Assembly (NCBI RefSeq): GCF_014270065.1 | Contig: NZ_JACNME010000010.1 | Coordinates: 62,001 to 126,000, forward strand | Length of the DNA stretch: 64,000 nucleotides | DNA from: Quadrisphaera sp. RL12-1S | GTDB taxonomy: Bacteria; Actinomycetota; Actinomycetes; Actinomycetales; Quadrisphaeraceae | Reading direction: 5' to 3' | In this document: piece after piece, positions 1 to 64,000 of the stretch | How positions within the stretch are numbered: position 1 is the stretch's first letter | Layout: every line of letters starts with the position of its first letter | Notes under the pieces: generated by a model | Told to the model about the DNA's origin: nothing | Database searches by the model: none | Seen by the model: only the letters and a program-made list of their open reading frames with translations | Program-made: the position numbers and the translations under genes

Positions 1-305
1 TCCGCGCGGGCCAGCAGCGCCCGGGCGAGGAACGCCCCGGCGAGCACTGCCAGCTGCACGCCCGTCCCGGGCAGCCAGGCGGGCAGGCCGTACCCGGCCG
101 GTGACGGCGGGGCCCCGTCGCGCGCGGCCACCGCGAGGCTGACGACGACGCCGGCGGCCGTGGCCGCCACCAGCAGCGTGACCAGCACCTGCGCCGCCCC
201 GACGAGCACGAGGCCGGCGACGGGGCGGCGGGCGGCGCGCGCGTGGCGCAGCAGCCGCGGGTCGACGGGGCCGCGGCTGGCGCGCGCGGGGTGACTAGCG
301 CCCAT
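1..305 (-). CDS. cydD: CydD, ABC transporter subunit for cytochrome bd assembly (partial, N-terminal 101 residues)
   Basis: This is the 5' part of a gene running off the left edge. The translation begins MGASHPARASRGPVDPRLLR and continues into two hydrophobic membrane segments (about residues 28-52 and 80-97), as expected for the first transmembrane helices of CydD. CydDC is an inner-membrane ABC exporter of thiols that is needed to assemble cytochrome bd oxidase. It lies 27 bp downstream of cydB on the same strand, completing the cydABD(C) order usual in actinobacteria. The ATG lies inside a copy of the GTGATCATGG repeat and has no clear Shine-Dalgarno sequence. The ABC ATPase domain is outside the window, so the call rests on the N-terminus and context. 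Confidence 0.8.
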   Translation of the reverse strand, partial: MGASHPARASRGPVDPRLLRHARAARRPVAGLVLVGAAQVLVTLLVAATAAGVVVSLAVAARDGAPPSPAGYGLPAWLPGTGVQLAVLAGAFLARALLARA

Positions 306-313
306 GATCACGG
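302..313 (-). repeat. Family 1 repeat box at the cydD start codon
   Basis: On the minus strand this reads CCGTGATCATGGGCGCT, the same core and flank found in gaps near 4.5, 34.2 and 42.2 kb. The ATG inside the box is the first codon of cydD. No second box is seen 31 bp to either side, so this is a single copy. Confidence 0.75.
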
Positions 314-332
314 AGGGTGGCGGCGGCCAGGG

Positions 333-1367
333 TCAGGCGGTGGCGACCCGCTCGCTGGCGACGCGGCGGCGGAACACCCAGTACGACCACACCTGGTAGA
401 CCACCACACCCGGCACCGCCACCGCACCGAAGGCCGTGACCAGCCCCAGCGCCGCGGGCGTCGCCGCGGCGGACTCCCTGGTCAGGGACCAGGCCGGGTC
501 GAGCGTGCTCGGCAGCACCACGTCACCGTTCGCCAGCAGGACCGCGACGACGACACCGGCCACGAGCAGCGACGCCAGCGCGAACGCCACGCCCTCGCGG
601 CGCAGCCGCACCGCAGCGGCCACCACCACGGCGCCGGCCGCCACCGCCGCACCGGTCACCACGAGCCCGACGTCGAGCGGCTCGGTGCCGGCCAGGCCGG
701 CGACGGCCACGACGGCGCCCAGCGCCGCCACGGCCGTCGCGGCGAGCGCGGCGACGCGGTGCGCGCGGACCCGCACCGGACCGGTGGTCCGCAGGGCGAG
801 GAAGCAGGCGCCCAGGAGCAGCGAGAAGACGAGGGCGGCCACCGCTCCCAGGGCCGCCTCGGCGGTGAGCAGGGGGGCGACGGTGCGCGACAGGCCGGCG
901 ACCAGCCCCGGCCGGGCCAGGACCGACCCGTCGGCGCCGAGGGCCAGGCCGCGCACGAACACCGACAGCAGCGCGCCCCACAGCGCCACCACGCCGGCCG
1001 AGCAGAGCGCCAGCACCACCTCGCAGCGGCGCCGCCAGCGCGGGTCGGCGTGCTTGCCGCGGAACTCCAGGGCCACGCCGCGCCCGGCCAGGAGCAGCAG
1101 CACCCCGACCATCGGCAGGTACGTGCCGGACAGCAGGGCGGTGTACCAGGCGGGGAACGCGGCGTAGGTGACGCCGACCGCCGCGACCAGCCACACCTCG
1201 TTGCCGTCCCAGAACGGGCCGATGGTCTTCAGGGCGGCGCCGCGCTCGTGCTCGTCGCGGCCCACGAGGGGCGCGAGCACGCCGACGCCGAAGTCGAACC
1301 CCTCGAGGGTGAAGAACAGCACCCAGCACAGCACGACGACGGCGAACCAGACGGTCACGAGGTCCAC
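333..1367 (-). CDS. cydB: Cytochrome bd ubiquinol/menaquinol oxidase subunit II
   Basis: This 344-residue polytopic membrane protein is the structural partner of CydA in the high-oxygen-affinity terminal oxidase. The N-terminus has the family signature LEGFDFGVG (residues 22-30) and GPFWDGNEVWL follows at about residues 50-60, both typical of CydB. The rest is a run of hydrophobic helices ending in a short basic tail, at normal family length. The start is GTG at 1367, 33 bp after the cydA stop, so the two are probably co-transcribed, with cydD following. No anomaly is seen. Confidence 0.96.
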   Translation of the reverse strand: MDLVTVWFAVVVLCWVLFFTLEGFDFGVGVLAPLVGRDEHERGAALKTIGPFWDGNEVWLVAAVGVTYAAFPAWYTALLSGTYLPMVGVLLLLAGRGVALEFRGKHADPRWRRRCEVVLALCSAGVVALWGALLSVFVRGLALGADGSVLARPGLVAGLSRTVAPLLTAEAALGAVAALVFSLLLGACFLALRTTGPVRVRAHRVAALAATAVAALGAVVAVAGLAGTEPLDVGLVVTGAAVAAGAVVVAAAVRLRREGVAFALASLLVAGVVVAVLLANGDVVLPSTLDPAWSLTRESAAATPAALGLVTAFGAVAVPGVVVYQVWSYWVFRRRVASERVATA

Positions 1368-1400
1368 GGCTCAGCAGCTCCTGTCCGGCAGGTGGTCGGG

Positions 1401-2960
1401 TCAGTACGTGGGGACGGCTGCGCGCTGCGCCGCCGCAGGGGCGGGCTGGGGCGCGCGCTCGTCGTCGTCGTCGCCAGCGGAGGGGGCGGCGGCGACGGGC
1501 CGGGACGGCGGCTCGGCCAGGTCCCGGGAGACGAGGTGCCTGACCAGCCGCAGCCAGACGACGGCGAGGACGCCGTAGACGGCGGTGAAGGCGGCCAGGC
1601 TGAGCCACGCCTCACCGGCGGTCAGCCCCGGGGAGACCCCGTCCTTGGTGAGCGTGAGGCCGAACGCGAGCCAGGGCTGGCGGGCGGTCTCGGTGAAGAC
1701 CCACCCGGCGGTGCCGGCGGCGGCGGGCAGCAGCGGCAGCGTGGGCAGCATGCGCAGCGAGATCTGCACGAGCGGGCGGGGGAAGAGGCGCTGGCTCATG
1801 AACGGCAGGGCGCTGGCCTTCGGCTCGCGGGGGTCGAGGCCCTTGCGGGTGAGCCAGAGGTAGACGCCGGCGACGAGCGCCGCCAGCAGCCCGATGGTGA
1901 TCATGGCGCGGAAGGACCAGTAGGCCACGGGGATGACGGGGGCGTAGTCGCCCGGGCCGTAGGTCTGGGAGTACTGGGCCTGCAGGTCGTTGATGCCCCG
2001 GACGGTGGAGTGGAAGTCTCCCGTGGCCAGGAACGACAGCAGGTAGGGCAGGTCGAGGCTGAAGACCGGGCGCGATCCGTCGAGGCTGCCGATGGTGAGC
2101 AGGCTGAACGGCGCGCCGGTGGTGGTGGTGTAGAGCGCCTCGGCGGCGGCCATCTTCATGGGCTGCACCGACGTCATGACCTTGCCGAGGGTGTCGCCGG
2201 TGAGGGCGGTGGCCAGGCCGCCGGCCACGGTGGTCCAGGCGCCGAGGCGGGCGATGCCGGCGAAGGCGCGCTGGTCGGGGTCCGCCGAGCGCACGCGCGC
2301 ACCCGGCCGGGGCGTCCAGGAGGCGGTCCAGCGGCGGTACGAGCCGACCGAGAGCAGCAGCGCGCCGCCGAGCATGGCCGCGCCCGCGATGGTGTGCGGG
2401 AACGTCGCAAGCAGCACGGGGTTGGTCATGAGCTCGGCGAAGCTGCTCAGGTGCGCGCGGCCCGTGGCCGGGTCGAGCGCGTAGGCCACGGGGTGCTGCA
2501 TGAAGGAGTTGGCGCCGAGGATGACGTAGGCGCTGACCAGGGTGCCGACGGCGACCACCCAGATGGTCGCGAGGTGCACCGGGCGCGGCAGGCGGTCCCA
2601 GCCGAAGAACCACAGGCCCAGGAAGGTGGCCTCGAGGAAGAAGGCGAGCATGCCCTCGATGGCCAGGGTGGGACCGAAGACGTCGCCGTAGAAGCGCGCG
2701 AAGGCGGACCATCCCATCCCGAACTGGAACTCCTGCACCAGGCCGGTGACGACGCCGACGGCGAAGGTGACCAGCAGCAGCTTGCCCGTGAAGAGCGTGG
2801 AGCGGCGCAGCCGCTGGGCGCGCTCGGGGTCCCTGGTGAGCACCGAGGCGGTCTGCAGGCCGGCGGTGAGGCCGGCCAGGCTGATCGACAGCGGCACGAA
2901 GAGGTAGTGGTAGATCGTCACGACGGCGAACTGGAGGCGGGTGATGTCCACGACGTCCAC
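1401..2960 (-). CDS. cydA: Cytochrome bd oxidase subunit I
   Basis: This 519-residue membrane protein carries the haems and the quinol site and reduces oxygen to water using quinol. The N-terminus MDVVDITRLQFAVVTIYHYL places His18 where the family has a conserved haem ligand. FMQHPV and a late RQPW segment (in the context TETARQPW, where many homologues have GRQPW) are also family landmarks. The hydrophilic tail after the last helix is acidic and alanine/proline-rich. The GTG start at 2960 faces an operator-rich gap shared with a divergent BlaI-like gene, so oxygen- or stress-linked repression by that protein is a reasonable inference. cydB and cydD follow. Confidence 0.96.
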   Translation of the reverse strand: MDVVDITRLQFAVVTIYHYLFVPLSISLAGLTAGLQTASVLTRDPERAQRLRRSTLFTGKLLLVTFAVGVVTGLVQEFQFGMGWSAFARFYGDVFGPTLAIEGMLAFFLEATFLGLWFFGWDRLPRPVHLATIWVVAVGTLVSAYVILGANSFMQHPVAYALDPATGRAHLSSFAELMTNPVLLATFPHTIAGAAMLGGALLLSVGSYRRWTASWTPRPGARVRSADPDQRAFAGIARLGAWTTVAGGLATALTGDTLGKVMTSVQPMKMAAAEALYTTTTGAPFSLLTIGSLDGSRPVFSLDLPYLLSFLATGDFHSTVRGINDLQAQYSQTYGPGDYAPVIPVAYWSFRAMITIGLLAALVAGVYLWLTRKGLDPREPKASALPFMSQRLFPRPLVQISLRMLPTLPLLPAAAGTAGWVFTETARQPWLAFGLTLTKDGVSPGLTAGEAWLSLAAFTAVYGVLAVVWLRLVRHLVSRDLAEPPSRPVAAAPSAGDDDDERAPQPAPAAAQRAAVPTY

Positions 2961-2967
2961 GGATCAA

Positions 2968-3016
2968 TACTACGGCGCGTAGTACTCACTTCCGTAGTAC
3001 GTCAGCTGTCGTACTC
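2968..3016. promoter_or_regulatory. Probable BlaI-type operator dyads between cydA and blaI
   Basis: Positions 2968-2984 form a perfect inverted repeat, TACTACG-GCG-CGTAGTA. A second, imperfect dyad spans 2994-3016 (arms GTAGTACG and CGTACTCG, 6 of 8 paired). Short TAC...GTA dyads are the type of site bound by BlaI/MecI repressors. The first lies 7 bp upstream of the cydA start and the second just upstream of the blaI -10 element, so both divergent units could be controlled. Binding is inferred. Confidence 0.65.
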
Positions 3017-3031
3017 GTCACACGGTGCGGT

Positions 3032-3037
3032 TACCAT
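3032..3037 (+). promoter_or_regulatory. -10 element TACCAT of a leaderless blaI promoter
   Basis: TACCAT ends 7 nt before the GTG at 3045 with no Shine-Dalgarno sequence, the usual geometry of an actinobacterial leaderless start. Confidence 0.5.
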
Positions 3038-3044
3038 CGACGGC

Positions 3045-3449
3045 GTGGCAGCAGCAGGGACGGCGGGAGCCGGCAAGGTCGGCGGACCCGTGGGCGGCGC
3101 GCTCGAGCGCGACGTCATGGCCAGGCTGTGGGCCTCGGACGCGCCGCTGACGGTCCGCCAGGTCCACGAGGAGCTGCGCACCAGCGGTGACGACCTCGCC
3201 TACACGACCGTCATGACCGTGCTCGACCGGCTGGCCAAGAAGGGCGTGGTCCGCCAGGAGCGCGACGGCCGCGCCTTCCGCTACTCCCCCGTGCAGACCC
3301 GCGAGGAGCTCACCGCCGCCCTCATGCTCGAGGCGCTCGGCTCCGCCCCGGACCCGTCCGCGCGCGACGCGGCGCTGGTGCACTTCGTGGGCCGAGTGGG
3401 CCCGCAGGGCGTCGCGGCGCTCCGGGCCGCCCTCGACGCCGCCGGCTGA
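3045..3449 (+). CDS. blaI: BlaI/MecI/CopY-family transcriptional repressor
   Basis: This 134-residue protein has the BlaI winged-helix domain. ALERDVMARLWASDAPLTVRQVHEEL is followed by AYTTVMTVLDRLAKKGVVRQ (recognition helix) and then RAFRYSPVQTREE, all diagnostic of the family. A C-terminal dimerisation segment ends at LRAALDAAG. Family members repress their own operon and are inactivated through a BlaR1-type membrane protease, which is the next gene (58 bp downstream). The start is GTG 3045, chosen because of the leaderless -10. Placement opposite cydABD with shared dyads suggests it controls cytochrome bd rather than a beta-lactamase. No beta-lactamase gene is present here. Confidence 0.9.
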   Translation: MAAAGTAGAGKVGGPVGGALERDVMARLWASDAPLTVRQVHEELRTSGDDLAYTTVMTVLDRLAKKGVVRQERDGRAFRYSPVQTREELTAALMLEALGSAPDPSARDAALVHFVGRVGPQGVAALRAALDAAG

Positions 3450-3507
3450 CCGAGCGCCGACGGCCGCGCGGCCCCCGGCCGAGCCCGGCACTGGCAGGCT
3501 CGCAGCC

Positions 3508-4473
3508 ATGACCGCCTTCGCACTGGGCCTGCTGGGCCTAGTGCTGTCCCTCGTGGTGCCCGCGCCGCTGGCGCGCGCCCGCTGGGCGGCGGCCACCCCC
3601 CGGGCGTCGGTGGTGCTGTGGCAGGCGGTGGTGGCGGCCTCGGTGCTGAGCGCCGTCGCCGTCGTCCTCATCGCGCCCGAGGAGATCAGCGGGGCGCTCA
3701 GCGCCGGCCCGACCGCCGCCGCGTGGGGGCTGTCCGCCGCGCTGGCGGTGGCGCTGCTCATCGTCACGCGCCTGGTGGTGAGCCTGGTCGGGGTGATGCG
3801 GCGGTCGGCGGCGCGGCGCGCCCGGCACCGCGCGCTGCTGGACCTCCTCGACGACGCCGAGCGCAGCGCCGCCCTGGCCAGCGACCTCACCGCTGACCAG
3901 CGCCAGCTGCGCGTGCTCGGCGCTCCCCTGCCCCTGGCCTACGGGCTGCCGGGCCGCAGCCCCCGCGTGGTGGTGACCGACGGTGCGCTGCGGCTGCTGG
4001 ACACCGAGCAGCTGCGCGCGGTGCTGGCGCACGAGCAGGCCCACCTGGACGCCCGGCACGACGTGGTGCTGGAGTCGTTCGCGGCGTTCCACCGGGCCGT
4101 GCCGCGACCGCTGCGCAACGACCGCGCGCTCGGCGCGGTGGAGCTGCTGCTGGAGGCCGCCGCGGACGACGCCGCCCGCCGCCGCTGCGGGGGCGCGGGA
4201 CCGCTGCGCTCGGCGCTGGAGCTGCTGGGCGGCGCCGTCGACCCGGGCGTCGGCGCGCTGGCTGCCGCGGACACCGAGGCCCACCGCGCCCCCGACGACG
4301 ACGCGCTCGCCGCCCAGCGCGCCCTCCGGCTGGCCCGGCTCGCCGCGGCGCCCACCGCGCGGTGGCGCTCCGTCGGCGTCTGCGCGCTCGCCGCCGGGGT
4401 GCTCGTGCTGCCGCCGGTGGTGCTCGTGGCCCCCTGGCTCACCGACGCCCTGTCGAGGCTCCCGCTCCCCTGA
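3508..4473 (+). CDS. BlaR1-like M56-family membrane metallopeptidase
   Basis: This 321-residue protein has transmembrane segments near residues 4-20, 36-56, 70-92 and 288-310. A cytoplasmic zinc-protease motif HEQAH lies at 175-179, preceded by AVLA. A downstream Glu-rich helix (VELLLEAAADDAA, about 212-224) probably supplies the third zinc ligand. M56 proteases pair with BlaI repressors, which they inactivate. This protein lacks the large extracellular penicillin-binding sensor domain of true BlaR1, so its signal is unknown. It follows blaI by 58 bp and its stop codon abuts the first family 1 repeat box. Confidence 0.88.
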   Translation: MTAFALGLLGLVLSLVVPAPLARARWAAATPRASVVLWQAVVAASVLSAVAVVLIAPEEISGALSAGPTAAAWGLSAALAVALLIVTRLVVSLVGVMRRSAARRARHRALLDLLDDAERSAALASDLTADQRQLRVLGAPLPLAYGLPGRSPRVVVTDGALRLLDTEQLRAVLAHEQAHLDARHDVVLESFAAFHRAVPRPLRNDRALGAVELLLEAAADDAARRRCGGAGPLRSALELLGGAVDPGVGALAAADTEAHRAPDDDALAAQRALRLARLAAAPTARWRSVGVCALAAGVLVLPPVVLVAPWLTDALSRLPLP

Positions 4474-4640
4474 CCGTGATCATGGGCGTTGCGCGCACAC
4501 CCCACCGTGATCATGGGCGTTCTGCGCACAGCGAGAGGTGGCTCCCGGGATGCGCACGTCTGCACCGTGCCAGGACGAGGCCGCAGGGTCTGGACCTGTC
4601 TGGGCGGATCCGGACTCGAGGTCCTGACGGTGCGCGGAGT
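4474..4640. repeat. Composite family 1 repeat: two GTGATCATGG boxes 31 bp apart plus a degenerate GGATCCGG palindrome
   Basis: Two copies of CCGTGATCATGGGCGTT begin at 4474 and 4505, with TGATCA cores 31 bp apart, each followed by a TGCGC(A/G)CA motif. About 50-150 bp downstream come ACCGTGCCAGGACGAG and then CGGATCCGGACTCGAGG-TCCTGACGGTGCGC. These match the palindromic module seen near 31.8 and 42.3 kb in the same order. The first box starts 1 nt after the M56 peptidase stop codon. The region lies between convergent genes. Confidence 0.7.
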
Positions 4641-4735
4641 CCTGGCGATGGGCCGGCGGGGCGGTGAGGCGGTGGGGCCGTGGGGCGGTGGGGCCGCGGG
4701 GCCGTGGGGCGGTGGGGCCGTCGGGCTTCGCCGCC
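4641..4735 (+). repeat. G-run tract of imperfect GGGGCGGTGGGGCCGT units
   Basis: From about 4655 to 4720 the plus strand carries at least nine runs of three or four G separated by 2-5 bases. It is built from imperfect copies of a unit close to GGTGGGGCCGTGGGGC. No believable gene overlaps it. The pattern is compatible with G-quadruplex formation in single strands or RNA. Confidence 0.55.
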
Positions 4736-5177
4736 CCGCGGCGCTCCCCACCACCGCGCCTGCCCACCGCAACTGACCGCGGTCAGCTCCGGGGGTGACC
4801 GCGGTCAGTTGCGGCGGGCTGTTCCTGGGCCGGGACGTCCGCAGGTGACCGCGGTCAGTCGCGGGAGCGCCCGGGGCGCTGACGCCGTCGCTCGAAGGGC
4901 GGGACGGCCAGCCGGGACAGCGATGGCCGGCCGGCCGGGGCGGTCCGGGCTGGTGGGGCGGTCCGGCTCTGCCGCCCCGCGGCGCTCCCCAACACTGCGA
5001 CTCACCACCGCGACTGACCGCGGTCAGTTTCGGAGGGCTGTTCCTGGGCCGGAACGTCCGCAGGTGACCGCGGTCAGTCGCCGCTGTGCCCTCGTCCTGG
5101 GCCGCGACATCCGCAGGTGACCGCGGTCAGTCGCGGGAGCGCCCGGGGCGCTGACGCCGTCGCTCAGAGGGCGGAGG
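4736..5177. repeat. Family 2 array: six TGACCGCGGTCA palindromes and a 55-bp direct duplication
   Basis: Perfect TGACCGCGGTCA palindromes start at 4774, 4796, 4846, 5015, 5065 and 5118, with spacings of 22, 50, 169, 50 and 53 bp. Several are preceded by CTGGGCCGGGACGTCCGCAGG. A 55-bp block is repeated exactly at 4839-4893 and 5111-5165. The unit CGCCGCCCCGCGGCGCTCCC is also repeated (about 4730 and 4971). The array lies between convergent genes and holds no believable ORF. A second array in inverse orientation lies at 59315-59473. Confidence 0.7.
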
Positions 5178-5282
5178 CGGCCAGCTCAACCGGCCAGCTC
5201 AACCGGCCAGCGACGACCGCCAGCCGACGCTGCCAGCGGCGACAGCCAGCCGACCCTGCCAGCGGCGACAGCCAGCCGGGAC
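5178..5282. repeat. Short tandem repeats: 13 bp x2 and 26 bp x2
   Basis: CGGCCAGCTCAAC occurs twice in tandem (5178-5203). A 26-bp unit starting TGCCAGCGGCGACAGCC occurs twice (5231-5282). The adjoining stretch CAGCCGGGACATCGACGGCC resembles one near 4911. No gene is seen in this part of the gap. Confidence 0.65.
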
Positions 5283-5326
5283 ATCGACGGCCGGCCGGCC
5301 GGGGCGATCAGGGCCGGGTGCGGCGG

Positions 5327-6022
5327 TCAGCGGAGCACGTAGCGCTGCAGGTCGCGCAGCGTCTGGTCCATGTGCGACTCCATGGCGGCCCGCGACGCTG
5401 CGGCGTCGCCGTCGCGCAGCGCGTCGAGCACGCCGGCGTGCTCGGCGATGGCGTGGACCTGCACCGGCTCGTGCTGCGAGGTCTCGTGGCGGCGCGCGCG
5501 CAGCACGGCGGACAGCGGCCCGAGCAGCACCGCCACGAACGGGTTGCCGGAGGCGTGGAGCACCACGTCGTGGAAGGCGATGTCCGCCGCCACGAACGCC
5601 TCGACGTCGCCCCCGTCGTGGGCGGTGCGCATGGCGGCGAGGTGCCGCTCCAGCTCGGCGAGGTCGTGGTCGGTGCGGTGGGCGGCCGCGAGCTCGGCGG
5701 CCCCCGTCTCCACCATCCGCCGCAGCTGCAGCAGGTGCAGCGGGGCGTCGGCGCCGCCGGAGCGGTCGTGCACGTGGGCGACGGCGCGGATCGAGCTCCA
5801 CTGGGCCGTCGGCCGCACGCGCGTGCCGCGCCCGCGCTCGACCTCGACCACGCCCTGCGCCTGGAGCACCTTCAGCGCCTCGCGCAGCGTGAGGCGGCTG
5901 ACCTCGTTCTCCTCGGCCAGCTCCGCCTCGGGCGGCAGCAGCTCACCCGGCGGCGTGCGCCCGTCAGCGACGCGCTCCAGGAGCGCGGCCACCACGACGT
6001 CGACCAGGGACTCGCGCGCCAA
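5327..6022 (-). CDS. GntR-family (FadR/FCD) transcriptional regulator
   Basis: This 231-residue protein has an N-terminal winged helix (about residues 5-70, with LPPEAELAEENEVSRLTLRE and a wing ending VERGRGTRVRP). An FCD ligand-binding domain follows. It contains FVAADIAFHDVVLHASGN and HAGVLDALRDGDAAASRAAMESH, the usual metal- and acid-binding helices. FCD regulators normally respond to small carboxylic acids. It is the last gene of a three-gene minus-strand operon with a dehydrogenase and a kinase for four-carbon acid sugars, 66 bp after the dehydrogenase, so it is probably the local acid-responsive repressor. Confidence 0.88.
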   Translation of the reverse strand: MARESLVDVVVAALLERVADGRTPPGELLPPEAELAEENEVSRLTLREALKVLQAQGVVEVERGRGTRVRPTAQWSSIRAVAHVHDRSGGADAPLHLLQLRRMVETGAAELAAAHRTDHDLAELERHLAAMRTAHDGGDVEAFVAADIAFHDVVLHASGNPFVAVLLGPLSAVLRARRHETSQHEPVQVHAIAEHAGVLDALRDGDAAASRAAMESHMDQTLRDLQRYVLR

Positions 6023-6088
6023 CCGGGACCTCCGTGCGTGGTGGGTGAGCCCGCCACAGTAACGACGACGACGAGCGCCCCACGGCCG

Positions 6089-6997
6089 TCAGGAGCGGCG
6101 GCGCGGGGAGAGCACGCGGATGACGGAGGAGTCGTCGGCCTCGCCGAGGCCCGCGGCCTCCCCCAGCAGGAACAGCTGCTCAGCAGCCGCCGCCACGGGC
6201 GCGGCCAGGTGCGCCCGGCGGGCGGCGTCCCCGACGATGCCGAGGTCCTTGACGAAGATGTCGAGGCGGCTGCGCACCTCGGCGCCGTCGGGGTCGTGCG
6301 CCAGCAGCATCCGCGGTCCGCGGTCGCCCAGCATGAACGAGGCCGCCGCCCCCGCGCCGAGCGCCTCGAGCGCGCGCTCACGGTCCAGCCCGAGCGCCTC
6401 GGCGAGGGCCAGGGCCTCCGCCGCGGCGGCGATGTGCACGCCGCAGAGCAGCTGGTTGACGGTCTTGAGGGCCTGGCCGTCGCCGGCGGCGTCCCCCACC
6501 ACGGTGAGCGTGGAGGCCAGCAGGTCCAGCACGGGTGCCGCCGTGGCGCGGGCCCGCGGGGTGCCGCCGACCACCACGAGCAGGTCACCGGCGCCCGCGC
6601 GGGCGGGCCCGCCGGACAGGGGCGCGTCGACCAGGTCGGCGCCGCGCTCGGCCAGGCGCGCGGCCAGCTCCGCGATGCCGTCGGTGCCCACCGTGCTGGT
6701 CAGGACGACGGCGCAGCCGGGCTCGAGGTGGCCGGCGATGCCGTCGTCGTCGGCCGTGCCGAAGAGGAGGGCGTCGAGCTGGGCGGCGTCGCGCACGGCC
6801 ACGAGCACCACGGCGGCCCCGCGGACCGCGTCGGCGGCGGAGCCGGCCGTCCGGACGCCGGCCTGCGCGGCCAGCTCGAGCCGCGCGGGTGCGGGGTCGT
6901 AGCCGCGCACGGGCAGGGCCGTGGCCAGGCGGGTGGCCATGGGCAGCCCCATGGCGCCCAGGCCGAGCACCGCTGTGGTGGGGGTGCTGCTGCTCAT
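6089..6997 (-). CDS. 3-hydroxyisobutyrate dehydrogenase-like NAD-dependent dehydrogenase (probable L-threonate dehydrogenase)
   Basis: This 302-residue beta-hydroxyacid dehydrogenase has the nucleotide-binding N-terminus VLGLGAMGLPMA. The substrate motif is DAPLSGGPARAGAGDL, and the catalytic lysine segment is GQALKTVNQLL (Lys in KxxNQ). The family oxidises 2- or 3-hydroxy acids. Members adjacent to DUF1537 kinases oxidise threonate or erythronate at C2 before phosphorylation, which fits here. ATG 6997 has GGAGG about 8 nt upstream. The kinase lies 64 bp upstream and the regulator 66 bp downstream in the same direction. The exact epimer used cannot be read from the sequence. Confidence 0.82.
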   Translation of the reverse strand: MSSSTPTTAVLGLGAMGLPMATRLATALPVRGYDPAPARLELAAQAGVRTAGSAADAVRGAAVVLVAVRDAAQLDALLFGTADDDGIAGHLEPGCAVVLTSTVGTDGIAELAARLAERGADLVDAPLSGGPARAGAGDLLVVVGGTPRARATAAPVLDLLASTLTVVGDAAGDGQALKTVNQLLCGVHIAAAAEALALAEALGLDRERALEALGAGAAASFMLGDRGPRMLLAHDPDGAEVRSRLDIFVKDLGIVGDAARRAHLAAPVAAAAEQLFLLGEAAGLGEADDSSVIRVLSPRRRS

Positions 6998-7061
6998 CGT
7001 CGGGTCCTCCGGAGTGGTCAGCGGCCGTGGTCGCAGGCGGGGGCGAACGGGTGGGGGTCGG

Positions 7062-8492
7062 TCAGGGCGCGGCGGACAGGGTGCGGACCACGGCGAGCAG
7101 CGACCCGTCGTCACCGACGTTCCCCGCGAAGACCACGTACGGGACGCCGGCGGCGGGCCCCTCCACGGGCTCCCACAGCGAGACGATGCCCGGCAGCAGC
7201 GGCCCGCGGACCACGGCGCGGCGGATGCCGAGCCCGTACCGGGCGACGTCGCTGGAGGTGATGCCGCCCTTGGCCACCACGAAGCGCGGCGCGGTCCGCG
7301 CGACCACACCCCGCACCACCTCGACCACGGCGCGCGAGACCGCGACGGCGATGTCGAGGCTGGCGGCCGCGTCGGCGCCGGTGGTGAGGACCCGCGAGGT
7401 GCTGAACACGGCGTCGCCCTCGCGCAGCGCCGCCACCAGCCGCTCCACCACCGCGCCGAGGTGGGCGTCGCGGCGGCCGTCGTCGAGCACGGCGGCCACG
7501 TCCACCTCGACGGTGTCGGCGAGCGGGTGGCCCTCGCGCAGCCGCTGCAGCTGGCGGGTGGTCAGCCCCACGTGGGACCCGACGACGACGAGCCCGCCGC
7601 GGGCGTCCCCGAGCGGGACCTCCGCGCGGCTCAGGGGCTCGCGGGGCTCCATGCCCACGCGGGCCCGCACGAACGGCGGTCCCACGCGGTGGAGGAACCG
7701 GCGTCCCTCCCCCGCGAGGAGCTCCTCGGCGAGGGCCAGGACGCGCAGGTCGTCCTCGCAGGCGGCGTCGACCACCACGACGCGCCCGTCCCGGGCCTCG
7801 CGCAGGACGGCCGCGGCGGCCTCGGGGCCCCGGCGCAGGTCGGCGAGGGTGAGCGCGAGCACGTCGGCGGCCACGACGGGCGTGGCGCTCCCGACGGCAG
7901 CGCTCTTCTCCGCCACCCAGTCGCGCAGGTCCGAGGAGCGGTACCCGAAGGTGGCGTCACGGGCGAACTCCGTCTCGCCCACCGGGGTGCAGGTGCCGCC
8001 GGTGCACCAGTAGTGGACGGCGTCGACGGTGATGCGGCCGGCGTCGGGGAACGCGGGGACGACGAGCACCGCGTCGGGCACGGGCTCCCCGAGCTCGCGC
8101 AGGGTCGCGGTGATGACGTCGGTCTCGAGGGGGAAGTGGCCGCGCAGCGTGCTGTCGCTGCGGGAGACGAAGCCGACGTCCACCCCGAGCGCGCGGGCGG
8201 CGGCCACCCCGGCGGTGACGACCTCGCGGTCGGTGCGGGCGGCGTCGTCGGGGCCGAGGGCCCGGGTGTTGGTGAGGACGTACACGCAGGGCGCGCCCTG
8301 CCGCAGGCCCCAGGCGAGGTCGTCCTCGGTCCAGCGGGTGAGCACGGGGACCCCGTGGACGGACTGGGTGCCCGTGGGGTCGTCGTCGAGGACCACGAGC
8401 ACGCGACCCGAGGCCGCGACCCGCTCGGCGACGTCAGCGGCCGCGACCGGGTGGACCGGGTGCTCAGCGGTGAGCTCGTCGGCGGTGACCAT
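7062..8492 (-). CDS. Four-carbon acid sugar kinase (DUF1537 / DtnK-OtnK family)
   Basis: This 476-residue protein is the full family length. The N-terminal domain carries VVLDDDPTGTQSVHG, YVLTNTRAL and SRSDSTLRGHFPLE, which form the acid-sugar binding site. The C-terminal domain has VSRAVVEVVRGV and VAKGGITSSDVA, which binds ATP. These kinases phosphorylate 2-keto-tetronates made by the dehydrogenase encoded next. An aldolase (OtnC type) and isomerase (OtnI type) normally finish the pathway, but neither is in the window. It is the first gene of the operon, preceded by a GATGTCAGACATC dyad. Confidence 0.88.
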   Translation of the reverse strand: MVTADELTAEHPVHPVAAADVAERVAASGRVLVVLDDDPTGTQSVHGVPVLTRWTEDDLAWGLRQGAPCVYVLTNTRALGPDDAARTDREVVTAGVAAARALGVDVGFVSRSDSTLRGHFPLETDVITATLRELGEPVPDAVLVVPAFPDAGRITVDAVHYWCTGGTCTPVGETEFARDATFGYRSSDLRDWVAEKSAAVGSATPVVAADVLALTLADLRRGPEAAAAVLREARDGRVVVVDAACEDDLRVLALAEELLAGEGRRFLHRVGPPFVRARVGMEPREPLSRAEVPLGDARGGLVVVGSHVGLTTRQLQRLREGHPLADTVEVDVAAVLDDGRRDAHLGAVVERLVAALREGDAVFSTSRVLTTGADAAASLDIAVAVSRAVVEVVRGVVARTAPRFVVAKGGITSSDVARYGLGIRRAVVRGPLLPGIVSLWEPVEGPAAGVPYVVFAGNVGDDGSLLAVVRTLSAAP

Positions 8493-8516
8493 CCTGGAGC
8501 GACCCCCTCGTCATCA

Positions 8517-8529
8517 GATGTCAGACATC
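8517..8529. promoter_or_regulatory. Inverted repeat upstream of the acid sugar operon, candidate FCD-regulator operator
   Basis: GATGT-CAG-ACATC is a perfect 5+3+5 dyad 24 bp upstream of the kinase start. GntR/FCD proteins bind short dyads in this position. The assignment is by location only. Confidence 0.45.
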
Positions 8530-8584
8530 CAACGCCAGGACTCGCCGTCGCGCAACCCCCGAGGCCCCACCCCCGTGGCGGGCG

Positions 8585-9760
8585 TCAGGGGTGGACGGAC
8601 TCCACGTGCAGGTCGGCGTCCAGCAGCACGGCCCCGCCGGTGGCCCCGGGCTCGAGGTGGCCGCGGTCGGCGCGCCCCAGCAGCGCCGCCGGCGTGGACG
8701 TGACCGCGGCCAGCGCGTCCTCGAACGGCAGGCCGGCGTCCACCGCGCACCGCAGCGCCGCGTCGAGGGTGAGCGTGCTGCCGGCGATCGCTCCCGCCCC
8801 AGCAGCGCCGGTCCCGTCGTCGTCGGTGACCAGCCGGGCCACCCCGTCCACCACGGACACGGCCAGCCCGCCCAGCTCGTAGCGCCCGTCGGCGCAGCCG
8901 GCGGCAGCCATGGCGTCGGTGACCAGCACCCAGCGCCCGCGTCCGGCGGACCGCGCGGCGTGGGCCAGCACGAGCGGGTGCAGGTGCACGCCGTCGGCGA
9001 TGAGCTCCACCACCACGCGCTGGTCCTCCAGCAGCGCGACCACGGGGCCGGGGTCGCGGTGGTGCACCGCAGGCATGGCGTTGAACAGGTGGGTGGCCAC
9101 GCGCGCACCCTCGTCGACGGCGGCCCGCGCCCCCGCCGCGTCCGCGTCGGTGTGACCGACCGCCACCAGCACCCCGGCTGCGCTCAGCCGCCGCACGGCG
9201 TCCAGCCCTCCCGGCAGCTCGGGGGCCACCGTGGCCATGACCACCGCGCCGGTCGCGACCAGCGCCTCGACGTCGTCGTCGACCGGAGCCCGCAGCAGCG
9301 CCGGCGCGTGCGCACCGGCGCGGGCCGGGCTCAGCCACGGCCCCTCGAGGTGCACGCCGGCCAGCTCCCCGCTGCGCACGAGGGGTCCCAGCGCTGTCGC
9401 CACCGCCACCAGCTCGGCCACCGGCCGGGTGACCAGCGACGCCACGAGCGTGGTGGTGCCGTGCTCGCGGTGGGTGCGCGCGACGGTCCGCGCGGCCGCC
9501 GCCTCGCGCTCGGGGTCGCCGTGCCCGTCGCCGAAGGCCGCCCCTCCCCCGCCGTGGCAGTGCACGTCCACGAACCCGGGCACCACCCGGTGACCGCGCT
9601 CCTCGTGCTCGGCGGGCGGCGCCGGCTGGAACCCGGCTCCCACGGCCGTGACCCGGCCGCCCGCCAGGTGGACCCAGCCGTCGGTGATGACGCGCCGCCC
9701 GGTGTGGACCTCGCCGCGCAGCAGCACGGACGCCGCAGCCGCCGTCGTCGCCGTCGTCAT
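8585..9760 (-). CDS. nagA: N-acetylglucosamine-6-phosphate deacetylase
   Basis: This 391-residue amidohydrolase removes acetate from GlcNAc-6-phosphate in amino sugar catabolism and cell-wall recycling. It shows the metal motif DVHCHGG, the HLEGPWLS glutamate segment, GHTDADA, ATHLFNAM and the catalytic aspartate in VTDAMAAAG, in the family order. The start is ATG 9760, 17 bp after the stop of the SIS-domain gene, so the two are one transcript. A dre-like site in the promoter region points to control by the divergent GntR/UTRA protein. Confidence 0.94.
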   Translation of the reverse strand: MTTATTAAAASVLLRGEVHTGRRVITDGWVHLAGGRVTAVGAGFQPAPPAEHEERGHRVVPGFVDVHCHGGGGAAFGDGHGDPEREAAAARTVARTHREHGTTTLVASLVTRPVAELVAVATALGPLVRSGELAGVHLEGPWLSPARAGAHAPALLRAPVDDDVEALVATGAVVMATVAPELPGGLDAVRRLSAAGVLVAVGHTDADAAGARAAVDEGARVATHLFNAMPAVHHRDPGPVVALLEDQRVVVELIADGVHLHPLVLAHAARSAGRGRWVLVTDAMAAAGCADGRYELGGLAVSVVDGVARLVTDDDGTGAAGAGAIAGSTLTLDAALRCAVDAGLPFEDALAAVTSTPAALLGRADRGHLEPGATGGAVLLDADLHVESVHP

Positions 9761-9777
9761 CGGTCGCCCCGGGAGGG

Positions 9778-10842
9778 TCAGCGGGTCTCGGTGACCTTGC
9801 GCAGGCCGCGCGGGGAGTCGGGGTCCAGGCCGCGGGCGAGCGCCATGTGCGCGGCCAAGCGCTGCAGGGGCACGATCTGCACCACCGGCGCGAGGTCCTC
9901 GGGCATGCCCGACGGCAGGGCGAGCCGCACGGTCGCGTGCGGCGCGAGACCGCTCGGCGCGACGGCGCACACGTCGGCGCCGCGCTCGTGCAGGGCGTCG
10001 AGCACCGGGCTCAGCGCCTCGCCCCCCGGTCCCTCGGGGACGACGACGACGACGGGGCGGTCGGCGTCGACCATGGCCAGGGGCCCGTGCATGAGGTCGG
10101 CGGCGGAGAACGCCATCGCCGACAGGTAGGAGGTCTCCATGAGCTTCAGCGCCGCCTCGCGGGCGGTGGGGTAGCTGAAGCCGCGGCCGGTGAGGACGAG
10201 CCGGTCCACGAAGCGGTAGCGCGCGGCCACGGCGTCGACGTCGCTCGAGTCCACCGCCTGCGACAGCAGGGCCGGCAGCGCCGCCGCCGGCTCCAGCGAC
10301 GCGCCCCGCCAGGCCTGCACGAGCAGCCAGAGGGTGAGCAGCTGCGCGGTGTAGCTCTTGGTGGCGGCGACGGCCAGCTCCGGGCCAGCGAGCACGTCGA
10401 GGTGGAGCTCGGCGGCCTGGGCCAGCGGGGAGGCGGCGTTGTTGGTGACCGCCAGCGTCATTGCACCGGCGCGGCGGGCGGCGGCGGTCGACTCCACGAG
10501 GTCGGGCGAGCCGCCGGACTGGCTGACGGAGATCCACAGCACGCCGCGCAGGTCCGGCTGGGCGCCGTAGACGGTGAGCGTGGAGGTGGAGGTCAGCCCC
10601 GCGGGCAGGCCGAGCTGCACCTCCACGAGGTACTTGGCGTACAGCGCGGCGTGGTCGCTGGTGCCGCGGGCGGTGAGCAGCACCATCCGGGGGGCGGCCT
10701 CGCGCACGGCCCGGGCGACCCGCTGCAGCTCCCCACCGGCAGCGCTCGCACCGGTCACCAGGCGCTCCGCGACGGCGGGCTGCTCGGCGATCTCGGCGAG
10801 GACCAGGCGTCCGCGCTCGCTCGTCGGGGGGTGCTGCGTCAC
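9778..10842 (-). CDS. SIS-domain sugar isomerase/deaminase (GlmS C-terminal-like, AgaS/NagB type)
   Basis: This 354-residue protein has two sugar isomerase (SIS) domains. The first has TARGTSDHAALYAKYLVE and SVSQSGGSPDLVE; the second has LTGRGFSYPTAREAALKLME. ATKSYTAQLL lies between them. There is no glutaminase domain, so it is not full GlmS. Proteins of this form next to nagA commonly act as amino sugar-phosphate deaminase or isomerase, converting the NagA product to fructose-6-phosphate. That role is inferred. The start is GTG 10842, with GGAGG about 7 nt upstream. It is the first gene of the operon with nagA. Confidence 0.85.
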   Translation of the reverse strand: MTQHPPTSERGRLVLAEIAEQPAVAERLVTGASAAGGELQRVARAVREAAPRMVLLTARGTSDHAALYAKYLVEVQLGLPAGLTSTSTLTVYGAQPDLRGVLWISVSQSGGSPDLVESTAAARRAGAMTLAVTNNAASPLAQAAELHLDVLAGPELAVAATKSYTAQLLTLWLLVQAWRGASLEPAAALPALLSQAVDSSDVDAVAARYRFVDRLVLTGRGFSYPTAREAALKLMETSYLSAMAFSAADLMHGPLAMVDADRPVVVVVPEGPGGEALSPVLDALHERGADVCAVAPSGLAPHATVRLALPSGMPEDLAPVVQIVPLQRLAAHMALARGLDPDSPRGLRKVTETR

Positions 10843-10898
10843 AGGGGGCCTCCGGGGTGCGCTTGACGCGGGGCGTCGCTCCCGCCATCGTCGGGTCA

Positions 10899-10914
10899 AC
10901 TGGACCGTACCAGT
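10899..10914. promoter_or_regulatory. dre-like operator (DasR/NagR type)
   Basis: ACTGGACCGTACCAGT matches the DasR consensus ACTGGTCTAGACCAGT at 12 of 16 positions with both outer half-sites intact. A further half-site AGACCAGT follows at 10917. It lies in the 100-bp gap between the SIS gene and the divergent GntR/UTRA gene, so it could control both. Confidence 0.75.
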
Positions 10915-10942
10915 GCAGACCAGTGGCGTGGAGGGGCAGAGC

Positions 10943-11689
10943 ATGGCTGACCGCGTGGTCGAGGGGCCCGTGCCCAAGCGCGAGCAGCTCATCGCCATCC
11001 TGCGCCGCACCGCCGTGGAGGACCTGGCGCCCGACCAGCCCGTCCCCTCCGAGCGCGAGCTGGTGGACCGCCACGGCGTGAGCCGGCAGACCGTGCGTGA
11101 GGCGATCGGCCAGCTCGTCCACGAGGGCGTGCTCCACCGGGTGCACGGCAAGGGCACCTTCGTGGCGGCGCGCCAGGTGCAGACGCACCTGCACCTGGCG
11201 TCCTTCACGCAGGACATGCGCCGTCGCGGCCTGGCGCCGTCCACCCGGGTGCTGCACGCGGAGGCCGCCGACCCGCCGGCCGGGGTGGCCACCGCGCTGC
11301 GCCTCGCGACCTCCCGCAGCGAGGCCGCCGCGAGCGTCTGGCGCGTGGAGCGGCTGCGGCTGGCCGACGGCGTGCCCATGGCGCTGGAGGAGAGCTGGTT
11401 CCCCGTGCGCCTGGTGCCCGGCCTGCTCGACCACGACCTCGCCGGCTCGCTCTACACCCTCCTGGGCCGGGAGTACGGCCTGGTGCCGTCCACCGGAGAC
11501 CAGGTGCTCACCGCCGAGGCCGCCACGCGCGCGCAGGCGGAGCTGCTCCGCACCGCCCCGGGGGCGCCGCTGCTCGTCTTCACCAGGACGACGAGCGCCG
11601 GCGACGTGGTCGTGGAGCACACCACCTCGCGCTACCGGGCCGACAGGTACAGCGTCCGGACGACCCTGGACCGCGCGACCGAGCGCTGA
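10943..11689 (+). CDS. GntR/UTRA (HutC-type) regulator, DasR/NagR-like
   Basis: This 248-residue protein has an N-terminal winged helix (about 12-75, with VPSERELVDRHGVSRQTVRE and HRVHGKGTFVA). A UTRA domain follows with RLRLADGVPMALEESWFP and a C-terminal VVVEHTTSRYRADRYSV, which are typical of DasR/NagR/YvoA. These sense glucosamine or N-acetylglucosamine phosphates. The divergent nagA operon and the dre-like site support this. The start is ATG 10943, preceded by GAGGGG; an in-frame GTG 15 bp upstream is possible. It is convergent with the following acetyltransferase, 10 bp away. Confidence 0.9.
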   Translation: MADRVVEGPVPKREQLIAILRRTAVEDLAPDQPVPSERELVDRHGVSRQTVREAIGQLVHEGVLHRVHGKGTFVAARQVQTHLHLASFTQDMRRRGLAPSTRVLHAEAADPPAGVATALRLATSRSEAAASVWRVERLRLADGVPMALEESWFPVRLVPGLLDHDLAGSLYTLLGREYGLVPSTGDQVLTAEAATRAQAELLRTAPGAPLLVFTRTTSAGDVVVEHTTSRYRADRYSVRTTLDRATER

Positions 11690-11699
11690 CCAGCGGCGC

Positions 11700-12245
11700 T
11701 CACGCCGTCGGGGAGGTCGGCCGCGTCCACCGGCGCAGGACCACCGGCCGGCCGTGCTGCTCCCCCGCCACCTCCTCGCCGCGGATGAAGCCGGCGCGCT
11801 GCGCCACCCGCTCGCTGGCGACGTTCCCGTCGATGGTCATGAGCGCGACCGACGGGTGCCCCAGCTCCCCGGCGCAGCCCACCAGGGCGAGCACCGACGC
11901 GGTCGCTGCTCCCCGCCCGCGCCCGCGGGGAAGCAGCGCGTAGAAGACCTCCGGTTCCGGCTCGCGGAGCGCTCCCAGGCCGCACCAGCCGAGCACCGCA
12001 CCGTCAGCGTCGCGGACCACGTAGCGCTGGACGGACCCTCCGGCGGTCCGCGCCAGCTGGCGGTGGAGCCGCGCGCGCGCCGCCGCCTCGTCGAGACCGG
12101 CGGGGACGTAGGTCCACGCCACCACGTCCGGCACGGCGGACAGCGCCAGCTCGACGGACCAGTCGTCCTCGGTCAGCGCCGCCAGGAGGAACGGGGCCGC
12201 TGCCAGCTGAGCAGGAGGACGACGACGAGGGGCAGCACCGGCCAT
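11700..12245 (-). CDS. GNAT-family N-acetyltransferase (RimJ/RimL-like)
   Basis: The protein is 181 residues from ATG 12245; an upstream start at 12287 would add 14. The fold is seen in DADGAVLGWCGLGAL (beta 2-3), FYALLPRGRGRGAATASVLAL (acetyl-CoA pyrophosphate loop RGRGRGAA) and NVASERVAQRAGFIRGEE. This arrangement suits the RimJ/L branch, which acetylates amino termini or small amines. The substrate is unknown. It stands alone and is convergent with the GntR/UTRA gene. Confidence 0.75.
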   Translation of the reverse strand: MAGAAPRRRPPAQLAAAPFLLAALTEDDWSVELALSAVPDVVAWTYVPAGLDEAAARARLHRQLARTAGGSVQRYVVRDADGAVLGWCGLGALREPEPEVFYALLPRGRGRGAATASVLALVGCAGELGHPSVALMTIDGNVASERVAQRAGFIRGEEVAGEQHGRPVVLRRWTRPTSPTA

Positions 12246-12753
12246 CCCCGCACTGTGCCGACCCGGCCCACCCGCGAGGAAGACCACCGCCGCGAGGCAC
12301 AGCCCGTTCCCAGCGGTCTCGCCGTCGTCGTCGAGGACCGGGCCGCCGGTGTTGGGGACCGGTGACGGACTGGTCGTGGGCGCGAAGGTCCGATCGACTG
12401 TCGCACCGCGCGCTGCGACTCCGTTTCCTCCCGCGCACGTGACTTCCCGAGCGCCAGGGGCAGCCGGACCGCGCCCACGGCCCTCAGACCGCGCTGGCGT
12501 CGCCGCGTGCTGGTGGTCCCGTCACCCGTGGCCGCTCCCGGTGGTCGTGGTGCCCTCGACGGAGAAGACGCTCGAGGCGCCGATGCCGTGGCACCCGCCG
12601 CTGCCCGAGCGGCCCTGTCTGCGGTCCCCACGGCGGTCAGCGGTGGCGGAGAGCGCCTCGGCTCGGCGCGGGAGGTGGCGTCGGCCAGGGGCGCGCTGCG
12701 CCTCGGCTGCGGCGCCGCTCGCGCTGCGCGACCGCTGGTCCCACGCTCGTCGG
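12246..12753. other. 508-bp gap with no recognised gene
   Basis: Both strands have only short or low-complexity arginine/proline-rich reading frames here. No repeat family, RNA fold or mobile element fragment was recognised. Part of the left end could be an N-terminal extension of the acetyltransferase if a start upstream of 12287 is used. Confidence 0.5.
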
Positions 12754-13086
12754 ATGGACGACGACGAGCGGGTGGCGACCACCGCGTTCCTCCCCGGCGG
12801 TCACGTCGGCACCTGCCCGTCGTGCGGGGGCACGGCCGTGCAGGCCGCTCGCTACCCGCGAGCCCTCTGCGCGGTCTGCACGCGGTCCGCCACGTGCGAG
12901 GCCCACGGGCTGCCGGCCGCGCTCGGCGGGGACAGCGGCTCGCCGCTCGGCGGCTGGGTGCCGGGTCACCTCGCGCCCGGAGGCTGGGACCCGTGCACCG
13001 GGGACGGCGCCGTGGTGGTGCGGGGCCAGCGCTGCCTGCTGGTCGAGGCGCGGTTCGGGGGCGCGGTGGTGCAGCCCGCGGAGTGA
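12754..13086 (+). CDS. Small zinc-ribbon-like hypothetical protein
   Basis: This 110-residue protein has a CPSCGG motif and a second CAVC pair (about residues 23-26 and 42-45), which together form a probable four-cysteine zinc site. Further cysteines occur in SATCEAH and DPCTGDG. The C-terminus ends RCLLVEARFGGAVVQ. Similar short CPSCGG proteins are found as orphan genes in other actinobacteria, with no known function. ATG 12754 lacks a strong ribosome binding site. It converges on the HNH gene, with a hairpin between them. Confidence 0.6.
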   Translation: MDDDERVATTAFLPGGHVGTCPSCGGTAVQAARYPRALCAVCTRSATCEAHGLPAALGGDSGSPLGGWVPGHLAPGGWDPCTGDGAVVVRGQRCLLVEARFGGAVVQPAE

Positions 13087-13101
13087 GGCGGGCAGCGCAC
13101 A

Positions 13102-13135
13102 GCTGAGCGCGGCCGGGCACGCAGGCGCGCTCAGC
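13102..13135. terminator. Hairpin between convergent genes
   Basis: The arms GCTGAGCGCG (13102-13111) and CGCGCTCAGC (13126-13135) pair perfectly over 10 bp around a 14-nt loop. The hairpin sits between the zinc-ribbon gene and the HNH gene, so it is a likely bidirectional terminator. No T-run is evident. Confidence 0.6.
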
Positions 13136-13144
13136 CCCGCGGGG

Positions 13145-15205
13145 TCAGCAGTCGCAGGTGCTGCGGGCTGAGGGGATGTCCGGGGGTGGCCCCGCATCGT
13201 GCTCACCCGGCTCGCCCGACTCATCCGGCTGGGGTGCCCCAGCTCCAGGTCGGGGTCCTGGTCCGGGTTCAGGTGGCGGTCCAGGTGGTGGTCCCTGATG
13301 GCCGAAGGCGCCGGGGTCGGTGAGCAGCAGCAGCTGCTCGGTGCGCCGCGCGGTGGTGTGCTCCAACACCCGACGGGGGTTGAGCAGCCACCGCTGCAAC
13401 GGGTCGACACTGACCGGCGGACGCACCTGCGGGGCACCGCCCACCATCCGCACCTGCCACACACCGAGGGTCACCAGCACGTGGTGACGCCCGCACAACA
13501 ACACCCCCTGGTCCACATCAGTAGGACCCCCGTGCCCCCAGGCGTGGGTGTGGTGGGCCTCCCACCACCCCGGCGGGGAGGTGCACCCCGGGATCACACA
13601 CCCGCCATCACGAGCCAGCATCGCCCGGCGCTGGGCCGGGGAGAACAACCGCACGCTGCGTCCCAGCGCCAGCACCGCAGCACTGCCGCCCTGACAGGAC
13701 AGGGTCACCGTGTGCAGCAGCGCCGTGCACGCCAGGTGCTGCAGCGCGGTGGTGCCCAGTCCCCGCCGGGTGGTCTCACAGCTGGCTTGCCCGGCCCCGG
13801 GCACACCGGTGAGCTGGTCGGTGGTGGCGGTGACGATGAGGCGCGCCGCCTCCCCACCGCGGGCCTGGTCCCCGGCCCGGGCCAAGCGGGCCAGCAGTCC
13901 CAGGGCGTCGGCGCGGCGCTGGGGCGCGGTGCGCTGATCACGCACCGCCACCCCCGCCCGGCCGCCGGCCGGTTGCCCGGCCGGCTGGGCATCGCCTCCG
14001 GTGGCGCCCTCACGGTCGCCGAACCCCGGCAGGGGCTGGCCGGCGGGCTGGCCGGCGGGCTGATCGGCCAGGGGGGCGTGCACGGTGGGGTCGGGCTTGG
14101 CGTAGTGGTCGATGGCGGCTTTGAGCTCAGCGCCGGTGAGCGCGTCCAGGCGGGCGCGCACGTCCACCACCCCATCGGCGTGCACGGTGAAGTGCAGGTA
14201 GCGCTTGTCCACGGCGTCGGGGTCGAAGCCCCGCTCGGGCCGGTCGGGGTCGATCGTGCGGGCCACCACCTCACACGCGATGACGGCCTGGGGGTGGCTC
14301 AGCCCGGGCAGGGCGCTGGCCAGCAGCGCATCGGCCAGCGCGCCGTGGGCGCGGCGCAGCCGCGCGGGCAGGGCGGCCAGGGTGCGCCGGGCCAGGGCGG
14401 CGATGTCGGTGGAGACCTGCCCGGCGGCGTGGGCTGCCCCGAGGCGTCCCAGTCCCTCCCCGGAGTGGGTGTGCGCTGGGCTCATCGCGGCTGCAGCGGC
14501 CACCTCCGCGTCCAGGTCCACCCCCAGCCCCACACCCTCATCCACACCCTCATCCACACCGCCATCGACACCCTCGTCCACAGCGTCAGCACTGCCGTCG
14601 CCGTCGTCGGTGGTGCTGGCCGCGCTGGCGTCGTGGCTGGTGGTGGCCGCGCTGAGGTCGGTGCCGACCGGGATCGGCAGCGGGGCCGGGGGTGTGGTCA
14701 GTGCCGTGGCCAGGCCTGCTTCGGTGCTGGCGCGGCGGGGGTCGGCACCGGTGTGGGTCAGCAGCAGGTCCACCACCGAGGTGGCTCCCAGGGTCTGCAG
14801 GTCTGCGGGGGTGAAGGAGGCGGTCAGGCGCAGCAGCGCCGCCTCCAGCACGTCGCGGGCGCGGGCGCCTTGGCGCAGTGCCTCCACCCGCTGGTGGGGG
14901 CTGAGGGAGGCGAGGTAGCAGGCGGCGGCTGCGGCCTGGTCAGCCCCAGCGCGGGTGGTGGTCAGGGCCTGCGCCAGCGGACCAGCCAGCGGCAGCGGCA
15001 CTTCACCGGCAGACGTGCCATCGTCGTCCTGGGGAGCGCAGGGGTCGGCGCCGAGGGCGCCGGGGGCCAGTGGCTCGGCGACCCAGTCGGTGCTGCTCCC
15101 CTCGGTGCTGCTCACCTCAGGGCTGCTCGCCTCGGGGCTGCTCACCTCCGGACTGCCACCGGTGGAGTCGCCCTCGTGGGGCGTCTCGGCGGCCGTCCAG
15201 GTCAT
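13145..15205 (-). CDS. DUF222 / 13E12-repeat HNH endonuclease domain protein
   Basis: This 686-residue protein has an N-terminal DUF222 region (helical, about 80-450, including ARLDALTGAELKAAIDHY) and a C-terminal HNH nuclease-like motif. The latter reads CVIPGCTSPPGWWEAHHTH through HGGPTDVDQGVLLCGRHH. The family is expanded in actinobacteria with unknown role. It carries low-complexity inserts: SSPEVSSPEASS near residue 25, DEGVDGGVDEGVDEGV near 215-230, and QPAGQPAGQP twice near 395-430. ATG 15205 is chosen because a TAGCGT -10 lies 7 nt upstream. The usual Asn of the HNH motif appears to be Gln (DVDQG), so catalysis is uncertain. Confidence 0.88.
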   Translation of the reverse strand: MTWTAAETPHEGDSTGGSPEVSSPEASSPEVSSTEGSSTDWVAEPLAPGALGADPCAPQDDDGTSAGEVPLPLAGPLAQALTTTRAGADQAAAAACYLASLSPHQRVEALRQGARARDVLEAALLRLTASFTPADLQTLGATSVVDLLLTHTGADPRRASTEAGLATALTTPPAPLPIPVGTDLSAATTSHDASAASTTDDGDGSADAVDEGVDGGVDEGVDEGVGLGVDLDAEVAAAAAMSPAHTHSGEGLGRLGAAHAAGQVSTDIAALARRTLAALPARLRRAHGALADALLASALPGLSHPQAVIACEVVARTIDPDRPERGFDPDAVDKRYLHFTVHADGVVDVRARLDALTGAELKAAIDHYAKPDPTVHAPLADQPAGQPAGQPLPGFGDREGATGGDAQPAGQPAGGRAGVAVRDQRTAPQRRADALGLLARLARAGDQARGGEAARLIVTATTDQLTGVPGAGQASCETTRRGLGTTALQHLACTALLHTVTLSCQGGSAAVLALGRSVRLFSPAQRRAMLARDGGCVIPGCTSPPGWWEAHHTHAWGHGGPTDVDQGVLLCGRHHVLVTLGVWQVRMVGGAPQVRPPVSVDPLQRWLLNPRRVLEHTTARRTEQLLLLTDPGAFGHQGPPPGPPPEPGPGPRPGAGAPQPDESGEPGEHDAGPPPDIPSARSTCDC

Positions 15206-15212
15206 GTGGATC

Positions 15213-15218
15213 ACGCTA
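15213..15218 (-). promoter_or_regulatory. -10 element TAGCGT of leaderless HNH gene
   Basis: TAGCGT on the minus strand lies 7 nt before ATG 15205. This fixes the start downstream of an earlier in-frame start at 15262. Confidence 0.5.
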
Positions 15219-15405
15219 GGGGTCGGCACCGACAGTCGAACGGGCGTGCATCGAGCCTGCACAGGGGCATGATTCGCGCAAGTCGAGGTTCACTCCCCTG
15301 CGCCCGTCTGACGCTCGGTAGTGAGTCGACCACCACCAAGGGGGCCATCCGCGCAGGCTCGTGGAGGTGGTCACGCCCTGCAGCCACCGAGCGTCTCGCC
15401 GGGCG

Positions 15406-16401
15406 TCAGCGGATCGCAGCCGCCCACCCCGCGGGGTCGTCGGGTCCCGGGACGGCGACGACGGCGTGCCAGAGCAGCAGCGCCTCGAACCAGCGGCGCT
15501 CCAGGTCCCCGAGAGGCCGCACCGCGGCGTAGCCCTCCACCAGCGCTCGCTGCGCCGTCGGCGCCGTGGGCGCCCAGCCCGTGAAGCGCGTGCCGAGGTA
15601 GGTGCAGGCCTGGGCCAGGTCGTCCGCGCGGTGCCGCACGGACGTCTCGTCGAGGTCGAGCACGGCCGCCACCTGCGAGCCCCTCATGAGCACGTTCGCG
15701 GCGCGCAGGTCGCCGTGCACCAGCTGCGGGGTGTCGTCGTCCAGGTCGGGCAGGTCGGCCACCAGCCCCGCCAATCGGCGCGACGCCTCAGGGACGAGCC
15801 CGCGGTCGTGCTCCGCCAGCCACCGGAGCAGGTGCGGGCGCACCGGGGCCGGGGCGCCCCGGTCGGGACGGTCCGCCAGCGCCGCCACCAGCTCCCGCGG
15901 AGCGTGCGCGAGCGCGGCGTGCAGGTGCGCCAGACAGGCGCCCACCGCACGCACGGCGTCCAGGTCGGTGACGTCGAGCCAGTCGCCCTCGACCTGCGGC
16001 AGCACGCTCACCGACAGCGGCCCGAGCAGACCGTCGACGACGACGCGGGCCCGTCCGTCCAGCGCCGGGACCGGCTCCGCCACCGGCACGCCCCGCTCGG
16101 CGAGCAGGCGGAGCAGCTGCGCGAGGGCGTCGAGCCGACCGAAGCGCGACCGGTCGCAGGAGAGCTTGACCACGAGGTCACCGCGACCGCCGCGACCGCC
16201 GTCGGTCGTGGCCCAGGCGATGGCGTTGCGGTCGCTGATGACCACCCGCGGGACGGCCGTCACCGTCAGGTCCCACGTGGCGGCGAGCGTCGTCGTCGTC
16301 CAGCGGGTCAGGGCGGTCAGGTCGGCGAAGCCGAACCGCTCCCGCAGCGCCGTCGGCGCGTCGACCGGCTCCCAGAGCATGGACAGGCCAGCGGGCAGCA
16401 C
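15406..16401 (-). CDS. Aminoglycoside phosphotransferase (APH)-fold kinase-like protein
   Basis: This 331-residue protein has the protein-kinase-like APH fold. GDLVVKLSC supplies the ATP lysine. QLVHGDLRAANVL is the catalytic loop with its Asp and Asn, and AAVLDLDETS carries the metal-binding Asp. It ends in ALLLWHAVVAVPGPDDPAGW. Substrates of such chromosomal homologues are usually small hydroxylated metabolites, and resistance cannot be assumed. The GTG 16401 start is preferred because a TAGCGT -10 lies 7 nt upstream; ATG 16380 is the alternative. It is divergent from the PH-domain operon. Confidence 0.82.
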   Translation of the reverse strand: MLPAGLSMLWEPVDAPTALRERFGFADLTALTRWTTTTLAATWDLTVTAVPRVVISDRNAIAWATTDGGRGGRGDLVVKLSCDRSRFGRLDALAQLLRLLAERGVPVAEPVPALDGRARVVVDGLLGPLSVSVLPQVEGDWLDVTDLDAVRAVGACLAHLHAALAHAPRELVAALADRPDRGAPAPVRPHLLRWLAEHDRGLVPEASRRLAGLVADLPDLDDDTPQLVHGDLRAANVLMRGSQVAAVLDLDETSVRHRADDLAQACTYLGTRFTGWAPTAPTAQRALVEGYAAVRPLGDLERRWFEALLLWHAVVAVPGPDDPAGWAAAIR

Positions 16402-16408
16402 CCCCCGA

Positions 16409-16455
16409 ACGCTAGACGGCCACCGGGTTGCCCGTGATCGCAGAGTGCCTAGGGT
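16409..16455. promoter_or_regulatory. Two divergent leaderless -10 elements
   Basis: TAGCGT on the minus strand (16414-16409) precedes the kinase-like gene GTG by 7 nt. TAGGGT on the plus strand (16450-16455) precedes GTG 16464 by 8 nt. The two hexamers are only 35 bp apart, so the promoters must overlap. Confidence 0.5.
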
Positions 16456-16463
16456 CACCAGTT

Positions 16464-17042
16464 GTGGATCAGGGGCGCGAGACGGGTGCCGCGGTGCTGT
16501 CAGCGCTGGCCGACCAGCTGCACCGCGGCGAGAGGCTGCTGTGGACGGGAGAGCCCGACCCGTCGGTGCTCTTCACCGGGTCGGACGTGTTCCTCGTGCC
16601 GTTCAGCCTGCTCTGGTGCGGCTTCACCACCTTCTGGATCCACGGCGTGGTGAGCAGCGGAGCGCCGGCGGCGGTGGTGGCCTTCGGCGGCGTCTTCGCC
16701 GTCATCGGCCTCTACGTGCTGGTGGGCAGGTTCGTCGTCAAGCGGTGGACCAAGGAGCGCACCCGGTACGCCGTCACCGACCAGCGGGCCCTGGTCATCA
16801 CCGGGAGCTCCAGCGTCTCCGACGCCGACCTGCGGCGGGCTTCGGTGTCGGTCCGCTACGGACGCGGGAGGCGGCACGTCACCGTGACCGTCGGCCCAGG
16901 AGGCGGCTGGTCGCCCGCGGCGGTGTACGCCAACACCGGCATGGACGTCTTCGGCATGCGGGGGCCCCAGCAGTTCGGGCTGTACGACGTCGCCGACGTC
17001 GAGGGTCTGACCCGCGCCCTCAAGACCGCCCGCGAGCGCTGA
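16464..17042 (+). CDS. PH-like-domain membrane protein (paralogue 1)
   Basis: This 192-residue protein starts with a soluble head (GERLLWTGEPDPSVLFTGSD) and then has two transmembrane segments (about 43-62 and 70-92). A bacterial PH-like domain follows, with TRYAVTDQRALVITGSS and FGLYDVADVEGL. Proteins of this kind resemble the bPH membrane proteins of unknown function. Its 3' neighbour but one is a clear paralogue, and the gene between is a small membrane protein, so the three form one operon. A leaderless start is likely. Confidence 0.75.
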   Translation: MDQGRETGAAVLSALADQLHRGERLLWTGEPDPSVLFTGSDVFLVPFSLLWCGFTTFWIHGVVSSGAPAAVVAFGGVFAVIGLYVLVGRFVVKRWTKERTRYAVTDQRALVITGSSSVSDADLRRASVSVRYGRGRRHVTVTVGPGGGWSPAAVYANTGMDVFGMRGPQQFGLYDVADVEGLTRALKTARER

Positions 17043-17052
17043 GGGAGCAGCG

Positions 17053-17493
17053 GTGGCGGAGGGCAGCACCGCAGCGGCGTGGGACGACGTGCTGCGCGAG
17101 CACGCCGCCCGACAGCGCCCCGCCTCCAGGGCGGGGTACGTCGCGTGGCTGGTGCTCGTGGTGCTGCTGGTGGTCTTCTCCGTCCTCCACCAGCGGTGGG
17201 TCGGCGCGCTGGGCCTGGGCCTCAGCGCGTTCGGCCTCGTCCTGGACCGCCGGCGACGACTGGTCCAGCGGCCGACCACCACGGCCAGCGGCGATGGCCT
17301 CCTGATCTGCGCCGTGGACCGGGACCGCTACATCACCTGGGACCAGGTGCTGGAGGTCTACCCGCGCGCGGCGTGGGCGAGCTGGCCGACGGTCCGCACG
17401 CGGGACGGCTCCACGGTCGCCCTGCCGGGGGTGGACGACCGCGCGGCGGCGCGCCTGGAGCAGTTCGCCGCGCACCTCGGGGTGGGCCGGTGA
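17053..17493 (+). CDS. Hypothetical small membrane protein between the PH-like paralogues
   Basis: This 146-residue protein has one or two transmembrane helices at about 29-64 (LVLVVLLVVFSVL and ALGLGLSAFGLVL). A soluble tail follows, with YITWDQVLEVYPRAAWASW and LPGVDDRAAARLEQF, which resembles the second half of a PH-like fold. The start is GTG 17053, 10 bp after the previous stop. Its stop overlaps the next GTG by 4 bp (GTGA), so translation is coupled. Function is unknown. Confidence 0.7.
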   Translation: MAEGSTAAAWDDVLREHAARQRPASRAGYVAWLVLVVLLVVFSVLHQRWVGALGLGLSAFGLVLDRRRRLVQRPTTTASGDGLLICAVDRDRYITWDQVLEVYPRAAWASWPTVRTRDGSTVALPGVDDRAAARLEQFAAHLGVGR

Positions 17494-18059
17494 GCCCTGG
17501 CCCCGTCCCGGGGGTGGACCTGCGCGACGGCGAGGTGCTCCTGTGGACGGGAAGGCCCGACCCGTCAGTGCTGTTCACGCGAGCCGACGCCTTCCTCGTG
17601 CCGTTCAGCGTCTACGCGTTCGTCACCTCGGCGCTGTTCACCACCTGGGCGACGACCGGGGCTCTCCAGACGCCGCAGGCCCCACCCGGCCTCGTCGGCC
17701 TCTACGCCCTCTTCACCCTCGGCAGCGCCTACCTCCTGGTGGGGAGGTTCGTCGTGAAGCGGCGGACCAAGCGACGCACGCACTACGCCGTCACCGACCA
17801 GCGGGCCATCATCGTGACGGGGACGTCGGGGGTGTCCTTCGCAGACCTGACACGTCCCTCGATCGCGCTGCGCTTCGCGCGGGACCGGCAGCACGTCACC
17901 ATCGTGGTCGGCACGGTCAGGTCGCCCGTGGTCGCCTCCGCCTACGGGAACACGGGTCTGGAGCTCCTGGGCTGGCGAACCAGCCCGCCCTTCGCGTTCT
18001 ACGACGTCGCCGACGTCGCCGGCCTCACCAGCGCTCTGCGCACGGCGGCCCAGCGTTAA
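17490..18059 (+). CDS. PH-like-domain membrane protein (paralogue 2)
   Basis: This 189-residue protein parallels the first PH-like protein along its whole length. The head is GEVLLWTGRPDPSVLFTRAD, the membrane pair ends in LVGRFVVKRRTK, the domain core is THYAVTDQRAIIVTGTS, and the end is FAFYDVADVAGLTSAL. The GTG start overlaps the preceding stop. A strong hairpin terminator follows at 18118-18148. The tandem paralogy suggests a heteromeric membrane complex or a recent duplication. Function is unknown. Confidence 0.75.
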   Translation: MSPGPVPGVDLRDGEVLLWTGRPDPSVLFTRADAFLVPFSVYAFVTSALFTTWATTGALQTPQAPPGLVGLYALFTLGSAYLLVGRFVVKRRTKRRTHYAVTDQRAIIVTGTSGVSFADLTRPSIALRFARDRQHVTIVVGTVRSPVVASAYGNTGLELLGWRTSPPFAFYDVADVAGLTSALRTAAQR

Positions 18060-18117
18060 GCGTGATGCCACCTCCGGCACAGCAGGCTCCGAGGCGAGCC
18101 ACCTACCGTCTCGTGCA

Positions 18118-18148
18118 GAGCCTCAGCCGCCCCCCTCGGCTGAGGCTC
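18118..18148 (+). terminator. Intrinsic terminator-like hairpin after the PH-domain operon
   Basis: The arms GAGCCTCAGCCG and CGGCTGAGGCTC pair perfectly over 12 bp around a C-rich 7-nt loop, followed by TTCTC. The hairpin ends only 5 nt before the ATG of the next gene, occupying the place of its ribosome binding site. Confidence 0.75.
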
Positions 18149-18153
18149 TTCTC

Positions 18154-18678
18154 ATGCCTGCTGCAGGTGCTCCCGCCCCGCTGACCGTCCGCCGCGCCAC
18201 CTCCACCGACCGCGTCGTGCTCGAGCACCTGTGGGCGCTGTTCTGCCACGACCTGTCCCCCGTCACCGACGAGCTCCCGGACAGCTCCGGGCGGTTCCGC
18301 CACGAGCGGCTCGACAGAGCCCTGGAGGACGACGCGGGGTGGGCCGCCTCTCTCGTGCTGCGCGGCCCCTCACCGGTCGGCCTCGTCGTCGTCCGCAGTC
18401 TCGACGCGGACGAGCGCAGGCTGAACAGCTTCTTCGTCGTCGCCGCGGCGCGTCGTCACGGACACGGACTGGCCGCCGCACTGGCGGTGGTGCGGGCGCA
18501 CCCGGGACCGTGGGCCGTGGCGTTCCAGGACGTGAACGCCGCCGCGCGGGCCTTCTGGCCGCGCGTGGCGTCCGCGTGCTCCGATGACACCTGGACGCTG
18601 GAGCACCTGCCGGTCCGCGGGCGACCGGACCTCGCGCCCGACACGTGGATCAGGTTCACCAGCCGATCTGCCGGCTGA
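18154..18678 (+). CDS. GNAT-family N-acetyltransferase
   Basis: This 174-residue protein includes LTVRRATSTDRVVLEHLW at the N-terminus and VGLVVVRSLDADERRLNSFFV as the central strands. AARRHGHGLAAALAV forms a degenerate acetyl-CoA loop. WAVAFQDVNAAARAFWPRV completes the fold. The substrate is unknown. No Shine-Dalgarno sequence is available because the upstream hairpin ends 5 nt before the ATG, so either translation is inhibited by the hairpin or the start lies further in. A second acetyltransferase follows 35 bp downstream. Confidence 0.7.
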   Translation: MPAAGAPAPLTVRRATSTDRVVLEHLWALFCHDLSPVTDELPDSSGRFRHERLDRALEDDAGWAASLVLRGPSPVGLVVVRSLDADERRLNSFFVVAAARRHGHGLAAALAVVRAHPGPWAVAFQDVNAAARAFWPRVASACSDDTWTLEHLPVRGRPDLAPDTWIRFTSRSAG

Positions 18679-18713
18679 GCCGCCAGGACGAGACCGACGA
18701 GCAGACTGCAGGG

Positions 18714-19259
18714 GTGGACCACGAGCTGAGCACGCCCGAGGGGCTGCTCCTGAGGCCCTGGCAGGACGACGACGCAGAGGTCGTCCACGAGGCCTTCAGC
18801 AACCCGGACATGAGTCGTCAGGTGGCAGTTCCCATCACCGACCTCGGGACCGCGCGGGCGTGGGTCGCGCGGACCACCACCGGCTGGTCGACCGGTAGGG
18901 GGTTCTCGTGGGCGGTCACCCGCGCGGACGGTGCCGTGGTCGGGAGCGTGTCCGTGTCGAGCATCGACCGCCGGCACGAGGAGGGGTGGGTGTCGTACTG
19001 GACGCTGCCCGCTGCACGAGGACGCGGCGTGGCTGCGGCGGCGACCCGGGCCGCAGCGTGGTGGGCCTTCACGGAGGGAGGCCTGCACCGCCTGGAGCTC
19101 GGGCACCGCGCGAACAACCCCGCGTCGTGCCGGGTGGCCCTGGCTGCGGGGTTCGTCGTCGAGGGCGTGGAGCGGGCCAAGCTCCTCTACGACGGTGTGC
19201 GCTTCGACGTGGAGCGCCACGCGCGGCTCGCCACCGACCCCTGGCCGTCGCCGGCGTGA
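18714..19259 (+). CDS. GNAT-family N-acetyltransferase (RimJ/RimL type)
   Basis: This 181-residue protein has GLLLRPWQDDDAEVVHEAF at the start, typical of RimJ/L. VVGSVSVSSIDRRHEEGWVSYW is followed by LPAARGRGVAAAATRAAAWW (pyrophosphate loop RGRGVA) and NNPASCRVALAAGFVVEGV. Its role in N-terminal or small-molecule acetylation is inferred from the family. The GTG start at 18714 has GCAGGG just upstream. It converges on the VOC gene with a 15-bp gap. Confidence 0.8.
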   Translation: MDHELSTPEGLLLRPWQDDDAEVVHEAFSNPDMSRQVAVPITDLGTARAWVARTTTGWSTGRGFSWAVTRADGAVVGSVSVSSIDRRHEEGWVSYWTLPAARGRGVAAAATRAAAWWAFTEGGLHRLELGHRANNPASCRVALAAGFVVEGVERAKLLYDGVRFDVERHARLATDPWPSPA

Positions 19260-19274
19260 GCCGGTGCCCGTCCG

Positions 19275-19703
19275 TCAGCGGGGCAGACCGGGCAGGTCGG
19301 GGTTGTGGGCGACCTCCCACGCGTGGCCGTCCGGGTCGAGGAAGTACCCGTCGAGCCCGTCGAAGAACGGGCTCCGCTCCGCGGGCTTGCTGATGGTCGC
19401 GCCAGCGGCGCGCGCCGCCTCCAGGACGGCGAGGACGTCGTCGTCGGAGTCGCAGTTGATGGCGTACGTGGCGCCGCGGAACACCCCGGGCCGCGGTGCC
19501 TCCCCTGGCGCGGCCAGCCGCGCGTCCTCCGCCAGCGAACCCTGGTCGAACAGCGCGAGCATCGACCCCGCGTTGTCGAAGAAGCTGATGCTCGGCTGCG
19601 ACTCGGGCCGTCGACGCCACCCGAGCGCCTCGTAGAAGGCGGTGGAGCGGGCGAGGTCGGTCACGCCGAGGGTGACGATGGAGATCCGGGACGGCACGGT
19701 CAT
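19275..19703 (-). CDS. VOC-family (glyoxalase/bleomycin-resistance fold) protein
   Basis: This 142-residue protein has one VOC module pair. ISIVTLGVTDLARSTAFYEALGW opens the first beta-alpha-beta-beta-beta unit and the second ends DGYFLDPDGHAWEVAHNPDL, with the conserved Glu as a likely metal ligand. Members include glyoxalases, fosfomycin thiol transferases and many uncharacterised proteins, and no specific reaction can be assigned. The ATG 19703 start was chosen because it leads directly into the first strand. Confidence 0.78.
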   Translation of the reverse strand: MTVPSRISIVTLGVTDLARSTAFYEALGWRRRPESQPSISFFDNAGSMLALFDQGSLAEDARLAAPGEAPRPGVFRGATYAINCDSDDDVLAVLEAARAAGATISKPAERSPFFDGLDGYFLDPDGHAWEVAHNPDLPGLPR

Positions 19704-20033
19704 GCCGGCACCGTGGCACGGGGGTCCGACAGCGGGAAGGCCGGCGGAACTCCGTGGCGCCAGGGCCGCCGAGGTGGTTACCGTAGGCACGTGAGCACTG
19801 CGACGGTCCGCTCCTGCGGGCGCCCGGAGGTGGTCGGCGGGCTCTCCGCCGGCACGAGGTGACCGCCGCTCCCGGCCCCCTGCGGGTCGCCGGGCAGCGG
19901 CGCAGCGACAGCACACCCACCCGTCCGCGGGACGACCCTCGTCGTCGTCCTCCGGGTGCCCTGCCGCCTGCGCCTCCCCCAGGACCACCGCCCGCCGCCG
20001 GTACCGCGACGGGCCCTCACGGACAGGCCCCCG
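19704..20033. other. 330-bp gap with a possible 23-codon leaderless ORF
   Basis: The only suggestive signal is TACCGT at 19779-19784, 6 nt before a GTG at 19791. It opens a 23-codon frame ending at 19862 (VSTATVRSCGRPEVVGGLSA...). It could be a leader peptide or chance. Nothing else was recognised. Confidence 0.3.
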
Positions 20034-20537
20034 ATGCTCCCCCTCGACGTGCGCACCCTGCGCTCCTGCCTGGTCAACGCCTCCCGCAAGGAAGCCGCCG
20101 ACCTCACCCCGCCCGACCTCGCCGCCCTCGACTGGGACCACCTCGACCTGCTGGGGTGGCGCGACCCGAAGCTCCCCCGCCGCGCGTACGTGGTGGTTCC
20201 CGGCCACCAGGACGACGACGGCGGCCTCCCGCGCGGCGTGCTGCTGCGCCAGGCCGAGGCCGTCCCGCGGCGGCGGGCGCAGTGCGCGTGGTGCCAGGAC
20301 GTCACGCTGCCGAACGACGTGGTCTTCTACGCCGCCCGCCTCGCCGGCGCCGAGGGGCGGCAGGGCGCCACGGTGGGCACGCTGCTCTGCCGCGACTTCG
20401 AGTGCTCGCGCAACGTGCAGGTGCTGCCACCGCTGGCGTACGAGGGGTTCGACAGGGAGGCGGCTCGCCAGCAGCGGATCGCGGTGCTGGAGGAGAGGTC
20501 GCGCGCGTTCCTGGCGGCGGTGCTCAGCGAGGGATGA
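20034..20537 (+). CDS. FBP-domain (treble-clef zinc finger) protein, EF-G-binding FusB-like
   Basis: This 167-residue protein has an N-terminal helical part with ASRKEAADLTPPDLAALDWD. A C-terminal four-cysteine domain follows, with CAWCQD and then CRDFECSRN. This resembles the C-terminal FBP domain of FusB/FusC, which binds elongation factor G, although actinobacterial members are not shown to confer fusidic acid resistance. ATG 20034 is the likely start. It precedes the small membrane protein and the SPL-like gene by 43 bp on the same strand, so it may share their transcript. Confidence 0.75.
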   Translation: MLPLDVRTLRSCLVNASRKEAADLTPPDLAALDWDHLDLLGWRDPKLPRRAYVVVPGHQDDDGGLPRGVLLRQAEAVPRRRAQCAWCQDVTLPNDVVFYAARLAGAEGRQGATVGTLLCRDFECSRNVQVLPPLAYEGFDREAARQQRIAVLEERSRAFLAAVLSEG

Positions 20538-20580
20538 GGGTCATCGGGCGGGTGTCGGTGGTGGCGCCGATGCTGGGGCG

Positions 20581-20679
20581 GTGTTCCTCTTCTTCAGCAA
20601 CCGGGCGGGATGCCTGGGGTCGCTGGTCATCAGCCTCGTGGTGACGCTGCTGCTCGTGGCTGCCTTCACGCTGCTGTGA
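20581..20679 (+). CDS. Small membrane protein (32 aa) upstream of the SPL-like gene
   Basis: GTG 20581 opens a 32-residue peptide, MFLFFSNRAGCLGSLVISLV, continuing VTLLLVAAFTLL. It has a short N-terminal FFSNRxGC segment and one transmembrane helix (about 12-32). Peptides with the FFSNRxGCLGSL pattern recur in actinobacterial genomes as unnamed small proteins. GATGCTGGGGCG precedes the start. Its stop overlaps the GTG of the next gene by 4 bp (GTGA), so translation is coupled. Function is unknown. Confidence 0.7.
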   Translation: MFLFFSNRAGCLGSLVISLVVTLLLVAAFTLL

Positions 20680-21737
20680 CGCGTCGCCTGCTCGACGTCC
20701 GCACGGTGTTCGCCGAGCCGGCCGCCCTCGCCCTGCCGCGTGGCCGCGAGGTGGTGGAGCGGTGGCCGGACGCGGAGGTGGTGGAAGTCGCGTCCGCCCT
20801 GCGAATCCCGGCCGTCCACGGTGACGACGCCAGCGTGGACCGGTGGGTGCGCACCAAGACCGAGGTGCTCGCCCTCGGGGTGCGCAAGAGCCTGACCGCC
20901 CGCAAGAACGACAGGTCGGCCAACTGGATCGCCCCGTCGCTGTCCAACGGCTGCGCCATGGCGTGCGCCTACTGCTACGTGCCCCGGCACAAGGGGTACG
21001 CCAACCCCATCACCGTGTACGCCAACAGCGACGACGTGGTCGGGTACCTGCAGCGCCACGTGGCCCGGCAGGGCGTCAAGCCGGGGCCGGACCAGTGCGA
21101 CCCGTCCGCGTGGGTCTACGACATCGGCGAGAACTCCGACGCCTCGGTCGACGCGCTGGTGTCGGACAACGTGCGCGACCTCGTCCGCGCCTTCGCCGAC
21201 CTGCCCACCGCCAAGGCGAGCTTCGCCACCAAGCACGTCAACCGCGACCTGCTCACCTACGACCCCCGCGGCCGCACCCGGGTGCGCTTCTCGGTGATGC
21301 CGGAGCGGATGGCGAGGCTCGTGGACGTCCGCACCGACCCGGTCCGCGAGCGCATCGCGGCCGTGGACGACTTCGTGGACGCCGGGTACGAGGTGCACCT
21401 CAACCTCTCCCCGGTCATCGTGCACGAGGGCTGGCTGCAGGAGTGGTCGGAGCTGCTGGCGCAGCTGGACGACGCGCTGTCGGCGCGCGCCAAGGCCCAG
21501 TGCGCGGCGGAGGTCATCTTCCTCACCCACAACGCCGGGCTGCACGAGGTGAACCTCGGCTGGCACCCGAAGGGCGAGGAGGCGCTGTGGCGCCCCGACG
21601 TCCAGGAGGCGAAGCGCTCGCACAACGGCATGGAGAACGTCCGCTACCGGGCGCGGTGGAAGGCGGTGTGGGTGCAGCGCCTGCTGGACCTCATCGCCGA
21701 GCGCACGCCCTGGCTGACCGTCAGGTACGCCTTCTGA
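20676..21737 (+). CDS. Spore photoproduct lyase-family radical SAM protein
   Basis: This 353-residue protein has a radical SAM cluster motif CAMACAYC, with Cys93, Cys97 and Cys100 (CxxxCxxC, the spacing used by the SPL family). SNGCAMACAYCYVPRHKGYAN and later WVYDIGENSDAS and FATKHVNRDLL match actinobacterial SPL-like proteins. True SPL reverses spore photoproduct in DNA. In non-sporulating actinobacteria the role may be repair of UV-damaged DNA or another reaction. GTG 20676 overlaps the small membrane ORF. The conserved Cys for thiyl-radical transfer could not be located with confidence. Confidence 0.85.
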   Translation: MTRRLLDVRTVFAEPAALALPRGREVVERWPDAEVVEVASALRIPAVHGDDASVDRWVRTKTEVLALGVRKSLTARKNDRSANWIAPSLSNGCAMACAYCYVPRHKGYANPITVYANSDDVVGYLQRHVARQGVKPGPDQCDPSAWVYDIGENSDASVDALVSDNVRDLVRAFADLPTAKASFATKHVNRDLLTYDPRGRTRVRFSVMPERMARLVDVRTDPVRERIAAVDDFVDAGYEVHLNLSPVIVHEGWLQEWSELLAQLDDALSARAKAQCAAEVIFLTHNAGLHEVNLGWHPKGEEALWRPDVQEAKRSHNGMENVRYRARWKAVWVQRLLDLIAERTPWLTVRYAF

Positions 21738-21762
21738 CCGCCCTCCGCAGGGTCAGGTCCGG

Positions 21763-23505
21763 TCAGCGGTAGGCGGGGGTCCAGCGCGCAGCGCGCACAG
21801 CGGCGGCCAGCTGCTCGTCGGTGGCCTGCGGCGCGGCGCCGTCGGCCACGGCCTGGCGGGCGACCGCCTCGGCGATGGCCAGCGCTGCGGTCGGCATGTC
21901 GGCGACCTCCGGCAGCAGGGCGCCGTCCGGGTCGTGCTTGACCGGTGCCTGCTCCCCCAGCGCCAGCGCCGCCTGCAGGAGCATCGCGTCGGTGACGCGG
22001 GTGGCGCGGCTCGCGACCACGCCCAGGCCCACCGCCGGGAAGACGTAGACGTTGTTGCACTGCGCCACGCGCCGCCTGGCGCCGTCCTGCTCGACCGGCG
22101 GGAACGGCGAGCCGGTGGCCACCAGGGCGCGGCCGTCGGTCCAGTCGGACAGGTCCTGCGGCTCGGCCTCGGCGTGGGAGGTGGGGTTGGAGAGCGGGAA
22201 GACGATGGGGCGCTCCACGTGGGAGGCCATCTCGGTGACCACCTCGCGCGTGAAGATCCCGTGCGCCGAGGACAGGCCGACGAGCGCTGTCGGCCTGGCG
22301 TTGCGCACCACGGTGAGCAGGTCGAGCTCGCTGCGGTGCCCGGCGTCGACGCCCCAGCCGGACAGCTGGTCACGGCTCTTGGCGTAGCGGGCCTGCGCGT
22401 CGGTGAGCCCGGCCTGCCCCTCCACCAGCAGCCCGCCGACGTCGAGCACGTGCACGGCGGCGACGGCGTCGGCCTCCTCCGCCCCGTCGGCCACCATCGC
22501 CTGCACGAGGCGGTCGCAGACGCCGATGCCGGCCGACCCGGCGCCCACCACGACGATGCGCTGGTCGCGCAGCGGGGTGCCGCTCACCGAGGCGGCGCCC
22601 GTCATCGCGCCGGCCACCACGGCCGCGGTCCCCTGGATGTCGTCGTTGAAGGTGAGCAGCTGGTCGCGGTAGCGGTCGAGGATCGGCAGCGCGTTCTTGC
22701 TGGCGAAGTCCTCCCACTGCAGCAGGACGCCGGGCAGCTCCTCGCGCACCGCGGTGACGAAGGCGTCGACGAACCCCTCGTACTCCGCTCCGGTCACGCG
22801 GGGGTGGCGCCAGCCGAGGTAGTACGGGTCGTCGCGGAGCTCGTCGTCGTCGCAGCCGACGTCCAGGACGATCGGCAGCGTCCGTGCCGGGTCGATGCCG
22901 CCGATGGCCGTGTAGAGCGACAGCTTGCCGATGGGGATGCCCATCCCGCCGACGCCCTGGTCACCCAGCCCGAGGATGCGCTGGCCGTCGGTGACGACGA
23001 TGACGTCGACCTCGGCCCGCGGGCGGTTGCGCAGCACCTCGCGCAGGCGGTGGCGGTCGGGGTAGGAGACGAACAGCCCGCGCGGACGGCGGTAGATCTG
23101 GCTGAAGCGCTGGCACGCCGCACCGACCGTGGGCGTGTAGACCAGCGGCAGCGCCTCCTCGACGTGGCGCGAGAGCACTTCGTAGAAGAGGACCTCGTTG
23201 GTGTCCTGCAGCTGGCGCAGGGTGATGTGCTGCGCCAGCTGGCGGGAGGTGGCCGAGGTGCCCTCGACGGCCTCCACGGACCGCCAGGCGCGGGCCGCCT
23301 GCTGCTCGAGCGTCTCCACCTGCGGTGGCAGCAGGCCGCGCAGGCCGTGGGCGTCGCGCTCGGCCTCGGTGAAGGCGGTTCCGCGGTTGAGCAGCGGGTC
23401 CTGCAGCAGCTGCAGGCCGTCCACCGCCGGCGCCGTCGTCCCGGTGCTGGCTCCATCTCCCACGGGTGTCTCCCAGATCGCCGATCGGTCGCCGGTCGCG
23501 ATCAT
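21763..23505 (-). CDS. maeA: NAD-dependent malic enzyme
   Basis: This 580-residue enzyme decarboxylates malate to pyruvate. The family segments are QLQDTNEVLFYEV, YTPTVGAACQRFS (with the catalytic Tyr), GLGDQGVGGMGIPIGKL, FNDDIQGTAAV (metal and substrate Asp pair), the Rossmann VVVGAGSAGIGV, and FPLSNPTSHAEA. The size matches the large SfcA/MaeA type, which prefers NAD. ATG 23505 is chosen; upstream in-frame starts reach 23607 but would cross the divergent operator. It is divergent from an MFS-MarR operon, with a MarR-like dyad in between. Confidence 0.93.
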   Translation of the reverse strand: MIATGDRSAIWETPVGDGASTGTTAPAVDGLQLLQDPLLNRGTAFTEAERDAHGLRGLLPPQVETLEQQAARAWRSVEAVEGTSATSRQLAQHITLRQLQDTNEVLFYEVLSRHVEEALPLVYTPTVGAACQRFSQIYRRPRGLFVSYPDRHRLREVLRNRPRAEVDVIVVTDGQRILGLGDQGVGGMGIPIGKLSLYTAIGGIDPARTLPIVLDVGCDDDELRDDPYYLGWRHPRVTGAEYEGFVDAFVTAVREELPGVLLQWEDFASKNALPILDRYRDQLLTFNDDIQGTAAVVAGAMTGAASVSGTPLRDQRIVVVGAGSAGIGVCDRLVQAMVADGAEEADAVAAVHVLDVGGLLVEGQAGLTDAQARYAKSRDQLSGWGVDAGHRSELDLLTVVRNARPTALVGLSSAHGIFTREVVTEMASHVERPIVFPLSNPTSHAEAEPQDLSDWTDGRALVATGSPFPPVEQDGARRRVAQCNNVYVFPAVGLGVVASRATRVTDAMLLQAALALGEQAPVKHDPDGALLPEVADMPTAALAIAEAVARQAVADGAAPQATDEQLAAAVRAARWTPAYR

Positions 23506-23593
23506 CCCCGACTGGCCCGCGAGCGCACCCCGAGACGTGGACACGAGGAACTCGAGTCCGGCCGCGCCGGGCGGCGCGACGACGGGAGCTTTG

Positions 23594-23624
23594 TTGTAGT
23601 GACACAATTATCGTGTGACCACAA
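23594..23624. promoter_or_regulatory. Probable MarR operator overlapping the MFS start codon
   Basis: The arms TTGTAGTGACAC (23594-23605) and GTGTGACCACAA (23613-23624) pair at 10 of 12 positions around AATTATC. The dyad covers the region of the MFS promoter and its GTG start at 23615, an arrangement typical of MarR autoregulation. AT-rich AATTAT is the likely -10 region. Confidence 0.65.
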
Positions 23625-25084
23625 CGAATTCCCGTGTGCTCGACACCGGCGGACGACGACGGTGGGGCGTGCTCGCGATCTGCTGCTCCAGCCTGCTCCT
23701 GGTCTCGATGGACAACACGATCGTCAACGTCGCGCTCCCAGCGATCCGCACCAGCTTCGACGCCTCGCTGGCCGGGCTGCAGTGGACCGTCGACGCCTAC
23801 GTGCTGGTGCTGGCCAGCCTGCTCATGCTCGCCGGGTCGACCGGTGACCGGATCGGGCGCAAGCGCACCTTCCTCATCGGCCTGACGGTGTTCACGCTGG
23901 CCTCGGCGGGGTGCAGCCTGGCTCCCTCCCTGGGCTGGCTGATCGCCGCCCGGATGCTGCAGGCCGTCGGTGGGTCGATGCTCAACCCCGTCGCCATGTC
24001 GATCATCACCAACGTCTTCACGGACGCCAGGGAGCGCGCGCAGGCCATCGGCGTGTGGGGAGCCGTCGTCGGCCTCTCCCTGGCCCTGGGTCCGATCGTC
24101 GGCGGTGCGCTCACCGAGTCGGTGGGGTGGCGCGCCATCTTTCTCGTCAACGTGCCGCTGGGCGCGGCGGCGCTGCTCCTGGCCTCCCGGTACGTGCCCG
24201 ACTCCCGGGCCGCGAGGCCCCGCCGGGTCGACCCGGTGGGCCAGGTGCTCGTCGCCGTCACGCTGGTGGCGCTCGTGGACGCGATCATCACCGCACCCGA
24301 GCAGGGCTGGGGGTCGCTGCGGGTGCTCTGCTCGCTCGCGGTCGCCGCCGCCGCGCTGGCGGCGCTCCTGGTCTACGAGCCGCGATGCTCTGAGCCGCTC
24401 ATCGACCTGAGGTTCTTCCGCAGCGCGCCGTTCTCCGGTGCCACCGTGACGGCGGTGATCGCCTTCTCGGCGTTCAGCCTCTTCCTCTTCGTCAACACCC
24501 TGTACCTGCAGGACGTCCGGGGGTTCTCCGCCCTCGAGGCGGGCCTGGCCACCCTGCCGCTGGCCGTGGCGTCGATGGCCTGCTCGCCGCTGTCCGGCCG
24601 CATCGTCAGCCGGTCGGGTCCCCGAGGCGTGCTCGTCGTCTCGGGGATCGCCCTCGCCGCAGCCGGTCTGCTGCTGACCGGGCTGACAGGGCGCACGCCG
24701 CTGCTGCTCCTCCTCGGCGCCTACACCGTCTTCGGCATCGGGTTCGGGCTCGTCAACGCGCCCATCACCAACGCCGCCGTCTCGGGCATGCCGCTCGCGC
24801 AGGCGGGGGTCGCCGCTGCGGTGGCGTCGACCAGCCGCCAGGTCGGGCAGTCCCTCGGCGTCGCGGTCGGCGGGGCGGTCATCGGCAGCGCCGTCGTCGG
24901 CACCGCGGCCGCGGGCAGCGCGCTGGGGCCGACGACGCCCTTCGCCCCGGCCGCGTGGTGGCTCGTCGTCGGGTGCGGTCTCGCGGTCACCGCGCTCGGC
25001 CTCGTCACCAGCGGGAGGTGGGCACAGGCGAGCGCCGAGCGCGTGCGCGCCGCCCTCGACCCGGTCGCGGAGGTCCGCGCATGA
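23615..25084 (+). CDS. MFS multidrug transporter, DHA2 (EmrB/QacA) family
   Basis: This 489-residue protein has about 14 predicted transmembrane helices. It shows the DHA2 signatures SMDNTIVNVALPAI in the first helix, GDRIGRKR (motif A) after the second, and LQAVGGSMLNPVAM and GWRAIFLVNVPLG further on. It is expected to export drugs or other hydrophobic compounds using proton motive force. The GTG start lies inside a MarR-like operator, and marR overlaps its 3' end (ATGA), so the pair should be self-regulated. Confidence 0.93.
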   Translation: MTTTNSRVLDTGGRRRWGVLAICCSSLLLVSMDNTIVNVALPAIRTSFDASLAGLQWTVDAYVLVLASLLMLAGSTGDRIGRKRTFLIGLTVFTLASAGCSLAPSLGWLIAARMLQAVGGSMLNPVAMSIITNVFTDARERAQAIGVWGAVVGLSLALGPIVGGALTESVGWRAIFLVNVPLGAAALLLASRYVPDSRAARPRRVDPVGQVLVAVTLVALVDAIITAPEQGWGSLRVLCSLAVAAAALAALLVYEPRCSEPLIDLRFFRSAPFSGATVTAVIAFSAFSLFLFVNTLYLQDVRGFSALEAGLATLPLAVASMACSPLSGRIVSRSGPRGVLVVSGIALAAAGLLLTGLTGRTPLLLLLGAYTVFGIGFGLVNAPITNAAVSGMPLAQAGVAAAVASTSRQVGQSLGVAVGGAVIGSAVVGTAAAGSALGPTTPFAPAAWWLVVGCGLAVTALGLVTSGRWAQASAERVRAALDPVAEVRA

Positions 25085-25533
25085 CGCACCCCGCCGACGC
25101 GGCGACGGCGACGGCGGTCTGGCGCACCATGACCGACCTCGTGGTGTCGCAGGACCGCAGGGAGCGGGCAGCAGCAGCGGTGGGACTGTCGTTCCTGCGG
25201 CTGCGGGCGCTGCGCCGCGTCGCGGAGCACCCGCTGACGCTGCGCGAGCTGGCCGCCGCAGCGGGCGTCGACGCTCCCTACGCCACCGTCGTGGTGGACG
25301 ACCTCGCCGCCAGGGGCTACGTCACCCGAGAGCCCCACCCCACCGACCGCCGAGCGCGGCTCGTCACCATCACCGACAGCGGCCTTGCGGCGGCCCGCCG
25401 GGGCGAGGCGATCCTGCGCACCCCGCCGCCCGAGCTCGCGGCCCTGCCGGAGGCGGACCTGCTGACTCTGCAGCGGATCCTCGCCAGGGTCGTGGCCGAG
25501 GGACCGGAGGAGGGCCCTGCGCCCCGGTCGTGA
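25081..25533 (+). CDS. MarR-family transcriptional regulator
   Basis: This 150-residue winged-helix protein has LTLRELAAAAGVDAPYATVVVDDLAARGYVTRE as the DNA-binding helices and PHPTDRRARLVTITDSG as the beta wing, exactly as in MarR. The ATG overlaps the MFS stop by 4 bp, so the two are translationally coupled. It probably represses the MFS gene through the dyad at 23594-23624 and releases it on ligand binding. A hairpin terminator follows. Confidence 0.9.
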   Translation: MTHPADAATATAVWRTMTDLVVSQDRRERAAAAVGLSFLRLRALRRVAEHPLTLRELAAAAGVDAPYATVVVDDLAARGYVTREPHPTDRRARLVTITDSGLAAARRGEAILRTPPPELAALPEADLLTLQRILARVVAEGPEEGPAPRS

Positions 25534-25537
25534 GCGC

Positions 25538-25571
25538 GGGCGGTCGACCACCTCGGGGTGGTCGACCGCCC
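25538..25571. terminator. Perfect 15-bp hairpin between convergent marR and permease genes
   Basis: GGGCGGTCGACCACC (25538-25552) pairs with GGTGGTCGACCGCCC (25557-25571) around TCGG. It lies just after marR and before the converging permease gene, so it is a probable bidirectional terminator. Confidence 0.8.
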
Positions 25572-25596
25572 ACGACGACGACCGGGGGTCTGGACC

Positions 25597-26973
25597 TCAG
25601 GCGGCCGGGAGCGGGCGGCGCGGGAGCACCAGGTAGAGCGCCCCGGCGAGGACGAAGCCGACCAGCGCCGTGAGGTCGCCCAGCTGAGGCAGCGCGGTGG
25701 CGACCGGACCGGCGTAGGCCTCCTGGTTGGCGAACAGGAGCACGGAGACCACCGTGCCGACGGACAGGGCCACCACGCCCGAGGCGTTCTTCCACCCCCG
25801 GTCGTGGAGGACGGGGGACGCGTCCTGGCCGCGCCGCACCCACTGGTCGACGAGCACCACGGCCAGCCACGGCGCGATCCAGTACGCGATCACCAGCAGG
25901 AACGACTCGTAGGCGTGACCGGCGTCGGCGAGACCCGCCCACGCCAGGAAGAACCCGACCACCCCGAACGCCAGCGGCACCACGGCGCGGTGGCGGGCCA
26001 GGGACGTGAAGCCCATGGCGAGGAACGACATCGAGCCCGAGTAGACGTTGAGGATGTTCGCGCAGATCGCCCCGAGAGCGATGGCCAGGAGCGTGACCTG
26101 CGCGACCGCCCCCGGCAGGTGCGAGGTGAACGCCTCCGTGGGGTTGTCGCTCGTCGCGCCCGGGATCGAGACCGAGGCCGCGCCCGCGAGCATGAGCACG
26201 GTCGTGGAGACGAACAGGCCCACCGCGGCGGCCCAGCCGGCCGCGCGGCCCGCGCCCAGCGGCAGGTAGCGCGTGTAGTCGGTGGCGTAGGGGTTCCAGC
26301 CGGCGCTGTAGCCCCAGGCCGTCGCCGTCGCGAGGACGAAGCCGCCCAGCCCGCCCGGCGTCGCGGCAGGGGCGGAGTAGTCGGCCGCTGCGAAGGTCAT
26401 GACGGCGACGACGGCGAACACGACCGCCAGCACGACGACGGCGTACCGCTCGAAGAGGTGCACCAGGTCGTGGCCGAGGGCGGCGACGCCGATCTGCACG
26501 AGCACCACCCCGACCAGGCAGACCACCGGCGCCAGGCCCGTCAGCGCCGCCAGGGCGAACGCCGCGGAGACGCTGTTGACCGCGAACCACCCGAAGCCCG
26601 CCATCACCGACATGAGGGTGGCGGGGACGATGTTGCCGCGGTACCCGAAGGCGATCCGGCCGAGCACCATCTGCGGCACGCCCACGGCCGGCCCGCGCGC
26701 CGACAGCACGCCGTGGGACAGGGCCGCGAGCGCGTTGCCCAGGACGATCGCGGCGGCGGCCTGCCAGAAGGTCAGGCCGAAGGCGAGGGTCGACAGGACC
26801 CCCACGAAGATCGTGGCGAACTCGAGGTTGGGGGCGCTCCACGTCCACGCGAGGTGGAGCGGGCGTCCGCGCCGCTCCGCGAGGGGGATGGTCTCCGTGG
26901 AGCGCTTCTCGAGCGCCTCCGTGGTGGCGGCCGGTGGGCGGGTGGGCGTGTCGGTGGCGGGCGCAGCGGTCAC
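25597..26973 (-). CDS. NCS1-family cytosine/purine permease (CodB-like)
   Basis: This 458-residue transporter has about 12 membrane segments. WSAPNLEFATIFVGVLSTLAFGLTFWQA begins helix 1, and GPAVGVPQMVLGRIAFGYRGN follows, both NCS1 landmarks. SAGWNPYATDYTRYLP matches CodB-type proteins. It should import cytosine or related bases by cation symport. The GTG start at 26973 overlaps the deaminase stop by 4 bp (GTGA), making transport and deamination one coupled unit. Confidence 0.9.
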   Translation of the reverse strand: MTAAPATDTPTRPPAATTEALEKRSTETIPLAERRGRPLHLAWTWSAPNLEFATIFVGVLSTLAFGLTFWQAAAAIVLGNALAALSHGVLSARGPAVGVPQMVLGRIAFGYRGNIVPATLMSVMAGFGWFAVNSVSAAFALAALTGLAPVVCLVGVVLVQIGVAALGHDLVHLFERYAVVVLAVVFAVVAVMTFAAADYSAPAATPGGLGGFVLATATAWGYSAGWNPYATDYTRYLPLGAGRAAGWAAAVGLFVSTTVLMLAGAASVSIPGATSDNPTEAFTSHLPGAVAQVTLLAIALGAICANILNVYSGSMSFLAMGFTSLARHRAVVPLAFGVVGFFLAWAGLADAGHAYESFLLVIAYWIAPWLAVVLVDQWVRRGQDASPVLHDRGWKNASGVVALSVGTVVSVLLFANQEAYAGPVATALPQLGDLTALVGFVLAGALYLVLPRRPLPAA

Positions 26974-27470
26974 GGGAGGTCCTCTCCGATGTCTTCGAAC
27001 CACACGTCGGGGCGCTCGGAGATGAAGCGCTGCATGAGCTCCTTGCAGCGCTCGTCGTCGAGCACGGTCACCGAGACCCCGTGCTCGGCCAGCCAGTCGT
27101 GGCCGCCGGTGAAGGTGGTGCTCTCCCCCACCACCACGTGGCCGATGCCGAACTGGCGGACCAGGCCGCTGCAGTACCAGCACGGGGAGAGCGTGGTGAC
27201 CATGACCGTGTCGCGGTAGCCGGCGCGGCGACCGGCGTTGCGGAAGGCGTCGGTCTCGGCGTGGACCGAGGGGTCGTCGTCCTGGACGCGGCGGTTGTGG
27301 CCGGCGCCCAGCAGCTGTCCGCCGAGGGTGAAGAGGGCGGCGCCGATGGGCACGCCGCCCTCGGCTGCGCCCTTGCGGGCCTGGGCGACGGCGACGTCGA
27401 GGAGGGCGACGACGTCGAAGGGGAGCCCCGCGGGGCCCGCGAGGGCTGACGGGGCGGCGGTGGTGCTCAT
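26970..27470 (-). CDS. Cytosine/nucleoside deaminase (CDA/dCMP deaminase fold, yeast-type cytosine deaminase)
   Basis: This 166-residue zinc deaminase has HAETDAFRNAG (His70, catalytic Glu72) and SPCWYCSGLVRQFG (Cys97 and Cys100), which form the CDA zinc site. The C-terminal DVWFEDIGEDLP is typical of the fungal-type cytosine deaminase family, distinct from the amidohydrolase CodA of E. coli. It would convert cytosine to uracil. ATG 27470 is preferred over GTG 27479. It is first in the operon with the permease and divergent from the PucR gene. Confidence 0.88.
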   Translation of the reverse strand: MSTTAAPSALAGPAGLPFDVVALLDVAVAQARKGAAEGGVPIGAALFTLGGQLLGAGHNRRVQDDDPSVHAETDAFRNAGRRAGYRDTVMVTTLSPCWYCSGLVRQFGIGHVVVGESTTFTGGHDWLAEHGVSVTVLDDERCKELMQRFISERPDVWFEDIGEDLP

Positions 27471-27551
27471 GGCGGTCACCCCACCAGAGCCCCCACGCCT
27501 GGCGTCATGGTCAAGGCGTCAGCCATGGCCCGGTCGATCTGCGACGCTGCG

Positions 27552-27557
27552 TACGCT
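27552..27557 (+). promoter_or_regulatory. -10 element TACGCT of leaderless pucR-like gene
   Basis: TACGCT ends 6 nt before GTG 27564. There is no Shine-Dalgarno sequence. Confidence 0.45.
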
Positions 27558-27563
27558 CGTCGG

Positions 27564-29116
27564 GTGTCCATGACCCTGCGCAGCGCGTTGGAGCACCCGG
27601 TGGTCAGGGCCGCGGCGCCCGAGCTGCTCACCCCCGGGGTGGACCTCGACGTGCCGGTGCGGTGGGTGCACTCCAGCGAGATCTACGAGATCGGCCCGCT
27701 GCTCACGGGCGGGGAGCTGCTGCTGACCACGGGCCTGGGGGTCGCCGGGGCCGACGCGGGCGCCCGCAGGCACTACGTGCGCGACCTCGCCGCCCGCGGC
27801 CTGGCCGCGCTCGCCGTCGAGGTGGGGCGTTCCCTGCCCGCGCTCCCGGTGGAGATGGCCGACGAGGCCGCCCGACGAGGCCTGCCGCTGGTGGTGCTGC
27901 GGGAGGTCGTGCCCTTCATCCGCATCTCCGAGGTGCTCAACACCCTCATCGTCGACGGCAGCACCACCCGACTGCGCTTCACCGAGCGGGTCACCGCAGC
28001 CGTCGAGGGCGCGCAGGCCGAGGAGCGCGGGCTCGCGGGCCTGCTCGCCGCGGTGGGCCTGCTGCTAGACCGCCCGCTGGTGCTGGTCTCGGCGGGAGGA
28101 GCGCTCGTCTCCGCCTCGGGGACCACCGACGACCGCACGGCGTGGCAGGTGGTCGACGCACCGACGGCGCAGCAGGGGACGTGGTGGTGCGGGGCCGCCG
28201 GTGGGGTGCCGTCGTGGCGGGCGCTGCTGCAGCGGCGACAGGTGCCTCGGACGACGACGTCGACGTCGCCCTCCACCGCCTGGCGCCCGCCCTGGGGCTC
28301 GAGCTGCTGCACGGTCGGGGCGCCCCCAGCCGCCCCGACCAGCTCGCCGCGCGCCTGCTCGCCGATCTCGTGGAGGGGGAGTCGCCGGACACCGACGTCC
28401 TCGTGCGAGCCGGCGCCGCCGGGTTCCACCCGGGCGTGGGAGACGTCGTCGTCGGCGTGGCCGCGGACGCCCCGGAGAGCCGGTCCGGCCTGTCGCTGCT
28501 GCAGGCCGCGGCCCGCACCACCGGCGGCACGGTGCTGCGGGGACGCGTCGGGGCGGAGGTCCTCGGGCTGTTCGCCCTCGACCGGCCCGACCCGGTGCGC
28601 GTGGTCGCGGACGCGGTGAGCGCCGCCTGGCGCCGGGCCGGAGAGCCACCCGTGCGCGCCGCAGCGGGCGACGCGGTGACCGCCGACCGCGGCGCGGCGG
28701 GGTGGCGGTGGACGCTGTCCCGAGCCCGGGCGGCGTCCTCGCTGCTCAGCAGCACCCCTCCCCCGCCGGACACGGCCGGCCCCGTGACCACGGCGCGCGC
28801 CTGGGCGCTGGAGCTGCTGCTCCACGACGCCGGCGCGCCGCTGGCCGACCTCGCCGACTCCACGCTGCAGGGCCTGCGCCGCTGGGACGCCCGGCACGGC
28901 AGCGACCTGGTGCGCACCGTCGAGACGCACCTGCGGCTCGGAGGCTCCCCGTCGCGGACCGCGGAGGAGCTGCAGGTCGGGCGGCAGGCCGTCTACCAGC
29001 GCCTGGCGCGCATCGAGGAGCTGCTGGGGCACCGCCTGGACGCTCCCGAGGCCCACGCCGCCCTGCTCGTCGCGGCGGCGGCCGCGCGGCTGTCCCGGTC
29101 GAGTCCCAGCCGCTGA
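27564..29116 (+). pseudogene. PucR-family regulator with a frameshift near 28230
   Basis: The first frame, from GTG 27564, gives the N-terminal PucR ligand domain (VPVRWVHSSEIYEIGPLLTG, TTGLGV) and continues through WCGAAGGVPSWRALLQ. The downstream frame, shifted by -1, resumes at about ATGASDDDVDVALHRLAPAL. It carries the rest of the protein, including the PucR C-terminal HTH (LRLGGSPSRTAEELQVGRQAVYQRLARIEELLG). A single-base deletion near 28225-28245 explains both halves. PucR proteins activate purine or pyrimidine catabolism, which suits the divergent cytosine operon. It may be a real pseudogene, a sequencing error or programmed shifting. No premature decay is otherwise seen. Confidence 0.8.
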
Positions 29117-29134
29117 CCCCCTGCTCACCCCCCA

Positions 29135-29185
29135 CCGTGATCATGGACGTCCGAAGCGCTTTCCGGCCGTGATCATGGATCTCCC
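29135..29185 (+). repeat. Family 1 composite, 51-bp paired-box element
   Basis: Two CCGTGATCATGG boxes with TGATCA cores at 29138 and 29170 (32 bp apart) flank TCCGAAGCGCTTTCC. The whole 51 bp matches the reverse complement of 44004-44054 at 45 of 51 positions. It lies between the convergent PucR and monooxygenase genes. Confidence 0.75.
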
Positions 29186-29198
29186 GAGCATGCCGCCC

Positions 29199-30569
29199 TC
29201 AGCGGCCGCCGTGGGACTCCCCACGACGGCCGGGGTGCCTCGCCGGGAGCCGGGGCGACGCCGAACCGGTGACCATCTCGCGCAGCGTTCCCCGGCGCGG
29301 CTGCTCGGGCAGCAGCCCTCGCGCGCGCAGCAGCGGCATGACGTCGGCGATGAAGTCCCGGTAGGACTCGGTGCCACCGAAGGTCAGCTCCACGAGGAAC
29401 CCGTCGACGTCCGTCGCCTCGACGATGGCCTCGATCTCGTCCGCCACCTGCGCCGTAGTGCCGGTCACCTTGAACCCGCCCATCGTCTCCCGCAGACCGT
29501 CGAGCACGTCGCCGACGGTCGTGCCCGGGTCGGCGTGCTGCGCCAGCACGCTCCGGCCCACTTCCGTGGAGACCTCCGCGAGCGTGGCGCCCGGGTCCAG
29601 CCGCGTGAGATCCACCCCCGACCAGCCGAGGAACAGCGCCGCCATCGCCTCGCGCGAGGGGGCGGCGGTCAGCTCGGCGCGCAGCTGCCGCGCCTGCTCC
29701 TCGGTCTCACCGACGATGACTGACAGCCCGTTGACCACCCTCACCGCGTCGCGGGGTCGCCCGTGGGCCTCGGCCCTGTCACGCAGGTCGACGACGAGCA
29801 GCGCCAGGGCGTCCGTGGAGCGCTCCTGCGTGAAGACGCACTCGGCGTAGGTCGCCGCGAAGTCCTTGCCCGCCCGGGACGCCCCGGCCTGGAACAGCGT
29901 GGGCGTGCGCTGCGGCGACGGCGAGACCGGGTAGTAGCCGTCCAGGCTGAAGAACGGGCCGCGATGGGTCAGCCGGTGCACCTTGGCCGGGTCGTTGAAG
30001 ACGCCGGAGGCGCGGTCCATCGGCTGCGCGTCGTCGTCCCAGCCCCGCTCCCACAGGGTCAGGCACAGGGAGACGAAGTCGTCGGCGCGCGCGTACCGCA
30101 CGTCGTGGGCCGTGACCGCGGGCTCGCCGAGCAGGCGCACGAGCGCGTCCTGCATGTCGGAGGTGACGATGTTCCACCCGACCCGGCCGCCCGTGAGGTG
30201 GTCGAGGGTGGAGAAGCGCCGTGCCAGCAGGTACGGGCGCTCCGCCGTCGTCGACGACGTCACCACGAAGCCGAGCCTGTCGACGGTGGCCGCCAGCCCC
30301 GACAGCAGCAGCGGTGCGTCGTGCACGGGGAACTGGACCGCCTCGCGCACCACCACCTCGGGCACGTCGCCGTCAGCGGTCATCGGGTAGGCGAAGGCCT
30401 CGGCGAAGAAGAGGAAGTCGAAGCCGCCGGCGTCGAGCTGGCGGGCCAGCTCCTGCCAGTGCGCCAGCCCGGCGTACCCCTCCGGCTGGGCCAGCGGGTG
30501 GCGCCAGGAGTTGGCCAGGAACGTCGGCGCCACCACCTCGAACGCCCCGAGCACCAGCTGCTTGGTCAC
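29199..30569 (-). CDS. LLM-class FMN-dependent monooxygenase (NtaA/SnaA/DszA family)
   Basis: This 456-residue protein fits the length and fold of NtaA/DszA flavin monooxygenases. The family pattern is seen in AHWQELARQLDAGGFDFLFFAEA, STLDHLTGGRVGWNIVTS, and SPQRTPTLFQAGASRAGKDFAATYAECVFT. These enzymes use reduced FMN from a partner reductase to oxidise small S- or N-compounds or chelators. The neighbours deal with cytosine and an adenosine-like substrate, so a nitrogenous heterocycle is one option, but the substrate is not known. GTG 30569 lies 11 bp after the stop of the deaminase-like gene upstream, so they are probably one transcript. No reductase is near. Confidence 0.85.
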   Translation of the reverse strand: MTKQLVLGAFEVVAPTFLANSWRHPLAQPEGYAGLAHWQELARQLDAGGFDFLFFAEAFAYPMTADGDVPEVVVREAVQFPVHDAPLLLSGLAATVDRLGFVVTSSTTAERPYLLARRFSTLDHLTGGRVGWNIVTSDMQDALVRLLGEPAVTAHDVRYARADDFVSLCLTLWERGWDDDAQPMDRASGVFNDPAKVHRLTHRGPFFSLDGYYPVSPSPQRTPTLFQAGASRAGKDFAATYAECVFTQERSTDALALLVVDLRDRAEAHGRPRDAVRVVNGLSVIVGETEEQARQLRAELTAAPSREAMAALFLGWSGVDLTRLDPGATLAEVSTEVGRSVLAQHADPGTTVGDVLDGLRETMGGFKVTGTTAQVADEIEAIVEATDVDGFLVELTFGGTESYRDFIADVMPLLRARGLLPEQPRRGTLREMVTGSASPRLPARHPGRRGESHGGR

Positions 30570-30580
30570 GCCCGCTCCCC

Positions 30581-31660
30581 CTACGCCTGCACCTGCGCCT
30601 GCGCACGGAGCGCCTCGACGCCTGCCACCACGCGGGCGCGCAGGGCCGCCTTGTCCGTGTCGTCGAGCCAGCAGCCCTCGACGGCGTTGAGCGTGAAGCC
30701 GGCGAGCTCGTCCAGGCCGTAGCCGAGGGCGGCGGCGACGGCGCGGTGGTCTTGGGTGGGGTCGGTGCCGAACATCGGCGGGTCATCGGAGTCGATCGTC
30801 ACGCACAGCCCCGCGTCGACCATCTCCTTGATGCGGCGGTGCGAGCCGTCGCCCGACCCGGAGTACCTGCCGATGTCGGAGCTGACAGGTGTGCAGGTGA
30901 AGGGGATGCGCTCCTCGGCGCAGCGGGCGGTGAGCGCCGGGTCGTCGACCACGTGGTAGCCGTGGTCGATGCGCTCCGCGCCGAGCAGGTCGAGGATCGT
31001 CTCCACGTGGTGCGGCGGTCCGCTCTCGGAGTGCGCGGTGCGGCGCAGACCCGCCTCGCCGGCCAGGCGGAACGCCTTCCAGAACCGCTCCGGCGGGCCG
31101 ATGGTCTCGTCGTAGTCGAGGCCGATGCCCAGCACTTCCTCGCGGCGGTCGGCGATGACCTGCTCGACCAGCTCGACCCCAGCGGCGGCGGTGTCGTTGC
31201 GGTTGACGGCGACGACGAGGTTCGCGCGGATCCCGGCGTCGGCCTCCGCGTCGCGCATCCCGGCGATGACGCCGTCGAGGATCGTCCGGTACGGCACGCC
31301 GGGGTGCCCGGGAGGGCTCAGCATGATCTCGCGGTAGAGCACGCCGTGGTCAGCGCCACCGGTGGTCAGCGACTCGTAGGTCACGCGGTGGAAGTCGTCG
31401 ACGTCGCGGATGACCGCCCCCACCACGTCCAGCACGCGCAGGAACTCGCCGAGGTCCTCGTAGCTGGAGTGGTCGTAGAGGTCCGCAGCCGTGCGCCCGC
31501 CGTCGAGGACCACGCCGTGCTTGCAGGCCAGCTCCACGACGGTGGCGGCCCGCACGGACCCGATGAGGTGGGTGTGCAGGGACACCTTGGGCAGGCCCCT
31601 GACGATCCGCTCGAGCTCCGGCGAGGTGGTGGTGTCCGGCAGCAGCGCCTCATCGCTCAC
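30581..31660 (-). CDS. Adenosine deaminase-like amidohydrolase with altered active-site motifs
   Basis: This 359-residue protein has the ADA fold. HTHLIGS (29-35) gives the two zinc histidines and IDHGYHV (231-237) the catalytic His. CVTIDSDDPPMFGTD (286-300) supplies the metal Asp pair. Two conserved features differ: HxHLDG is HTHLIG, losing the Asp that contacts the ribose 5'-OH, and HAGE is HSES (His210, with Glu at +2 instead of +3). The substrate may therefore not be adenosine. It is followed by the flavin monooxygenase 11 bp downstream. No ATG/SD conflict is seen. Confidence 0.8.
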   Translation of the reverse strand: MSDEALLPDTTTSPELERIVRGLPKVSLHTHLIGSVRAATVVELACKHGVVLDGGRTAADLYDHSSYEDLGEFLRVLDVVGAVIRDVDDFHRVTYESLTTGGADHGVLYREIMLSPPGHPGVPYRTILDGVIAGMRDAEADAGIRANLVVAVNRNDTAAAGVELVEQVIADRREEVLGIGLDYDETIGPPERFWKAFRLAGEAGLRRTAHSESGPPHHVETILDLLGAERIDHGYHVVDDPALTARCAEERIPFTCTPVSSDIGRYSGSGDGSHRRIKEMVDAGLCVTIDSDDPPMFGTDPTQDHRAVAAALGYGLDELAGFTLNAVEGCWLDDTDKAALRARVVAGVEALRAQAQVQA

Positions 31661-31710
31661 CCGGCGGACTGTGGCACCGCCGCGTTTCGCCCTCGTTTCC
31701 CCACCCCGCG

Positions 31711-31923
31711 ACCGTGATCATGGGAGTAGCCAACAGGCACCTGCGTGTTCATGGACGTCGCACGCCCGGCACCGTCAGGACGACCCGTTCTGCCAGGCCG
31801 TGGAGGCCGGATGCAGCCTTGAGCGCCTGACGGTGCGCCCCGGCCTGACACTGCTCCGGACCACAGGTGCGCAACTCCCATGATCACGAGGGGTTGTGCG
31901 CACGACGCCCATGATCACGGTGG
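31711..31923. repeat. Composite family 1 repeat in a divergent promoter region
   Basis: This 314-bp gap has a GTGATCATGG box (core at 31715) and a degenerate partner CGTGTTCATGGACGTC whose core is 31 bp on. A palindromic module follows, with arms ACCGTCAGG (31771-31779) and CCTGACGGT (31826-31834). The inverted pair CCATGATCACG then has cores at 31881 and 31912, again 31 bp apart. The order parallels the gaps at 4.5 and 42.2 kb. The gap lies upstream of both the deaminase-like gene and the FAD oxidoreductase, so their promoters must lie within or beside the repeats. Confidence 0.7.
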
Positions 31924-31974
31924 GGGTGGTCACAGCGGGGTCGAAGCACAGGTGGCGCCGGGGAGAATGACCCC

Positions 31975-34900
31975 GTGACGACCCAGCTCGACAGGCCCGC
32001 CGGCGGCTCCCCCAGCGCCGGTGCGGCCCAGGTGGCCACCCCGGACCTGCTGCGCGCCCTGCGCTCCGCCCTCGGCGTGCGCGGCGACGGCGCCACCGAC
32101 GCCCTCGGCGTCGTCGACGCCTCGACGCGCCGCCGCGCGGAGTACACCTCCGACGCGTCCAACTACCGCGTGGTGCCGCAGGTCGTGGTCTTCCCCCGCA
32201 CCGCGGACGAGCTGGCGGCCGTCGTCGACGTCTCCCGCGCCCAGTCGGTGCCGCTGACCCTGCGCGGCGCCGGCACGTCCGTGGCGGGCAACGCGTGCGG
32301 GCCCGGCATCGTCGTCGACACGTCGGTGCACCTCCACCGCGTCCTCGAGCTCGACCCGACCTCCCAGACCGCGCTGGTGGAGCCCGGCATCGTGCTCGAC
32401 GCGCTGCAGGGCCACGCCCGCCAGCACGGCCTGCGGTTCGGGCCCGACCCGAGCACCCACGCCCGCTGCACGATCGGCGGGATGATCGGCAACGACGCCT
32501 GCGGCTCTCACGCCCTCGCGTACGGCCGCACCAGCGCCAACGTCCTCGAGCTGGACGTCGTCGACGGCCTCGGTCGCCGCTGGTCCACCACCTCACCCCC
32601 GCCCGAGCTGGTCAGCGCCCTGACCGGTGTCGCCGACCGCCACCTCGCCACCCTGCGCACGAAGTTCGCCACCTTCGGCCGGCAGGTCTCCGGGTACGCC
32701 CTGGAGACGCTGCTGCCCGAGCACGGCGGCCCGCTCGGCCACAGCGGGCGCGGTGATGCGACCGGCTCCAACCTCGCCCGCCTGCTGTCCGGCAGCGAGG
32801 GCACCCTCGCAGTCCTGACGAGCGCGAAGGTCCGGCTGGTCCGGGAGTCTCCGGCGACGGCGTTCGTCGTCCTCGGCTACCCCGACATGGCCACCGCCGC
32901 AGACCACACCCCCGCGCTGCTGGAGCACGGGCCCCTGGCCGTCGAGGGGCTCGACCGGCGCCTGGTGGAGGTGGTCCGCGCGCGCGGCGGCGACGTCGAC
33001 GGGCTGCCCGACGGCAACGGCTGGCTCTTCGTGGAGGTCGGCGGGGAGAGCGACGCCGAGGCCCTCGCCGGCGCCACCGCGCTCGTGGCGGCCTCCGGCA
33101 CCCGTGAGCACGTCATCATCCCCACCCGCGCGCAGGCGCGGGCGCTGTGGCGCATCCGCGAGGACGGCGCCGGGTACGCCGGCCGATCGCCGTCGGGCAC
33201 TCCCGCGTGGCCGGGCTGGGAGGACGCCGCCGTGCCGCCCGCGCGCCTGGGCACCTACCTGCGCGACCTGCAGGCGCTCATGAGCAGCCACGGCGTCGAC
33301 GGGCACGCCTACGGCCACTTCGGCGACGGCTGCATCCACATGCGCCTCGACCTGCCGCTGTCCGAGCCCGGCGGGGTGGACAGGTCCGGGGAGTTCCTGC
33401 GCGCTGCCGCGCGCCTGGTCGCGGCGCACGGCGGGTCGCTGTCCGGCGAGCACGGCGACGGCCGCGCCCGGTCGGCCCTGCTCCCCCTCATGTACGACGA
33501 CGACGCGCTGCGCGCCTTCGAGGAGGTCAAGGCCGCGTTCGACCCGGCCGAGCTGCTGAACCCCGGCGTGCTGGTCCGTCCCGCTGCGCTGGAGGCGGAC
33601 CTGCGCGTGCCGGCCGCACGCGTCGCCGTCGAGATCTCCCCGACCCGCCCCCTGTCGCTGAGCTACCCCGCCGACGGCGGCGACCTGACCGCGGCGGTGC
33701 ACCGGTGCGTGGGCGTCGGGAAGTGCCGCGCGGAGCCGGCCAGCGGCTCGGGCGGCGTCATGTGCCCGAGCTACATCGCGACGCGCGACGAGAAGGACTC
33801 CACCCGCGGCCGCGCCCGCCTGCTGCAGGAGATGGCCAACGGCACGCTCGTCACCGACGGCTGGCGCTCGGAGGAGGTCCGGGAGTCGCTCGACCTGTGC
33901 CTGTCGTGCAAGGGCTGCTCGGTCGACTGCCCCGCCGGCGTGGACATGGCCACCTACAAGGCGGAGTTCCTCGACCACCACTACCGCGGCCGGCGCCGCC
34001 CGCTGAACCACTACGCCCTCGGCTGGCTGCCGCGCTGGACGCGCCTCGTGGCGCTGGGGCAGCCCGTGCTCCCGGCGCTGGTCAACGCCGCGGCGAAGGT
34101 GGCCCCCCTGCGCCGCGCGGGCATGAAGGCGGTGGGCATCGACCCGGCGATGGCCGTGCCGACCTTCGCCCGCCAGACCTTCCGCTCCTGGTTCTCCCGC
34201 CGCACCCCCGTCCGTGATCATGGGCGCTACGAACAGTCGACCACGACCGACGTGGTCCTCTGGGTCGACACCTTCACCGACGGCTTCGACCCGCAGGTCG
34301 GCGTCGCGGCGGTCAGGCTGCTCGAGCACCTGGGCTTCCGGGTGCACCTGCCCACCGCCAAGGTCTGCTGCGGCCTGACGTGGGTGTCCACCGGGCAGCT
34401 CGACGGCGCCAAGCGCCAGCTCGCCGCGACCCTCGACGCTCTCGAGGGCCCGCACGGCGAGCTGACCGACATGCCGGTCGTCGGGCTGGAGCCGAGCTGC
34501 ACCGCGCTGCTGCGCGAGGACGCGGCCCGCCTGCTCCCCGACGACCCGCGCGCCGCCGCCCTGCACTCCCGGGTGCGGACGGTGGCCGAGCTCATCGCGG
34601 AGCACCGCCCGGACTGGACGCCGCCGCAGCTCAAGACCGAGGCCGTGGTGCAGCCGCACTGCCACCAGCACGCCGTCATGGGCTTCACCGCCGACGCGGC
34701 GCTGCTCGCGCGGGCGGGCGTGGACGCCACCCAGCTCGGCGGGTGCTGCGGGCTGGCCGGCAACTTCGGAGCTGAGGCGGGCCACCGCGACGTGTCGGTG
34801 GCCGTGGCCGAGCAGCAGCTGCTGCCCGCGCTGCGGAAGGCCGGTGACGGCGTGCCGGTGGTCGCGGACGGGTTCAGCTGCCGCACGCAGACGGACGCGC

Positions 34901-34986
34901 TGGCGGGTCGCCGCCCGAAGCACCTCGTGGAGCTGCTCGCCGAAGCCCTACCGACCGCCGGGACGGACACGCCCGCCGCGCACTGA
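31975..34986 (+). CDS. FAD-binding/Fe-S oxidoreductase, YdiJ-like (fused GlcD-type and CCG-domain protein)
   Basis: This 1003-residue protein is similar in size and order to E. coli YdiJ. It has an FAD-binding domain (VPQVVVFPRTADELAAVVDV and LRGAGTSVAGNACGPGIVVDTS, about 65-115), an FAD oxidase C-terminal domain (HAYGHFGDGCIHMRLD, LSGEHGDGRARSALLP, about 440-500) and a ferredoxin-like domain (LDLCLSCKGCSVDCPAGVDM, about 639-658). CCG motifs follow in VCCGLTW and GGCCGLAGNFG. Related enzymes oxidise D-2-hydroxyacids, and YdiJ acts on D-2-hydroxyglutarate; that role is inferred. A GTGATCATGG repeat lies in-frame at residues 747-752. GTG 31975 starts 6 nt after GAGAAT. Confidence 0.87.
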   Translation: MTTQLDRPAGGSPSAGAAQVATPDLLRALRSALGVRGDGATDALGVVDASTRRRAEYTSDASNYRVVPQVVVFPRTADELAAVVDVSRAQSVPLTLRGAGTSVAGNACGPGIVVDTSVHLHRVLELDPTSQTALVEPGIVLDALQGHARQHGLRFGPDPSTHARCTIGGMIGNDACGSHALAYGRTSANVLELDVVDGLGRRWSTTSPPPELVSALTGVADRHLATLRTKFATFGRQVSGYALETLLPEHGGPLGHSGRGDATGSNLARLLSGSEGTLAVLTSAKVRLVRESPATAFVVLGYPDMATAADHTPALLEHGPLAVEGLDRRLVEVVRARGGDVDGLPDGNGWLFVEVGGESDAEALAGATALVAASGTREHVIIPTRAQARALWRIREDGAGYAGRSPSGTPAWPGWEDAAVPPARLGTYLRDLQALMSSHGVDGHAYGHFGDGCIHMRLDLPLSEPGGVDRSGEFLRAAARLVAAHGGSLSGEHGDGRARSALLPLMYDDDALRAFEEVKAAFDPAELLNPGVLVRPAALEADLRVPAARVAVEISPTRPLSLSYPADGGDLTAAVHRCVGVGKCRAEPASGSGGVMCPSYIATRDEKDSTRGRARLLQEMANGTLVTDGWRSEEVRESLDLCLSCKGCSVDCPAGVDMATYKAEFLDHHYRGRRRPLNHYALGWLPRWTRLVALGQPVLPALVNAAAKVAPLRRAGMKAVGIDPAMAVPTFARQTFRSWFSRRTPVRDHGRYEQSTTTDVVLWVDTFTDGFDPQVGVAAVRLLEHLGFRVHLPTAKVCCGLTWVSTGQLDGAKRQLAATLDALEGPHGELTDMPVVGLEPSCTALLREDAARLLPDDPRAAALHSRVRTVAELIAEHRPDWTPPQLKTEAVVQPHCHQHAVMGFTADAALLARAGVDATQLGGCCGLAGNFGAEAGHRDVSVAVAEQQLLPALRKAGDGVPVVADGFSCRTQTDALAGRRPKHLVELLAEALPTAGTDTPAAH
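34211..34226 (+). repeat. Family 1 repeat box inside the YdiJ-like coding sequence
   Basis: TCCGTGATCATGGGCGCT encodes part of RDHGRYEQS (residues 747-755), in the linker between the ferredoxin-like and CCG domains. The flank GGGCGCTA is the same as at the cydD start. Confidence 0.75.
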
Positions 34987-35010
34987 CGGCGGGCCGCCGC
35001 GCCTCCAACG

Positions 35011-35055
35011 CCGCCCCCTCCTCGACCGCCCCCTCCTCGACCGCCCCCTCCTCGA
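35011..35055 (+). repeat. 15-bp tandem repeat x3
   Basis: CCGCCCCCTCCTCGA occurs three times exactly in tandem, immediately before the family 4 repeats. Confidence 0.9.
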
Positions 35056-35160
35056 CGACGATCATGCGCCTGCGCGCCACATCCCCCGCCGGGTAGCGCC
35101 CCACATGACGCGCAGGCGCATGATCGTCGCGGGTGGTGACGCGCAGGCGCATGATCGTCG
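35056..35160. repeat. Family 4 repeat: GCGCAGGCGCATGATCGTCG, two direct copies 31 bp apart and one inverted copy
   Basis: The 20-mer occurs at 35110-35129 and 35141-35160, 31 bp apart and each preceded by TGAC, and exactly inverted at 35056-35075. The inverted pair could form a 20-bp stem. It lies between the YdiJ-like gene and the converging anti-sigma gene, so it could terminate both. Confidence 0.8.
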
Positions 35161-35198
35161 CGAGAGGGCGGGGCGCTGGCGCCTGGGGGCCGGAGGGC

Positions 35199-36155
35199 TC
35201 AGGCGGAGACGGTGGACGCCGGCGCGTCGCTGGTGAGCGCGCCGCGCAGCTCGCTGACCCCGGAGTGGCCGACCTGGCCGTCGAGCGGCTCGGTGGACAC
35301 GTCGACCTCGCTGAACCGCGCCAGGTCCACGCCGTCGGGCAGCACGTAGCCGCCCTGCGGGCTGTGGCCCTCGGTGAGCGCGCCCAGGGAGACCAGCCCG
35401 CCGGTCGAGGTGTCGAGCAGCCACACCTCGTACGCGGCGCCCTGCACGGTGGGCAGCCCGGACGTCGTGACCAGCACGCGCCGGCCCCGACCGTCGTCGC
35501 GGGTGACCACCACCTGCGCCGTGCCCGTCCACGCGCCCTGGTCGGCGGTGAGCGGCCGCAGCGCGGCGGTGGACACCACCGGGCCCGCCGTCGGGTCCGC
35601 CGCGCCGCCGGAGTCCCGGGCGCGGGAGGCGACGAGCGCCCCCGACGCCGCCCCGACCACCAGCGCCAGCCCGGCGGCGCCCAGGAGCACGGGCGTCGAC
35701 CAGCGCTGCCGCGACCGCTGCACCGGCAGCCCCGCGACCACCGTCGACGACGACGACGGCGACGACGACGTCCGACCCGCCCCCGCCGGGCGCGCGGTCA
35801 CCGGCTCCCCCACCGGGTCCACCCCGGGGACGGTGCGCGCCCCGGCGGAGCCGGCCCGCGCCGGGGTGCCCGCGTCGTCGTCGAGGGAGCGCAGCACCGC
35901 CGCCGGGTCCGGCGCGGAGCGCACGCCGGTGGCCGCCGCGATGCCCTCCCACACCGACGGCGGGGGCAGGCGGCGCGCCGGTCCGTCAGCGGACGGCGCC
36001 ACCGCGGCGCTCAGCGCCGCGAGCTCCTCCGTGCACGCCGCGCAGGCCGCCACGTGGGAGCGCACGTCCTCGAGGCGGTCGTCGTCGGGCGCGACGGCCA
36101 GCATCGCCAGCTCCCCCGTGCCGGGGTGTGCGGCCGTCGGGTCAGGCGGTGCCAC
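35199..36155 (-). CDS. Anti-sigma factor, RskA-like with zinc-binding domain
   Basis: This 318-residue protein has an N-terminal zinc anti-sigma motif, SHVAACAACTEEL (His34, Cys38, Cys41; HxxxCxxC). A proline/serine-rich linker follows. One transmembrane helix is at about 183-205 (LLGAAGLALVVGAASGALVAS). An extracytoplasmic RskA domain has AYEVWLLDTSTGGLVSLGAL and GGYVLPDGVDLARFSEVDVSTEP. RskA-type proteins hold an ECF sigma factor at the membrane until proteolysis. The GTG 36155 start overlaps the sigma gene by 14 bp, the normal coupling for such pairs. Confidence 0.9.
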   Translation of the reverse strand: MAPPDPTAAHPGTGELAMLAVAPDDDRLEDVRSHVAACAACTEELAALSAAVAPSADGPARRLPPPSVWEGIAAATGVRSAPDPAAVLRSLDDDAGTPARAGSAGARTVPGVDPVGEPVTARPAGAGRTSSSPSSSSTVVAGLPVQRSRQRWSTPVLLGAAGLALVVGAASGALVASRARDSGGAADPTAGPVVSTAALRPLTADQGAWTGTAQVVVTRDDGRGRRVLVTTSGLPTVQGAAYEVWLLDTSTGGLVSLGALTEGHSPQGGYVLPDGVDLARFSEVDVSTEPLDGQVGHSGVSELRGALTSDAPASTVSA

Positions 36156-36747
36156 CGGCACCTCCCAGACGTCCGCGCAGCCGCACCAGGGTGCGGCGCA
36201 GGTGGCTCTTGACGGTGCCGAGCGGGAGGCCGGTGCGCTCGGAGATCTGGGCGTGGGTGAGGTCCTCCCAGTAGGCGAGCTCGACGATGCGGCGCTGCGG
36301 CTGGTCCAGCTTCTCCACCTCCTCGCGGACGTCGACGTGCTCGACGCTGCGGTCCGCACCCTCCACCACGGCGCCCGGGCCCAGCGCGGCGGGCTGTGCG
36401 CCCCCGGGGTCGGTCGGGTCCCAGGGCTGCTCGCGGTGGGCGGCGCGGCGGCGCAGGGCGTCGGTGATCCGGTGGCGGGCGATGCCCACCAGCCACCCGG
36501 CGAGCGGGCCTCGCGCCGGGTCGTAGCGGTCGCGGTCGCGCCAGGCGCTGATGAACACCTGCTGGGTGACGTCGTCGGCGTCGACGGGTCCCACGGCGCG
36601 CACCGCGAGCCCGTGCACCAGCGCGCCCCACCGCTCGTAGGCGCGGGCCAGGGCGTCCTCGTGGCCCGCGGCGAAGTCCCGCTCGACGGCTCGGTCGAGG
36701 GCGGCGCGCGCCCCCGGCGCGCCGTCCGCGGTCTCGACCGGCTCCAC
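36142..36747 (-). CDS. ECF RNA polymerase sigma factor, SigK-like
   Basis: This 201-residue sigma factor has region 2 (RWGALVHGLAVRAVGPVDADDVTQQVFISAWRDRDRYDP, about 45-85, with the DDVTQQVF helix) and region 4 (RIVELAYWEDLTHAQISERTGLPLGTVKSHLRRTLVRLR, about 154-192). It pairs with the RskA-like anti-sigma encoded next, with overlapping ends. Its GTG start has a TAGCGT -10 6 nt upstream, so it has its own leaderless promoter. It could also be read from the sortase operon 50 bp upstream. The likely regulon includes the cell-surface genes beside it. Confidence 0.92.
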   Translation of the reverse strand: MEPVETADGAPGARAALDRAVERDFAAGHEDALARAYERWGALVHGLAVRAVGPVDADDVTQQVFISAWRDRDRYDPARGPLAGWLVGIARHRITDALRRRAAHREQPWDPTDPGGAQPAALGPGAVVEGADRSVEHVDVREEVEKLDQPQRRIVELAYWEDLTHAQISERTGLPLGTVKSHLRRTLVRLRGRLGGAGGTA

Positions 36748-36753
36748 CCTCGA

Positions 36754-36759
36754 ACGCTA
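36754..36759 (-). promoter_or_regulatory. -10 element TAGCGT of the leaderless sigma factor gene
   Basis: TAGCGT (minus strand) lies 6 nt before the sigma GTG. It identifies a promoter between the sortase and sigma genes. Confidence 0.5.
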
Positions 36760-36797
36760 GGCGGATCTCGTGCCGGGAGCGCGCTGAGCGCCGGCCG

Positions 36798-37571
36798 TCA
36801 CGAGACCCGGTCCGCGACCACCACCACGTTGTCCGCGTAGCGGTGCGAGGCCCTGTCGAACTCCCCGCCGCAGCTGATGAGCACCAGGCGCGGCGCGCCG
36901 GTGCCGGTGAACAGCTCCGCCGAGGGCAGGTCCGCCTTGGCGACCTGCGCCGTGGCGCCCACGCGGTAGCGGTGGTCGGCGCCGGAGGCGTCGGTGACCA
37001 CCACGTCCTGGCCCGCCCGGGCCTCCCGCAGCCGGAACAGCGCGCCGGGCCCGGCCGGGGTGTCGACGTGGCCGACCAGCACCACGGACCCGTCCGCGTC
37101 CCCGGGCGCGGCGCCGGGCGCCCACCAGCCCGTGCGGGCGCCGTCCTCGGGGACGACGACGGAGCCGTCCTCGCCCGCCCCCACGGGGTCGACGGGCGCG
37201 TCGACCCCGAGCGAGGGCACCCGCACCCGCACGGGCGCGGGCGCAGCGGCCACCACGGCGGGAGCCGGGGCGGAGGCGACCAGGCGCGGCAGCGCCGGCG
37301 CAGCCGTGCCAGCGCTGTGCGAGCCCTCCGAAGAGGAGGACGACGACGACGGCGCAGCCGCGGCGGGCGCCGGCGCGCTCGTCGTCGTCGTGACCACGGT
37401 GGCGGGCAGCGCACCGGGCAGGGGTGCGGCCCGGCTGCTCGCCCCGGTGAGCAGCCAGGCCGCGGGGGCGGTGGCGGCGAGGGCCAGGCCGCCCACCGCC
37501 ACCGCCGTCAGGACGCGCCCGGCCCGGCCGCCGCGGTCGGGCCGCTGCTCGCGGCCGGGCCCGGCGTTCAC
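36798..37571 (-). CDS. Class F/E-type sortase
   Basis: This 257-residue protein has an N-terminal membrane anchor (about 15-38, LTAVAVGGLALAATAPAAWL) and a Ser/Ala-rich stalk. The sortase domain carries the catalytic His in VLVGHVDTPAGPGALFRL, the Cys in RLVLISCGGEFD and the Arg side in SHRYADNVVVVADRV. VRVRVPSLGVDAPVDPVG starts the fold. Sortases cut a C-terminal sorting signal and link proteins to the cell wall. The GTG 37571 start overlaps the DUF4397 gene stop by 4 bp. No LPxTG-like substrate is found nearby. Confidence 0.85.
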   Translation of the reverse strand: MNAGPGREQRPDRGGRAGRVLTAVAVGGLALAATAPAAWLLTGASSRAAPLPGALPATVVTTTTSAPAPAAAAPSSSSSSSEGSHSAGTAAPALPRLVASAPAPAVVAAAPAPVRVRVPSLGVDAPVDPVGAGEDGSVVVPEDGARTGWWAPGAAPGDADGSVVLVGHVDTPAGPGALFRLREARAGQDVVVTDASGADHRYRVGATAQVAKADLPSAELFTGTGAPRLVLISCGGEFDRASHRYADNVVVVADRVS

Positions 37572-38419
37572 GCCGCGCGGTCGCCGGCGGTGCGGCGTGA
37601 CCGCACCGCCGCGGCCCCCACACCGGCCACCACGGCCGCGCCGAGCGCACCCGCGGACGTCGCCACCAGCCACCCGGGCACGCCGCCCTGGTCGAGGAGG
37701 CCGCCGGTGCCCGCGGCGACACCACCGGGGGCGCCGCCGAGGTCCTCGATGCGCTGCAGCGCCAGCTGCACGCCACCGGCGGTGGGGTTGCCCCACGCGT
37801 AGACGATCGTGCTGGTGCCGGCGGGCAGCGACAGGTCGGTCGGGCCCGCGACGGCGCTGCTGGTGCCGGTGGCCACGACGTCGGCGCTGACCGTGCCGGC
37901 GGGCACCTCGGCGCTGGCCTCGTCCGGGTTGGACAGGTCCTGCACCAGCGGCTGCCCGCCGGCCCGGACGTCCACCGCGGGCGCCGCCGCGACGTGGCGC
38001 ACGGTGACGCGGGCGTCACCGGCGGGCACCGCGGAGGTGTCGTTGACGAACGGGGTGAGCTTCGGCTGGCCCTGCGCGTCGAGGTGGGCGACCAGCGTGA
38101 TGTTGGCGCCGGCGGGCACCTCGACGTCGTTCGCGCTGATGGCGGGCGTGCCGGTGGAGGGCTGGCCGGCCTGGAAGACGGCGAGGTCGTAGCTGCCGGC
38201 GGGCAGCTGCTGCGGGTCGGTGAGCGTGCCCGGGGTGAAGTCGGGGATGAGCTCGGAGCCGTTGGCGTAGACGTCGACCGTCAGGCCGGGCACGGCGTGG
38301 AGCACGCTGACGGTCGCCGTGCCGCCAGCGCTGCCGGCCGCGGAGGCGGCGGCCGCGGGGACGAGGACGAGGGCGGCGGCGGCGGTGGCGACGGCGGCGG
38401 TGCAGGTGGTGGTGCGCAC
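37568..38419 (-). CDS. Secreted DUF4397-domain membrane-anchored protein
   Basis: This 283-residue protein has a signal peptide (about 1-28, ending AAAASAAGS) and two DUF4397-type repeats. They contain VLHAVPGLTVDVYANGSELI and TVRHVAAAPAVDVRAGG, each followed by a PAGTxxxDV pattern. A C-terminal transmembrane helix (GWLVATSAGALGAAVVAGVGA) ends in a basic tail. The tail looks like a sorting anchor but lacks an LPxTG motif before the helix. It is co-transcribed with the sortase (GTGA overlap) and upstream of the sigma/anti-sigma genes. The RBS GGAGGACCCTC precedes the GTG 38419 start. Confidence 0.85.
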   Translation of the reverse strand: MRTTTCTAAVATAAAALVLVPAAAASAAGSAGGTATVSVLHAVPGLTVDVYANGSELIPDFTPGTLTDPQQLPAGSYDLAVFQAGQPSTGTPAISANDVEVPAGANITLVAHLDAQGQPKLTPFVNDTSAVPAGDARVTVRHVAAAPAVDVRAGGQPLVQDLSNPDEASAEVPAGTVSADVVATGTSSAVAGPTDLSLPAGTSTIVYAWGNPTAGGVQLALQRIEDLGGAPGGVAAGTGGLLDQGGVPGWLVATSAGALGAAVVAGVGAAAVRSRRTAGDRAA

Positions 38420-38548
38420 GAGGGTCCTCCGGGGTCCTGGCGCCGCCCGTCGCGACGCTCTGCCCGTACTGCGCACGAGGCGCCGCCCACGGATGCACCA
38501 CCCCTGAACAATGCGTGTGGCGCTCGTCACACCACAGGACGAGGTGGG

Positions 38549-38554
38549 TAGCGT
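38549..38554 (+). promoter_or_regulatory. -10 element TAGCGT of a leaderless acetyltransferase gene
   Basis: TAGCGT ends 6 nt before ATG 38561. Confidence 0.5.
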
Positions 38555-38560
38555 GCCGCG

Positions 38561-39205
38561 ATGATCTCCGTCCGGCTGGTCACCGAGGACGACGTCCCCG
38601 CCCTCGTCGAGCTGCTGCTCCGCAGCCGGGAGCACCTCGCGCCGTGGGAGCCGCTGCGGGACGGCTCCTTCTTCACCGAGGCGTCGCAGCGCGCGAGCGT
38701 CGCGGCGCTCCTGGAGCGGCACACCGCCGGCACGCACGTCCCTCTCGTCATCGTCGACGACGGCGAGGTGGTCGGCCGGATCACCGTGAACGACGTCGTG
38801 CGCGGTGCCTTCCAGTCGGCGTCGATCGGCTACTGGGTGGGCACCGGCCACACCGGACGAGGCGTGGCGACGGCGGCGGTGGCGGCGGTGGTCCGGCTGG
38901 CCTTCGGCGAGCTGGGCCTGCACCGGCTGCAGGCCGACACGCTGCTGCACAACACCGCCTCCCAGGCGGTGCTGGCCCGCAACGGCTTCGTCCGCATCGG
39001 GACGGCGCCCCGCTACCTCGAGATCGCCGGTCGCTGGCAGGACCACCACCTGCACCAGCTGCTCCACGAGCCGCCCGAGCCGCCCGAGCCGCCCGCGGTG
39101 GTGGTGCCGAGCGGGGGCGCCGCGATGATGGCCCCGCTCGACGGACCACCGACGAAGGAGTCGCCCGATGACCGCTCGCACCGGCCGCACCACCTCCCCC
39201 GCTGA
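38561..39205 (+). CDS. RimJ/RimL-type N-acetyltransferase
   Basis: This 214-residue protein has MISVRLVTEDDVPALVELLL at the start. VVGRITVNDVVRGAFQSASIGYWV and HTGRGVATAAVAAVVRLAF (pyrophosphate loop) follow, and GLHRLQADTLLHNTASQAVLARNGFVRIGTA closes the fold. This is a typical ribosomal-protein acetyltransferase family member, though its target is unknown. The tail after about residue 180 is proline-rich and overlaps the next gene by 38 bp, so it may be expendable. ATG 38561 is a leaderless start. Confidence 0.85.
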   Translation: MISVRLVTEDDVPALVELLLRSREHLAPWEPLRDGSFFTEASQRASVAALLERHTAGTHVPLVIVDDGEVVGRITVNDVVRGAFQSASIGYWVGTGHTGRGVATAAVAAVVRLAFGELGLHRLQADTLLHNTASQAVLARNGFVRIGTAPRYLEIAGRWQDHHLHQLLHEPPEPPEPPAVVVPSGGAAMMAPLDGPPTKESPDDRSHRPHHLPR

Positions 39206-40061
39206 CGGCCTGCAGCTGGCCACCACCACCTGGGACGAGGTGCCGGGGGCGCCGCGCGGCGTCGTCCAGCTGGTCCACGGCCTCGCCGAGCACACGAGCC
39301 GCTACGACAGGTTCGCGCGGGCGCTCAACGCCGCCGGGTACGTCGTGTCCGGGGCCGACACCCGCGGCCACGGCGGCTCGGTCTCGGCGGGCGTGCCGCT
39401 GGGCGGCTTCGGCGCCCCGGGCGCGGAGGGCTTCTTCGCCGACACCGCCGCGTACGGCGACCAGCTGGCGCGCCAGCACCGCGGCCTGCCCCTGTTCGCG
39501 TTCGCCCACTCCCTGGGGTCGATGTGCCTGCAGAACGTGCTGGTGGCCGGCCCGGTGCCGTACGCCGGGGTGGTGCTGTCGGGGACGACGACGCTGGACG
39601 GGCTCGTCGAGGTGGTCCAGGGCCTGGCGGCCGACCCCGACGCCGGCGAGGGGCTGGCCGGGTTCAACGCCGGCTTCGCGCCGCGCACGGGCTTCGAGTG
39701 GCTCAGCCGCGACGAGGCCGAGGTGGACGCCTACACGGCCGACCCGCTGTGCGGCTTCGCCACCGAGGACGCCGTCATGGGCGGGGTGCTCGCCACCGCC
39801 GGGCGCACGGCCGACCCGGCGGCGCTGGCGCGGATCAGGTCCGACCTGCCGCTGCTGCTGGTCTCCGGCGACCACGACCCGGTGGGCGGGCCGGGCGGCC
39901 GGAACGTCACGGCGCTGGCCGAGAGGTACCGGGCAGCGGGCCTGGCCGACGTCGTGCTGCGGCTGTACCCCGGCGCCCGGCACGAGCTGGTCAACGAGAC
40001 CAACCGCGACGAGGTCACCGCCGACGTCGTCGCCTGGCTGGACGCCCACCTGCCGTCGTGA
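39168..40061 (+). CDS. Alpha/beta hydrolase, monoacylglycerol lipase-like
   Basis: This 297-residue protein has QLVHGLAEHTSRYDRFARAL as oxyanion and lid-side features and the nucleophile in AFAHSLGSM (Ser115). The Asp is in LLLVSGDHDPVGG and the His in YPGARHELVNETNRDEV. It fits serine hydrolases of the lysophospholipase/monoacylglycerol lipase group (Hydrolase_4). It overlaps the acetyltransferase by 38 bp and is followed 133 bp later by a lipid-kinase-like gene, hinting at glycerolipid turnover; this is inferred. Confidence 0.87.
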   Translation: MTARTGRTTSPADGLQLATTTWDEVPGAPRGVVQLVHGLAEHTSRYDRFARALNAAGYVVSGADTRGHGGSVSAGVPLGGFGAPGAEGFFADTAAYGDQLARQHRGLPLFAFAHSLGSMCLQNVLVAGPVPYAGVVLSGTTTLDGLVEVVQGLAADPDAGEGLAGFNAGFAPRTGFEWLSRDEAEVDAYTADPLCGFATEDAVMGGVLATAGRTADPAALARIRSDLPLLLVSGDHDPVGGPGGRNVTALAERYRAAGLADVVLRLYPGARHELVNETNRDEVTADVVAWLDAHLPS

Positions 40062-40194
40062 CCCCGGGGAGGGGTCTCCGCGGGGTGCTCCAGCGGGTGC
40101 TCCACCGGGCGGGGTGGGCGCGGCGCCGCCAGGATGGTCGGCGCGGACGTCCAGACCGGTGCGGCTGCAGCTGACCACCCCGCGTGAGGACCCC

Positions 40195-41205
40195 ATGAGC
40201 ACCGCTGACGCCGCCGCGCGCCACGCCACCACCTCGGCCCCGGACGGGCCCCTGCGCTGCGCCGTCGTCGTCAACCCGGCACGCGTGGAGGACCTGGAGC
40301 GCCGCCGCGCCGCCGTGGACGCCGCCCTCACCGACGCCGGCTGGGCCGCGGCGGAGTGGATCGAGACCACCCCCGACAGCCCGGGCGTCGAGCAGGCCCG
40401 CCAGGCCGCGGCCGACGGCTTCGACGTCGTCTTCGCCTGCGGCGGTGACGGGACGGTCCGCGCGTGCGTGGAGGGCCTCGCCGGCACCTCCACCGCGCTG
40501 GCCATCCTGCCCGCCGGCACCGGCAACCTGCTGGCCACCAACCTGGGGGTCCCGGAGGACCCGGCCGCCGGGGTGCGGCTGGTGCTCGAGCGAGGCCGCC
40601 GGAGCATCGACGTCGGTGTGGCCGCCCCCACGGACGAGGACGACGACAGCCGGCACCCGTTCAGCAGCGCCTTCGCCGTCATGGCGGGGATGGGCTTCGA
40701 CGCCGCGATGCTCGACGACGCCGACTCCCGCCTCAAGAGCGCGCTCGGCCCCGTCGCCTACGTGCTGAGCGCGCTGCGGCACCTGGGCGACCGGAGCATG
40801 CGGCTGACCATCACCCTCGACGACCGGCCACCGCTGCGGCGCCGCGCGCGCAGCGTGGTGGTCGCCAACGTGGGGCGCCTGCAGGCCGGCGTGCTGCTCG
40901 TGGAGCGGGCCAGCCCGGACGACGGCCAGCTGGACGTCGCCGTGCTCGCTCCGCGCAGCCTCCTGCACTGGGTGCGCCTGGCGTGGGGCGTGGTGCGCGG
41001 CCACGAGCACGTGCCGCACCTCGAGCTGCACCGCGCCTCGCGCGTGGTGGTCCGCAGCGACCGCGAGCACCCGCGGGAGCTGGACGGTGACGTCATCGAC
41101 CCCGCGCGGGTGCTGGCGATCACCGTGCGCCACCGGGCGCTGGAGCTGTGCGTGCCGCAGCCCGAGCGCAGCCCCGACCTGTCCGAGGGGTCCGAGCGGC
41201 TCTGA
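40195..41205 (+). CDS. Diacylglycerol kinase-family lipid kinase
   Basis: This 336-residue protein has the DAGK catalytic domain. VVVNPARVED is at the N-terminus, VFACGGDGTVRACVEGLAGTS is the nucleotide glycine loop (GGDGT), and LAILPAGTGNLLATNLG is the catalytic segment (GTGNLLA). The C-terminal part holds GFDAAMLDDADSRLKSALGP and DGQLDVAVLAPRS. Family members phosphorylate diacylglycerol or related lipids. The start is ATG 40195 with GTGAGGA just upstream. No other lipid gene adjoins except the hydrolase upstream. Confidence 0.9.
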   Translation: MSTADAAARHATTSAPDGPLRCAVVVNPARVEDLERRRAAVDAALTDAGWAAAEWIETTPDSPGVEQARQAAADGFDVVFACGGDGTVRACVEGLAGTSTALAILPAGTGNLLATNLGVPEDPAAGVRLVLERGRRSIDVGVAAPTDEDDDSRHPFSSAFAVMAGMGFDAAMLDDADSRLKSALGPVAYVLSALRHLGDRSMRLTITLDDRPPLRRRARSVVVANVGRLQAGVLLVERASPDDGQLDVAVLAPRSLLHWVRLAWGVVRGHEHVPHLELHRASRVVVRSDREHPRELDGDVIDPARVLAITVRHRALELCVPQPERSPDLSEGSERL

Positions 41206-41306
41206 CGCCGCCGACCAGCCGCCGGCGGGCCGGCGACAGGCCGACGACAGGGTGCGCACAGCCCCTCGGTGGTGCAGGGCGCAGGAGCACCGGGCACTGT
41301 TGGGCC

Positions 41307-42188
41307 GTGCACATCGCAGTGACCGGAGGCTCCGGCAAGCTCGGACGGGTGGTGGTGGCCGACCTCGTCGCCCACGGCCACACCGTCGTCAACCTCGACC
41401 AGGCGCCGCCGCCCGGCGGCCCCGCCGCCCTGCCGGAGGGCGCCCGCTTCCTCAAGACCGACCTCACCGACCACGGCCAGGTGCTCGAGGCGCTGCTCGG
41501 CGTGGACGAGCACCACCGCCACGGCGTGGACGCCCTGGTCCACCTCGGCGCGATCCCCGCGCCGGGCCTCGCCACGGACGCGGTGACGTTCCAGAACAAC
41601 ATCATGAGCACGTACAGCGCGTTCGCCGCCGCGCGCGCCGCGGGCGTCCGCAACGTGGTGTGGGCCTCCTCGGAGACGGTGCTCGGGCTGCCGTTCCAGG
41701 AGGAGCCGCCGCCGTACGCCCCGGTGGACGAGGAGTACCACCCGCGGCCCAACTCCAGCTACTCCCTGAGCAAGGCGCTCGGGGAGGAGATGGCGGTGCA
41801 GTTCTGCCGCTGGGACCCCGAGGCGAAGATCATCGGGCTGCGGTTCTCCAACGTCATGTACCCCGACCAGTACGCCGAGTTCCCCGACTACGACGCCGAC
41901 CCCGGCACCCGCGTGTGGAACCTGTGGGGCTACATCGACGCCCGCGACGGCGCCCAGGCCGTGCGCAAGGCGCTGGAGCTGCAGGCCACCGGCGCGGACG
42001 TGTTCGTCATCGCCAACGCCGACACCGTGATGCAGCGCTCCTCGGCCGAGCTCATGGAGCAGGTGTTCCCCGACGTCGAGGTCCGCGGCGAGCTGGGTGA
42101 GCACCAGACGCTGCTGAGCATCGAGAAGGCCCGCCGCGTGCTCGGCTACGAGCCGGAGCACTCCTGGCGGAGCTCCTTCACCGCCTGA
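41307..42188 (+). CDS. NAD-dependent epimerase/dehydratase (extended SDR)
   Basis: This 293-residue protein has VTGGSGKLGRVVVADLVA as the Rossmann glycine motif (GxxGxxG). The catalytic pair lies in SSYSLSKALGEEMAVQFCR (YxxxK). VVWASSETVLGLPF and LRFSNVMYPDQYAEFPDYDADP complete the substrate pocket. It probably acts on a nucleotide sugar or related polyol. GTG 41307 begins directly at the first beta strand. It lies upstream of a repeat-rich gap and SelO. Confidence 0.87.
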   Translation: MHIAVTGGSGKLGRVVVADLVAHGHTVVNLDQAPPPGGPAALPEGARFLKTDLTDHGQVLEALLGVDEHHRHGVDALVHLGAIPAPGLATDAVTFQNNIMSTYSAFAAARAAGVRNVVWASSETVLGLPFQEEPPPYAPVDEEYHPRPNSSYSLSKALGEEMAVQFCRWDPEAKIIGLRFSNVMYPDQYAEFPDYDADPGTRVWNLWGYIDARDGAQAVRKALELQATGADVFVIANADTVMQRSSAELMEQVFPDVEVRGELGEHQTLLSIEKARRVLGYEPEHSWRSSFTA

Positions 42189-42206
42189 CCCGCCCCACCC
42201 TCCCCA

Positions 42207-42345
42207 CCGTGATCATGGACGTCGTGCACAACACAGTCCGTGATCATGGGCGCTGTGCGCACCGCGCTGTCAGGCCCTGGGGCGCTGTCAGGTCCTCGAG
42301 GCCGGATCCGGCCTCGAGGACCTGACGGTGGGCCCCGGCCCGGGA
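42207..42345. repeat. Composite family 1 repeat with a perfect 40-bp palindrome
   Basis: Boxes have TGATCA cores at 42210 and 42241 (31 bp apart). They are followed by GCGCTGTCAGG twice (about 42264 and 42282) and then a palindrome at 42287-42326. Its left half is GTCAGGTCCTCGAGGCCGGA, with exact pairing through all 20 bases. It continues CCTGACGGTGGGCCCCGG, as at 4.6 and 31.8 kb. The palindrome lies 72 bp upstream of the SelO gene start. Confidence 0.85.
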
Positions 42346-42397
42346 CTGCCGAGCCGCGCAGGGAAGGCAGCAGCCGCAGCGGTCGTTGGCCAGGGGG

Positions 42398-43924
42398 ATG
42401 AGCGCTCCAGCGACCACGCCCTCCGCCCCCGCACCCGCCGGCGGTGAGCCGCGCCTGGCGCACGCCTTCGCCGACGCGCTGCCCGAGCTGGCCGTCCCGT
42501 GGCAGGCCGCCCCCGCGCCGGCGCCGCGACTGCTCGTCCTCGACGACGCCCTCGCCGTCGACCTGGGCCTCGACCCGACCTGGTTGCGCTCCCCCGAGGG
42601 CGTGCACTTCCTCACGGGCGGGCTCGTCCCCGACGGGGCAACACCCGTGGCGCAGGTCTACGCCGGCCACCAGTTCGGCGGGTACTCCCCGCGCCTCGGC
42701 GACGGCCGCGCGCTGCTCCTCGGTGAGCTCACCACCCCCGCCGGCGAGGTGCGTGACCTGCACCTCAAGGGCTCCGGGCGCACGCCGCTGTCCCGCGGCG
42801 GCGACGGCCTGGCCGCCGTCGGCCCGATGCTGCGCGAGCACGTCATCAGCTCCGCGATGCACGCCCTCGGCGTGCCGACCACGCAGGCGCTCGCCGTCGT
42901 CGCCACCGGCCGCGACGTCCAGCGCGAGGTGGTGCTGCCCGGCGCGGTGCTCGCGCGCACGGCGTCCAGCCACCTGCGCGTCGGCTCGTTCCAGTACGCC
43001 CGCGCCACCGGCGACACGGCCCTGCTGCGACGCCTGGCCGACGTCGCGATCGCCCGCCACCACCCGCAGGCCGCGCAGGCCGGGTCGCCGGCCGACCAGG
43101 CGAAGGCCCTGCTCGACGCCGTCATCGCCGCCCAGGCCGACCTCGTGGCGCAGTGGGTGCTGCTCGGCTTCGTCCACGGCGTCATGAACACCGACAACAC
43201 GACCATCTCCGGGGAGACCATCGACTACGGCCCGTGCGCCTTCGTCGACGCCTACGACCCCGCGGCCTCCTTCTCCTCCATCGACCACCAGGGCCGCTAC
43301 GCCTACGGCGCCCAGCCGGGCGTGCTCGAGTGGAACCTCGCCCGCTTCGCCGAAGCGCTCCTGCCCCTCCTCGTGGAAGAGCAGGACGACGACGAGGGCA
43401 GCAGCGACCGAGCCGTGGCGATCGCCACGGAGTCCCTCGGCGCGTACCGGCCGCGGTTCGCCGCGGCCTGGCGCGCCGGCACGCGCCGCAAGCTGGGCCT
43501 GGCCGCGGTGGCGGGGCACGACGACGAGGTCGACGGCATGGTCACCGACCTGCTGCGCCTCGCGCAGACCGACCACGTCGACCACACCGGTCTGCACCGG
43601 CGCCTGGCCGACGCGGCACGAGCCGGCAGCAGCGCCCCCGCCCGGGACCTCTTCCTGGACCGCGAGGGGTTCGACGCCTGGGCCGCCCGCTGGCTGCCGC
43701 TGGCCCCCGACGCCGCGGCGATGGACGCGGTCAACCCGGTCTACGTCCCGCGCAACCACCTCGTGGAGGAGGCGCTGGCGGCCGCGACCGGCGGGGACCT
43801 CGCGCCGCTGGAGCGCCTCGTCGACGTCGTGACCCACCCGTACGTCGAGCGCCCCGGGTGGGAGCGCTACGCCGAGCCCGCCCCCGACGCCTTCGGCCCC
43901 TACACGACCTTCTGCGGCACCTGA
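42398..43924 (+). CDS. selO: Protein adenylyltransferase SelO (YdiU family)
   Basis: This 508-residue pseudokinase transfers AMP to Ser, Thr or Tyr of target proteins. It shows [40 protein letters not shown] and [21 protein letters not shown]. The kinase-like [28 protein letters not shown] is followed by [15 protein letters not shown] and a terminal YTTFCGT. The eukaryotic C-terminal selenocysteine position holds Cys in this bacterial form. The start is chosen at ATG 42398; a TTG is 12 bp upstream. It is preceded by the 40-bp palindrome and followed by a family 1 element. Confidence 0.93.
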
Positions 43925-43938
43925 CCCCCTCACACCCT

Positions 43939-44054
43939 CCGTGATCATGGACTTCCCGTGCACTTTCCGCCGTGGCCGCCGACCTGTGACGCAGACCTCG
44001 TTCGGGAAGTCCATGATCACGGCTGGAAAGTGCTTCGGAGGCCCATGATCACGG
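43939..44054. repeat. Family 1 composite between SelO and the LON-domain gene
   Basis: CCGTGATCATGGACTTCCC (43939-43957) pairs exactly with its reverse complement at 44004-44022. A third inverted box is at 44043-44054, with its core 32 bp from the second. The part 44004-44054 matches the element at 29135-29185 in reverse orientation (45 of 51). A long stem is possible in RNA. Confidence 0.8.
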
Positions 44055-44076
44055 CGGGGTGTCAGGGACGGCTGCT

Positions 44077-44082
44077 TAGGCT
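44077..44082 (+). promoter_or_regulatory. -10 element TAGGCT of leaderless LON-domain gene
   Basis: TAGGCT ends 6 nt before the third GTG of a GTG-GTG-GTG run (44089). This selects the last GTG as start. Confidence 0.45.
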
Positions 44083-44088
44083 GTGGTG

Positions 44089-44775
44089 GTGAGCGAGCGG
44101 CTGCCCCTGTTCCCGCTGCGCACCGTGCTGGTGCCCGGGCTCGTGCTGCCCCTGACGATCTTCGAGCCGCGCTACGTCGCGCTCGTCGAGCACCTGCTGT
44201 CCCTCCCCGAGGAGCAGCGCGCGTTCGGCGTGGTCGCCCTGCGCCACGGCCGTGACGCGGGCTCGCGCCCCGGAGCGGTCGACCTCCACGAGGTCGGCTG
44301 CACCGCCGTGGTCCGCGACGTGTCCGAGCCCGACGGTCCCGGGGACGGCCGCTACGAGCTCATCACCTCCGGCGCGGTGCGCTTCCGGCTCGACGGCGTC
44401 GACGAGGGCGCCGGCACCCCGTACCTCACCGGCCTGGTCAGCCCCGTGCCCGAGCGGGCCGGCGCCGACCAGGACCGCCTCGCCGACCTCGCCACCTCCA
44501 CGGCGGCCGCGTGGACCGCCTACCGCGAGCAGCTGGGCATCGCCACCACCGGCGTGCCGGGTGGCGTCCCGGAGGACCCGGCCGTGCTGAGCTACCTCGT
44601 CATGGCCGGGATGGTCCTCGACCTGCCCGAGCGGCAGCGCCTGCTGGAGCTGCCCGACACGGCCACCCGCCTGCGCGAGGAGCGAGCGATCCTGCGGCGC
44701 GAGCAGGTGCTCATCTCCGAGCTGCGCTCGCTGCCCGCGCAGGACCTCCTCGACGACCCGCCGGTCTACAACTGA
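44089..44775 (+). CDS. LON substrate-binding domain protein
   Basis: This 228-residue protein carries only the N-terminal domain of Lon protease. RLPLFPLRTVLVPGLVLPLTIFEPRYVALVEHLL is the hallmark start, RAFGVVALRHGRDAG follows, and YELITSGAVRFRLDGV comes later. The helical tail contains EDPAVLSYLVMAGMVLDLPERQRLLELPDTATRLRE. There is no ATPase or protease part. Stand-alone proteins of this class are of unknown role, possibly in protein quality control. The stop is 10 bp before the YbaK gene. Confidence 0.88.
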   Translation: MSERLPLFPLRTVLVPGLVLPLTIFEPRYVALVEHLLSLPEEQRAFGVVALRHGRDAGSRPGAVDLHEVGCTAVVRDVSEPDGPGDGRYELITSGAVRFRLDGVDEGAGTPYLTGLVSPVPERAGADQDRLADLATSTAAAWTAYREQLGIATTGVPGGVPEDPAVLSYLVMAGMVLDLPERQRLLELPDTATRLREERAILRREQVLISELRSLPAQDLLDDPPVYN

Positions 44776-44785
44776 GGGCGCGCTG

Positions 44786-45286
44786 ATGGGGAAGAAGCCC
44801 GCCGCCGGCGGCACGCCCGCCACCACCGCCCTGACGCGCGCCGGGGTCCCGCACACCGTGCACCCGTACGAGCACGACGCCGCCGTCTCCGCCGAGGTCG
44901 GCTACGGCCTGGAGGCCGCGCACGCCCTCGGCATCGACCCGGCGCGCGTCTACAAGACGCTCGTGGTGGAGGTCGACGGCGCGCTCGGCGTCGCCGTGCT
45001 CCCGGTCAGCGCCAAGCTCGACCTCAAGGCGGTCGGCGCGGCGCTGGGCGGCAAGCGCGCCGCCATGGCCGACCCGGTCGCCGCCGAGCGCACCACCGGG
45101 TACGTGCGAGGCGGCATCAGCCCGCTCGGGCAGCGCAAGCAGCTGCCCACCGTCATCGACAGCTCAGCCGTCGAGCACCCCAGCATCCTCGTCAGCGGCG
45201 GTCGCCGCGGCCTCGACGTGGAGCTCGCCCCCGCCGACCTCGTCTCCCTGACGGGCGCCACCGTGGCGTCCGTCGCCGCCTCCTGA
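44786..45286 (+). CDS. ybaK: Cys-tRNA(Pro)/Cys-tRNA(Cys) deacylase YbaK/EbsC family
   Basis: This 166-residue editing protein has VPHTVHPYEHD and ALGIDPARVYKTLVVEV. The catalytic Lys is in LPVSAKLDLKAVGAALGGKRAAM, and GYVRGGISPLGQRKQLPTVID is the family signature. It hydrolyses Cys wrongly attached to tRNA-Pro. ATG 44786 is 10 bp after the LON-domain stop and the RlmC gene starts 15 bp downstream, so the three genes are probably one operon. Confidence 0.92.
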   Translation: MGKKPAAGGTPATTALTRAGVPHTVHPYEHDAAVSAEVGYGLEAAHALGIDPARVYKTLVVEVDGALGVAVLPVSAKLDLKAVGAALGGKRAAMADPVAAERTTGYVRGGISPLGQRKQLPTVIDSSAVEHPSILVSGGRRGLDVELAPADLVSLTGATVASVAAS

Positions 45287-45301
45287 GCGACCCGCCGTCC
45301 C

Positions 45302-46483
45302 GTGCAGTGCGACTACTACGACGCCGGTGCCTGCCGCTCGTGCACCCTCATGGGCGTCCCGGAGGACGTCCAGGTCGCCGACGCGCAGGAGCGCGTCGAG
45401 GCGCTGCTGCCCACCGTCCCGACCTGGCTCACCCCTGCCACCGGCCCGGCGAGCCGCTTCCGCAACCGCGCCAAGATGGTCGTCGCCGGCACCGCCGAGG
45501 CCCCGACGCTGGGCATCCTCGACGCAGCCGGCCGCGGCGTCGACCTCGTGCGGTGCGGTCTGTACCCGGCGTCCATCACGGACGCCCTGGAGCCGCTGCG
45601 CGCCTTCGTCACCCGCGCCGCGCTGGTCCCCTACGACGTCCCCGCCCGCCGCGGTGAGCTGAAGCACGTCCACGTCACGACCAACGACGCCGGCGAGCTC
45701 ATGGTCCGGTTCGTGCTGCGCTCCACGGAGTCCCTGCCGCGGATCCGCAAGCACCTCCCCTGGCTCCTGGAGCAGGTCCCGAGCATCCGCGTCGTCTCCG
45801 CCAACCTCCTGCCCCAGCACGCCGCCCTGCTCGAGGGCGACGTCGAGGTCCCCCTCACCCCCGCCGAGCGCCTGCCCGTCCAGCAGGGCGGCGTCACGCT
45901 GCTCGCCCGCCCGCAGGGCTTCCTGCAGACCAACACCGACGTGGCGGGGCAGCTGTACACCCAGGTCGCGGCCTGGGTGGACGACCTCGACGACGACGAG
46001 CGCCGCGACGGCGGCGCCGCTGCGCTGCGCGTGTGGGACCTGTACTGCGGCGCCGGCGGCTTCGCCCTGCACGTGGCGGCCGGGGCCGCGTCCACCGGCA
46101 CCGGGGACCGCGAGGTGGTCGGCGTCGAGACCAGCGAGCAGGCCGTCGCCGCCGCCCGCGACGCCGCGGCCACCGCGGGCCTGGCCGGCACGACCGTCGT
46201 CCACGCCGACGCCACCGCGTGGGCGCGGGAGCAGCCCGAGGCCGCCGCGCCCGACGTCGTCGTCGTCAACCCGCCGCGGCGGGGGCTGGGCGAGCAGCTG
46301 TGCGCGTGGCTCGACGCCGCTCCCCCGCGGACCCGGCACCTGCTCTACTCCAGCTGCAACCCCGCCTCGCTGGCGACGGACCTGGAGGCGCTGCCCGGGT
46401 GGGAGCCGGTGCGGGGGCGGCTGTTCGCGATGTTCCCGCAGACCACCCACGCCGAGGTGCTGGTCCAGCTCCGCCGCCGCTGA
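45302..46483 (+). CDS. rlmC: 23S rRNA (uracil-C5)-methyltransferase RlmC-like
   Basis: This 393-residue protein has the N-terminal 4Fe-4S ligands CDYYDAGACRSC (Cys3, Cys11, Cys14) and a later Cys in VRCGLYP. FRNRAKMVVAGT marks the RlmC type without a TRAM domain. The SAM motif is VWDLYCGAGGFALHVAAG, the substrate motif VVVNPPRRGLGEQL and the catalytic Cys lies in LYSSCNPASLATDL. It methylates a uracil (U747 in E. coli) of 23S rRNA. GTG 45302 follows YbaK by 15 bp. A family 1 hairpin follows. Confidence 0.92.
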   Translation: MQCDYYDAGACRSCTLMGVPEDVQVADAQERVEALLPTVPTWLTPATGPASRFRNRAKMVVAGTAEAPTLGILDAAGRGVDLVRCGLYPASITDALEPLRAFVTRAALVPYDVPARRGELKHVHVTTNDAGELMVRFVLRSTESLPRIRKHLPWLLEQVPSIRVVSANLLPQHAALLEGDVEVPLTPAERLPVQQGGVTLLARPQGFLQTNTDVAGQLYTQVAAWVDDLDDDERRDGGAAALRVWDLYCGAGGFALHVAAGAASTGTGDREVVGVETSEQAVAAARDAAATAGLAGTTVVHADATAWAREQPEAAAPDVVVVNPPRRGLGEQLCAWLDAAPPRTRHLLYSSCNPASLATDLEALPGWEPVRGRLFAMFPQTTHAEVLVQLRRR

Positions 46484-46501
46484 CCCCCTCGAGGTGGCCG
46501 T

Positions 46502-46541
46502 CTCCCCATGATCACGACCGACTCGCCGTGATCATGGGGAG
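46502..46541. terminator. Family 1 repeat as a 15-bp hairpin between convergent genes
   Basis: CTCCCCATGATCACG (46502-46516) pairs exactly with CGTGATCATGGGGAG (46527-46541) around a 10-nt loop. TGATCA cores are 20 bp apart and in opposite orientation. The right arm holds the stop codon of the following minus-strand gene. It is a likely bidirectional terminator for rlmC and that gene. Confidence 0.75.
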
Positions 46542-47077
46542 TCGGCCACCTCCTCGGCCTCGTCAGCCGCGGCGTCGCGCGGGGTGCGGGCGCCGCTCCA
46601 GGCCGCGGACAGGTGGCCCATCGTCATCACCAGGGCCGCCACCGCCGGCCACACCAGCAGCACCCCGGTGCTGTGGCTGCGCAGCGGGCTCACCAGCCCG
46701 CGCGCCGGGTCGGCTCCGGCGGCCACCTGCGCCGCCACCGACGGCGGGCCCAGCCACGCCCCCACCTGCGAGGCGAGCACCGCGCCGAACAGGCAGCCGG
46801 CGATCACGGCCAGGCTGCGACGGGAGGGCGCGTCCCCGGGGCGCACCGCGGCGACCACGCCGCAGAGGAGCCCCGCCGCCGCGCCGAGCACCACGAGCCA
46901 GCCGTCCTGGGAGGCGGTGAGCCCGGGATCGGCGGCGCCCAGCACCGAGCCGCCCTGCAGCAGCACCACCGGCCCCGTCGGCGCGACGAGCCACCACACC
47001 ACCCCGACCACCGCCCCCAGCAGCACCGGCCCCACCACGGGAACCAGCGGCCGCAGCGCGCGCAGCCGGGGCGTCAC
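46532..47077 (-). CDS. DUF2567-family membrane protein
   Basis: This 181-residue protein has about four transmembrane segments (LVPVVGPVLLGAVVGVVWWLVAP, VVLGAAAGLLCGVVAAV, IAGCLFGAVLASQVGAWL and VLLVWPAVAALVMTMGHL). AADPGLTASQDGWLVVLG after the first is typical of DUF2567. Function is unknown. The GTG 47077 start overlaps the dnaE stop by 4 bp (GTGA), so it is translated with the polymerase gene. The last codons and stop lie in the family 1 hairpin, so the repeat forms the C-terminus (VADSP). Confidence 0.72.
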   Translation of the reverse strand: MTPRLRALRPLVPVVGPVLLGAVVGVVWWLVAPTGPVVLLQGGSVLGAADPGLTASQDGWLVVLGAAAGLLCGVVAAVRPGDAPSRRSLAVIAGCLFGAVLASQVGAWLGPPSVAAQVAAGADPARGLVSPLRSHSTGVLLVWPAVAALVMTMGHLSAAWSGARTPRDAAADEAEEVADSP

Positions 47078-50000
47078 ACGAGGCAGCTGGGCCCCAGCAG
47101 CGCCTTGAGGTCGCCGAACAGCGACGGCGACGGGGTCACCCGCAGCGCGTCGTCGAGGCAGACCAGCACCTGCTTGTCGGTGGTGAGCAGCTTGAGGTGC
47201 ACGAGCGTCTGGCCGCGGTGGTCCTGCAGCACCCCGCGCAGGCGGTCGGCGACGGGCTCGGTGCACCGCTGCTCGGGCAGCGTGATGACCACCGGGCCGT
47301 CAGCGGCCACCGAGGTGTCGGGCACGGACAGGTCCTGCGCGTGCAGCGAGGGCACGTCGTCGCGGCGCGACAGCCGGCCGCGGACGACGACGACGGCGTC
47401 CGGCGCCAGCAGGTGCGCGAACTGCTCGTAGCTGCTGGGGAAGAACAGCACCTCCACCGCGCCGCCGAGGTCCTCGACGGTGGCGATGGCCCACTGCTTG
47501 CCCTGCTTGGTCATCTTGCGCTGCAGGCCCGTGATGAGCCCGGCGATGGTGACCATCGAGCCGTCCTGGCGGGACTCGTCGGTGAGGAGCGTGGCCACCG
47601 AGCAGTCCGCGGCGGAGCTCAGCACGTGCTCGAGGCCGAAGAGCGGGTGGTCGGAGACGTAGAGGCCGAGCATCTCGCGCTCGCGCGCCAGCAGCTCCTT
47701 CTTGTCCCACTCGGGCAGGTCCGGCACGGCGACGCTGAGGGCGGAGCCCTGGCCGACGCCGTCCTCGTCGTCGTCGCCCATGAGACCGCCGAAGAGGTCG
47801 TACTGGCCCTTCTCCTCCTGGCGCTTGAGGCCCACCACCGAGTCGACGGCGTCCTCGTGCACCGACAGCAGCGCCCGGCGCTTGGCGCCCAGGGAGTCGA
47901 AGGCGCCGGCCTTGATGAGGGACTCCACCGTGCGCTTGTTGCAGACGACGGCGGGGACCTTGGCGAGGAAGTCGCCGAAGCTGGTGAAGGCGCCCTTCTC
48001 CTCGCGGGCCTTCTCGATGGCGTCGACGACGTTCTCGCCGACGTTGCGGATGGCCGCCAGGCCGAAGCGGATGTCGGAGCCGACCGCGGCGTACGTGGCG
48101 ATCGACTCGTTGACGTCCGGCGGGAGCACGGTGACGCCCATGCGGCGGCACTCGTTGAGGTAGAGCGCGGACTTGTCCTTGTCGTCGCGCACGGACGTCA
48201 GCACCGCGGCCATGTACTCGGCCGGGTAGTGCGCCTTGAGGTAGGCGGTCCAGTAGGACACGACGCCGTAGGCCGCGGAGTGCGCCTTGTTGAACGCGTA
48301 GTCGGAGAACGGCAGCAGCACGTCCCACAGGGCCTTGACCGCGGCCTCGGAGAAGCCGCGCTCGTGCATGCCGCCGGAGAACTTCTCGTACTGCTTGTCC
48401 AGCTCGGACTTCTTCTTCTTGCCCATCGCCCGCCGCAGCAGGTCCGCCTGGCCGAGGCTGAAGCCCGCCACGGTCTGCGCGATGGACATCACCTGCTCCT
48501 GGTAGACGATCAGGCCGTAGGTGGTGCCCAGCACCTCCTTGAGCGGCTCGGCCAGCTCGGGGTGCAGCGGCGTGATCTCCTGCTGGCCGTTCTTGCGCAG
48601 GGCGTAGTTGGTGTGGCTCCCCGCACCCATGGGGCCCGGGCGGTAGAGGGCGCCGACGGCGGAGATGTCCTCGAAGTTGTCGGGGCGCATGAGGCGCAGC
48701 AGCGAGCGCATGGGCCCGCCGTCGAACTGGAAGACGCCGAGGGTGTCGCCGCGCTGCAGCAGCGCGTACGTCTCGGGGTCGTCGAGCTCGAGCTCCTCGA
48801 GCACCACCTTCTCGCCCCGGTTGCGCTCCACGAGGCGGACGGCGTCGTCCATGATCGTGAGGTTGCGCAGGCCGAGGAAGTCCATCTTGATCAGGCCGAG
48901 GGACTCGCAGCTCGGGTAGTCGAACTGCGTGATGACCTGGCCGTCCTGCTCGCGGCGCATGATCGGGATGAGGTCGATCAGCGGCTCGCTGGACATGATG
49001 ACGCCGGCGGCGTGCACGCCCCACTGGCGCTTCAGGCCCTCCAGCTGCTTGGCCGTCTCCACCACCTTCTGCACGTCGCCCTCGGCCTCGTACAGCTCGC
49101 GGAACTCCTTGCCCTCCGCGTAGCGGTTGTGGGTGGGCTCGAAGATCTGGCTGAGCGGCACGTCCTTGCCCATCACCGCGGCGGGCATCGCCTTGGTGAT
49201 CCGGTCGCCCATGGCGAACGGGTAGCCGAGCACGCGGGAGGCGTCCTTGACGGCCTGCTTGGCCTTGATGGTGCCGTAGGTGACGATCTGCGCGACGCGG
49301 CTCTCGCCGTACTTCTCCGTCACGTACTTGATGACCTCGCCGCGCCGGCGCTCGTCGAAGTCGATGTCGAAGTCGGGCATGGAGACGCGGTCGGGGTTGA
49401 GGAACCGCTCGAAGATCAGGCCGTGGCGCTGCGGGTCCAGGTCGGTGATCTCCAGGGCGTACGCGGCAATCGAGCCCGCACCCGAGCCGCGGCCCGGGCC
49501 CACGCGGATGCCGTTGCGCTTGGCCCAGCGGATGAAGTCGGCGACGACGAGGAAGTACCCCGAGAAGCCCATCTTCGTGATGACGCCGATCTCGTACTCG
49601 GCCACGCGGCGGCTCTCGTCAGGGACGGCGCCCTTGAACCGCATGAGCAGGCCGCGCTCGACCTCCTTGACGAACCAGGAGTCCTCGCTCTCCCCCTCCG
49701 GCACGGGGTAGCGCGGCATGTACGTGCCGACGCCCTCGGAGAACTCCACCGAGCACCGCTCGGCGATGGCGAGGGTGTTGTCGCAGGCCTCGGGCAGCTC
49801 GCGCCACAGGTGGCGCATGTCGGCGGGGGTCTTGAGGTAGAACTCCTCCGCGTCGAACTTGAAGCGGTTCGGGTCCGCCAGCGTGGAGCCGGACTGCACG
49901 CACAGCAGCGCTGCGTGGCCCTCGTGGTGCTCGGGGCGCGTGTAGTGCAGGTCGTTGGTGGCGACCAACGGGATCCCGAGGGCCTTGGCGAGGCGGACCA

Positions 50001-50619
50001 GGTCCTTCTGGATGCGGCGCTCGATCTCGAGCCCGTGGTCCATGACCTCGCAGTAGAAGTTCTCCGCGCCGAAGATGTCGCGGAACTCCGCTGCCGCGGC
50101 CACGGCGGCGTCGTACTGGCCCAGACGCAGGCGGGTCTGCACCTCACCGGACGGGCAGCCCGTCGTCGCGATGATGCCCTTGCCGTAGGTGGTGAGCAGC
50201 TCGCGGTCCATGCGGGGCTTGAAGTAGTGCCCCTCCAGGCTGGCGAGGCTCGCCATCCGGAAGAGGTTGTGCATGCCCGCGGTGTCCTGCGCCCACATCG
50301 TCATGTGGGTGTAGGCGCCGGAGCCGGAGACGTCGTCGCGGCCGGCGCTCGGGTCACCCCACTTCACGCGGGTCTTGTCGCCGCGCGCGGTGCCCGGGGT
50401 GAGGTAGGCCTCCAGGCCGATGACGGGGTTGACCCCGTGCTTGCGCCCGGCCTTCCAGAACTCGTACGCCCCGAAGATGTACCCGTGGTCGGTGGTCGCC
50501 AGCGCCGGCATGCCCATCTCGGCCGCGGTGGCGAACAGCTCGTCGATCCTCGCGGCACCGTCGAGCATCGAGTACTCGGTGTGGTTGTGCAGGTGGACGA
50601 ACGAGTCACCAGCGGGCAT
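47074..50619 (-). CDS. dnaE: DNA polymerase III subunit alpha
   Basis: This 1181-residue protein is the full DnaE length. The PHP domain begins FVHLHNHTEYSMLD (8-21). Polymerase palm signatures are VGPGRGSGAGS (373-383) and the catalytic PDFDIDF (415-421). The finger domain is followed by helix-hairpin-helix and OB-fold segments (VTIAGLITGLQRKMTKQGKQWA, about 1043). It synthesises DNA at the replication fork with beta clamp and epsilon. It is the typical actinobacterial DnaE1 rather than the mutagenic DnaE2. GGAGG lies upstream of ATG 50619. The DUF2567 gene is coupled downstream. Confidence 0.96.
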   Translation of the reverse strand: MPAGDSFVHLHNHTEYSMLDGAARIDELFATAAEMGMPALATTDHGYIFGAYEFWKAGRKHGVNPVIGLEAYLTPGTARGDKTRVKWGDPSAGRDDVSGSGAYTHMTMWAQDTAGMHNLFRMASLASLEGHYFKPRMDRELLTTYGKGIIATTGCPSGEVQTRLRLGQYDAAVAAAAEFRDIFGAENFYCEVMDHGLEIERRIQKDLVRLAKALGIPLVATNDLHYTRPEHHEGHAALLCVQSGSTLADPNRFKFDAEEFYLKTPADMRHLWRELPEACDNTLAIAERCSVEFSEGVGTYMPRYPVPEGESEDSWFVKEVERGLLMRFKGAVPDESRRVAEYEIGVITKMGFSGYFLVVADFIRWAKRNGIRVGPGRGSGAGSIAAYALEITDLDPQRHGLIFERFLNPDRVSMPDFDIDFDERRRGEVIKYVTEKYGESRVAQIVTYGTIKAKQAVKDASRVLGYPFAMGDRITKAMPAAVMGKDVPLSQIFEPTHNRYAEGKEFRELYEAEGDVQKVVETAKQLEGLKRQWGVHAAGVIMSSEPLIDLIPIMRREQDGQVITQFDYPSCESLGLIKMDFLGLRNLTIMDDAVRLVERNRGEKVVLEELELDDPETYALLQRGDTLGVFQFDGGPMRSLLRLMRPDNFEDISAVGALYRPGPMGAGSHTNYALRKNGQQEITPLHPELAEPLKEVLGTTYGLIVYQEQVMSIAQTVAGFSLGQADLLRRAMGKKKKSELDKQYEKFSGGMHERGFSEAAVKALWDVLLPFSDYAFNKAHSAAYGVVSYWTAYLKAHYPAEYMAAVLTSVRDDKDKSALYLNECRRMGVTVLPPDVNESIATYAAVGSDIRFGLAAIRNVGENVVDAIEKAREEKGAFTSFGDFLAKVPAVVCNKRTVESLIKAGAFDSLGAKRRALLSVHEDAVDSVVGLKRQEEKGQYDLFGGLMGDDDEDGVGQGSALSVAVPDLPEWDKKELLAREREMLGLYVSDHPLFGLEHVLSSAADCSVATLLTDESRQDGSMVTIAGLITGLQRKMTKQGKQWAIATVEDLGGAVEVLFFPSSYEQFAHLLAPDAVVVVRGRLSRRDDVPSLHAQDLSVPDTSVAADGPVVITLPEQRCTEPVADRLRGVLQDHRGQTLVHLKLLTTDKQVLVCLDDALRVTPSPSLFGDLKALLGPSCLV

Positions 50620-50769
50620 GGGGCGGGGACCTCCGTGGAGCAGGTGGTGCAGGCGCGGGCGGGGCCTGGGGAAGGAGCCCCACTGTAGGCGCCGGGGACG
50701 ACGGCGGGGGCGTCCCCCGAGCGCCGGTCGGCGCGCCGTGCGGGGCCCCGCGGGCCGTCGCCGGAAGGC

Positions 50770-50846
50770 GTGACGCCCGACGGGCAGAACCCCCCGACAC
50801 GCCGCTCTGGACGCCCTCCAGGGGACTTCTGCCCGTCCGCCGTCAC
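50770..50846. repeat. Family 3 hairpin upstream of dnaE
   Basis: GTGACGCCCGACGGGCAGAA (50770-50789) and TTCTGCCCGTCCGCCGTCAC (50827-50846) pair at 18 of 20 positions, with GACACGCCGC in the loop as in the family 3 locus at 53 kb. It is about 150 bp upstream of dnaE on the plus strand side and just downstream of the next gene. Confidence 0.75.
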
Positions 50847-50859
50847 GCGGCTGCTCTGC

Positions 50860-51456
50860 TCAGACGACCCCGAGCGCCTTGGCGAGCTGTCCGAGCGCGT
50901 ACGTCCCGACCGTCGCCACCTCCGCCACGAGGAGGTGCAGGAGCGCGTGCCGGACGCTGATCCTCTCCACACCCCCGTCCCCGCTGACGGGTGTGGTCTC
51001 CGCCCACTCCCTGACGGCGGCCCCGGCCCGCCTCACCGACGCGTTGCCGGTCCAGTCGGCGATCAGCGAGCCCGAGAGGCCGAAGACACCGATGGTCCGC
51101 ACCGGCGTCGTGATCTCCAGACCTCGCGGCGTCCCCACCCGGAGCACGCGGTCCGGGGAGAGCACCCAGCTGTGGAAGAGCTCCTCCACCCGGAGCTCGC
51201 TGGCGCCCAGGTGGACGCCGGCACTGGCACCGCAGCGCCAGATGAACCACCGGCAGACGCCGATCAGCGCCCCACCCACCACGCAGGACCAGAACCCGTC
51301 GCGGGGCGTCGACACGAAGAGGCCAGACTGGAGGAGCCCGAACAGGCCGGTCGCGGCGAGGACGCAGAAGGTCCGGGTCGAGCGCGAGGTGTGGAAGCGC
51401 CGGCTGCGGCCCCGCCTCCGCGGCGGTCCTGAGCTGTGCACCACGTCCCCGATCAT
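50860..51456 (-). CDS. Hypothetical membrane protein
   Basis: This 198-residue protein has two closely spaced membrane segments (FCVLAATGLFGLLQSGLFV and FWSCVVGGALIGVCRWFIW, about 31-70). A soluble PH-like part with VHLGASELRVEELFHSWV and LEITTPVRTIGVFGLSG follows, and a final hydrophobic stretch LLHLLVAEVATVGTYALG. It is not recognised. The architecture (paired helices and then a beta-rich domain) resembles the PH-like proteins at 16-18 kb, but similarity is not evident. It lies between dnaE and a lipoprotein gene. Confidence 0.55.
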   Translation of the reverse strand: MIGDVVHSSGPPRRRGRSRRFHTSRSTRTFCVLAATGLFGLLQSGLFVSTPRDGFWSCVVGGALIGVCRWFIWRCGASAGVHLGASELRVEELFHSWVLSPDRVLRVGTPRGLEITTPVRTIGVFGLSGSLIADWTGNASVRRAGAAVREWAETTPVSGDGGVERISVRHALLHLLVAEVATVGTYALGQLAKALGVV

Positions 51457-51542
51457 GCCGACGTTCCACCCCGCGGGGCTGCAACAGCGCTGGCGCGAGA
51501 AGCGTCATGATCTCGAGGAGCCGGCGGGACGAGGGGGTCGCT

Positions 51543-52022
51543 ATGAGCGGGGACCGGGTGCTGCGGAGGCCGCGGTGGGCGGTGGCCGTCGTCGTCGCCG
51601 GTCTCGTCACCGCAGCGGCCAGCGGCTGCGACCAGGGCATGAGCGGCATGGGCCTGCCGCACCTCTCGGCCGACGAGCGGGTGGAGGGCGACGCCGTGCC
51701 CTTCCGGGGCACCCTCGAGATCGGGCCGCAGGGCTGCCTCATGGCCCGGCTCACCGACCCGCCGGGTGGCACCGCCGACCGCTGGACCGTCTGGCCCCCC
51801 GGTGCGGAAGCCGTCTACGGCTCCGGCGAGGAGGGCAACGGGGCGGAGGTCGACGGCGAGACGTTCATGGGTGGCGACGCCGTGTCGGGCACCGGCCAGC
51901 TGGTCGACCTGGCGGCGCTGCCTGGCGGCACCTCGCCCGGCAGCTACTTCGAGGGGTCCGGCCGCTACTGCGACGCGCTGGTGGGCGGGGTGCTCGTCAT
52001 CACCGAGGTCCGTCACGCCTGA
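51543..52022 (+). CDS. Putative lipoprotein
   Basis: This 159-residue protein has a basic N-terminus, a hydrophobic stretch (WAVAVVVAGLVTAA) and a lipobox-like end ASGC (Cys29). A mature glycine-rich domain has DAVPFRGTLEIGPQGCLMARL and GTGQLVDLAALPGG. It is expected to be anchored to the outer face of the membrane. ATG 51543 is supported by GAGGGGGTC upstream; an earlier ATG at 51507 would break the signal. It is convergent with the ASCH gene. Function is unknown. Confidence 0.68.
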   Translation: MSGDRVLRRPRWAVAVVVAGLVTAAASGCDQGMSGMGLPHLSADERVEGDAVPFRGTLEIGPQGCLMARLTDPPGGTADRWTVWPPGAEAVYGSGEEGNGAEVDGETFMGGDAVSGTGQLVDLAALPGGTSPGSYFEGSGRYCDALVGGVLVITEVRHA

Positions 52023-52043
52023 CGGTCGAGCGGGGTGACCACG

Positions 52044-52469
52044 TCAACCGTCGCGGTCCACCAGCCGGAAGTGCTCCACCACCACGGGCTCGTGCTCGCG
52101 CAGCACCCAGCCCGGGTCGCCGCAGGCCTGACGGACCTCGGCGGTCACCTCGGTCCAGAACCTCACGTGCTCGGCCCGCCAGTCCGCCGCCCCCGTGAAG
52201 CCCTCACCCTCGGCCGCGGCGACGTCGTCCCCGACCTCCGACATCGGGACGACGACGACGCGCGTCGTCTCCACCACCCCGCGGCTGCGCCCGGCGTGGT
52301 CCACCAGCCGGAGCCGCTCGCCGACGCGCGGCAGCGGGTCCCCCGCCAGGTACTCCACCACCAGCGACGACGTCGCCGTCTTCTCGCCGCGCAGCACCGC
52401 CTGCAGCAGCCGCTCCCCCAGCCCGCCGTCGTCCGGGTGCCCGAAGTCCATCGTCCGCACCCCACCCAC
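52044..52469 (-). CDS. ASCH-domain protein
   Basis: This 141-residue protein has FGHPDDGGLGERLLQAVLRGEKTATSSLV (the GEKTATSS core of ASCH) and LPRVGERLRLVDHAGRSRGVVETTRV. FWTEVTAEVRQACGDPGWVLREHEPVVVEHFRLV closes the fold. ASCH domains bind RNA or nucleotide-like ligands, and some bacterial members hydrolyse N4-acetylcytidine; this one is untested. GTG 52469 is taken as the start; ATG 52451 is also possible. It is convergent with the lipoprotein gene 21 bp away. Confidence 0.75.
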   Translation of the reverse strand: MGGVRTMDFGHPDDGGLGERLLQAVLRGEKTATSSLVVEYLAGDPLPRVGERLRLVDHAGRSRGVVETTRVVVVPMSEVGDDVAAAEGEGFTGAADWRAEHVRFWTEVTAEVRQACGDPGWVLREHEPVVVEHFRLVDRDG

Positions 52470-52523
52470 CCTGCCGCAGCAGGAGTCACGCCGCCGCCGC
52501 CGGAGCCGGTCGCCCGCTGACGG

Positions 52524-52976
52524 TCAGAGGTCGACCTGCCGCAGGTGCTCGGTCACCTCGAAGCCGGCCCGTGCGTACAGGCTCAGCGACCGCCCGCCCG
52601 AGTACACGGTCACGCGCTGCATCCCGCGAGCACGGGCGTCCTCGAGGACGTGGGCGACCAGGCGCGCGCCCCACCCCTGTCCGCGGAGCTCGGGGACCAC
52701 GTACACGCTCTGCAGGTCACCGCGGCGGATGTCGAGGTGGCCCGGGCTCGGCGGCCTCGACACCTCCGCCAACCAGGCCATCCCCACGACCTCCTCGCCG
52801 TCGACGACGACGGAAGCGCGGTGCGTGGCGGTGCTCCGCTCCGCCCAGGCCGTGAACTCCGCGCTGAAGGCCGCAGGGTCCTCGTCGGGGGTGCCGTCAG
52901 TCCGCCACTCGTCCCACCACTGCCACCGGAGCCGGGCGATGGCCGGCAGGTCACCCGGAAGCGCTGCCCGGACCAT
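52524..52976 (-). CDS. GNAT-family N-acetyltransferase
   Basis: This 150-residue protein has MVRAALPGDLPAIARLRWQWW at the start. VVGMAWLAEVSR and LQSVYVVPELRGQGWGARLVAHVL (acetyl-CoA loop RGQGWGARLV) follow, and RVTVYSGGRSLSLYARAGFEVTEHL closes the fold. This is a standard single-domain acetyltransferase. An in-frame GTG 12 bp upstream of ATG 52976 is possible. The next 236 bp hold family 3 repeats, and the divergent SRPBCC gene begins after them. Confidence 0.82.
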   Translation of the reverse strand: MVRAALPGDLPAIARLRWQWWDEWRTDGTPDEDPAAFSAEFTAWAERSTATHRASVVVDGEEVVGMAWLAEVSRPPSPGHLDIRRGDLQSVYVVPELRGQGWGARLVAHVLEDARARGMQRVTVYSGGRSLSLYARAGFEVTEHLRQVDL

Positions 52977-53014
52977 GATCGCCGCCACGGGACCAGCCTC
53001 CAGCGCGTCGGGGC

Positions 53015-53175
53015 GTCCCGTCCAGCATGCAGAAGTGCGGACAGAAGGCCTCTCAGCCACCTTGGGCCGACTTCTGCATGCTGGGCGGGACAGCCCCCGT
53101 GACGTCGGACGTGCAGAAGTCCGCGACACGCCGCCACCGGCCGCCTCAGACCCACTTCTGCCCGTCCGGCGTCAC
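53015..53175. repeat. Family 3 repeats: two adjacent hairpins
   Basis: The first hairpin pairs 53015-53036 with 53070-53091 at 21 of 22 positions, with core AGCATGCAGAAGT. The second pairs 53099-53120 with 53154-53175 at 20 of 22, with core GGACGTGCAGAAGT and GACACGCCGCC in the loop. Both arms share ACTTCTGC(A/C). The element lies between divergent genes, just before the TAGGGT promoter of the plus-strand operon. Confidence 0.8.
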
Positions 53176-53200
53176 AGGGCCCGTCGCCGCCCGGCGTCAC

Positions 53201-53206
53201 TAGGGT
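53201..53206 (+). promoter_or_regulatory. -10 element TAGGGT of the leaderless SRPBCC operon
   Basis: TAGGGT ends 6 nt before ATG 53213, with no Shine-Dalgarno sequence. Confidence 0.5.
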
Positions 53207-53212
53207 CGGCGC

Positions 53213-53926
53213 ATGGGACGCCAGGTCTGGGTGACCACGGCCGTCGTCGGCCCGCCCGACCGCCTCTGGCACCTCACGCAGGACACCGACCACCACCCCC
53301 GGTGGGACCTGCGCTTCAGCTCGATCACCCCCGACGACCACGACGACGACGGCCACCAGCGCTTCACCTACGCCCTCGCCCTGCCGCACCCCCGCCTGCC
53401 GCTGCTGACGGTCCGCGGCACGGGCACCAGCACGGCCGAGCGCCGCGGTGACGACGGCGCGGGCACCTCCGCGATCCGCTTCACCGCCGGCGACGCCCCC
53501 GCCGACCGGCTCTCACCGCTCGCCAGCGGCGCCGGCTTCTGGCGGTACGCCCCGCAGCCCGACGGGCGGACCCGCTTCACCACCGGGTACGACTACCGCC
53601 CCGGCTGGGGCCGCCTCGGCGCCGCGCTCGACCCGTGGCTGACGCGGCCGCTGGTCGGCTGGGCGACGGCGTGGAGCTTCGACAGGCTCCGCCTCTGGGC
53701 CGAGCGCGGCCAGGCCCCCGAGCTGAGCCGGGACCTCGCGCTGGCGTGGACGGCGGCCCGCGTCGTCGTCGTCCTGGTGACCGTCGCCGCGGTGCGGCGG
53801 CGCAGGCCGCGGCTCGCCGCCACCGCCGGGAGCCTCCTGGCGGTCCCCACCCCGGCGGCCGTGCCCAGCGCGCTGCGCTGCGGCCGCCGCCCTACCAGCC
53901 GCCCCACCCGAGGAGGTCACCGGTGA
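53213..53926 (+). CDS. SRPBCC/polyketide cyclase-like domain protein
   Basis: This 237-residue protein begins VWVTTAVVGPPDRLWHLTQDTDHHPRWDLRFSSIT, as in SRPBCC proteins that bind hydrophobic ligands. It goes on with RFTTGYDYRPGWGRLGAALDPWLTRPLVGWATAWSFDRLRLW. A C-terminal hydrophobic helix (TAARVVVVLVTVAAV) is followed by an arginine-rich tail. Ligand and role are unknown. The gene opens an operon with a DUF4166 and a DUF1028 gene, each joined by 4-bp overlaps. Confidence 0.7.
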   Translation: MGRQVWVTTAVVGPPDRLWHLTQDTDHHPRWDLRFSSITPDDHDDDGHQRFTYALALPHPRLPLLTVRGTGTSTAERRGDDGAGTSAIRFTAGDAPADRLSPLASGAGFWRYAPQPDGRTRFTTGYDYRPGWGRLGAALDPWLTRPLVGWATAWSFDRLRLWAERGQAPELSRDLALAWTAARVVVVLVTVAAVRRRRPRLAATAGSLLAVPTPAAVPSALRCGRRPTSRPTRGGHR

Positions 53927-54618
53927 GCGTGGTCCTGGACGCCCTCGGCGACGCTGCCGCCCGCCTGCACCCCCAGCTGCGCCGCAGGTTCGGTGCGAGC
54001 ACGGCCTCCGGGTACAGCTGCGTGGGGCGCGGGGTGATGGAGGAGGTGTGGCACGGGCCGGCGTGGACGCTGCCGTTCCTCCACGTCGGCGCGTGGCGCA
54101 ACATCCTCGTGCCCGACGCCGCCACCGACGTCCCGTTCACCGTCGAGAACTACGCCTACACCGACTCCCTCGGCCGTGAGACGCTGACGGTGGTCCGCAC
54201 CTTCGAGGTCGCACCCGGCCGGCGGCGGCGGTTCGACGCGACCCTCGTCGACGGCTCCCCCGACGGCCAGCCCGGCTCGGGCAAGGTGCTCGACTACCTG
54301 GGCACGCACCAGCACCTCGCCGTCGACCTGCGGCTGCGCGTCGACGAGCACGGCGCGCTGCGCCTCACCTCCCACGGGCAGCGCTTCTACGAGGGGCCGG
54401 TCGGGTTCCGGTTCCCGATGCTCGCCTCGGGCACGGCGGAGCTGCGGGAGGCCTACGACGACGAGCGGGAGCGCTTCACCATCGACGTCCGCGTCACCAA
54501 CCGGCGCTTCGGGCCGCTGGTCGGCTACCGGGGCTGGTTCACCTGCACCTACCCCGAGGTGGTGGGCGACGACGTGCCGGCGTCGGTGAGGCCCCTGCGC
54601 GAGGAGCGCCGCCGATGA
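53923..54618 (+). CDS. DUF4166-domain protein
   Basis: This 231-residue protein starts LDALGDAAARLHPQLRRRFG, as DUF4166 proteins do, and contains GYSCVGRGVMEEVWHG, DVPFTVENYAYTDSLGRETLTVVRTF and LVGYRGWFTCTYPEV at the end. The function of this domain is unknown; homologues often sit beside or are fused to oxidoreductases or polyketide-cyclase-like proteins. GTG 53923 overlaps the previous stop by 4 bp and has AGGAGG 6 nt upstream, so translation is strong. ATGA overlap leads to the next gene. Confidence 0.82.
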   Translation: MSVVLDALGDAAARLHPQLRRRFGASTASGYSCVGRGVMEEVWHGPAWTLPFLHVGAWRNILVPDAATDVPFTVENYAYTDSLGRETLTVVRTFEVAPGRRRRFDATLVDGSPDGQPGSGKVLDYLGTHQHLAVDLRLRVDEHGALRLTSHGQRFYEGPVGFRFPMLASGTAELREAYDDERERFTIDVRVTNRRFGPLVGYRGWFTCTYPEVVGDDVPASVRPLREERRR

Positions 54619-55544
54619 CCCTCTCGATCATCGCCCGCTGCGAGGAGACCGGCTGGTTCGGCTACGCCGTGGCGTCCTGCTGCCTCGCCGTCGGCACCCG
54701 CATCTGCGACGCCCGGCCGGGGGTGGGCACCGTCGCCGTGCAGGACGGCGGCTGGCTGCACTGGCGCGACGCCCTGCTCGACCTGCTCGACCGCGGCCTC
54801 ACCGCCGCCGAGGCCACCGCGATGATCGCTCTGGCCGACGACGCCCCCGCCAGCCAGATCGCGGCCGTCGGAGCCGCCGGCCCGGCCTCGGCCTTCACGG
54901 GTCCGAGCAGCACGCCGCACACCGGACACCGAGCCGAGGGCGCGCTCAGCGCCCAGGCCAACACGATGGCCGTGCCGGGTGTCGCCGACGCCCTGGTCGA
55001 GGCCTTCACCAGCGCCAGCGGCCCGCTCGAGCACCGGCTCGTGACAGCCCTGCTGGCCGCCGACGCCCTCGGCGAGCACGGCCCCGACTACCGCGGCCGC
55101 CAGTCCGCCGCCGTGCGCGTGGTGCCCGCGGAGCGCGGCCGGGTCGCCACCGGAGACGCGGACGACCCCCACCTCGACCTGCGCGTGGACGACTCCGCCC
55201 AGCCCACCCAGGACCTGGCGCGCCTCCTCGACGTCCACCGGGCCCACCGCCACCTCATCGCCTCCGGGATGGCTCAGGACGACGACGAGCGCCTCGCGCA
55301 CGTCCGCCGGGCGGCTGAGGTCGCCCCCGGCGAGCGGGTGGTCGCTCCCCTGCTGGCCATCCGCACGGCGCTGGCCGGAGACGCCGACACCGCCCGGCAC
55401 CTGCTGCACGAGGCCGCCCGGGCCAACCCTGCGACCTGGCAGTGGGCAGCCCGCGCCGCCGAGCGCGCCGCCGCAGCCGGTGGCCCGGGGGCCGAGCTGC
55501 TCGCCGCACTCGTGCGCGAGGAGGCACCCCGCGCCCCCTCCTGA
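54615..55544 (+). CDS. DUF1028-family Ntn-hydrolase-like protein
   Basis: This 309-residue protein has MTLSIIARCEETGWFGYAVASCCLAVG and ARPGVGTVAVQDGG, the usual opening of DUF1028. GALSAQANTMAVPGVADALVEAF and a C-terminal repeat-like region (ERVVAPLLAIRTALAGDADTARHLLHEAA) complete it. The fold is predicted to resemble N-terminal nucleophile hydrolases, but no substrate is known. It ends the operon with the SRPBCC and DUF4166 genes, to which it is coupled by ATGA overlap. Confidence 0.85.
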   Translation: MTLSIIARCEETGWFGYAVASCCLAVGTRICDARPGVGTVAVQDGGWLHWRDALLDLLDRGLTAAEATAMIALADDAPASQIAAVGAAGPASAFTGPSSTPHTGHRAEGALSAQANTMAVPGVADALVEAFTSASGPLEHRLVTALLAADALGEHGPDYRGRQSAAVRVVPAERGRVATGDADDPHLDLRVDDSAQPTQDLARLLDVHRAHRHLIASGMAQDDDERLAHVRRAAEVAPGERVVAPLLAIRTALAGDADTARHLLHEAARANPATWQWAARAAERAAAAGGPGAELLAALVREEAPRAPS

Positions 55545-55569
55545 CGATCACGCGCCTGAGCGCCACCTC
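55542..55569 (+). repeat. Degenerate family 4 repeat
   Basis: TGACGATCACGCGCCTGAGC and the following 8 bases match the inverted family 4 copy at 35056-35083 at 24 of 28 positions. It overlaps the stop codon of the DUF1028 gene. No partner is seen at 31 bp. Confidence 0.5.
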
Positions 55570-55668
55570 GTCGGCTCGTCGGCTCGCAGATGACAGGACG
55601 CCGACGTCCACCTGGGAGCAGACCGGTCTCGGCGCGCGGATCACGTCACGTGGGACCACGCTTCGAGG

Positions 55669-55827
55669 ATGAAGATCCTGCTGATCATCCTGTGCTTCTT
55701 CTTCCCGTTCATCGCGGTGCTCATCAAGGACGGCCTGAGCCCCCGCGTGCTCATCGCCTTCCTGCTGCAGCTGCTGGGCCACATCCCGGGCGTGATCTAC
55801 GGGATCCTGGTCGTCACGCGCGACTGA
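55669..55827 (+). CDS. YqaE/Pmp3-family small membrane protein
   Basis: This 52-residue peptide (MKILLIILCFFFPFIAVLIK..., ending VIYGILVVTRD) has two transmembrane helices (about 2-19 and 28-48). The pattern of PFIAVLIKDGL, then LQLLGHIPGVIYGILVV, matches the Pmp3/UPF0057 group. Members affect membrane potential or salt stress in other organisms. TCGAGGATG gives a close AGG ribosome site. It stands between the DUF1028 operon and the aminotransferase gene. Confidence 0.85.
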   Translation: MKILLIILCFFFPFIAVLIKDGLSPRVLIAFLLQLLGHIPGVIYGILVVTRD

Positions 55828-55949
55828 CCTGTCGCAGCCCCGGGGCCGCCGTCTGGAGGCTGCGGGGACCACCCACCGCGGCCCGTGCGCGAGGACGGGC
55901 CGCGGGAGGCGGAGCGGGCAGCCCGAGCTCGCGTGCCAGAGTTGGTCCC

Positions 55950-57179
55950 GTGAGCAGCGCTGTCCGCCAGGCCGACCGGTTGCGCACGGTGCGCTACGAC
56001 ATCCGGGGGCCGCTGCTGCGCCGCGCCCGTGAGATCGAGGCCGCCGGACACGAGGTCATCAAGCTGAACATCGGCAACCCCGCCGCGTGGGGGCTGCACG
56101 CCCCGGACGGCGTCGTCCGAGGTCTGGTCGAGCACATCAACGACGCCGAGGGCTACAGCGACGCCCGCGGCATCCTGACCGCCCGCGAGGCGGTGTCCGA
56201 CTACTACACCGGGCGCGGCGTGATCGGCGTCGGGCCGGACCACGTGATGCTCGGCAACGGGGTCTCCGAGCTCATCGTCATGACGCTCCAGGCCCTGCTC
56301 GACCCGGGCGACCAGGTGCTGGTCCCCTCCCCCGACTACCCCCTGTGGACGGGCGCGGTGCGCCTGTCCGGCGGCACGGCCGTGCACTACCGCTGCGACG
56401 AGGAGGACGGCTGGCAGCCCGACGTCGCCGACGTCGCGGCCAAGGTCACCCCGGCCACCAAGGCGCTGGTGCTCATCAACCCGAACAACCCGACGGGCGC
56501 GGTGTACTCGCGCGAGACCCTGCTGGCCCTGCTCGACGTGGCGCGCCAGCACGGCCTGCTGGTGCTCGCCGACGAGATCTACGACCACATCCTGTTCGCC
56601 GGCGACGACGGGACCGTCGTGCACGAGCACGCCGCGGCGCTGGCGCCCGACCTCGTGGTGCTCACCCTGTGCGGGCTGTCCAAGAACCACCGCGCGGCGG
56701 GCTTCCGGTCGGCCTGGCTGGCGATCAGCGGCCCCCGCGAGCGCGCCTCCGACTACCTCGACGGCCTCGAGCTGCTGGCCAACATGCGCATGTGCCCCAA
56801 CGTGCCAGCGCAGCACGCGGTGGCCTCGGCGCTGGCCGACCGCGCGAGCATCGACCCGCTGCTGGCGCCCGGGGGCCGGCTGCGCGAGCAGCGCGACCAC
56901 GCGCTGCGCCGCCTGCGCGCCATCCCGGGCGTCTCGTGCGTGGAGCCCCGCGGGGCGCTGTACCTCTTCGCGAAGCTGGACCGCGAGGTCTACCCCGTCG
57001 ACGACGACGAGGCGCTGGTCATGGACCTGCTGAACGCCGAGCACCTGCTCGTCACGCACGGCACGGGGTTCAACCTGCCCACGCCCGACCACCTGCGGAT
57101 GGTGTTCCTGGCACCCGTCGACGTGCTGGACGACGCCGCCGACCGGCTCGAGAGGTTCCTCGCCGGCCGGCGGCGCTGA
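55950..57179 (+). CDS. Pyridoxal-phosphate aminotransferase class I (alanine aminotransferase-like)
   Basis: This 409-residue enzyme has LRTVRYDIRGPLLRRAREIEAAGHEVIKLNIGNPAAWG at the start and LINPNNPTGAVYSRETL. The PLP lysine is in LTLCGLSKNHRAAGFRSAWLA, and NMRMCPNVPAQHAVASAL follows. The sequence agrees with AlaA-type alanine/glutamate transaminases, interconverting pyruvate and alanine; the substrate is inferred. GTG 55950 may be leaderless (AGAGTT 6 nt upstream). The ohr gene converges with an 11-bp gap. Confidence 0.88.
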   Translation: MSSAVRQADRLRTVRYDIRGPLLRRAREIEAAGHEVIKLNIGNPAAWGLHAPDGVVRGLVEHINDAEGYSDARGILTAREAVSDYYTGRGVIGVGPDHVMLGNGVSELIVMTLQALLDPGDQVLVPSPDYPLWTGAVRLSGGTAVHYRCDEEDGWQPDVADVAAKVTPATKALVLINPNNPTGAVYSRETLLALLDVARQHGLLVLADEIYDHILFAGDDGTVVHEHAAALAPDLVVLTLCGLSKNHRAAGFRSAWLAISGPRERASDYLDGLELLANMRMCPNVPAQHAVASALADRASIDPLLAPGGRLREQRDHALRRLRAIPGVSCVEPRGALYLFAKLDREVYPVDDDEALVMDLLNAEHLLVTHGTGFNLPTPDHLRMVFLAPVDVLDDAADRLERFLAGRRR

Positions 57180-57190
57180 GCGCGGCGTGC

Positions 57191-57628
57191 TCAGTCGTCG
57201 GAGACGGTGACCGTCACCTCGATGTTGCCGCGGGTGGCGTTGGAGTAGGGGCACACCTGGTGGGCGGCGTCGGCCAGCTCCTGGGCCTGGACGTGGTCGA
57301 GCTCGGGGATGGTGACCTCGAGGTGCACGGCCAGGCCGTAGCCGCCGCCCTCGACGGGACCGAGGCTGACCTGGGCGCCGACGCTGCTGCCCTCCACGGA
57401 CACCTTGCGCTGACGGGCCTGGCCGAGCAGCGCGGAGTGGAAGCACGCGGCGTACCCGGCGGCGAACAGCTGCTCGGGGTTGGTGCCCTCGCCGGAGCCG
57501 CCCGCCTCCTTCGGGGGCGCGAGCTGCAGGTCGAGCGTGCCGTCGCTGGTGCGGACCTGGCCGGAGCGGCCGGAGCCGGTGCTCAGCGCCTCAGCGGTGT
57601 AGATGGTCTTCTCGAGCTGGGTGGTCAT
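57191..57628 (-). CDS. ohr: Organic hydroperoxide resistance protein Ohr
   Basis: This 145-residue OsmC-fold peroxidase reduces organic hydroperoxides with two thiols. AACFHSALL has the peroxidatic Cys62, and VCPYSNATRGNIEV gives the second Cys126 with the Ohr signature CPYSNATRGN. GQVRTSDGTLDLQL is typical of Ohr rather than OsmC. ATG 57628 has AGGAGGAACCCC directly upstream, an ideal ribosome site. Its start overlaps the stop of the MarR gene by 4 bp, so the two are one operon. Confidence 0.94.
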   Translation of the reverse strand: MTTQLEKTIYTAEALSTGSGRSGQVRTSDGTLDLQLAPPKEAGGSGEGTNPEQLFAAGYAACFHSALLGQARQRKVSVEGSSVGAQVSLGPVEGGGYGLAVHLEVTIPELDHVQAQELADAAHQVCPYSNATRGNIEVTVTVSDD

Positions 57629-58164
57629 GGGGTTCCTCCTGGGTGGCGGGTGGTGGACGGGCGTTCGGGCAGGGGGATCTGCCGCTCGAGCACGCGACGG
57701 ACCGCCGCGGTGCCGATGGCGAGGTGCCGCAGCTCGGTGTCGCTCAGCTGCGCGGTGACCTCCGCGCTCCGGGCCTGGAAGCTGCGGGCCATGCCGTCGG
57801 CCCACTCCAGCGTGCGCGGGGTGGGGTCGAGCCGCACCACGCGGCGGTCGTCGGGGTCCGGGCGGCGCTGCAGGTAGCCGGCCTCGACGAGCCTGTCGAC
57901 GACACCGGAGACGGTCGGCGCGGACAGCCCCAGCCGGGTGCACAGCGCGCCACCGGTGGAGGCGCCGTCGGCGAGCACCACGAGCAGGCACTTGAGCTGG
58001 ACGATGGTCAGCGGCAGGGTCAGCAGGTCGTCCAGGACCGACCTCAGGGCCAGGTGCTGGACGGCCTCCTGCTCCGCCAGCACCCGCGCCTCGAGGGCGA
58101 CGCGCTCGGGCGCAGCGGCGGCCGTGCGACCGCTGCCGCTGTCGTCGTCCTGGGTGCCGCTCAC
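57625..58164 (-). CDS. MarR-family regulator next to ohr (OhrR-like position)
   Basis: This 179-residue winged-helix protein has LPLTIVQLKCLLVVLADGAS, then GGALCTRLGLSAPTVSGVVDRLVEAGYLQRR and PDPDDRRVVRLDPTPRTLEW as helix-turn-helix and wing. It sits directly upstream of ohr, where OhrR usually lies. However, no Cys is found in the first 58 residues, whereas thiol-switch OhrR proteins have a reactive N-terminal Cys, so sensing may differ. GTG 58164 is the start. The stress gene upstream is 6 bp away. Confidence 0.83.
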   Translation of the reverse strand: MSGTQDDDSGSGRTAAAAPERVALEARVLAEQEAVQHLALRSVLDDLLTLPLTIVQLKCLLVVLADGASTGGALCTRLGLSAPTVSGVVDRLVEAGYLQRRPDPDDRRVVRLDPTPRTLEWADGMARSFQARSAEVTAQLSDTELRHLAIGTAAVRRVLERQIPLPERPSTTRHPGGTP

Positions 58165-58170
58165 GGCAGG

Positions 58171-58656
58171 TCAGGCGGCGGTGGGACCGGCGAGGACGGC
58201 GCGCGCCCGGTCGCCCAGGCCGGCGTCGGTGACGACGTCGTAGGAGCCGGCCGCCAGGCCCCGCACCGAGCTGAAGTCGCGCTGTCCGCCGGTGGCGAGG
58301 TGGCCGAAGAACCCGAAGACGGCACCCCAGAAGGCACCGATCACCAGGCCGACCAGGAGCAGCGTGAAGAAGCCGCCCACGGCGAACAGGCCCATGAGCA
58401 GGCCGATGAAGAGGCCGAACCAGGCTCCGCTGGCCGCACCGAGACCCGTCGCGCGCGCCTTGGTGAGGCGACCCGTGACCTGCTCGACGATCGTCACGTC
58501 GCGACCGACGATGCGCACCGAGCCGACGGGGAATCCGGCGTCGGACAGGGCGTCGACGGCGTGCTGCGCCTCGACGTACTCGCGGTAGCGACCGACCAGC
58601 TGCTCGGACCCGTCGTTCGCGGCGGGGACCAGCGGGGTGTCGGTGGTCTGCGTCAT
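58171..58656 (-). CDS. General stress protein 17M-like small membrane protein
   Basis: This 161-residue protein has a ferredoxin-like N-terminal part (YREYVEAQHAVDALSDAGFPVGSVRIVGRDVTIVEQVTGR). A glycine-rich double membrane helix (GLGAASGAWFGLFIGLLMGLFAVGGFFTLLLVGLVIGAFWGAVFGFF, about 70-118) and the tail SYDVVTDAGLGDRARAVLAG follow. The form is that of GSP17M/YflT-related proteins induced in general stress. ATG 58656 has GAGGAGGAAGC upstream. It appears to be the first gene of the operon with MarR and ohr. Confidence 0.8.
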   Translation of the reverse strand: MTQTTDTPLVPAANDGSEQLVGRYREYVEAQHAVDALSDAGFPVGSVRIVGRDVTIVEQVTGRLTKARATGLGAASGAWFGLFIGLLMGLFAVGGFFTLLLVGLVIGAFWGAVFGFFGHLATGGQRDFSSVRGLAAGSYDVVTDAGLGDRARAVLAGPTAA

Positions 58657-58787
58657 GCTTCCTCCTCGTCGGGACCGCACGCCCGAGGATCGGGTCGTGC
58701 GGTGGGTCACTGTTCGCCTTGCACTAACAGTCATACCCGGACGAACGACTTCCAAACGCCCCGCGCTCATCTGCCAGGAGGTCCTCG

Positions 58788-59339
58788 GTGCCCACCCAGG
58801 CCGTCGTCGACGAGCCCTCGGACCACGACGCGACAGCTGTCGGTGCGGTGCACCTGCGCTCCTGGCACGAGACCTACGACCACGCGCCGGGCCTCGACGC
58901 CGCCTGGGTGGACGAGCACGTCGGCCCCATGGCCTCACCCGCCGCCGACGAGTTCCGGCGCGCCGTCTTCGCGGCGCAGCGCGCCGACCCGTCGCGCACC
59001 CTGTACCGCGTGGCCCGGGCGGGCGGCGAGGTGGTCGGCTTCGTGCACGCCTCCGTCCAGCAGCACCAGGACGACGACGACGAGGTGCGCCTCGAGGGGC
59101 TGTACCTGCTGTGCTCCGAGCACGGGACCGGCCTGGCCGACCGGATGCTCGGCGAGGCGCTGGCCTGGGCCGGGGCTCGTGCGGTGGTGCTGGAGGCGTC
59201 ACCGCTGAGCGTGCGCTCCGTCCCGTTCTACCGACGGCACGGCTTCGAGCCGACCGGCGAGACGGGCCTGTTCCGGGACCGCGTGCCCACCGTGTCTCTG
59301 CGCCGCGCCGCCCCTGACCGCGGTCGGCCGCGGACCTGA
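58788..59339 (+). CDS. GNAT-family N-acetyltransferase
   Basis: This 183-residue protein has VGAVHLRSWHETYDHAPGLDAAWVDEHVGPMA, VVGFVHASVQQHQDDDDEVRLEGLYLL and HGTGLADRMLGEALAWAG (acetyl-CoA loop). SPLSVRSVPFYRRHGFEPTGET closes the fold. GTG 58788 has AGGAGG 7 nt upstream. The last codons (AAPDRGRPRT) and the stop are made by two family 2 boxes, so the repeat seems to have extended or replaced the gene's natural end. Confidence 0.8.
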   Translation: MPTQAVVDEPSDHDATAVGAVHLRSWHETYDHAPGLDAAWVDEHVGPMASPAADEFRRAVFAAQRADPSRTLYRVARAGGEVVGFVHASVQQHQDDDDEVRLEGLYLLCSEHGTGLADRMLGEALAWAGARAVVLEASPLSVRSVPFYRRHGFEPTGETGLFRDRVPTVSLRRAAPDRGRPRT

Positions 59340-59473
59340 CCGCGGTCACCTGCGGACGTCCCGCCCCAGGACCACCTCCCCGCCGGACCTGACCGCGGTC
59401 ACCTGCGGACGTCCCGCCCCAGGACCACCCCGCCGGAACTGACCACGGTCACCTCTGCAACTGACCTCGGTCA
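59315..59473. repeat. Family 2 array, inverse orientation
   Basis: TGACCGCGGTC(A/G)-type palindromes start at 59315, 59337, 59390, 59440 (TGACCACGGTCA) and 59462 (TGACCTCGGTCA), with spacings of 22, 53, 50 and 22 bp. CTGCGGACGTCCCGCCCCAG follows the second and third boxes. It is the reverse complement of the flank in the 4.8-kb array. The array lies between convergent genes and supplies the stop of the acetyltransferase gene. Confidence 0.8.
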
Positions 59474-59529
59474 CCTGCAGACCGGGAAGGAGGCAGAGCC
59501 CCACCCCGGGCCGCGGGGCGGGGACGCCG

Positions 59530-59781
59530 TCAGCCGCCGAACGGACCCCGGATCCGCAGGCCGGCGAGGTTGAACTCCTCGGCCTGCCGCTCGGCGAGCT
59601 CGCGCGGCGTGCGGCCACCCGGCGGCGGGAACCGCTTCGGCCCGAGCGCGAGCCACCCCGCGAACCTGCCGACGGCCGCCAGCACGCTCCCCACCCGCCT
59701 CATGATCGGACGGTACGCCGCCGCGTCGGCGATCACCAGCACCTCCGGAGTGCCGACGGGCCTGTCGCGTGCGACCGTCAT
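59530..59781 (-). CDS. Hypothetical small protein
   Basis: This 83-residue protein starts MTVARDRPVGTPEVLVIADAAA and has a weak hydrophobic segment (GSVLAAVGRFAGWLALG, about 33-49). The basic, proline-containing tail ends NLAGLRIRGPFGG. A shorter form could start at an internal ATG (residue 27). It is not recognised. It is divergent from the VOC gene whose GTG begins 4 bp away, so the two promoters would overlap coding sequence. Confidence 0.45.
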   Translation of the reverse strand: MTVARDRPVGTPEVLVIADAAAYRPIMRRVGSVLAAVGRFAGWLALGPKRFPPPGGRTPRELAERQAEEFNLAGLRIRGPFGG

Positions 59782-59784
59782 GGT

Positions 59785-60207
59785 GTGCCGATCACCACCA
59801 CGGGCTTCAGCCACGTCCGCCTCACCGTCCGCGACATCGCCGTCTCCCGGCGGTTCTACGACGCGGTCTTCGGCTGGGAGGTGGCCTTCGAGGTCCCCGC
59901 CGACGCCGACCAGGCCACCCGCGACCAGCTGTGGTTCGTCTTCGACGGCGTCATCTACAGCACCCCGGGCGGGCTGCTCGGGCTGCGGCCCGTCGCACCC
60001 GGCGACGACTCCTTCAGCGAGGACCGCGTGGGCTTGGACCACCTGTCCTTCGCCGTCGCCTCGAGGGCCGACCTTGACGACGCCGTCGCCGTCCTCGACG
60101 CCGCCGGCGTCGCGCACGGCGGGGTGAAGGACGCCGGTGCCATGCACCTGCTGGAGTTCCGCGACCCCGACGGGATCGCCCTGGAGCTCGTCGCGACGAA
60201 GGGCTGA
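59785..60207 (+). CDS. VOC-family (glyoxalase-fold) protein
   Basis: This 140-residue protein has TTGFSHVRLTVRDIAVSRRFYDAVFGWEVAFEV as the first half and VGLDHLSFAVASRADLDDAVAVLD as the second. It ends MHLLEFRDPDGIALELVATKG. Metal ligands His and Glu appear in HVRLTV, DHLSFAV and ALELVA. It could be a glyoxalase, a thiol transferase or an unassigned dioxygenase-like protein. GTG 59785 opens at PITTTGFSH; no strong ribosome site is seen. Confidence 0.8.
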   Translation: MPITTTGFSHVRLTVRDIAVSRRFYDAVFGWEVAFEVPADADQATRDQLWFVFDGVIYSTPGGLLGLRPVAPGDDSFSEDRVGLDHLSFAVASRADLDDAVAVLDAAGVAHGGVKDAGAMHLLEFRDPDGIALELVATKG

Positions 60208-60212
60208 GGCCC

Positions 60213-60218
60213 TACCCT
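60213..60218 (+). promoter_or_regulatory. -10 element TACCCT of leaderless LysE gene
   Basis: TACCCT ends 6 nt before ATG 60225, just after the VOC stop. Confidence 0.5.
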
Positions 60219-60224
60219 CCGGGC

Positions 60225-60857
60225 ATGATCCCGCTCGACCACGTGCTGGCCTTCGTCGTCGCCTCGGTGCTGCTGGTCGTCATCCCCGGTCCGAGCGTCC
60301 TCTTCGTGCTCGGGCGGTCGATCGCGCACGGACGCCGCGCCGGGGTGCTGAGCGTGCTCGGCAACGCCCTCGGCACGGTGCCGGCGGTGCTCGCGGTGGC
60401 GTTCGGGGTGGGCGCGGTGGTGGCGGCGTCGGTGGTCGCGTTCACGGTGCTGAAGCTGGCCGGTGCGGCTTACCTGGTGTGGCTGGGCGTGCAGGCGGTC
60501 CGCCACCGGCACGACCACGCCCGCGTCGAGGCCCCGAGGCCGGCGACCACGGCCCAGCTGCTCCGGCAGGGCTTCGTGGTGGGGGCCACCAACCCGAAGA
60601 CCATCGCGTTCTTCGTGGCGGTGCTGCCGCAGTTCGTGGCGGTGGACGCCGGCCCGGTGTGGGCGCAGCTGCTCGTCCTCGGCGTGGTGTTCCAGGTCGT
60701 GGCGGTGGTCTCCGACAGCGCGTGGGCGCTGGCGGCGGGCACGGCCCGGGCGTGGTTCGCGCGCTCCCCGCAGCGGATGTCCACGCTGTCCGGTACGGGC
60801 GGCGTCATGATGATCGGCCTGGGCGGCACTCTGGCCCTGTCGGGCTCCAAGCACTGA
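60225..60857 (+). CDS. LysE/RhtB-family amino acid exporter
   Basis: This 210-residue protein has six predicted membrane helices. VVASVLLVVIPGPSVLFVLGRSIAHGRRAG is the family N-terminal signature (PGPxxxxV), and QGFVVGATNPKTIAFFVAVLPQFV is the conserved third segment. It exports amino acids or homoserine-lactone-like compounds by proton antiport. The substrate is unknown. The start is leaderless. It stands on its own downstream of the VOC gene. Confidence 0.9.
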   Translation: MIPLDHVLAFVVASVLLVVIPGPSVLFVLGRSIAHGRRAGVLSVLGNALGTVPAVLAVAFGVGAVVAASVVAFTVLKLAGAAYLVWLGVQAVRHRHDHARVEAPRPATTAQLLRQGFVVGATNPKTIAFFVAVLPQFVAVDAGPVWAQLLVLGVVFQVVAVVSDSAWALAAGTARAWFARSPQRMSTLSGTGGVMMIGLGGTLALSGSKH

Positions 60858-60936
60858 CGTGCAGGCCGTGTGCGGGCCTGGTCTGGGGTGTGCGCAGGCC
60901 GCTGACCTGTGACGACGTCGCTGCCACGGTGGTCGG

Positions 60937-61152
60937 GTGCTGCTGCTGCGCGCCGTCGTCGTCCTGCTGGTCTGCGGGGTGCTCGTCCCTGGATCGCTCA
61001 GGGCCTGCGCTCCCGCGCCTGACGGACTCCCAGCCCCCATGGCCGTCAGGACGACGATGACCGCGCCCGTCCTGCGGGTGCCCGTGGGGCTGCTCGCGCC
61101 GTCGCCCGGTGAGGCGCTGCGCCTGCTGGTCGTCGAGGTGGCCGCCCCGTGA
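60937..61152 (+). CDS. Possible small secreted protein (71 aa)
   Basis: GTG 60937 opens LLLRAVVVLLVCGVLVPGSLRACAPAPDG, a signal-like hydrophobic stretch. A low-complexity tail MAVRTTMTAPVLRVPVGLLAPSPGEALRLLV follows. Its stop overlaps a GTG by 4 bp (61149) that is in frame with the phosphotransferase, which gives some support. CACGGT lies 6 nt upstream as a weak -10. It is not recognised, and may not be real. Confidence 0.35.
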   Translation: MLLLRAVVVLLVCGVLVPGSLRACAPAPDGLPAPMAVRTTMTAPVLRVPVGLLAPSPGEALRLLVVEVAAP

Positions 61153-61178
61153 CACGACAGAAGGCGGCGGGCCAGGCC

Positions 61179-61184
61179 TACGGT
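61179..61184 (+). promoter_or_regulatory. -10 element TACGGT of a leaderless kinase-like gene
   Basis: TACGGT ends 6 nt before GTG 61191. It favours that start over the upstream GTG 61149. Confidence 0.45.
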
Positions 61185-61190
61185 GCTCAG

Positions 61191-62084
61191 GTGGACGGGC
61201 AGCCCGTAACCAGCGACGACGCGCTGCGGGCGACGGTCCGGCGGCTGCTGCCCGGTACCACCGCCAGTGACGCCGGCGCCGCGGAGGTGGTGCGCGGGGA
61301 GTTCCACGACGTCGTCCTGCTGCCCGGCCGGGCGGCCGTCAAGGTGGCCCGGGGGCTGGCGGCCCAGCACCTGGAGCGGCGGACCGCCCTGCTCCACGCC
61401 CTGAGCGGCGCCGGGCTGCCGTTCGGCGTCCCGCGGCCGCTGAGCGAGGTGGTCCGGACGGGTCCGGCCACCGCCGCGGTGGCGCTCTCCTGGGTCCCCG
61501 GCGACGTGGCGCCCGCCGGGTCGGGAGGTCCGGCGCGGGTCGAGCAGCTGCAGCGGCTGCTGCGGGCGCTGGCGGAGGTCGACGTGTCACCGGCTGGCCC
61601 GGTCGGGCGCCACCTCGACGTGCCCCACGCCTACGCCGGCCGCGAGCGCTGGGCCGAGCGGATGGAGCAGGTGGTGGCGCTGCTCCCCGAGGACCTGCGG
61701 GCGGACGGCGCCGCACGCCTGCGCGCCGCGCGGGACCTGCCGCCGGTGGCGCCCGGCCTCGTCCACGGCGACCTCGCCGGCCACAACCTGCGCTGGCGAG
61801 CCGACGGGACGCTGGCCGGCGTCATCGACTGGGACCTGGCCGCCGCGTGGGACCCCGCTGTCGACGTGGGCTGCCTGGTCTGGTTCGGCTGGGACACCGT
61901 CGACGCGGTGTGCACCAGCCTGGGCGGCGCGTGGCCGGCGGCGGCCGCGCGGGCTCGGACGTGGTGCGCCACGTTCCGCCTGGAGGGCGTGGCGGCGCTG
62001 CTGGACGACGACGCCCCCGCCGACGTCGTGGCCGAGCGGCTCGGGCGTCTGGTGGCCGCGCTGCGGAGCGAGCGCGGCACCTGA
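61191..62084 (+). CDS. Aminoglycoside phosphotransferase (APH)-fold kinase-like protein
   Basis: This 297-residue protein has LPGRAAVKVARGLAAQHLERR (ATP lysine), a helical cap, and GLVHGDLAGHNLRWRADGTLAGVIDWDLAAAWDPAVDVG, containing the catalytic Asp and Asn and the metal Asp. The pattern is that of the APH/choline-kinase superfamily with small-molecule substrates. GTG 61191 is taken as start on leaderless grounds; GTG 61149, coupled to the small upstream ORF, would add 14 residues. A second APH-fold gene follows 131 bp later. Confidence 0.83.
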   Translation: MDGQPVTSDDALRATVRRLLPGTTASDAGAAEVVRGEFHDVVLLPGRAAVKVARGLAAQHLERRTALLHALSGAGLPFGVPRPLSEVVRTGPATAAVALSWVPGDVAPAGSGGPARVEQLQRLLRALAEVDVSPAGPVGRHLDVPHAYAGRERWAERMEQVVALLPEDLRADGAARLRAARDLPPVAPGLVHGDLAGHNLRWRADGTLAGVIDWDLAAAWDPAVDVGCLVWFGWDTVDAVCTSLGGAWPAAAARARTWCATFRLEGVAALLDDDAPADVVAERLGRLVAALRSERGT

Positions 62085-62215
62085 GCCCGGGATGTGAGTG
62101 CGGCGCCTGAGCTCGGCCGGCGCGGCAAACCGGTGGCGCGGTGGGCGGGCGGTGCGCGACGGTCGTCGTCGTCCTCGTCGACCGAGGACGGCGCGGCACC
62201 ACCGAGGAGGCGACC

Positions 62216-63172
62216 GTGGCGAGGAGCGCGACCGGACCCGCCGTGGACGAGGGGCGGTTGGCCGCCGTCGTCCGCAGCCGCTGGGGGCTGCCCGGGGCGC
62301 GGGTGCTGCCGCTGGGCGGCGGGATGAACTCGCGGACGTGGGTGGTGGAGGTGACCGCCGTGTGCGGGCGGGTGGGCAGGTGGGTGGCCAAGCAGGTCAC
62401 CCCGGACCAGCACGACCCCTTCGTGCGTGGCCTGCGGGCGGCCGCGCTGGTGGACGGCGCCGGGGTGCGGACGGGCCCGCCCCGGCCGACCGAGGGCGGC
62501 GCTGACCACGCGGACCTGCCCGGCGGTCCGCTGGCGCTGCTGCGCTGGGTGGACGGCGCGCCGCTGGAGGTCGACGACGACGATGCGCCGGCCCTCATGG
62601 GCTCGACCCTGGGTGCTGCGCACCGAGTGCTGCGTGGCGAGGGCGACGCATCGGCGGCGGGCTTCCCGCCGTGGCCGGACCTTCTCGGGGAGCACCTCGA
62701 CGTGGAGCCCTGGGTGCGCCCGGCCGTGACCGGGGCGCTGGGCGCCTACCGGGCCCTGCTTGCCGACGACGGCGATACGGGCCCGCTGGAGGTGGGGCTC
62801 CTGCACGCCGACCCCGCGCCCGACGCCTTCCTGCGGCCCGCCGTCCCGGGCGGCGGGACGTGCGGGCTCATCGACTGGTCGAGCGCGGAGCACGGGCCGC
62901 TGCTCTACGACGTCGCCTCGGCCGTCATGTACGTCGGTGGTCTCGAGCGCGGGCGGTCGCTGGTGGAGGCCTACGCCGCGGCGACGGCGCCGGGGTCGGA
63001 CGCCGCGCTGCTGCTCCCTCGCGTGGAGGTGCTGCTGCAGCTGCGCCAGGCGGTCCAGGCGGCGTACTTCGCGCGGCGCCTGGCGGTGGACGACCGCACC
63101 GGGATCGACGGGCCCGAGGGCAACCTCGAGGGCCTGCACCACGCGCGGGACTACTTCGCCGACCTCGCCTGA
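62216..63172 (+). CDS. APH-fold phosphotransferase-like protein with variant catalytic loop
   Basis: This 318-residue protein has VLPLGGGMNSRTWVVEV, then RWVAKQVTPDQHDPFVRGLRAAALVDGAG. The catalytic loop is GLLHADPAPDAFLRPAV, where the usual HGDxxxxN is HADxxxDAF, so the conserved Asn is not present in its normal place. GLIDWSSAEHGPLLYDVASAVMYVGG gives the metal Asp. It may be a real phosphotransferase of a separate clade or a non-catalytic homologue. GTG 62216 has GAGGAGG 5 nt upstream. Confidence 0.8.
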   Translation: MARSATGPAVDEGRLAAVVRSRWGLPGARVLPLGGGMNSRTWVVEVTAVCGRVGRWVAKQVTPDQHDPFVRGLRAAALVDGAGVRTGPPRPTEGGADHADLPGGPLALLRWVDGAPLEVDDDDAPALMGSTLGAAHRVLRGEGDASAAGFPPWPDLLGEHLDVEPWVRPAVTGALGAYRALLADDGDTGPLEVGLLHADPAPDAFLRPAVPGGGTCGLIDWSSAEHGPLLYDVASAVMYVGGLERGRSLVEAYAAATAPGSDAALLLPRVEVLLQLRQAVQAAYFARRLAVDDRTGIDGPEGNLEGLHHARDYFADLA

Positions 63173-63227
63173 GGTCCCCGGCGCGGCGGGTGTCGGGCGC
63201 CCGGCCGTGTGCGTCACGATCAGCGAC

Positions 63228-63899
63228 GTGGCACTGCCCACCCGCACCGCCAGCGCTGACGCCGGCGGACCCGCTCCGACGCAGCGCCCCGCCCCGTGGG
63301 TGCGCTGGGCGGTGCTCGGCGTGCTCCTCGCGACCGTCGTCCAGCTGGCGGTGGGCGCGACCAGCGACCTGCCGCAGTTCGCCGGCAAGGGGTTCGGAGC
63401 GCGGCTGGCCGCCTACCCGGTGCTCATGCTGCTCGTGCCGCTGGTGGCGGTGGTGCGGCGCGCGCGGCGCAACCACCGGCACCTCCCGTCGGGTCCGCTG
63501 CCGTGGACGGCGACGCTGCTGGTGGCGGTGCCGTTCCTCGTCGACGTCACGGGCAACACCCTCGACCTCTACGACGCCGTCGTCTGGTGGGACGACGCCA
63601 ACCACCTCGTGAACTGGGCGCTGCTGTCCGGCGGTGCCGGCCTGCTGCTGCGCAGCGGCGGGGTGGGTCCGCGCTGGGCGCTGGCGCTCTGCACGGCCGG
63701 GGTGGGCGCGCTGCTGGCCGTCGCGTGGGAGCTCGGGGAGTGGGCCACCTTCATCAGGTTCGGGGAGGTGGACGGCGGGCTCGCCGCCGCGTACGGCGAC
63801 ACCCTGGGCGACCTGGCCCTGGGCTGCCTGGGCGCTGCAGCGGCCGGCGTCGTCGTCGCCCGGCGGACCACGCAGCTGTCGCGCCGTCGCCGCAGCTGA
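63228..63899 (+). CDS. Hypothetical integral membrane protein (DUF2238-like)
   Basis: This 223-residue protein has about five membrane segments (VRWAVLGVLLATVVQLAVGA, YPVLMLLVPLVAVV, LVAVPFLVDVTGN, ALLSGGAGLLLRS and LCTAGVGALLAVAWELGEW). LVDVTGNTLDLYDAVVWWDDANHLVNWAL and the GELGEW-type AVAWELGEWATFIRFGEVDGGLAAAYGDTLGDLALGC resemble the DUF2238 (YjdF) group. The function is unknown. GTG 63228 is the start; GTG 63207 is possible. It is followed by a 20-bp tandem repeat. Confidence 0.68.
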   Translation: MALPTRTASADAGGPAPTQRPAPWVRWAVLGVLLATVVQLAVGATSDLPQFAGKGFGARLAAYPVLMLLVPLVAVVRRARRNHRHLPSGPLPWTATLLVAVPFLVDVTGNTLDLYDAVVWWDDANHLVNWALLSGGAGLLLRSGGVGPRWALALCTAGVGALLAVAWELGEWATFIRFGEVDGGLAAAYGDTLGDLALGCLGAAAAGVVVARRTTQLSRRRRS

Positions 63900-63910
63900 C
63901 GCCCCTTGGC

Positions 63911-63990
63911 CGCAGCTCCCGCCCCATCGGACGAGCTCCCGCCCCATCGGACGAGCTCCCGCCCCATCGGACGAGCTCCCGCCCCATCCG
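63911..63990 (+). repeat. 20-bp tandem repeat, four copies
   Basis: ACGAGCTCCCGCCCCATCGG occurs four times (63911-63990). The first copy has a different 5' trinucleotide and the last ends in CCG. It begins 11 bp after the stop of the membrane protein gene and may continue past the edge. No ORF is plausible here. Confidence 0.9.
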
Positions 63991-64000
63991 CAGGGCTGAT

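Follow-up and report, generated by a model that had tools for sequence, protein, structure and literature searches.

What are the short palindromic boxes that stand in arrays between genes of Quadrisphaera sp. RL12-1S, and what might such arrays do? Two of the arrays lie in the window, the 64,000-nucleotide stretch that we analyzed (C10:62001-126000 of genome G000, which comprises 4.62 Mb in 27 contigs). The box is a 12-letter palindrome with the relaxed pattern TGACCNNGGTCA and the exact form TGACCGCGGTCA. At up to two mismatches, 19 matches were found in the window, compared with 8.05 +/- 3.15 in shuffled sequences, and none of 100 shuffles reached 19. The genome-wide count that an earlier, sequence-only reading had proposed gave 25 exact TGACCGCGGTCA boxes (reversed control, 0) and 89 TGACCNNGGTCA boxes (control pattern, 1). 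Genome statistics were obtained by pattern searches, with about 50 positions per genome among the matches listed. The features of the two arrays and their surroundings are as follows.

3508 to 4473, plus strand: M48-family peptidase-like gene, left convergent neighbour of array 1
4582 to 5322, no strand: segment without a counterpart in the gap of sister species G001 (approximate; boundaries set by eye from the sequences)
4774 to 4807, plus strand: inverted 22-bp pair of two TGACCGCGGTCA boxes, whose complementary outer arms CCGCAAC/GTTGCGG make a long hairpin
4808 to 4857, minus strand: 38-bp spacer followed by box 3 at 4846 (50-bp step), with a CCCAGGA-type motif on the minus strand
5015 to 5129, minus strand: boxes 4 to 6 (5015, 5065 and 5118; steps 50 and 53), a local copy of the first half that has diverged
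5327 to 6022, minus strand: GntR/FCD regulator gene, right convergent neighbour of array 1
59315 to 59473, plus strand: array 2, five boxes (two exact, three with one change) at steps 22, 53, 50 and 22
59337 to 59339, plus strand: TGA of a box with which the GNAT acetyltransferase gene upstream (58788-59339) ends as its stop codon

Array 1 (4774-5129) consists of six exact TGACCGCGGTCA boxes starting at 4774, 4796, 4846, 5015, 5065 and 5118. From left to right the steps are 22, 50, 169, 50 and 53 bp; the sequence-only reading had the six boxes and the steps 22, 50, 50 and 53 right but had omitted the 169-bp step. The local duplication within this 4.7- to 5.2-kb array has its copies about 241 bp apart. 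In array 2 the boxes start at 59315, 59337, 59390, 59440 and 59462. The same reading had correctly placed five boxes there at these steps, although only two of the five are exact; the others are TGACCGCGGTCG, TGACCACGGTCA and TGACCTCGGTCA. Its view that the arrays are inversely oriented was confirmed, since the 4.8-kb spacer CCTGCGGACGTCCCGGCCCAGGAACAGCCCGCCGCAAC, when reverse-complemented, matches the 59.4-kb spacer CCTGCGGACGTCCCGCCCCAGGACCACCCCGCCGGAAC. A CRISPR array, which it had also excluded, needs unique spacers, and the "spacers" here are homologous to one another within and between arrays.

The consensus of the box is CTGACCNNGGTCAC (or its reverse), in which ten near-invariant letters surround a variable 2-bp centre. 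The box is polar, with non-complementary bounding letters: of 142 boxes, 69 are bounded by C on both sides and 48 by G on both sides, which makes 117 with the same letter before and after. Complementarity of the letters directly beside single boxes is below chance, and with these anti-complementary -1/+1 flanks the single box is not, as a rule, a long perfect hairpin. Neighbouring boxes mostly share the same polarity, while eight 22-bp pairs are clearly head-to-head.

The spacing of the boxes is conserved across the genus. Over 35 arrays, 96 of 107 steps are 22 bp (44 steps), 49/50 bp (44) or 53 bp (8), and 11 have other lengths. When we checked for randomness elsewhere, as the sequence-only reading had asked of its claim of conserved spacing, 46/51 steps in the own genome and 50/56 in the relatives were 22, 49, 50 or 53 bp, and the claim stands. 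Its equation of the steps with two and five helical turns is not supported. At 10.5 bp per turn, 22, 50 and 53 bp correspond to 2.1, 4.8 and 5.05 turns, and helical phasing was rejected because 50 and 53 bp are both common and, being 0.3 turn apart, cannot both be in phase. The 22-bp step arises because two 26-bp extended palindromes (arms CCGCAGG/CCTGCGG) overlap in a shared CCGG. The 50-bp step is due to a homologous spacer of 38 bp, which has the conserved motif CCCAG(G/C)A in the middle and is bordered by arm sequences. The extended palindrome as a whole spans 26-28 bp around its 12-bp core, often with imperfect arms. Spacer identity between loci averages 56% (65% within the own genome, 33% when shuffled), and from one species to another the spacer arms vary in ways that leave them able to pair, with CCTGCGG/CCGCA here and CCTGGCG/CGCCA in G004.

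We also analyzed the hairpin potential of the pairs. As RNA, the 62 nt of the inverted pair at 4761-4822 fold with -54.3 kcal/mol (z of -9.7 versus shuffles), and a 121-nt stretch with an inverted 22-bp pair at locus L010 gives a fold z of -10.4. The outer arms of the 22-bp pairs are more complementary than all-species shuffles (z 4.2, 0/2000), whereas flank shuffling within species, on a slightly larger pair set, gave a non-significant z of 0.9; the arm pairing is therefore mostly species consensus and not pair-by-pair covariation. One orthologous hairpin carries a two-sided change from C-G to T-A (gaCgcagc/gctgcGtc in L008, gaTgcagc/gctgcAtc in L098), and in the orthologous hairpin of L010 and L110 the arms do not stay complementary. 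An Rfam search of 4400-5400 returned microRNA hairpin models as the best matches, far below gathering scores.

The placement of the arrays was compared with genes called by a codon-usage gene finder. All 15 own-genome arrays examined are intergenic, with 7 in convergent, 8 in tandem and none in divergent gaps. The relatives' arrays divide into 7 convergent, 11 tandem and 2 divergent, both divergent cases depending partly on small gene calls. Thus the convergent setting described by the sequence-only reading applies to both window arrays but is a preference, not a rule, over the 35 arrays (14 convergent, 19 tandem, 2 divergent). Against the other gaps of at least 130 bp in the own-genome loci examined, divergent gaps are avoided (Fisher p ~0.0003) and convergent gaps are enriched (p ~3e-5). 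For comparison, an unselected sample was taken at regular steps from contig C2 of G004 (400 kb in all); of its 102 array-free gaps of at least 130 bp, 61 are tandem, 34 are divergent and 7 are convergent. Multi-box clusters avoid coding sequence, and on this point, too, the earlier reading is not refuted. Single boxes lie mostly in genes; 9 of 10 sampled single TGACCNNGGTCA sites are inside genes, as chance predicts.

Across arrays, the distance from stop codon to box is short. Of 47 gene 3' ends next to arrays, 7 have the TGA of a box as stop codon, and in L100 this holds for the genes on both sides; such stops may simply reflect frames that stay open as far as the array. Those neighbouring genes that were tested are unrelated (peptidase, GntR, GNAT, LacI, SOR/SNZ and DnaJ). 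Like intrinsic terminators between convergent genes, the arrays offer stable hairpins near stop codons that are readable from both sides. Unlike them, they have multiple near-invariant boxes, show no U-tract by eye in the array sequences read, and are missing from most convergent gaps of the window. Since 10 of these 12 gaps, nearly all of them short, have no array, the array is not a general terminator.

The distribution of the family is narrow. Among 396 genomes of the order, the 22-bp pair occurs in five, all Quadrisphaera; relaxed-box counts across six Quadrisphaera genomes range from 20 to 94, and in neither of the two other listed genera of this family (G008 and G011) do boxes stand less than 300 bp apart. 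Among the genomes searched, the repeat family is restricted to the genus Quadrisphaera.

Within the genus, the arrays show positional conservation. In the relatives sampled, at least 9 of the 15 own arrays have an orthologous position in at least one sister species: both L005 arrays (L096), L007 (L089), L008 (L098 and L106), L009 (L099), L049 (L104), L059 (L101), L010 (L110) and the 59.4-kb array (L013). In such orthologous arrays the boxes are kept and the other intergenic sequence has diverged. Both boxes of the 22-bp pair of L008, L106 and L098 are identical in three species amid poorly alignable sequence, in an alignment partly anchored by the boxes themselves. The 4.7-kb array is missing from G001, where the orthologous gap is about 107 bp versus 853 bp here, and in G003 two boxes follow the same upstream gene. 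The protein of gene 55590-57179 is 91-94% identical (best segment) to those of Quadrisphaera granulorum, Quadrisphaera sp. INWT6 and Streptomyces sp. NP160; in the INWT6 genome arrays are numerous. The record titled Streptomyces sp. NP160 (NZ_VDMJ01000029.1, L013) is Quadrisphaera-like by gene identity and synteny. We also observed that in G002 the M48 peptidase gene and the GntR gene are separated by an additional gene (L082 1508-2728, minus strand), with boxes on both sides, and that similar DNA follows the M48 gene in G005 (L083).

The nearest known systems are the REP/BIME and REPIN families of Enterobacteria and Pseudomonas. REP-like repeats are usually treated in Proteobacteria, alongside RAYT transposases, and mRNA stabilisation or the binding of Pol I, gyrase or IHF are functions associated with them. 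Shared with the Quadrisphaera repeat are short extragenic palindromes in many copies and mosaic clusters, strong hairpins, a species-specific consensus and a preference for the ends of genes and for convergent gaps. REP elements are short palindromic repeats of 21-65 bases in extragenic space, often located between convergent genes (PMC1525189); the repeat studied here measures 26-28 bp, with 15/15 own arrays intergenic, and is convergent in 14/35 arrays versus 7/102 array-free G004 gaps (divergent, 2/35 versus 34/102). It differs in its sequence, its fixed 22/50/53-bp pitch and its actinomycete host, and its units are mostly same-polarity tandem, whereas REP/BIME and REPIN units alternate. 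A Y1/RAYT transposase (Y1_Tnp, PF01797), which the REPIN/RAYT system has, was found in 0/6 Quadrisphaera genomes, while five control genomes, including that of E. coli, gave a match, and we therefore do not file the repeat as REPIN/RAYT. In open-licence papers, there was no match to the box, nothing tying REPIN/RAYT to Actinobacteria and, among the titles listed, no paper on a Quadrisphaera repeat. The boxes are a REP/BIME-like, genus-restricted, polar palindromic repeat with a fixed pitch and without a Y1/RAYT transposase.

Our best guess, which could equally well prove right or wrong, is that the array serves as a 3'-end boundary element, an RNA hairpin and/or a protein-bound box, that limits read-through or protects mRNA ends. 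Polar palindromic repeats at gene 3' ends would then work like REP/BIME elements. Box pairs, transcribed from either side, can fold into strong hairpins, which would keep transcription of one unit from running into the next and/or protect the mRNA against decay in the 3'-to-5' direction. A protein may also read the boxes, as DNA or RNA, as the near-invariant letters suggest. Arrays are inherited in place, and copy number and spacer sequence would be altered by recombination or conversion between copies. Distribution, spacing, polarity, placement, hairpin potential and positional conservation are direct results of the analysis, whereas a role in termination or in protecting mRNA, a protein that recognises the boxes and the mechanism by which copies change are inferred. 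The near-invariant box letters and the fixed pitch favour a reading protein, and the placement and arms favour a gene-end hairpin. In favour of the boundary element are the restriction to the genus, the avoidance of divergent gaps, the short distances to stop codons, the box TGA stops, the strong folding of inverted pairs, the boxes retained in orthologous arrays, the two-sided arm change, the species-wise variation of the spacer arms and the unrelated neighbouring genes. Points against it are the many convergent gaps of the window that have no array, the non-significant covariation within species, the low complementarity beside single boxes, the lack of a visible U-tract and the fact that a terminator would not require a fixed 22/50 pitch. 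A bolder form, in which a genus-specific protein assembles on a polar 14-bp box at a 22/50-bp pitch and so creates a boundary at the ends of genes or a roadblock to transcription there, seems to us unlikely; we know of no such protein-assembled class of 3'-end insulator in any actinomycete.

Alternatively, the boxes are DNA sites of a dimeric protein that loads side by side at 22/50 bp and thereby forms a structure at gene ends that acts as a nucleoid element, an insulator or a roadblock, a reading that we regard as possible but doubtful; a nucleoid protein, as the sequence-only reading had suggested, is one possibility. The ten near-invariant letters that enclose the variable 2-bp centre, with a sharp -1/+1 edge in 117/142 boxes, would suit such sites, as would a pitch held while spacers of different loci are only about 56% identical and an uneven array distribution (five in 65 kb of C1, p ~0.004, post hoc). 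Substitution-only divergence would likewise preserve spacer length, however, the frequent steps of 50 and 53 are mutually out of helical phase, no candidate protein was found, and the arrays showed no association with dnaA or with a switch in GC skew. Sites such as matS (MatP) and parS (ParB) are clustered sites of nucleoid or chromosome-organising proteins. The Quadrisphaera boxes resemble these in being palindromic, repeated and regularly spaced, but they have no candidate protein, show no tie to the origin or a replication arm, and are concentrated at gene 3' ends.

Somewhat less probable is a palindromic repeat that is selfish or neutral and does nothing for the host, having been spread by a trans-acting transposase or recombinase and purged from genes and promoters by selection. 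It would agree with a copy number that varies between 20 and 94 among the Quadrisphaera genomes and with one array missing in a sister species, and avoidance of promoters and coding sequence would suffice for the observed placement. However, no Y1/RAYT transposase is present in the six genomes, and at least 9/15 arrays orthologously placed with their boxes retained exceed what is expected of freely turning-over repeats. That the boxes are operators of a regulator controlling neighbouring promoters is very improbable: they are palindromic, and a GntR gene lies beside array 1 and a LacI gene beside another array, but divergent promoter regions are nearly avoided (2/35) and the neighbour genes are functionally unrelated. 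Here a family found throughout an actinomycete genus has conserved positions, box letters and pitch although no Y1 transposase is present; it makes a natural test of whether such repeats are domesticated elements of gene ends, because several sister species carry orthologous arrays in differing states (present, altered or absent).

Regional clustering of arrays was observed at G000 C1:36.8-100.7 kb and at G004 C2:378-492 kb. A link to the replication origin or terminus was not seen: dnaA is on C19 in the own genome and on C5 in G004 and not on the contigs with clusters, and GC skew does not switch across G004 C2.

Two other repeats accompany the boxes. A 51-nt repeat with GGCCGGCCGGCCGGGGCG lies between the halves of array 1 (4903-4953) and, 88% identical, again after the array (5267-5317). 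A second dispersed repeat, CCGTGATCATGG(GCGTT), is often paired 31-32 bp apart; in the window it is found at 4474, 4505, 29135, 29167, 42207, 42238 and eight more sites, and it is present too in loci L011, L048 and L059. At 4474-4521 it stands next to the box family.

Among viral contigs, the 22-bp pair gave three matches, two of them near-identical and one in 76% GC DNA. At L112 3712-3745 and L113 10865-10898 (51-52% GC), TGACCACGGTCA/TGACCGTGGTCA stand 22 bp apart, the same step as in Quadrisphaera, but their flanks differ from the Quadrisphaera ones.
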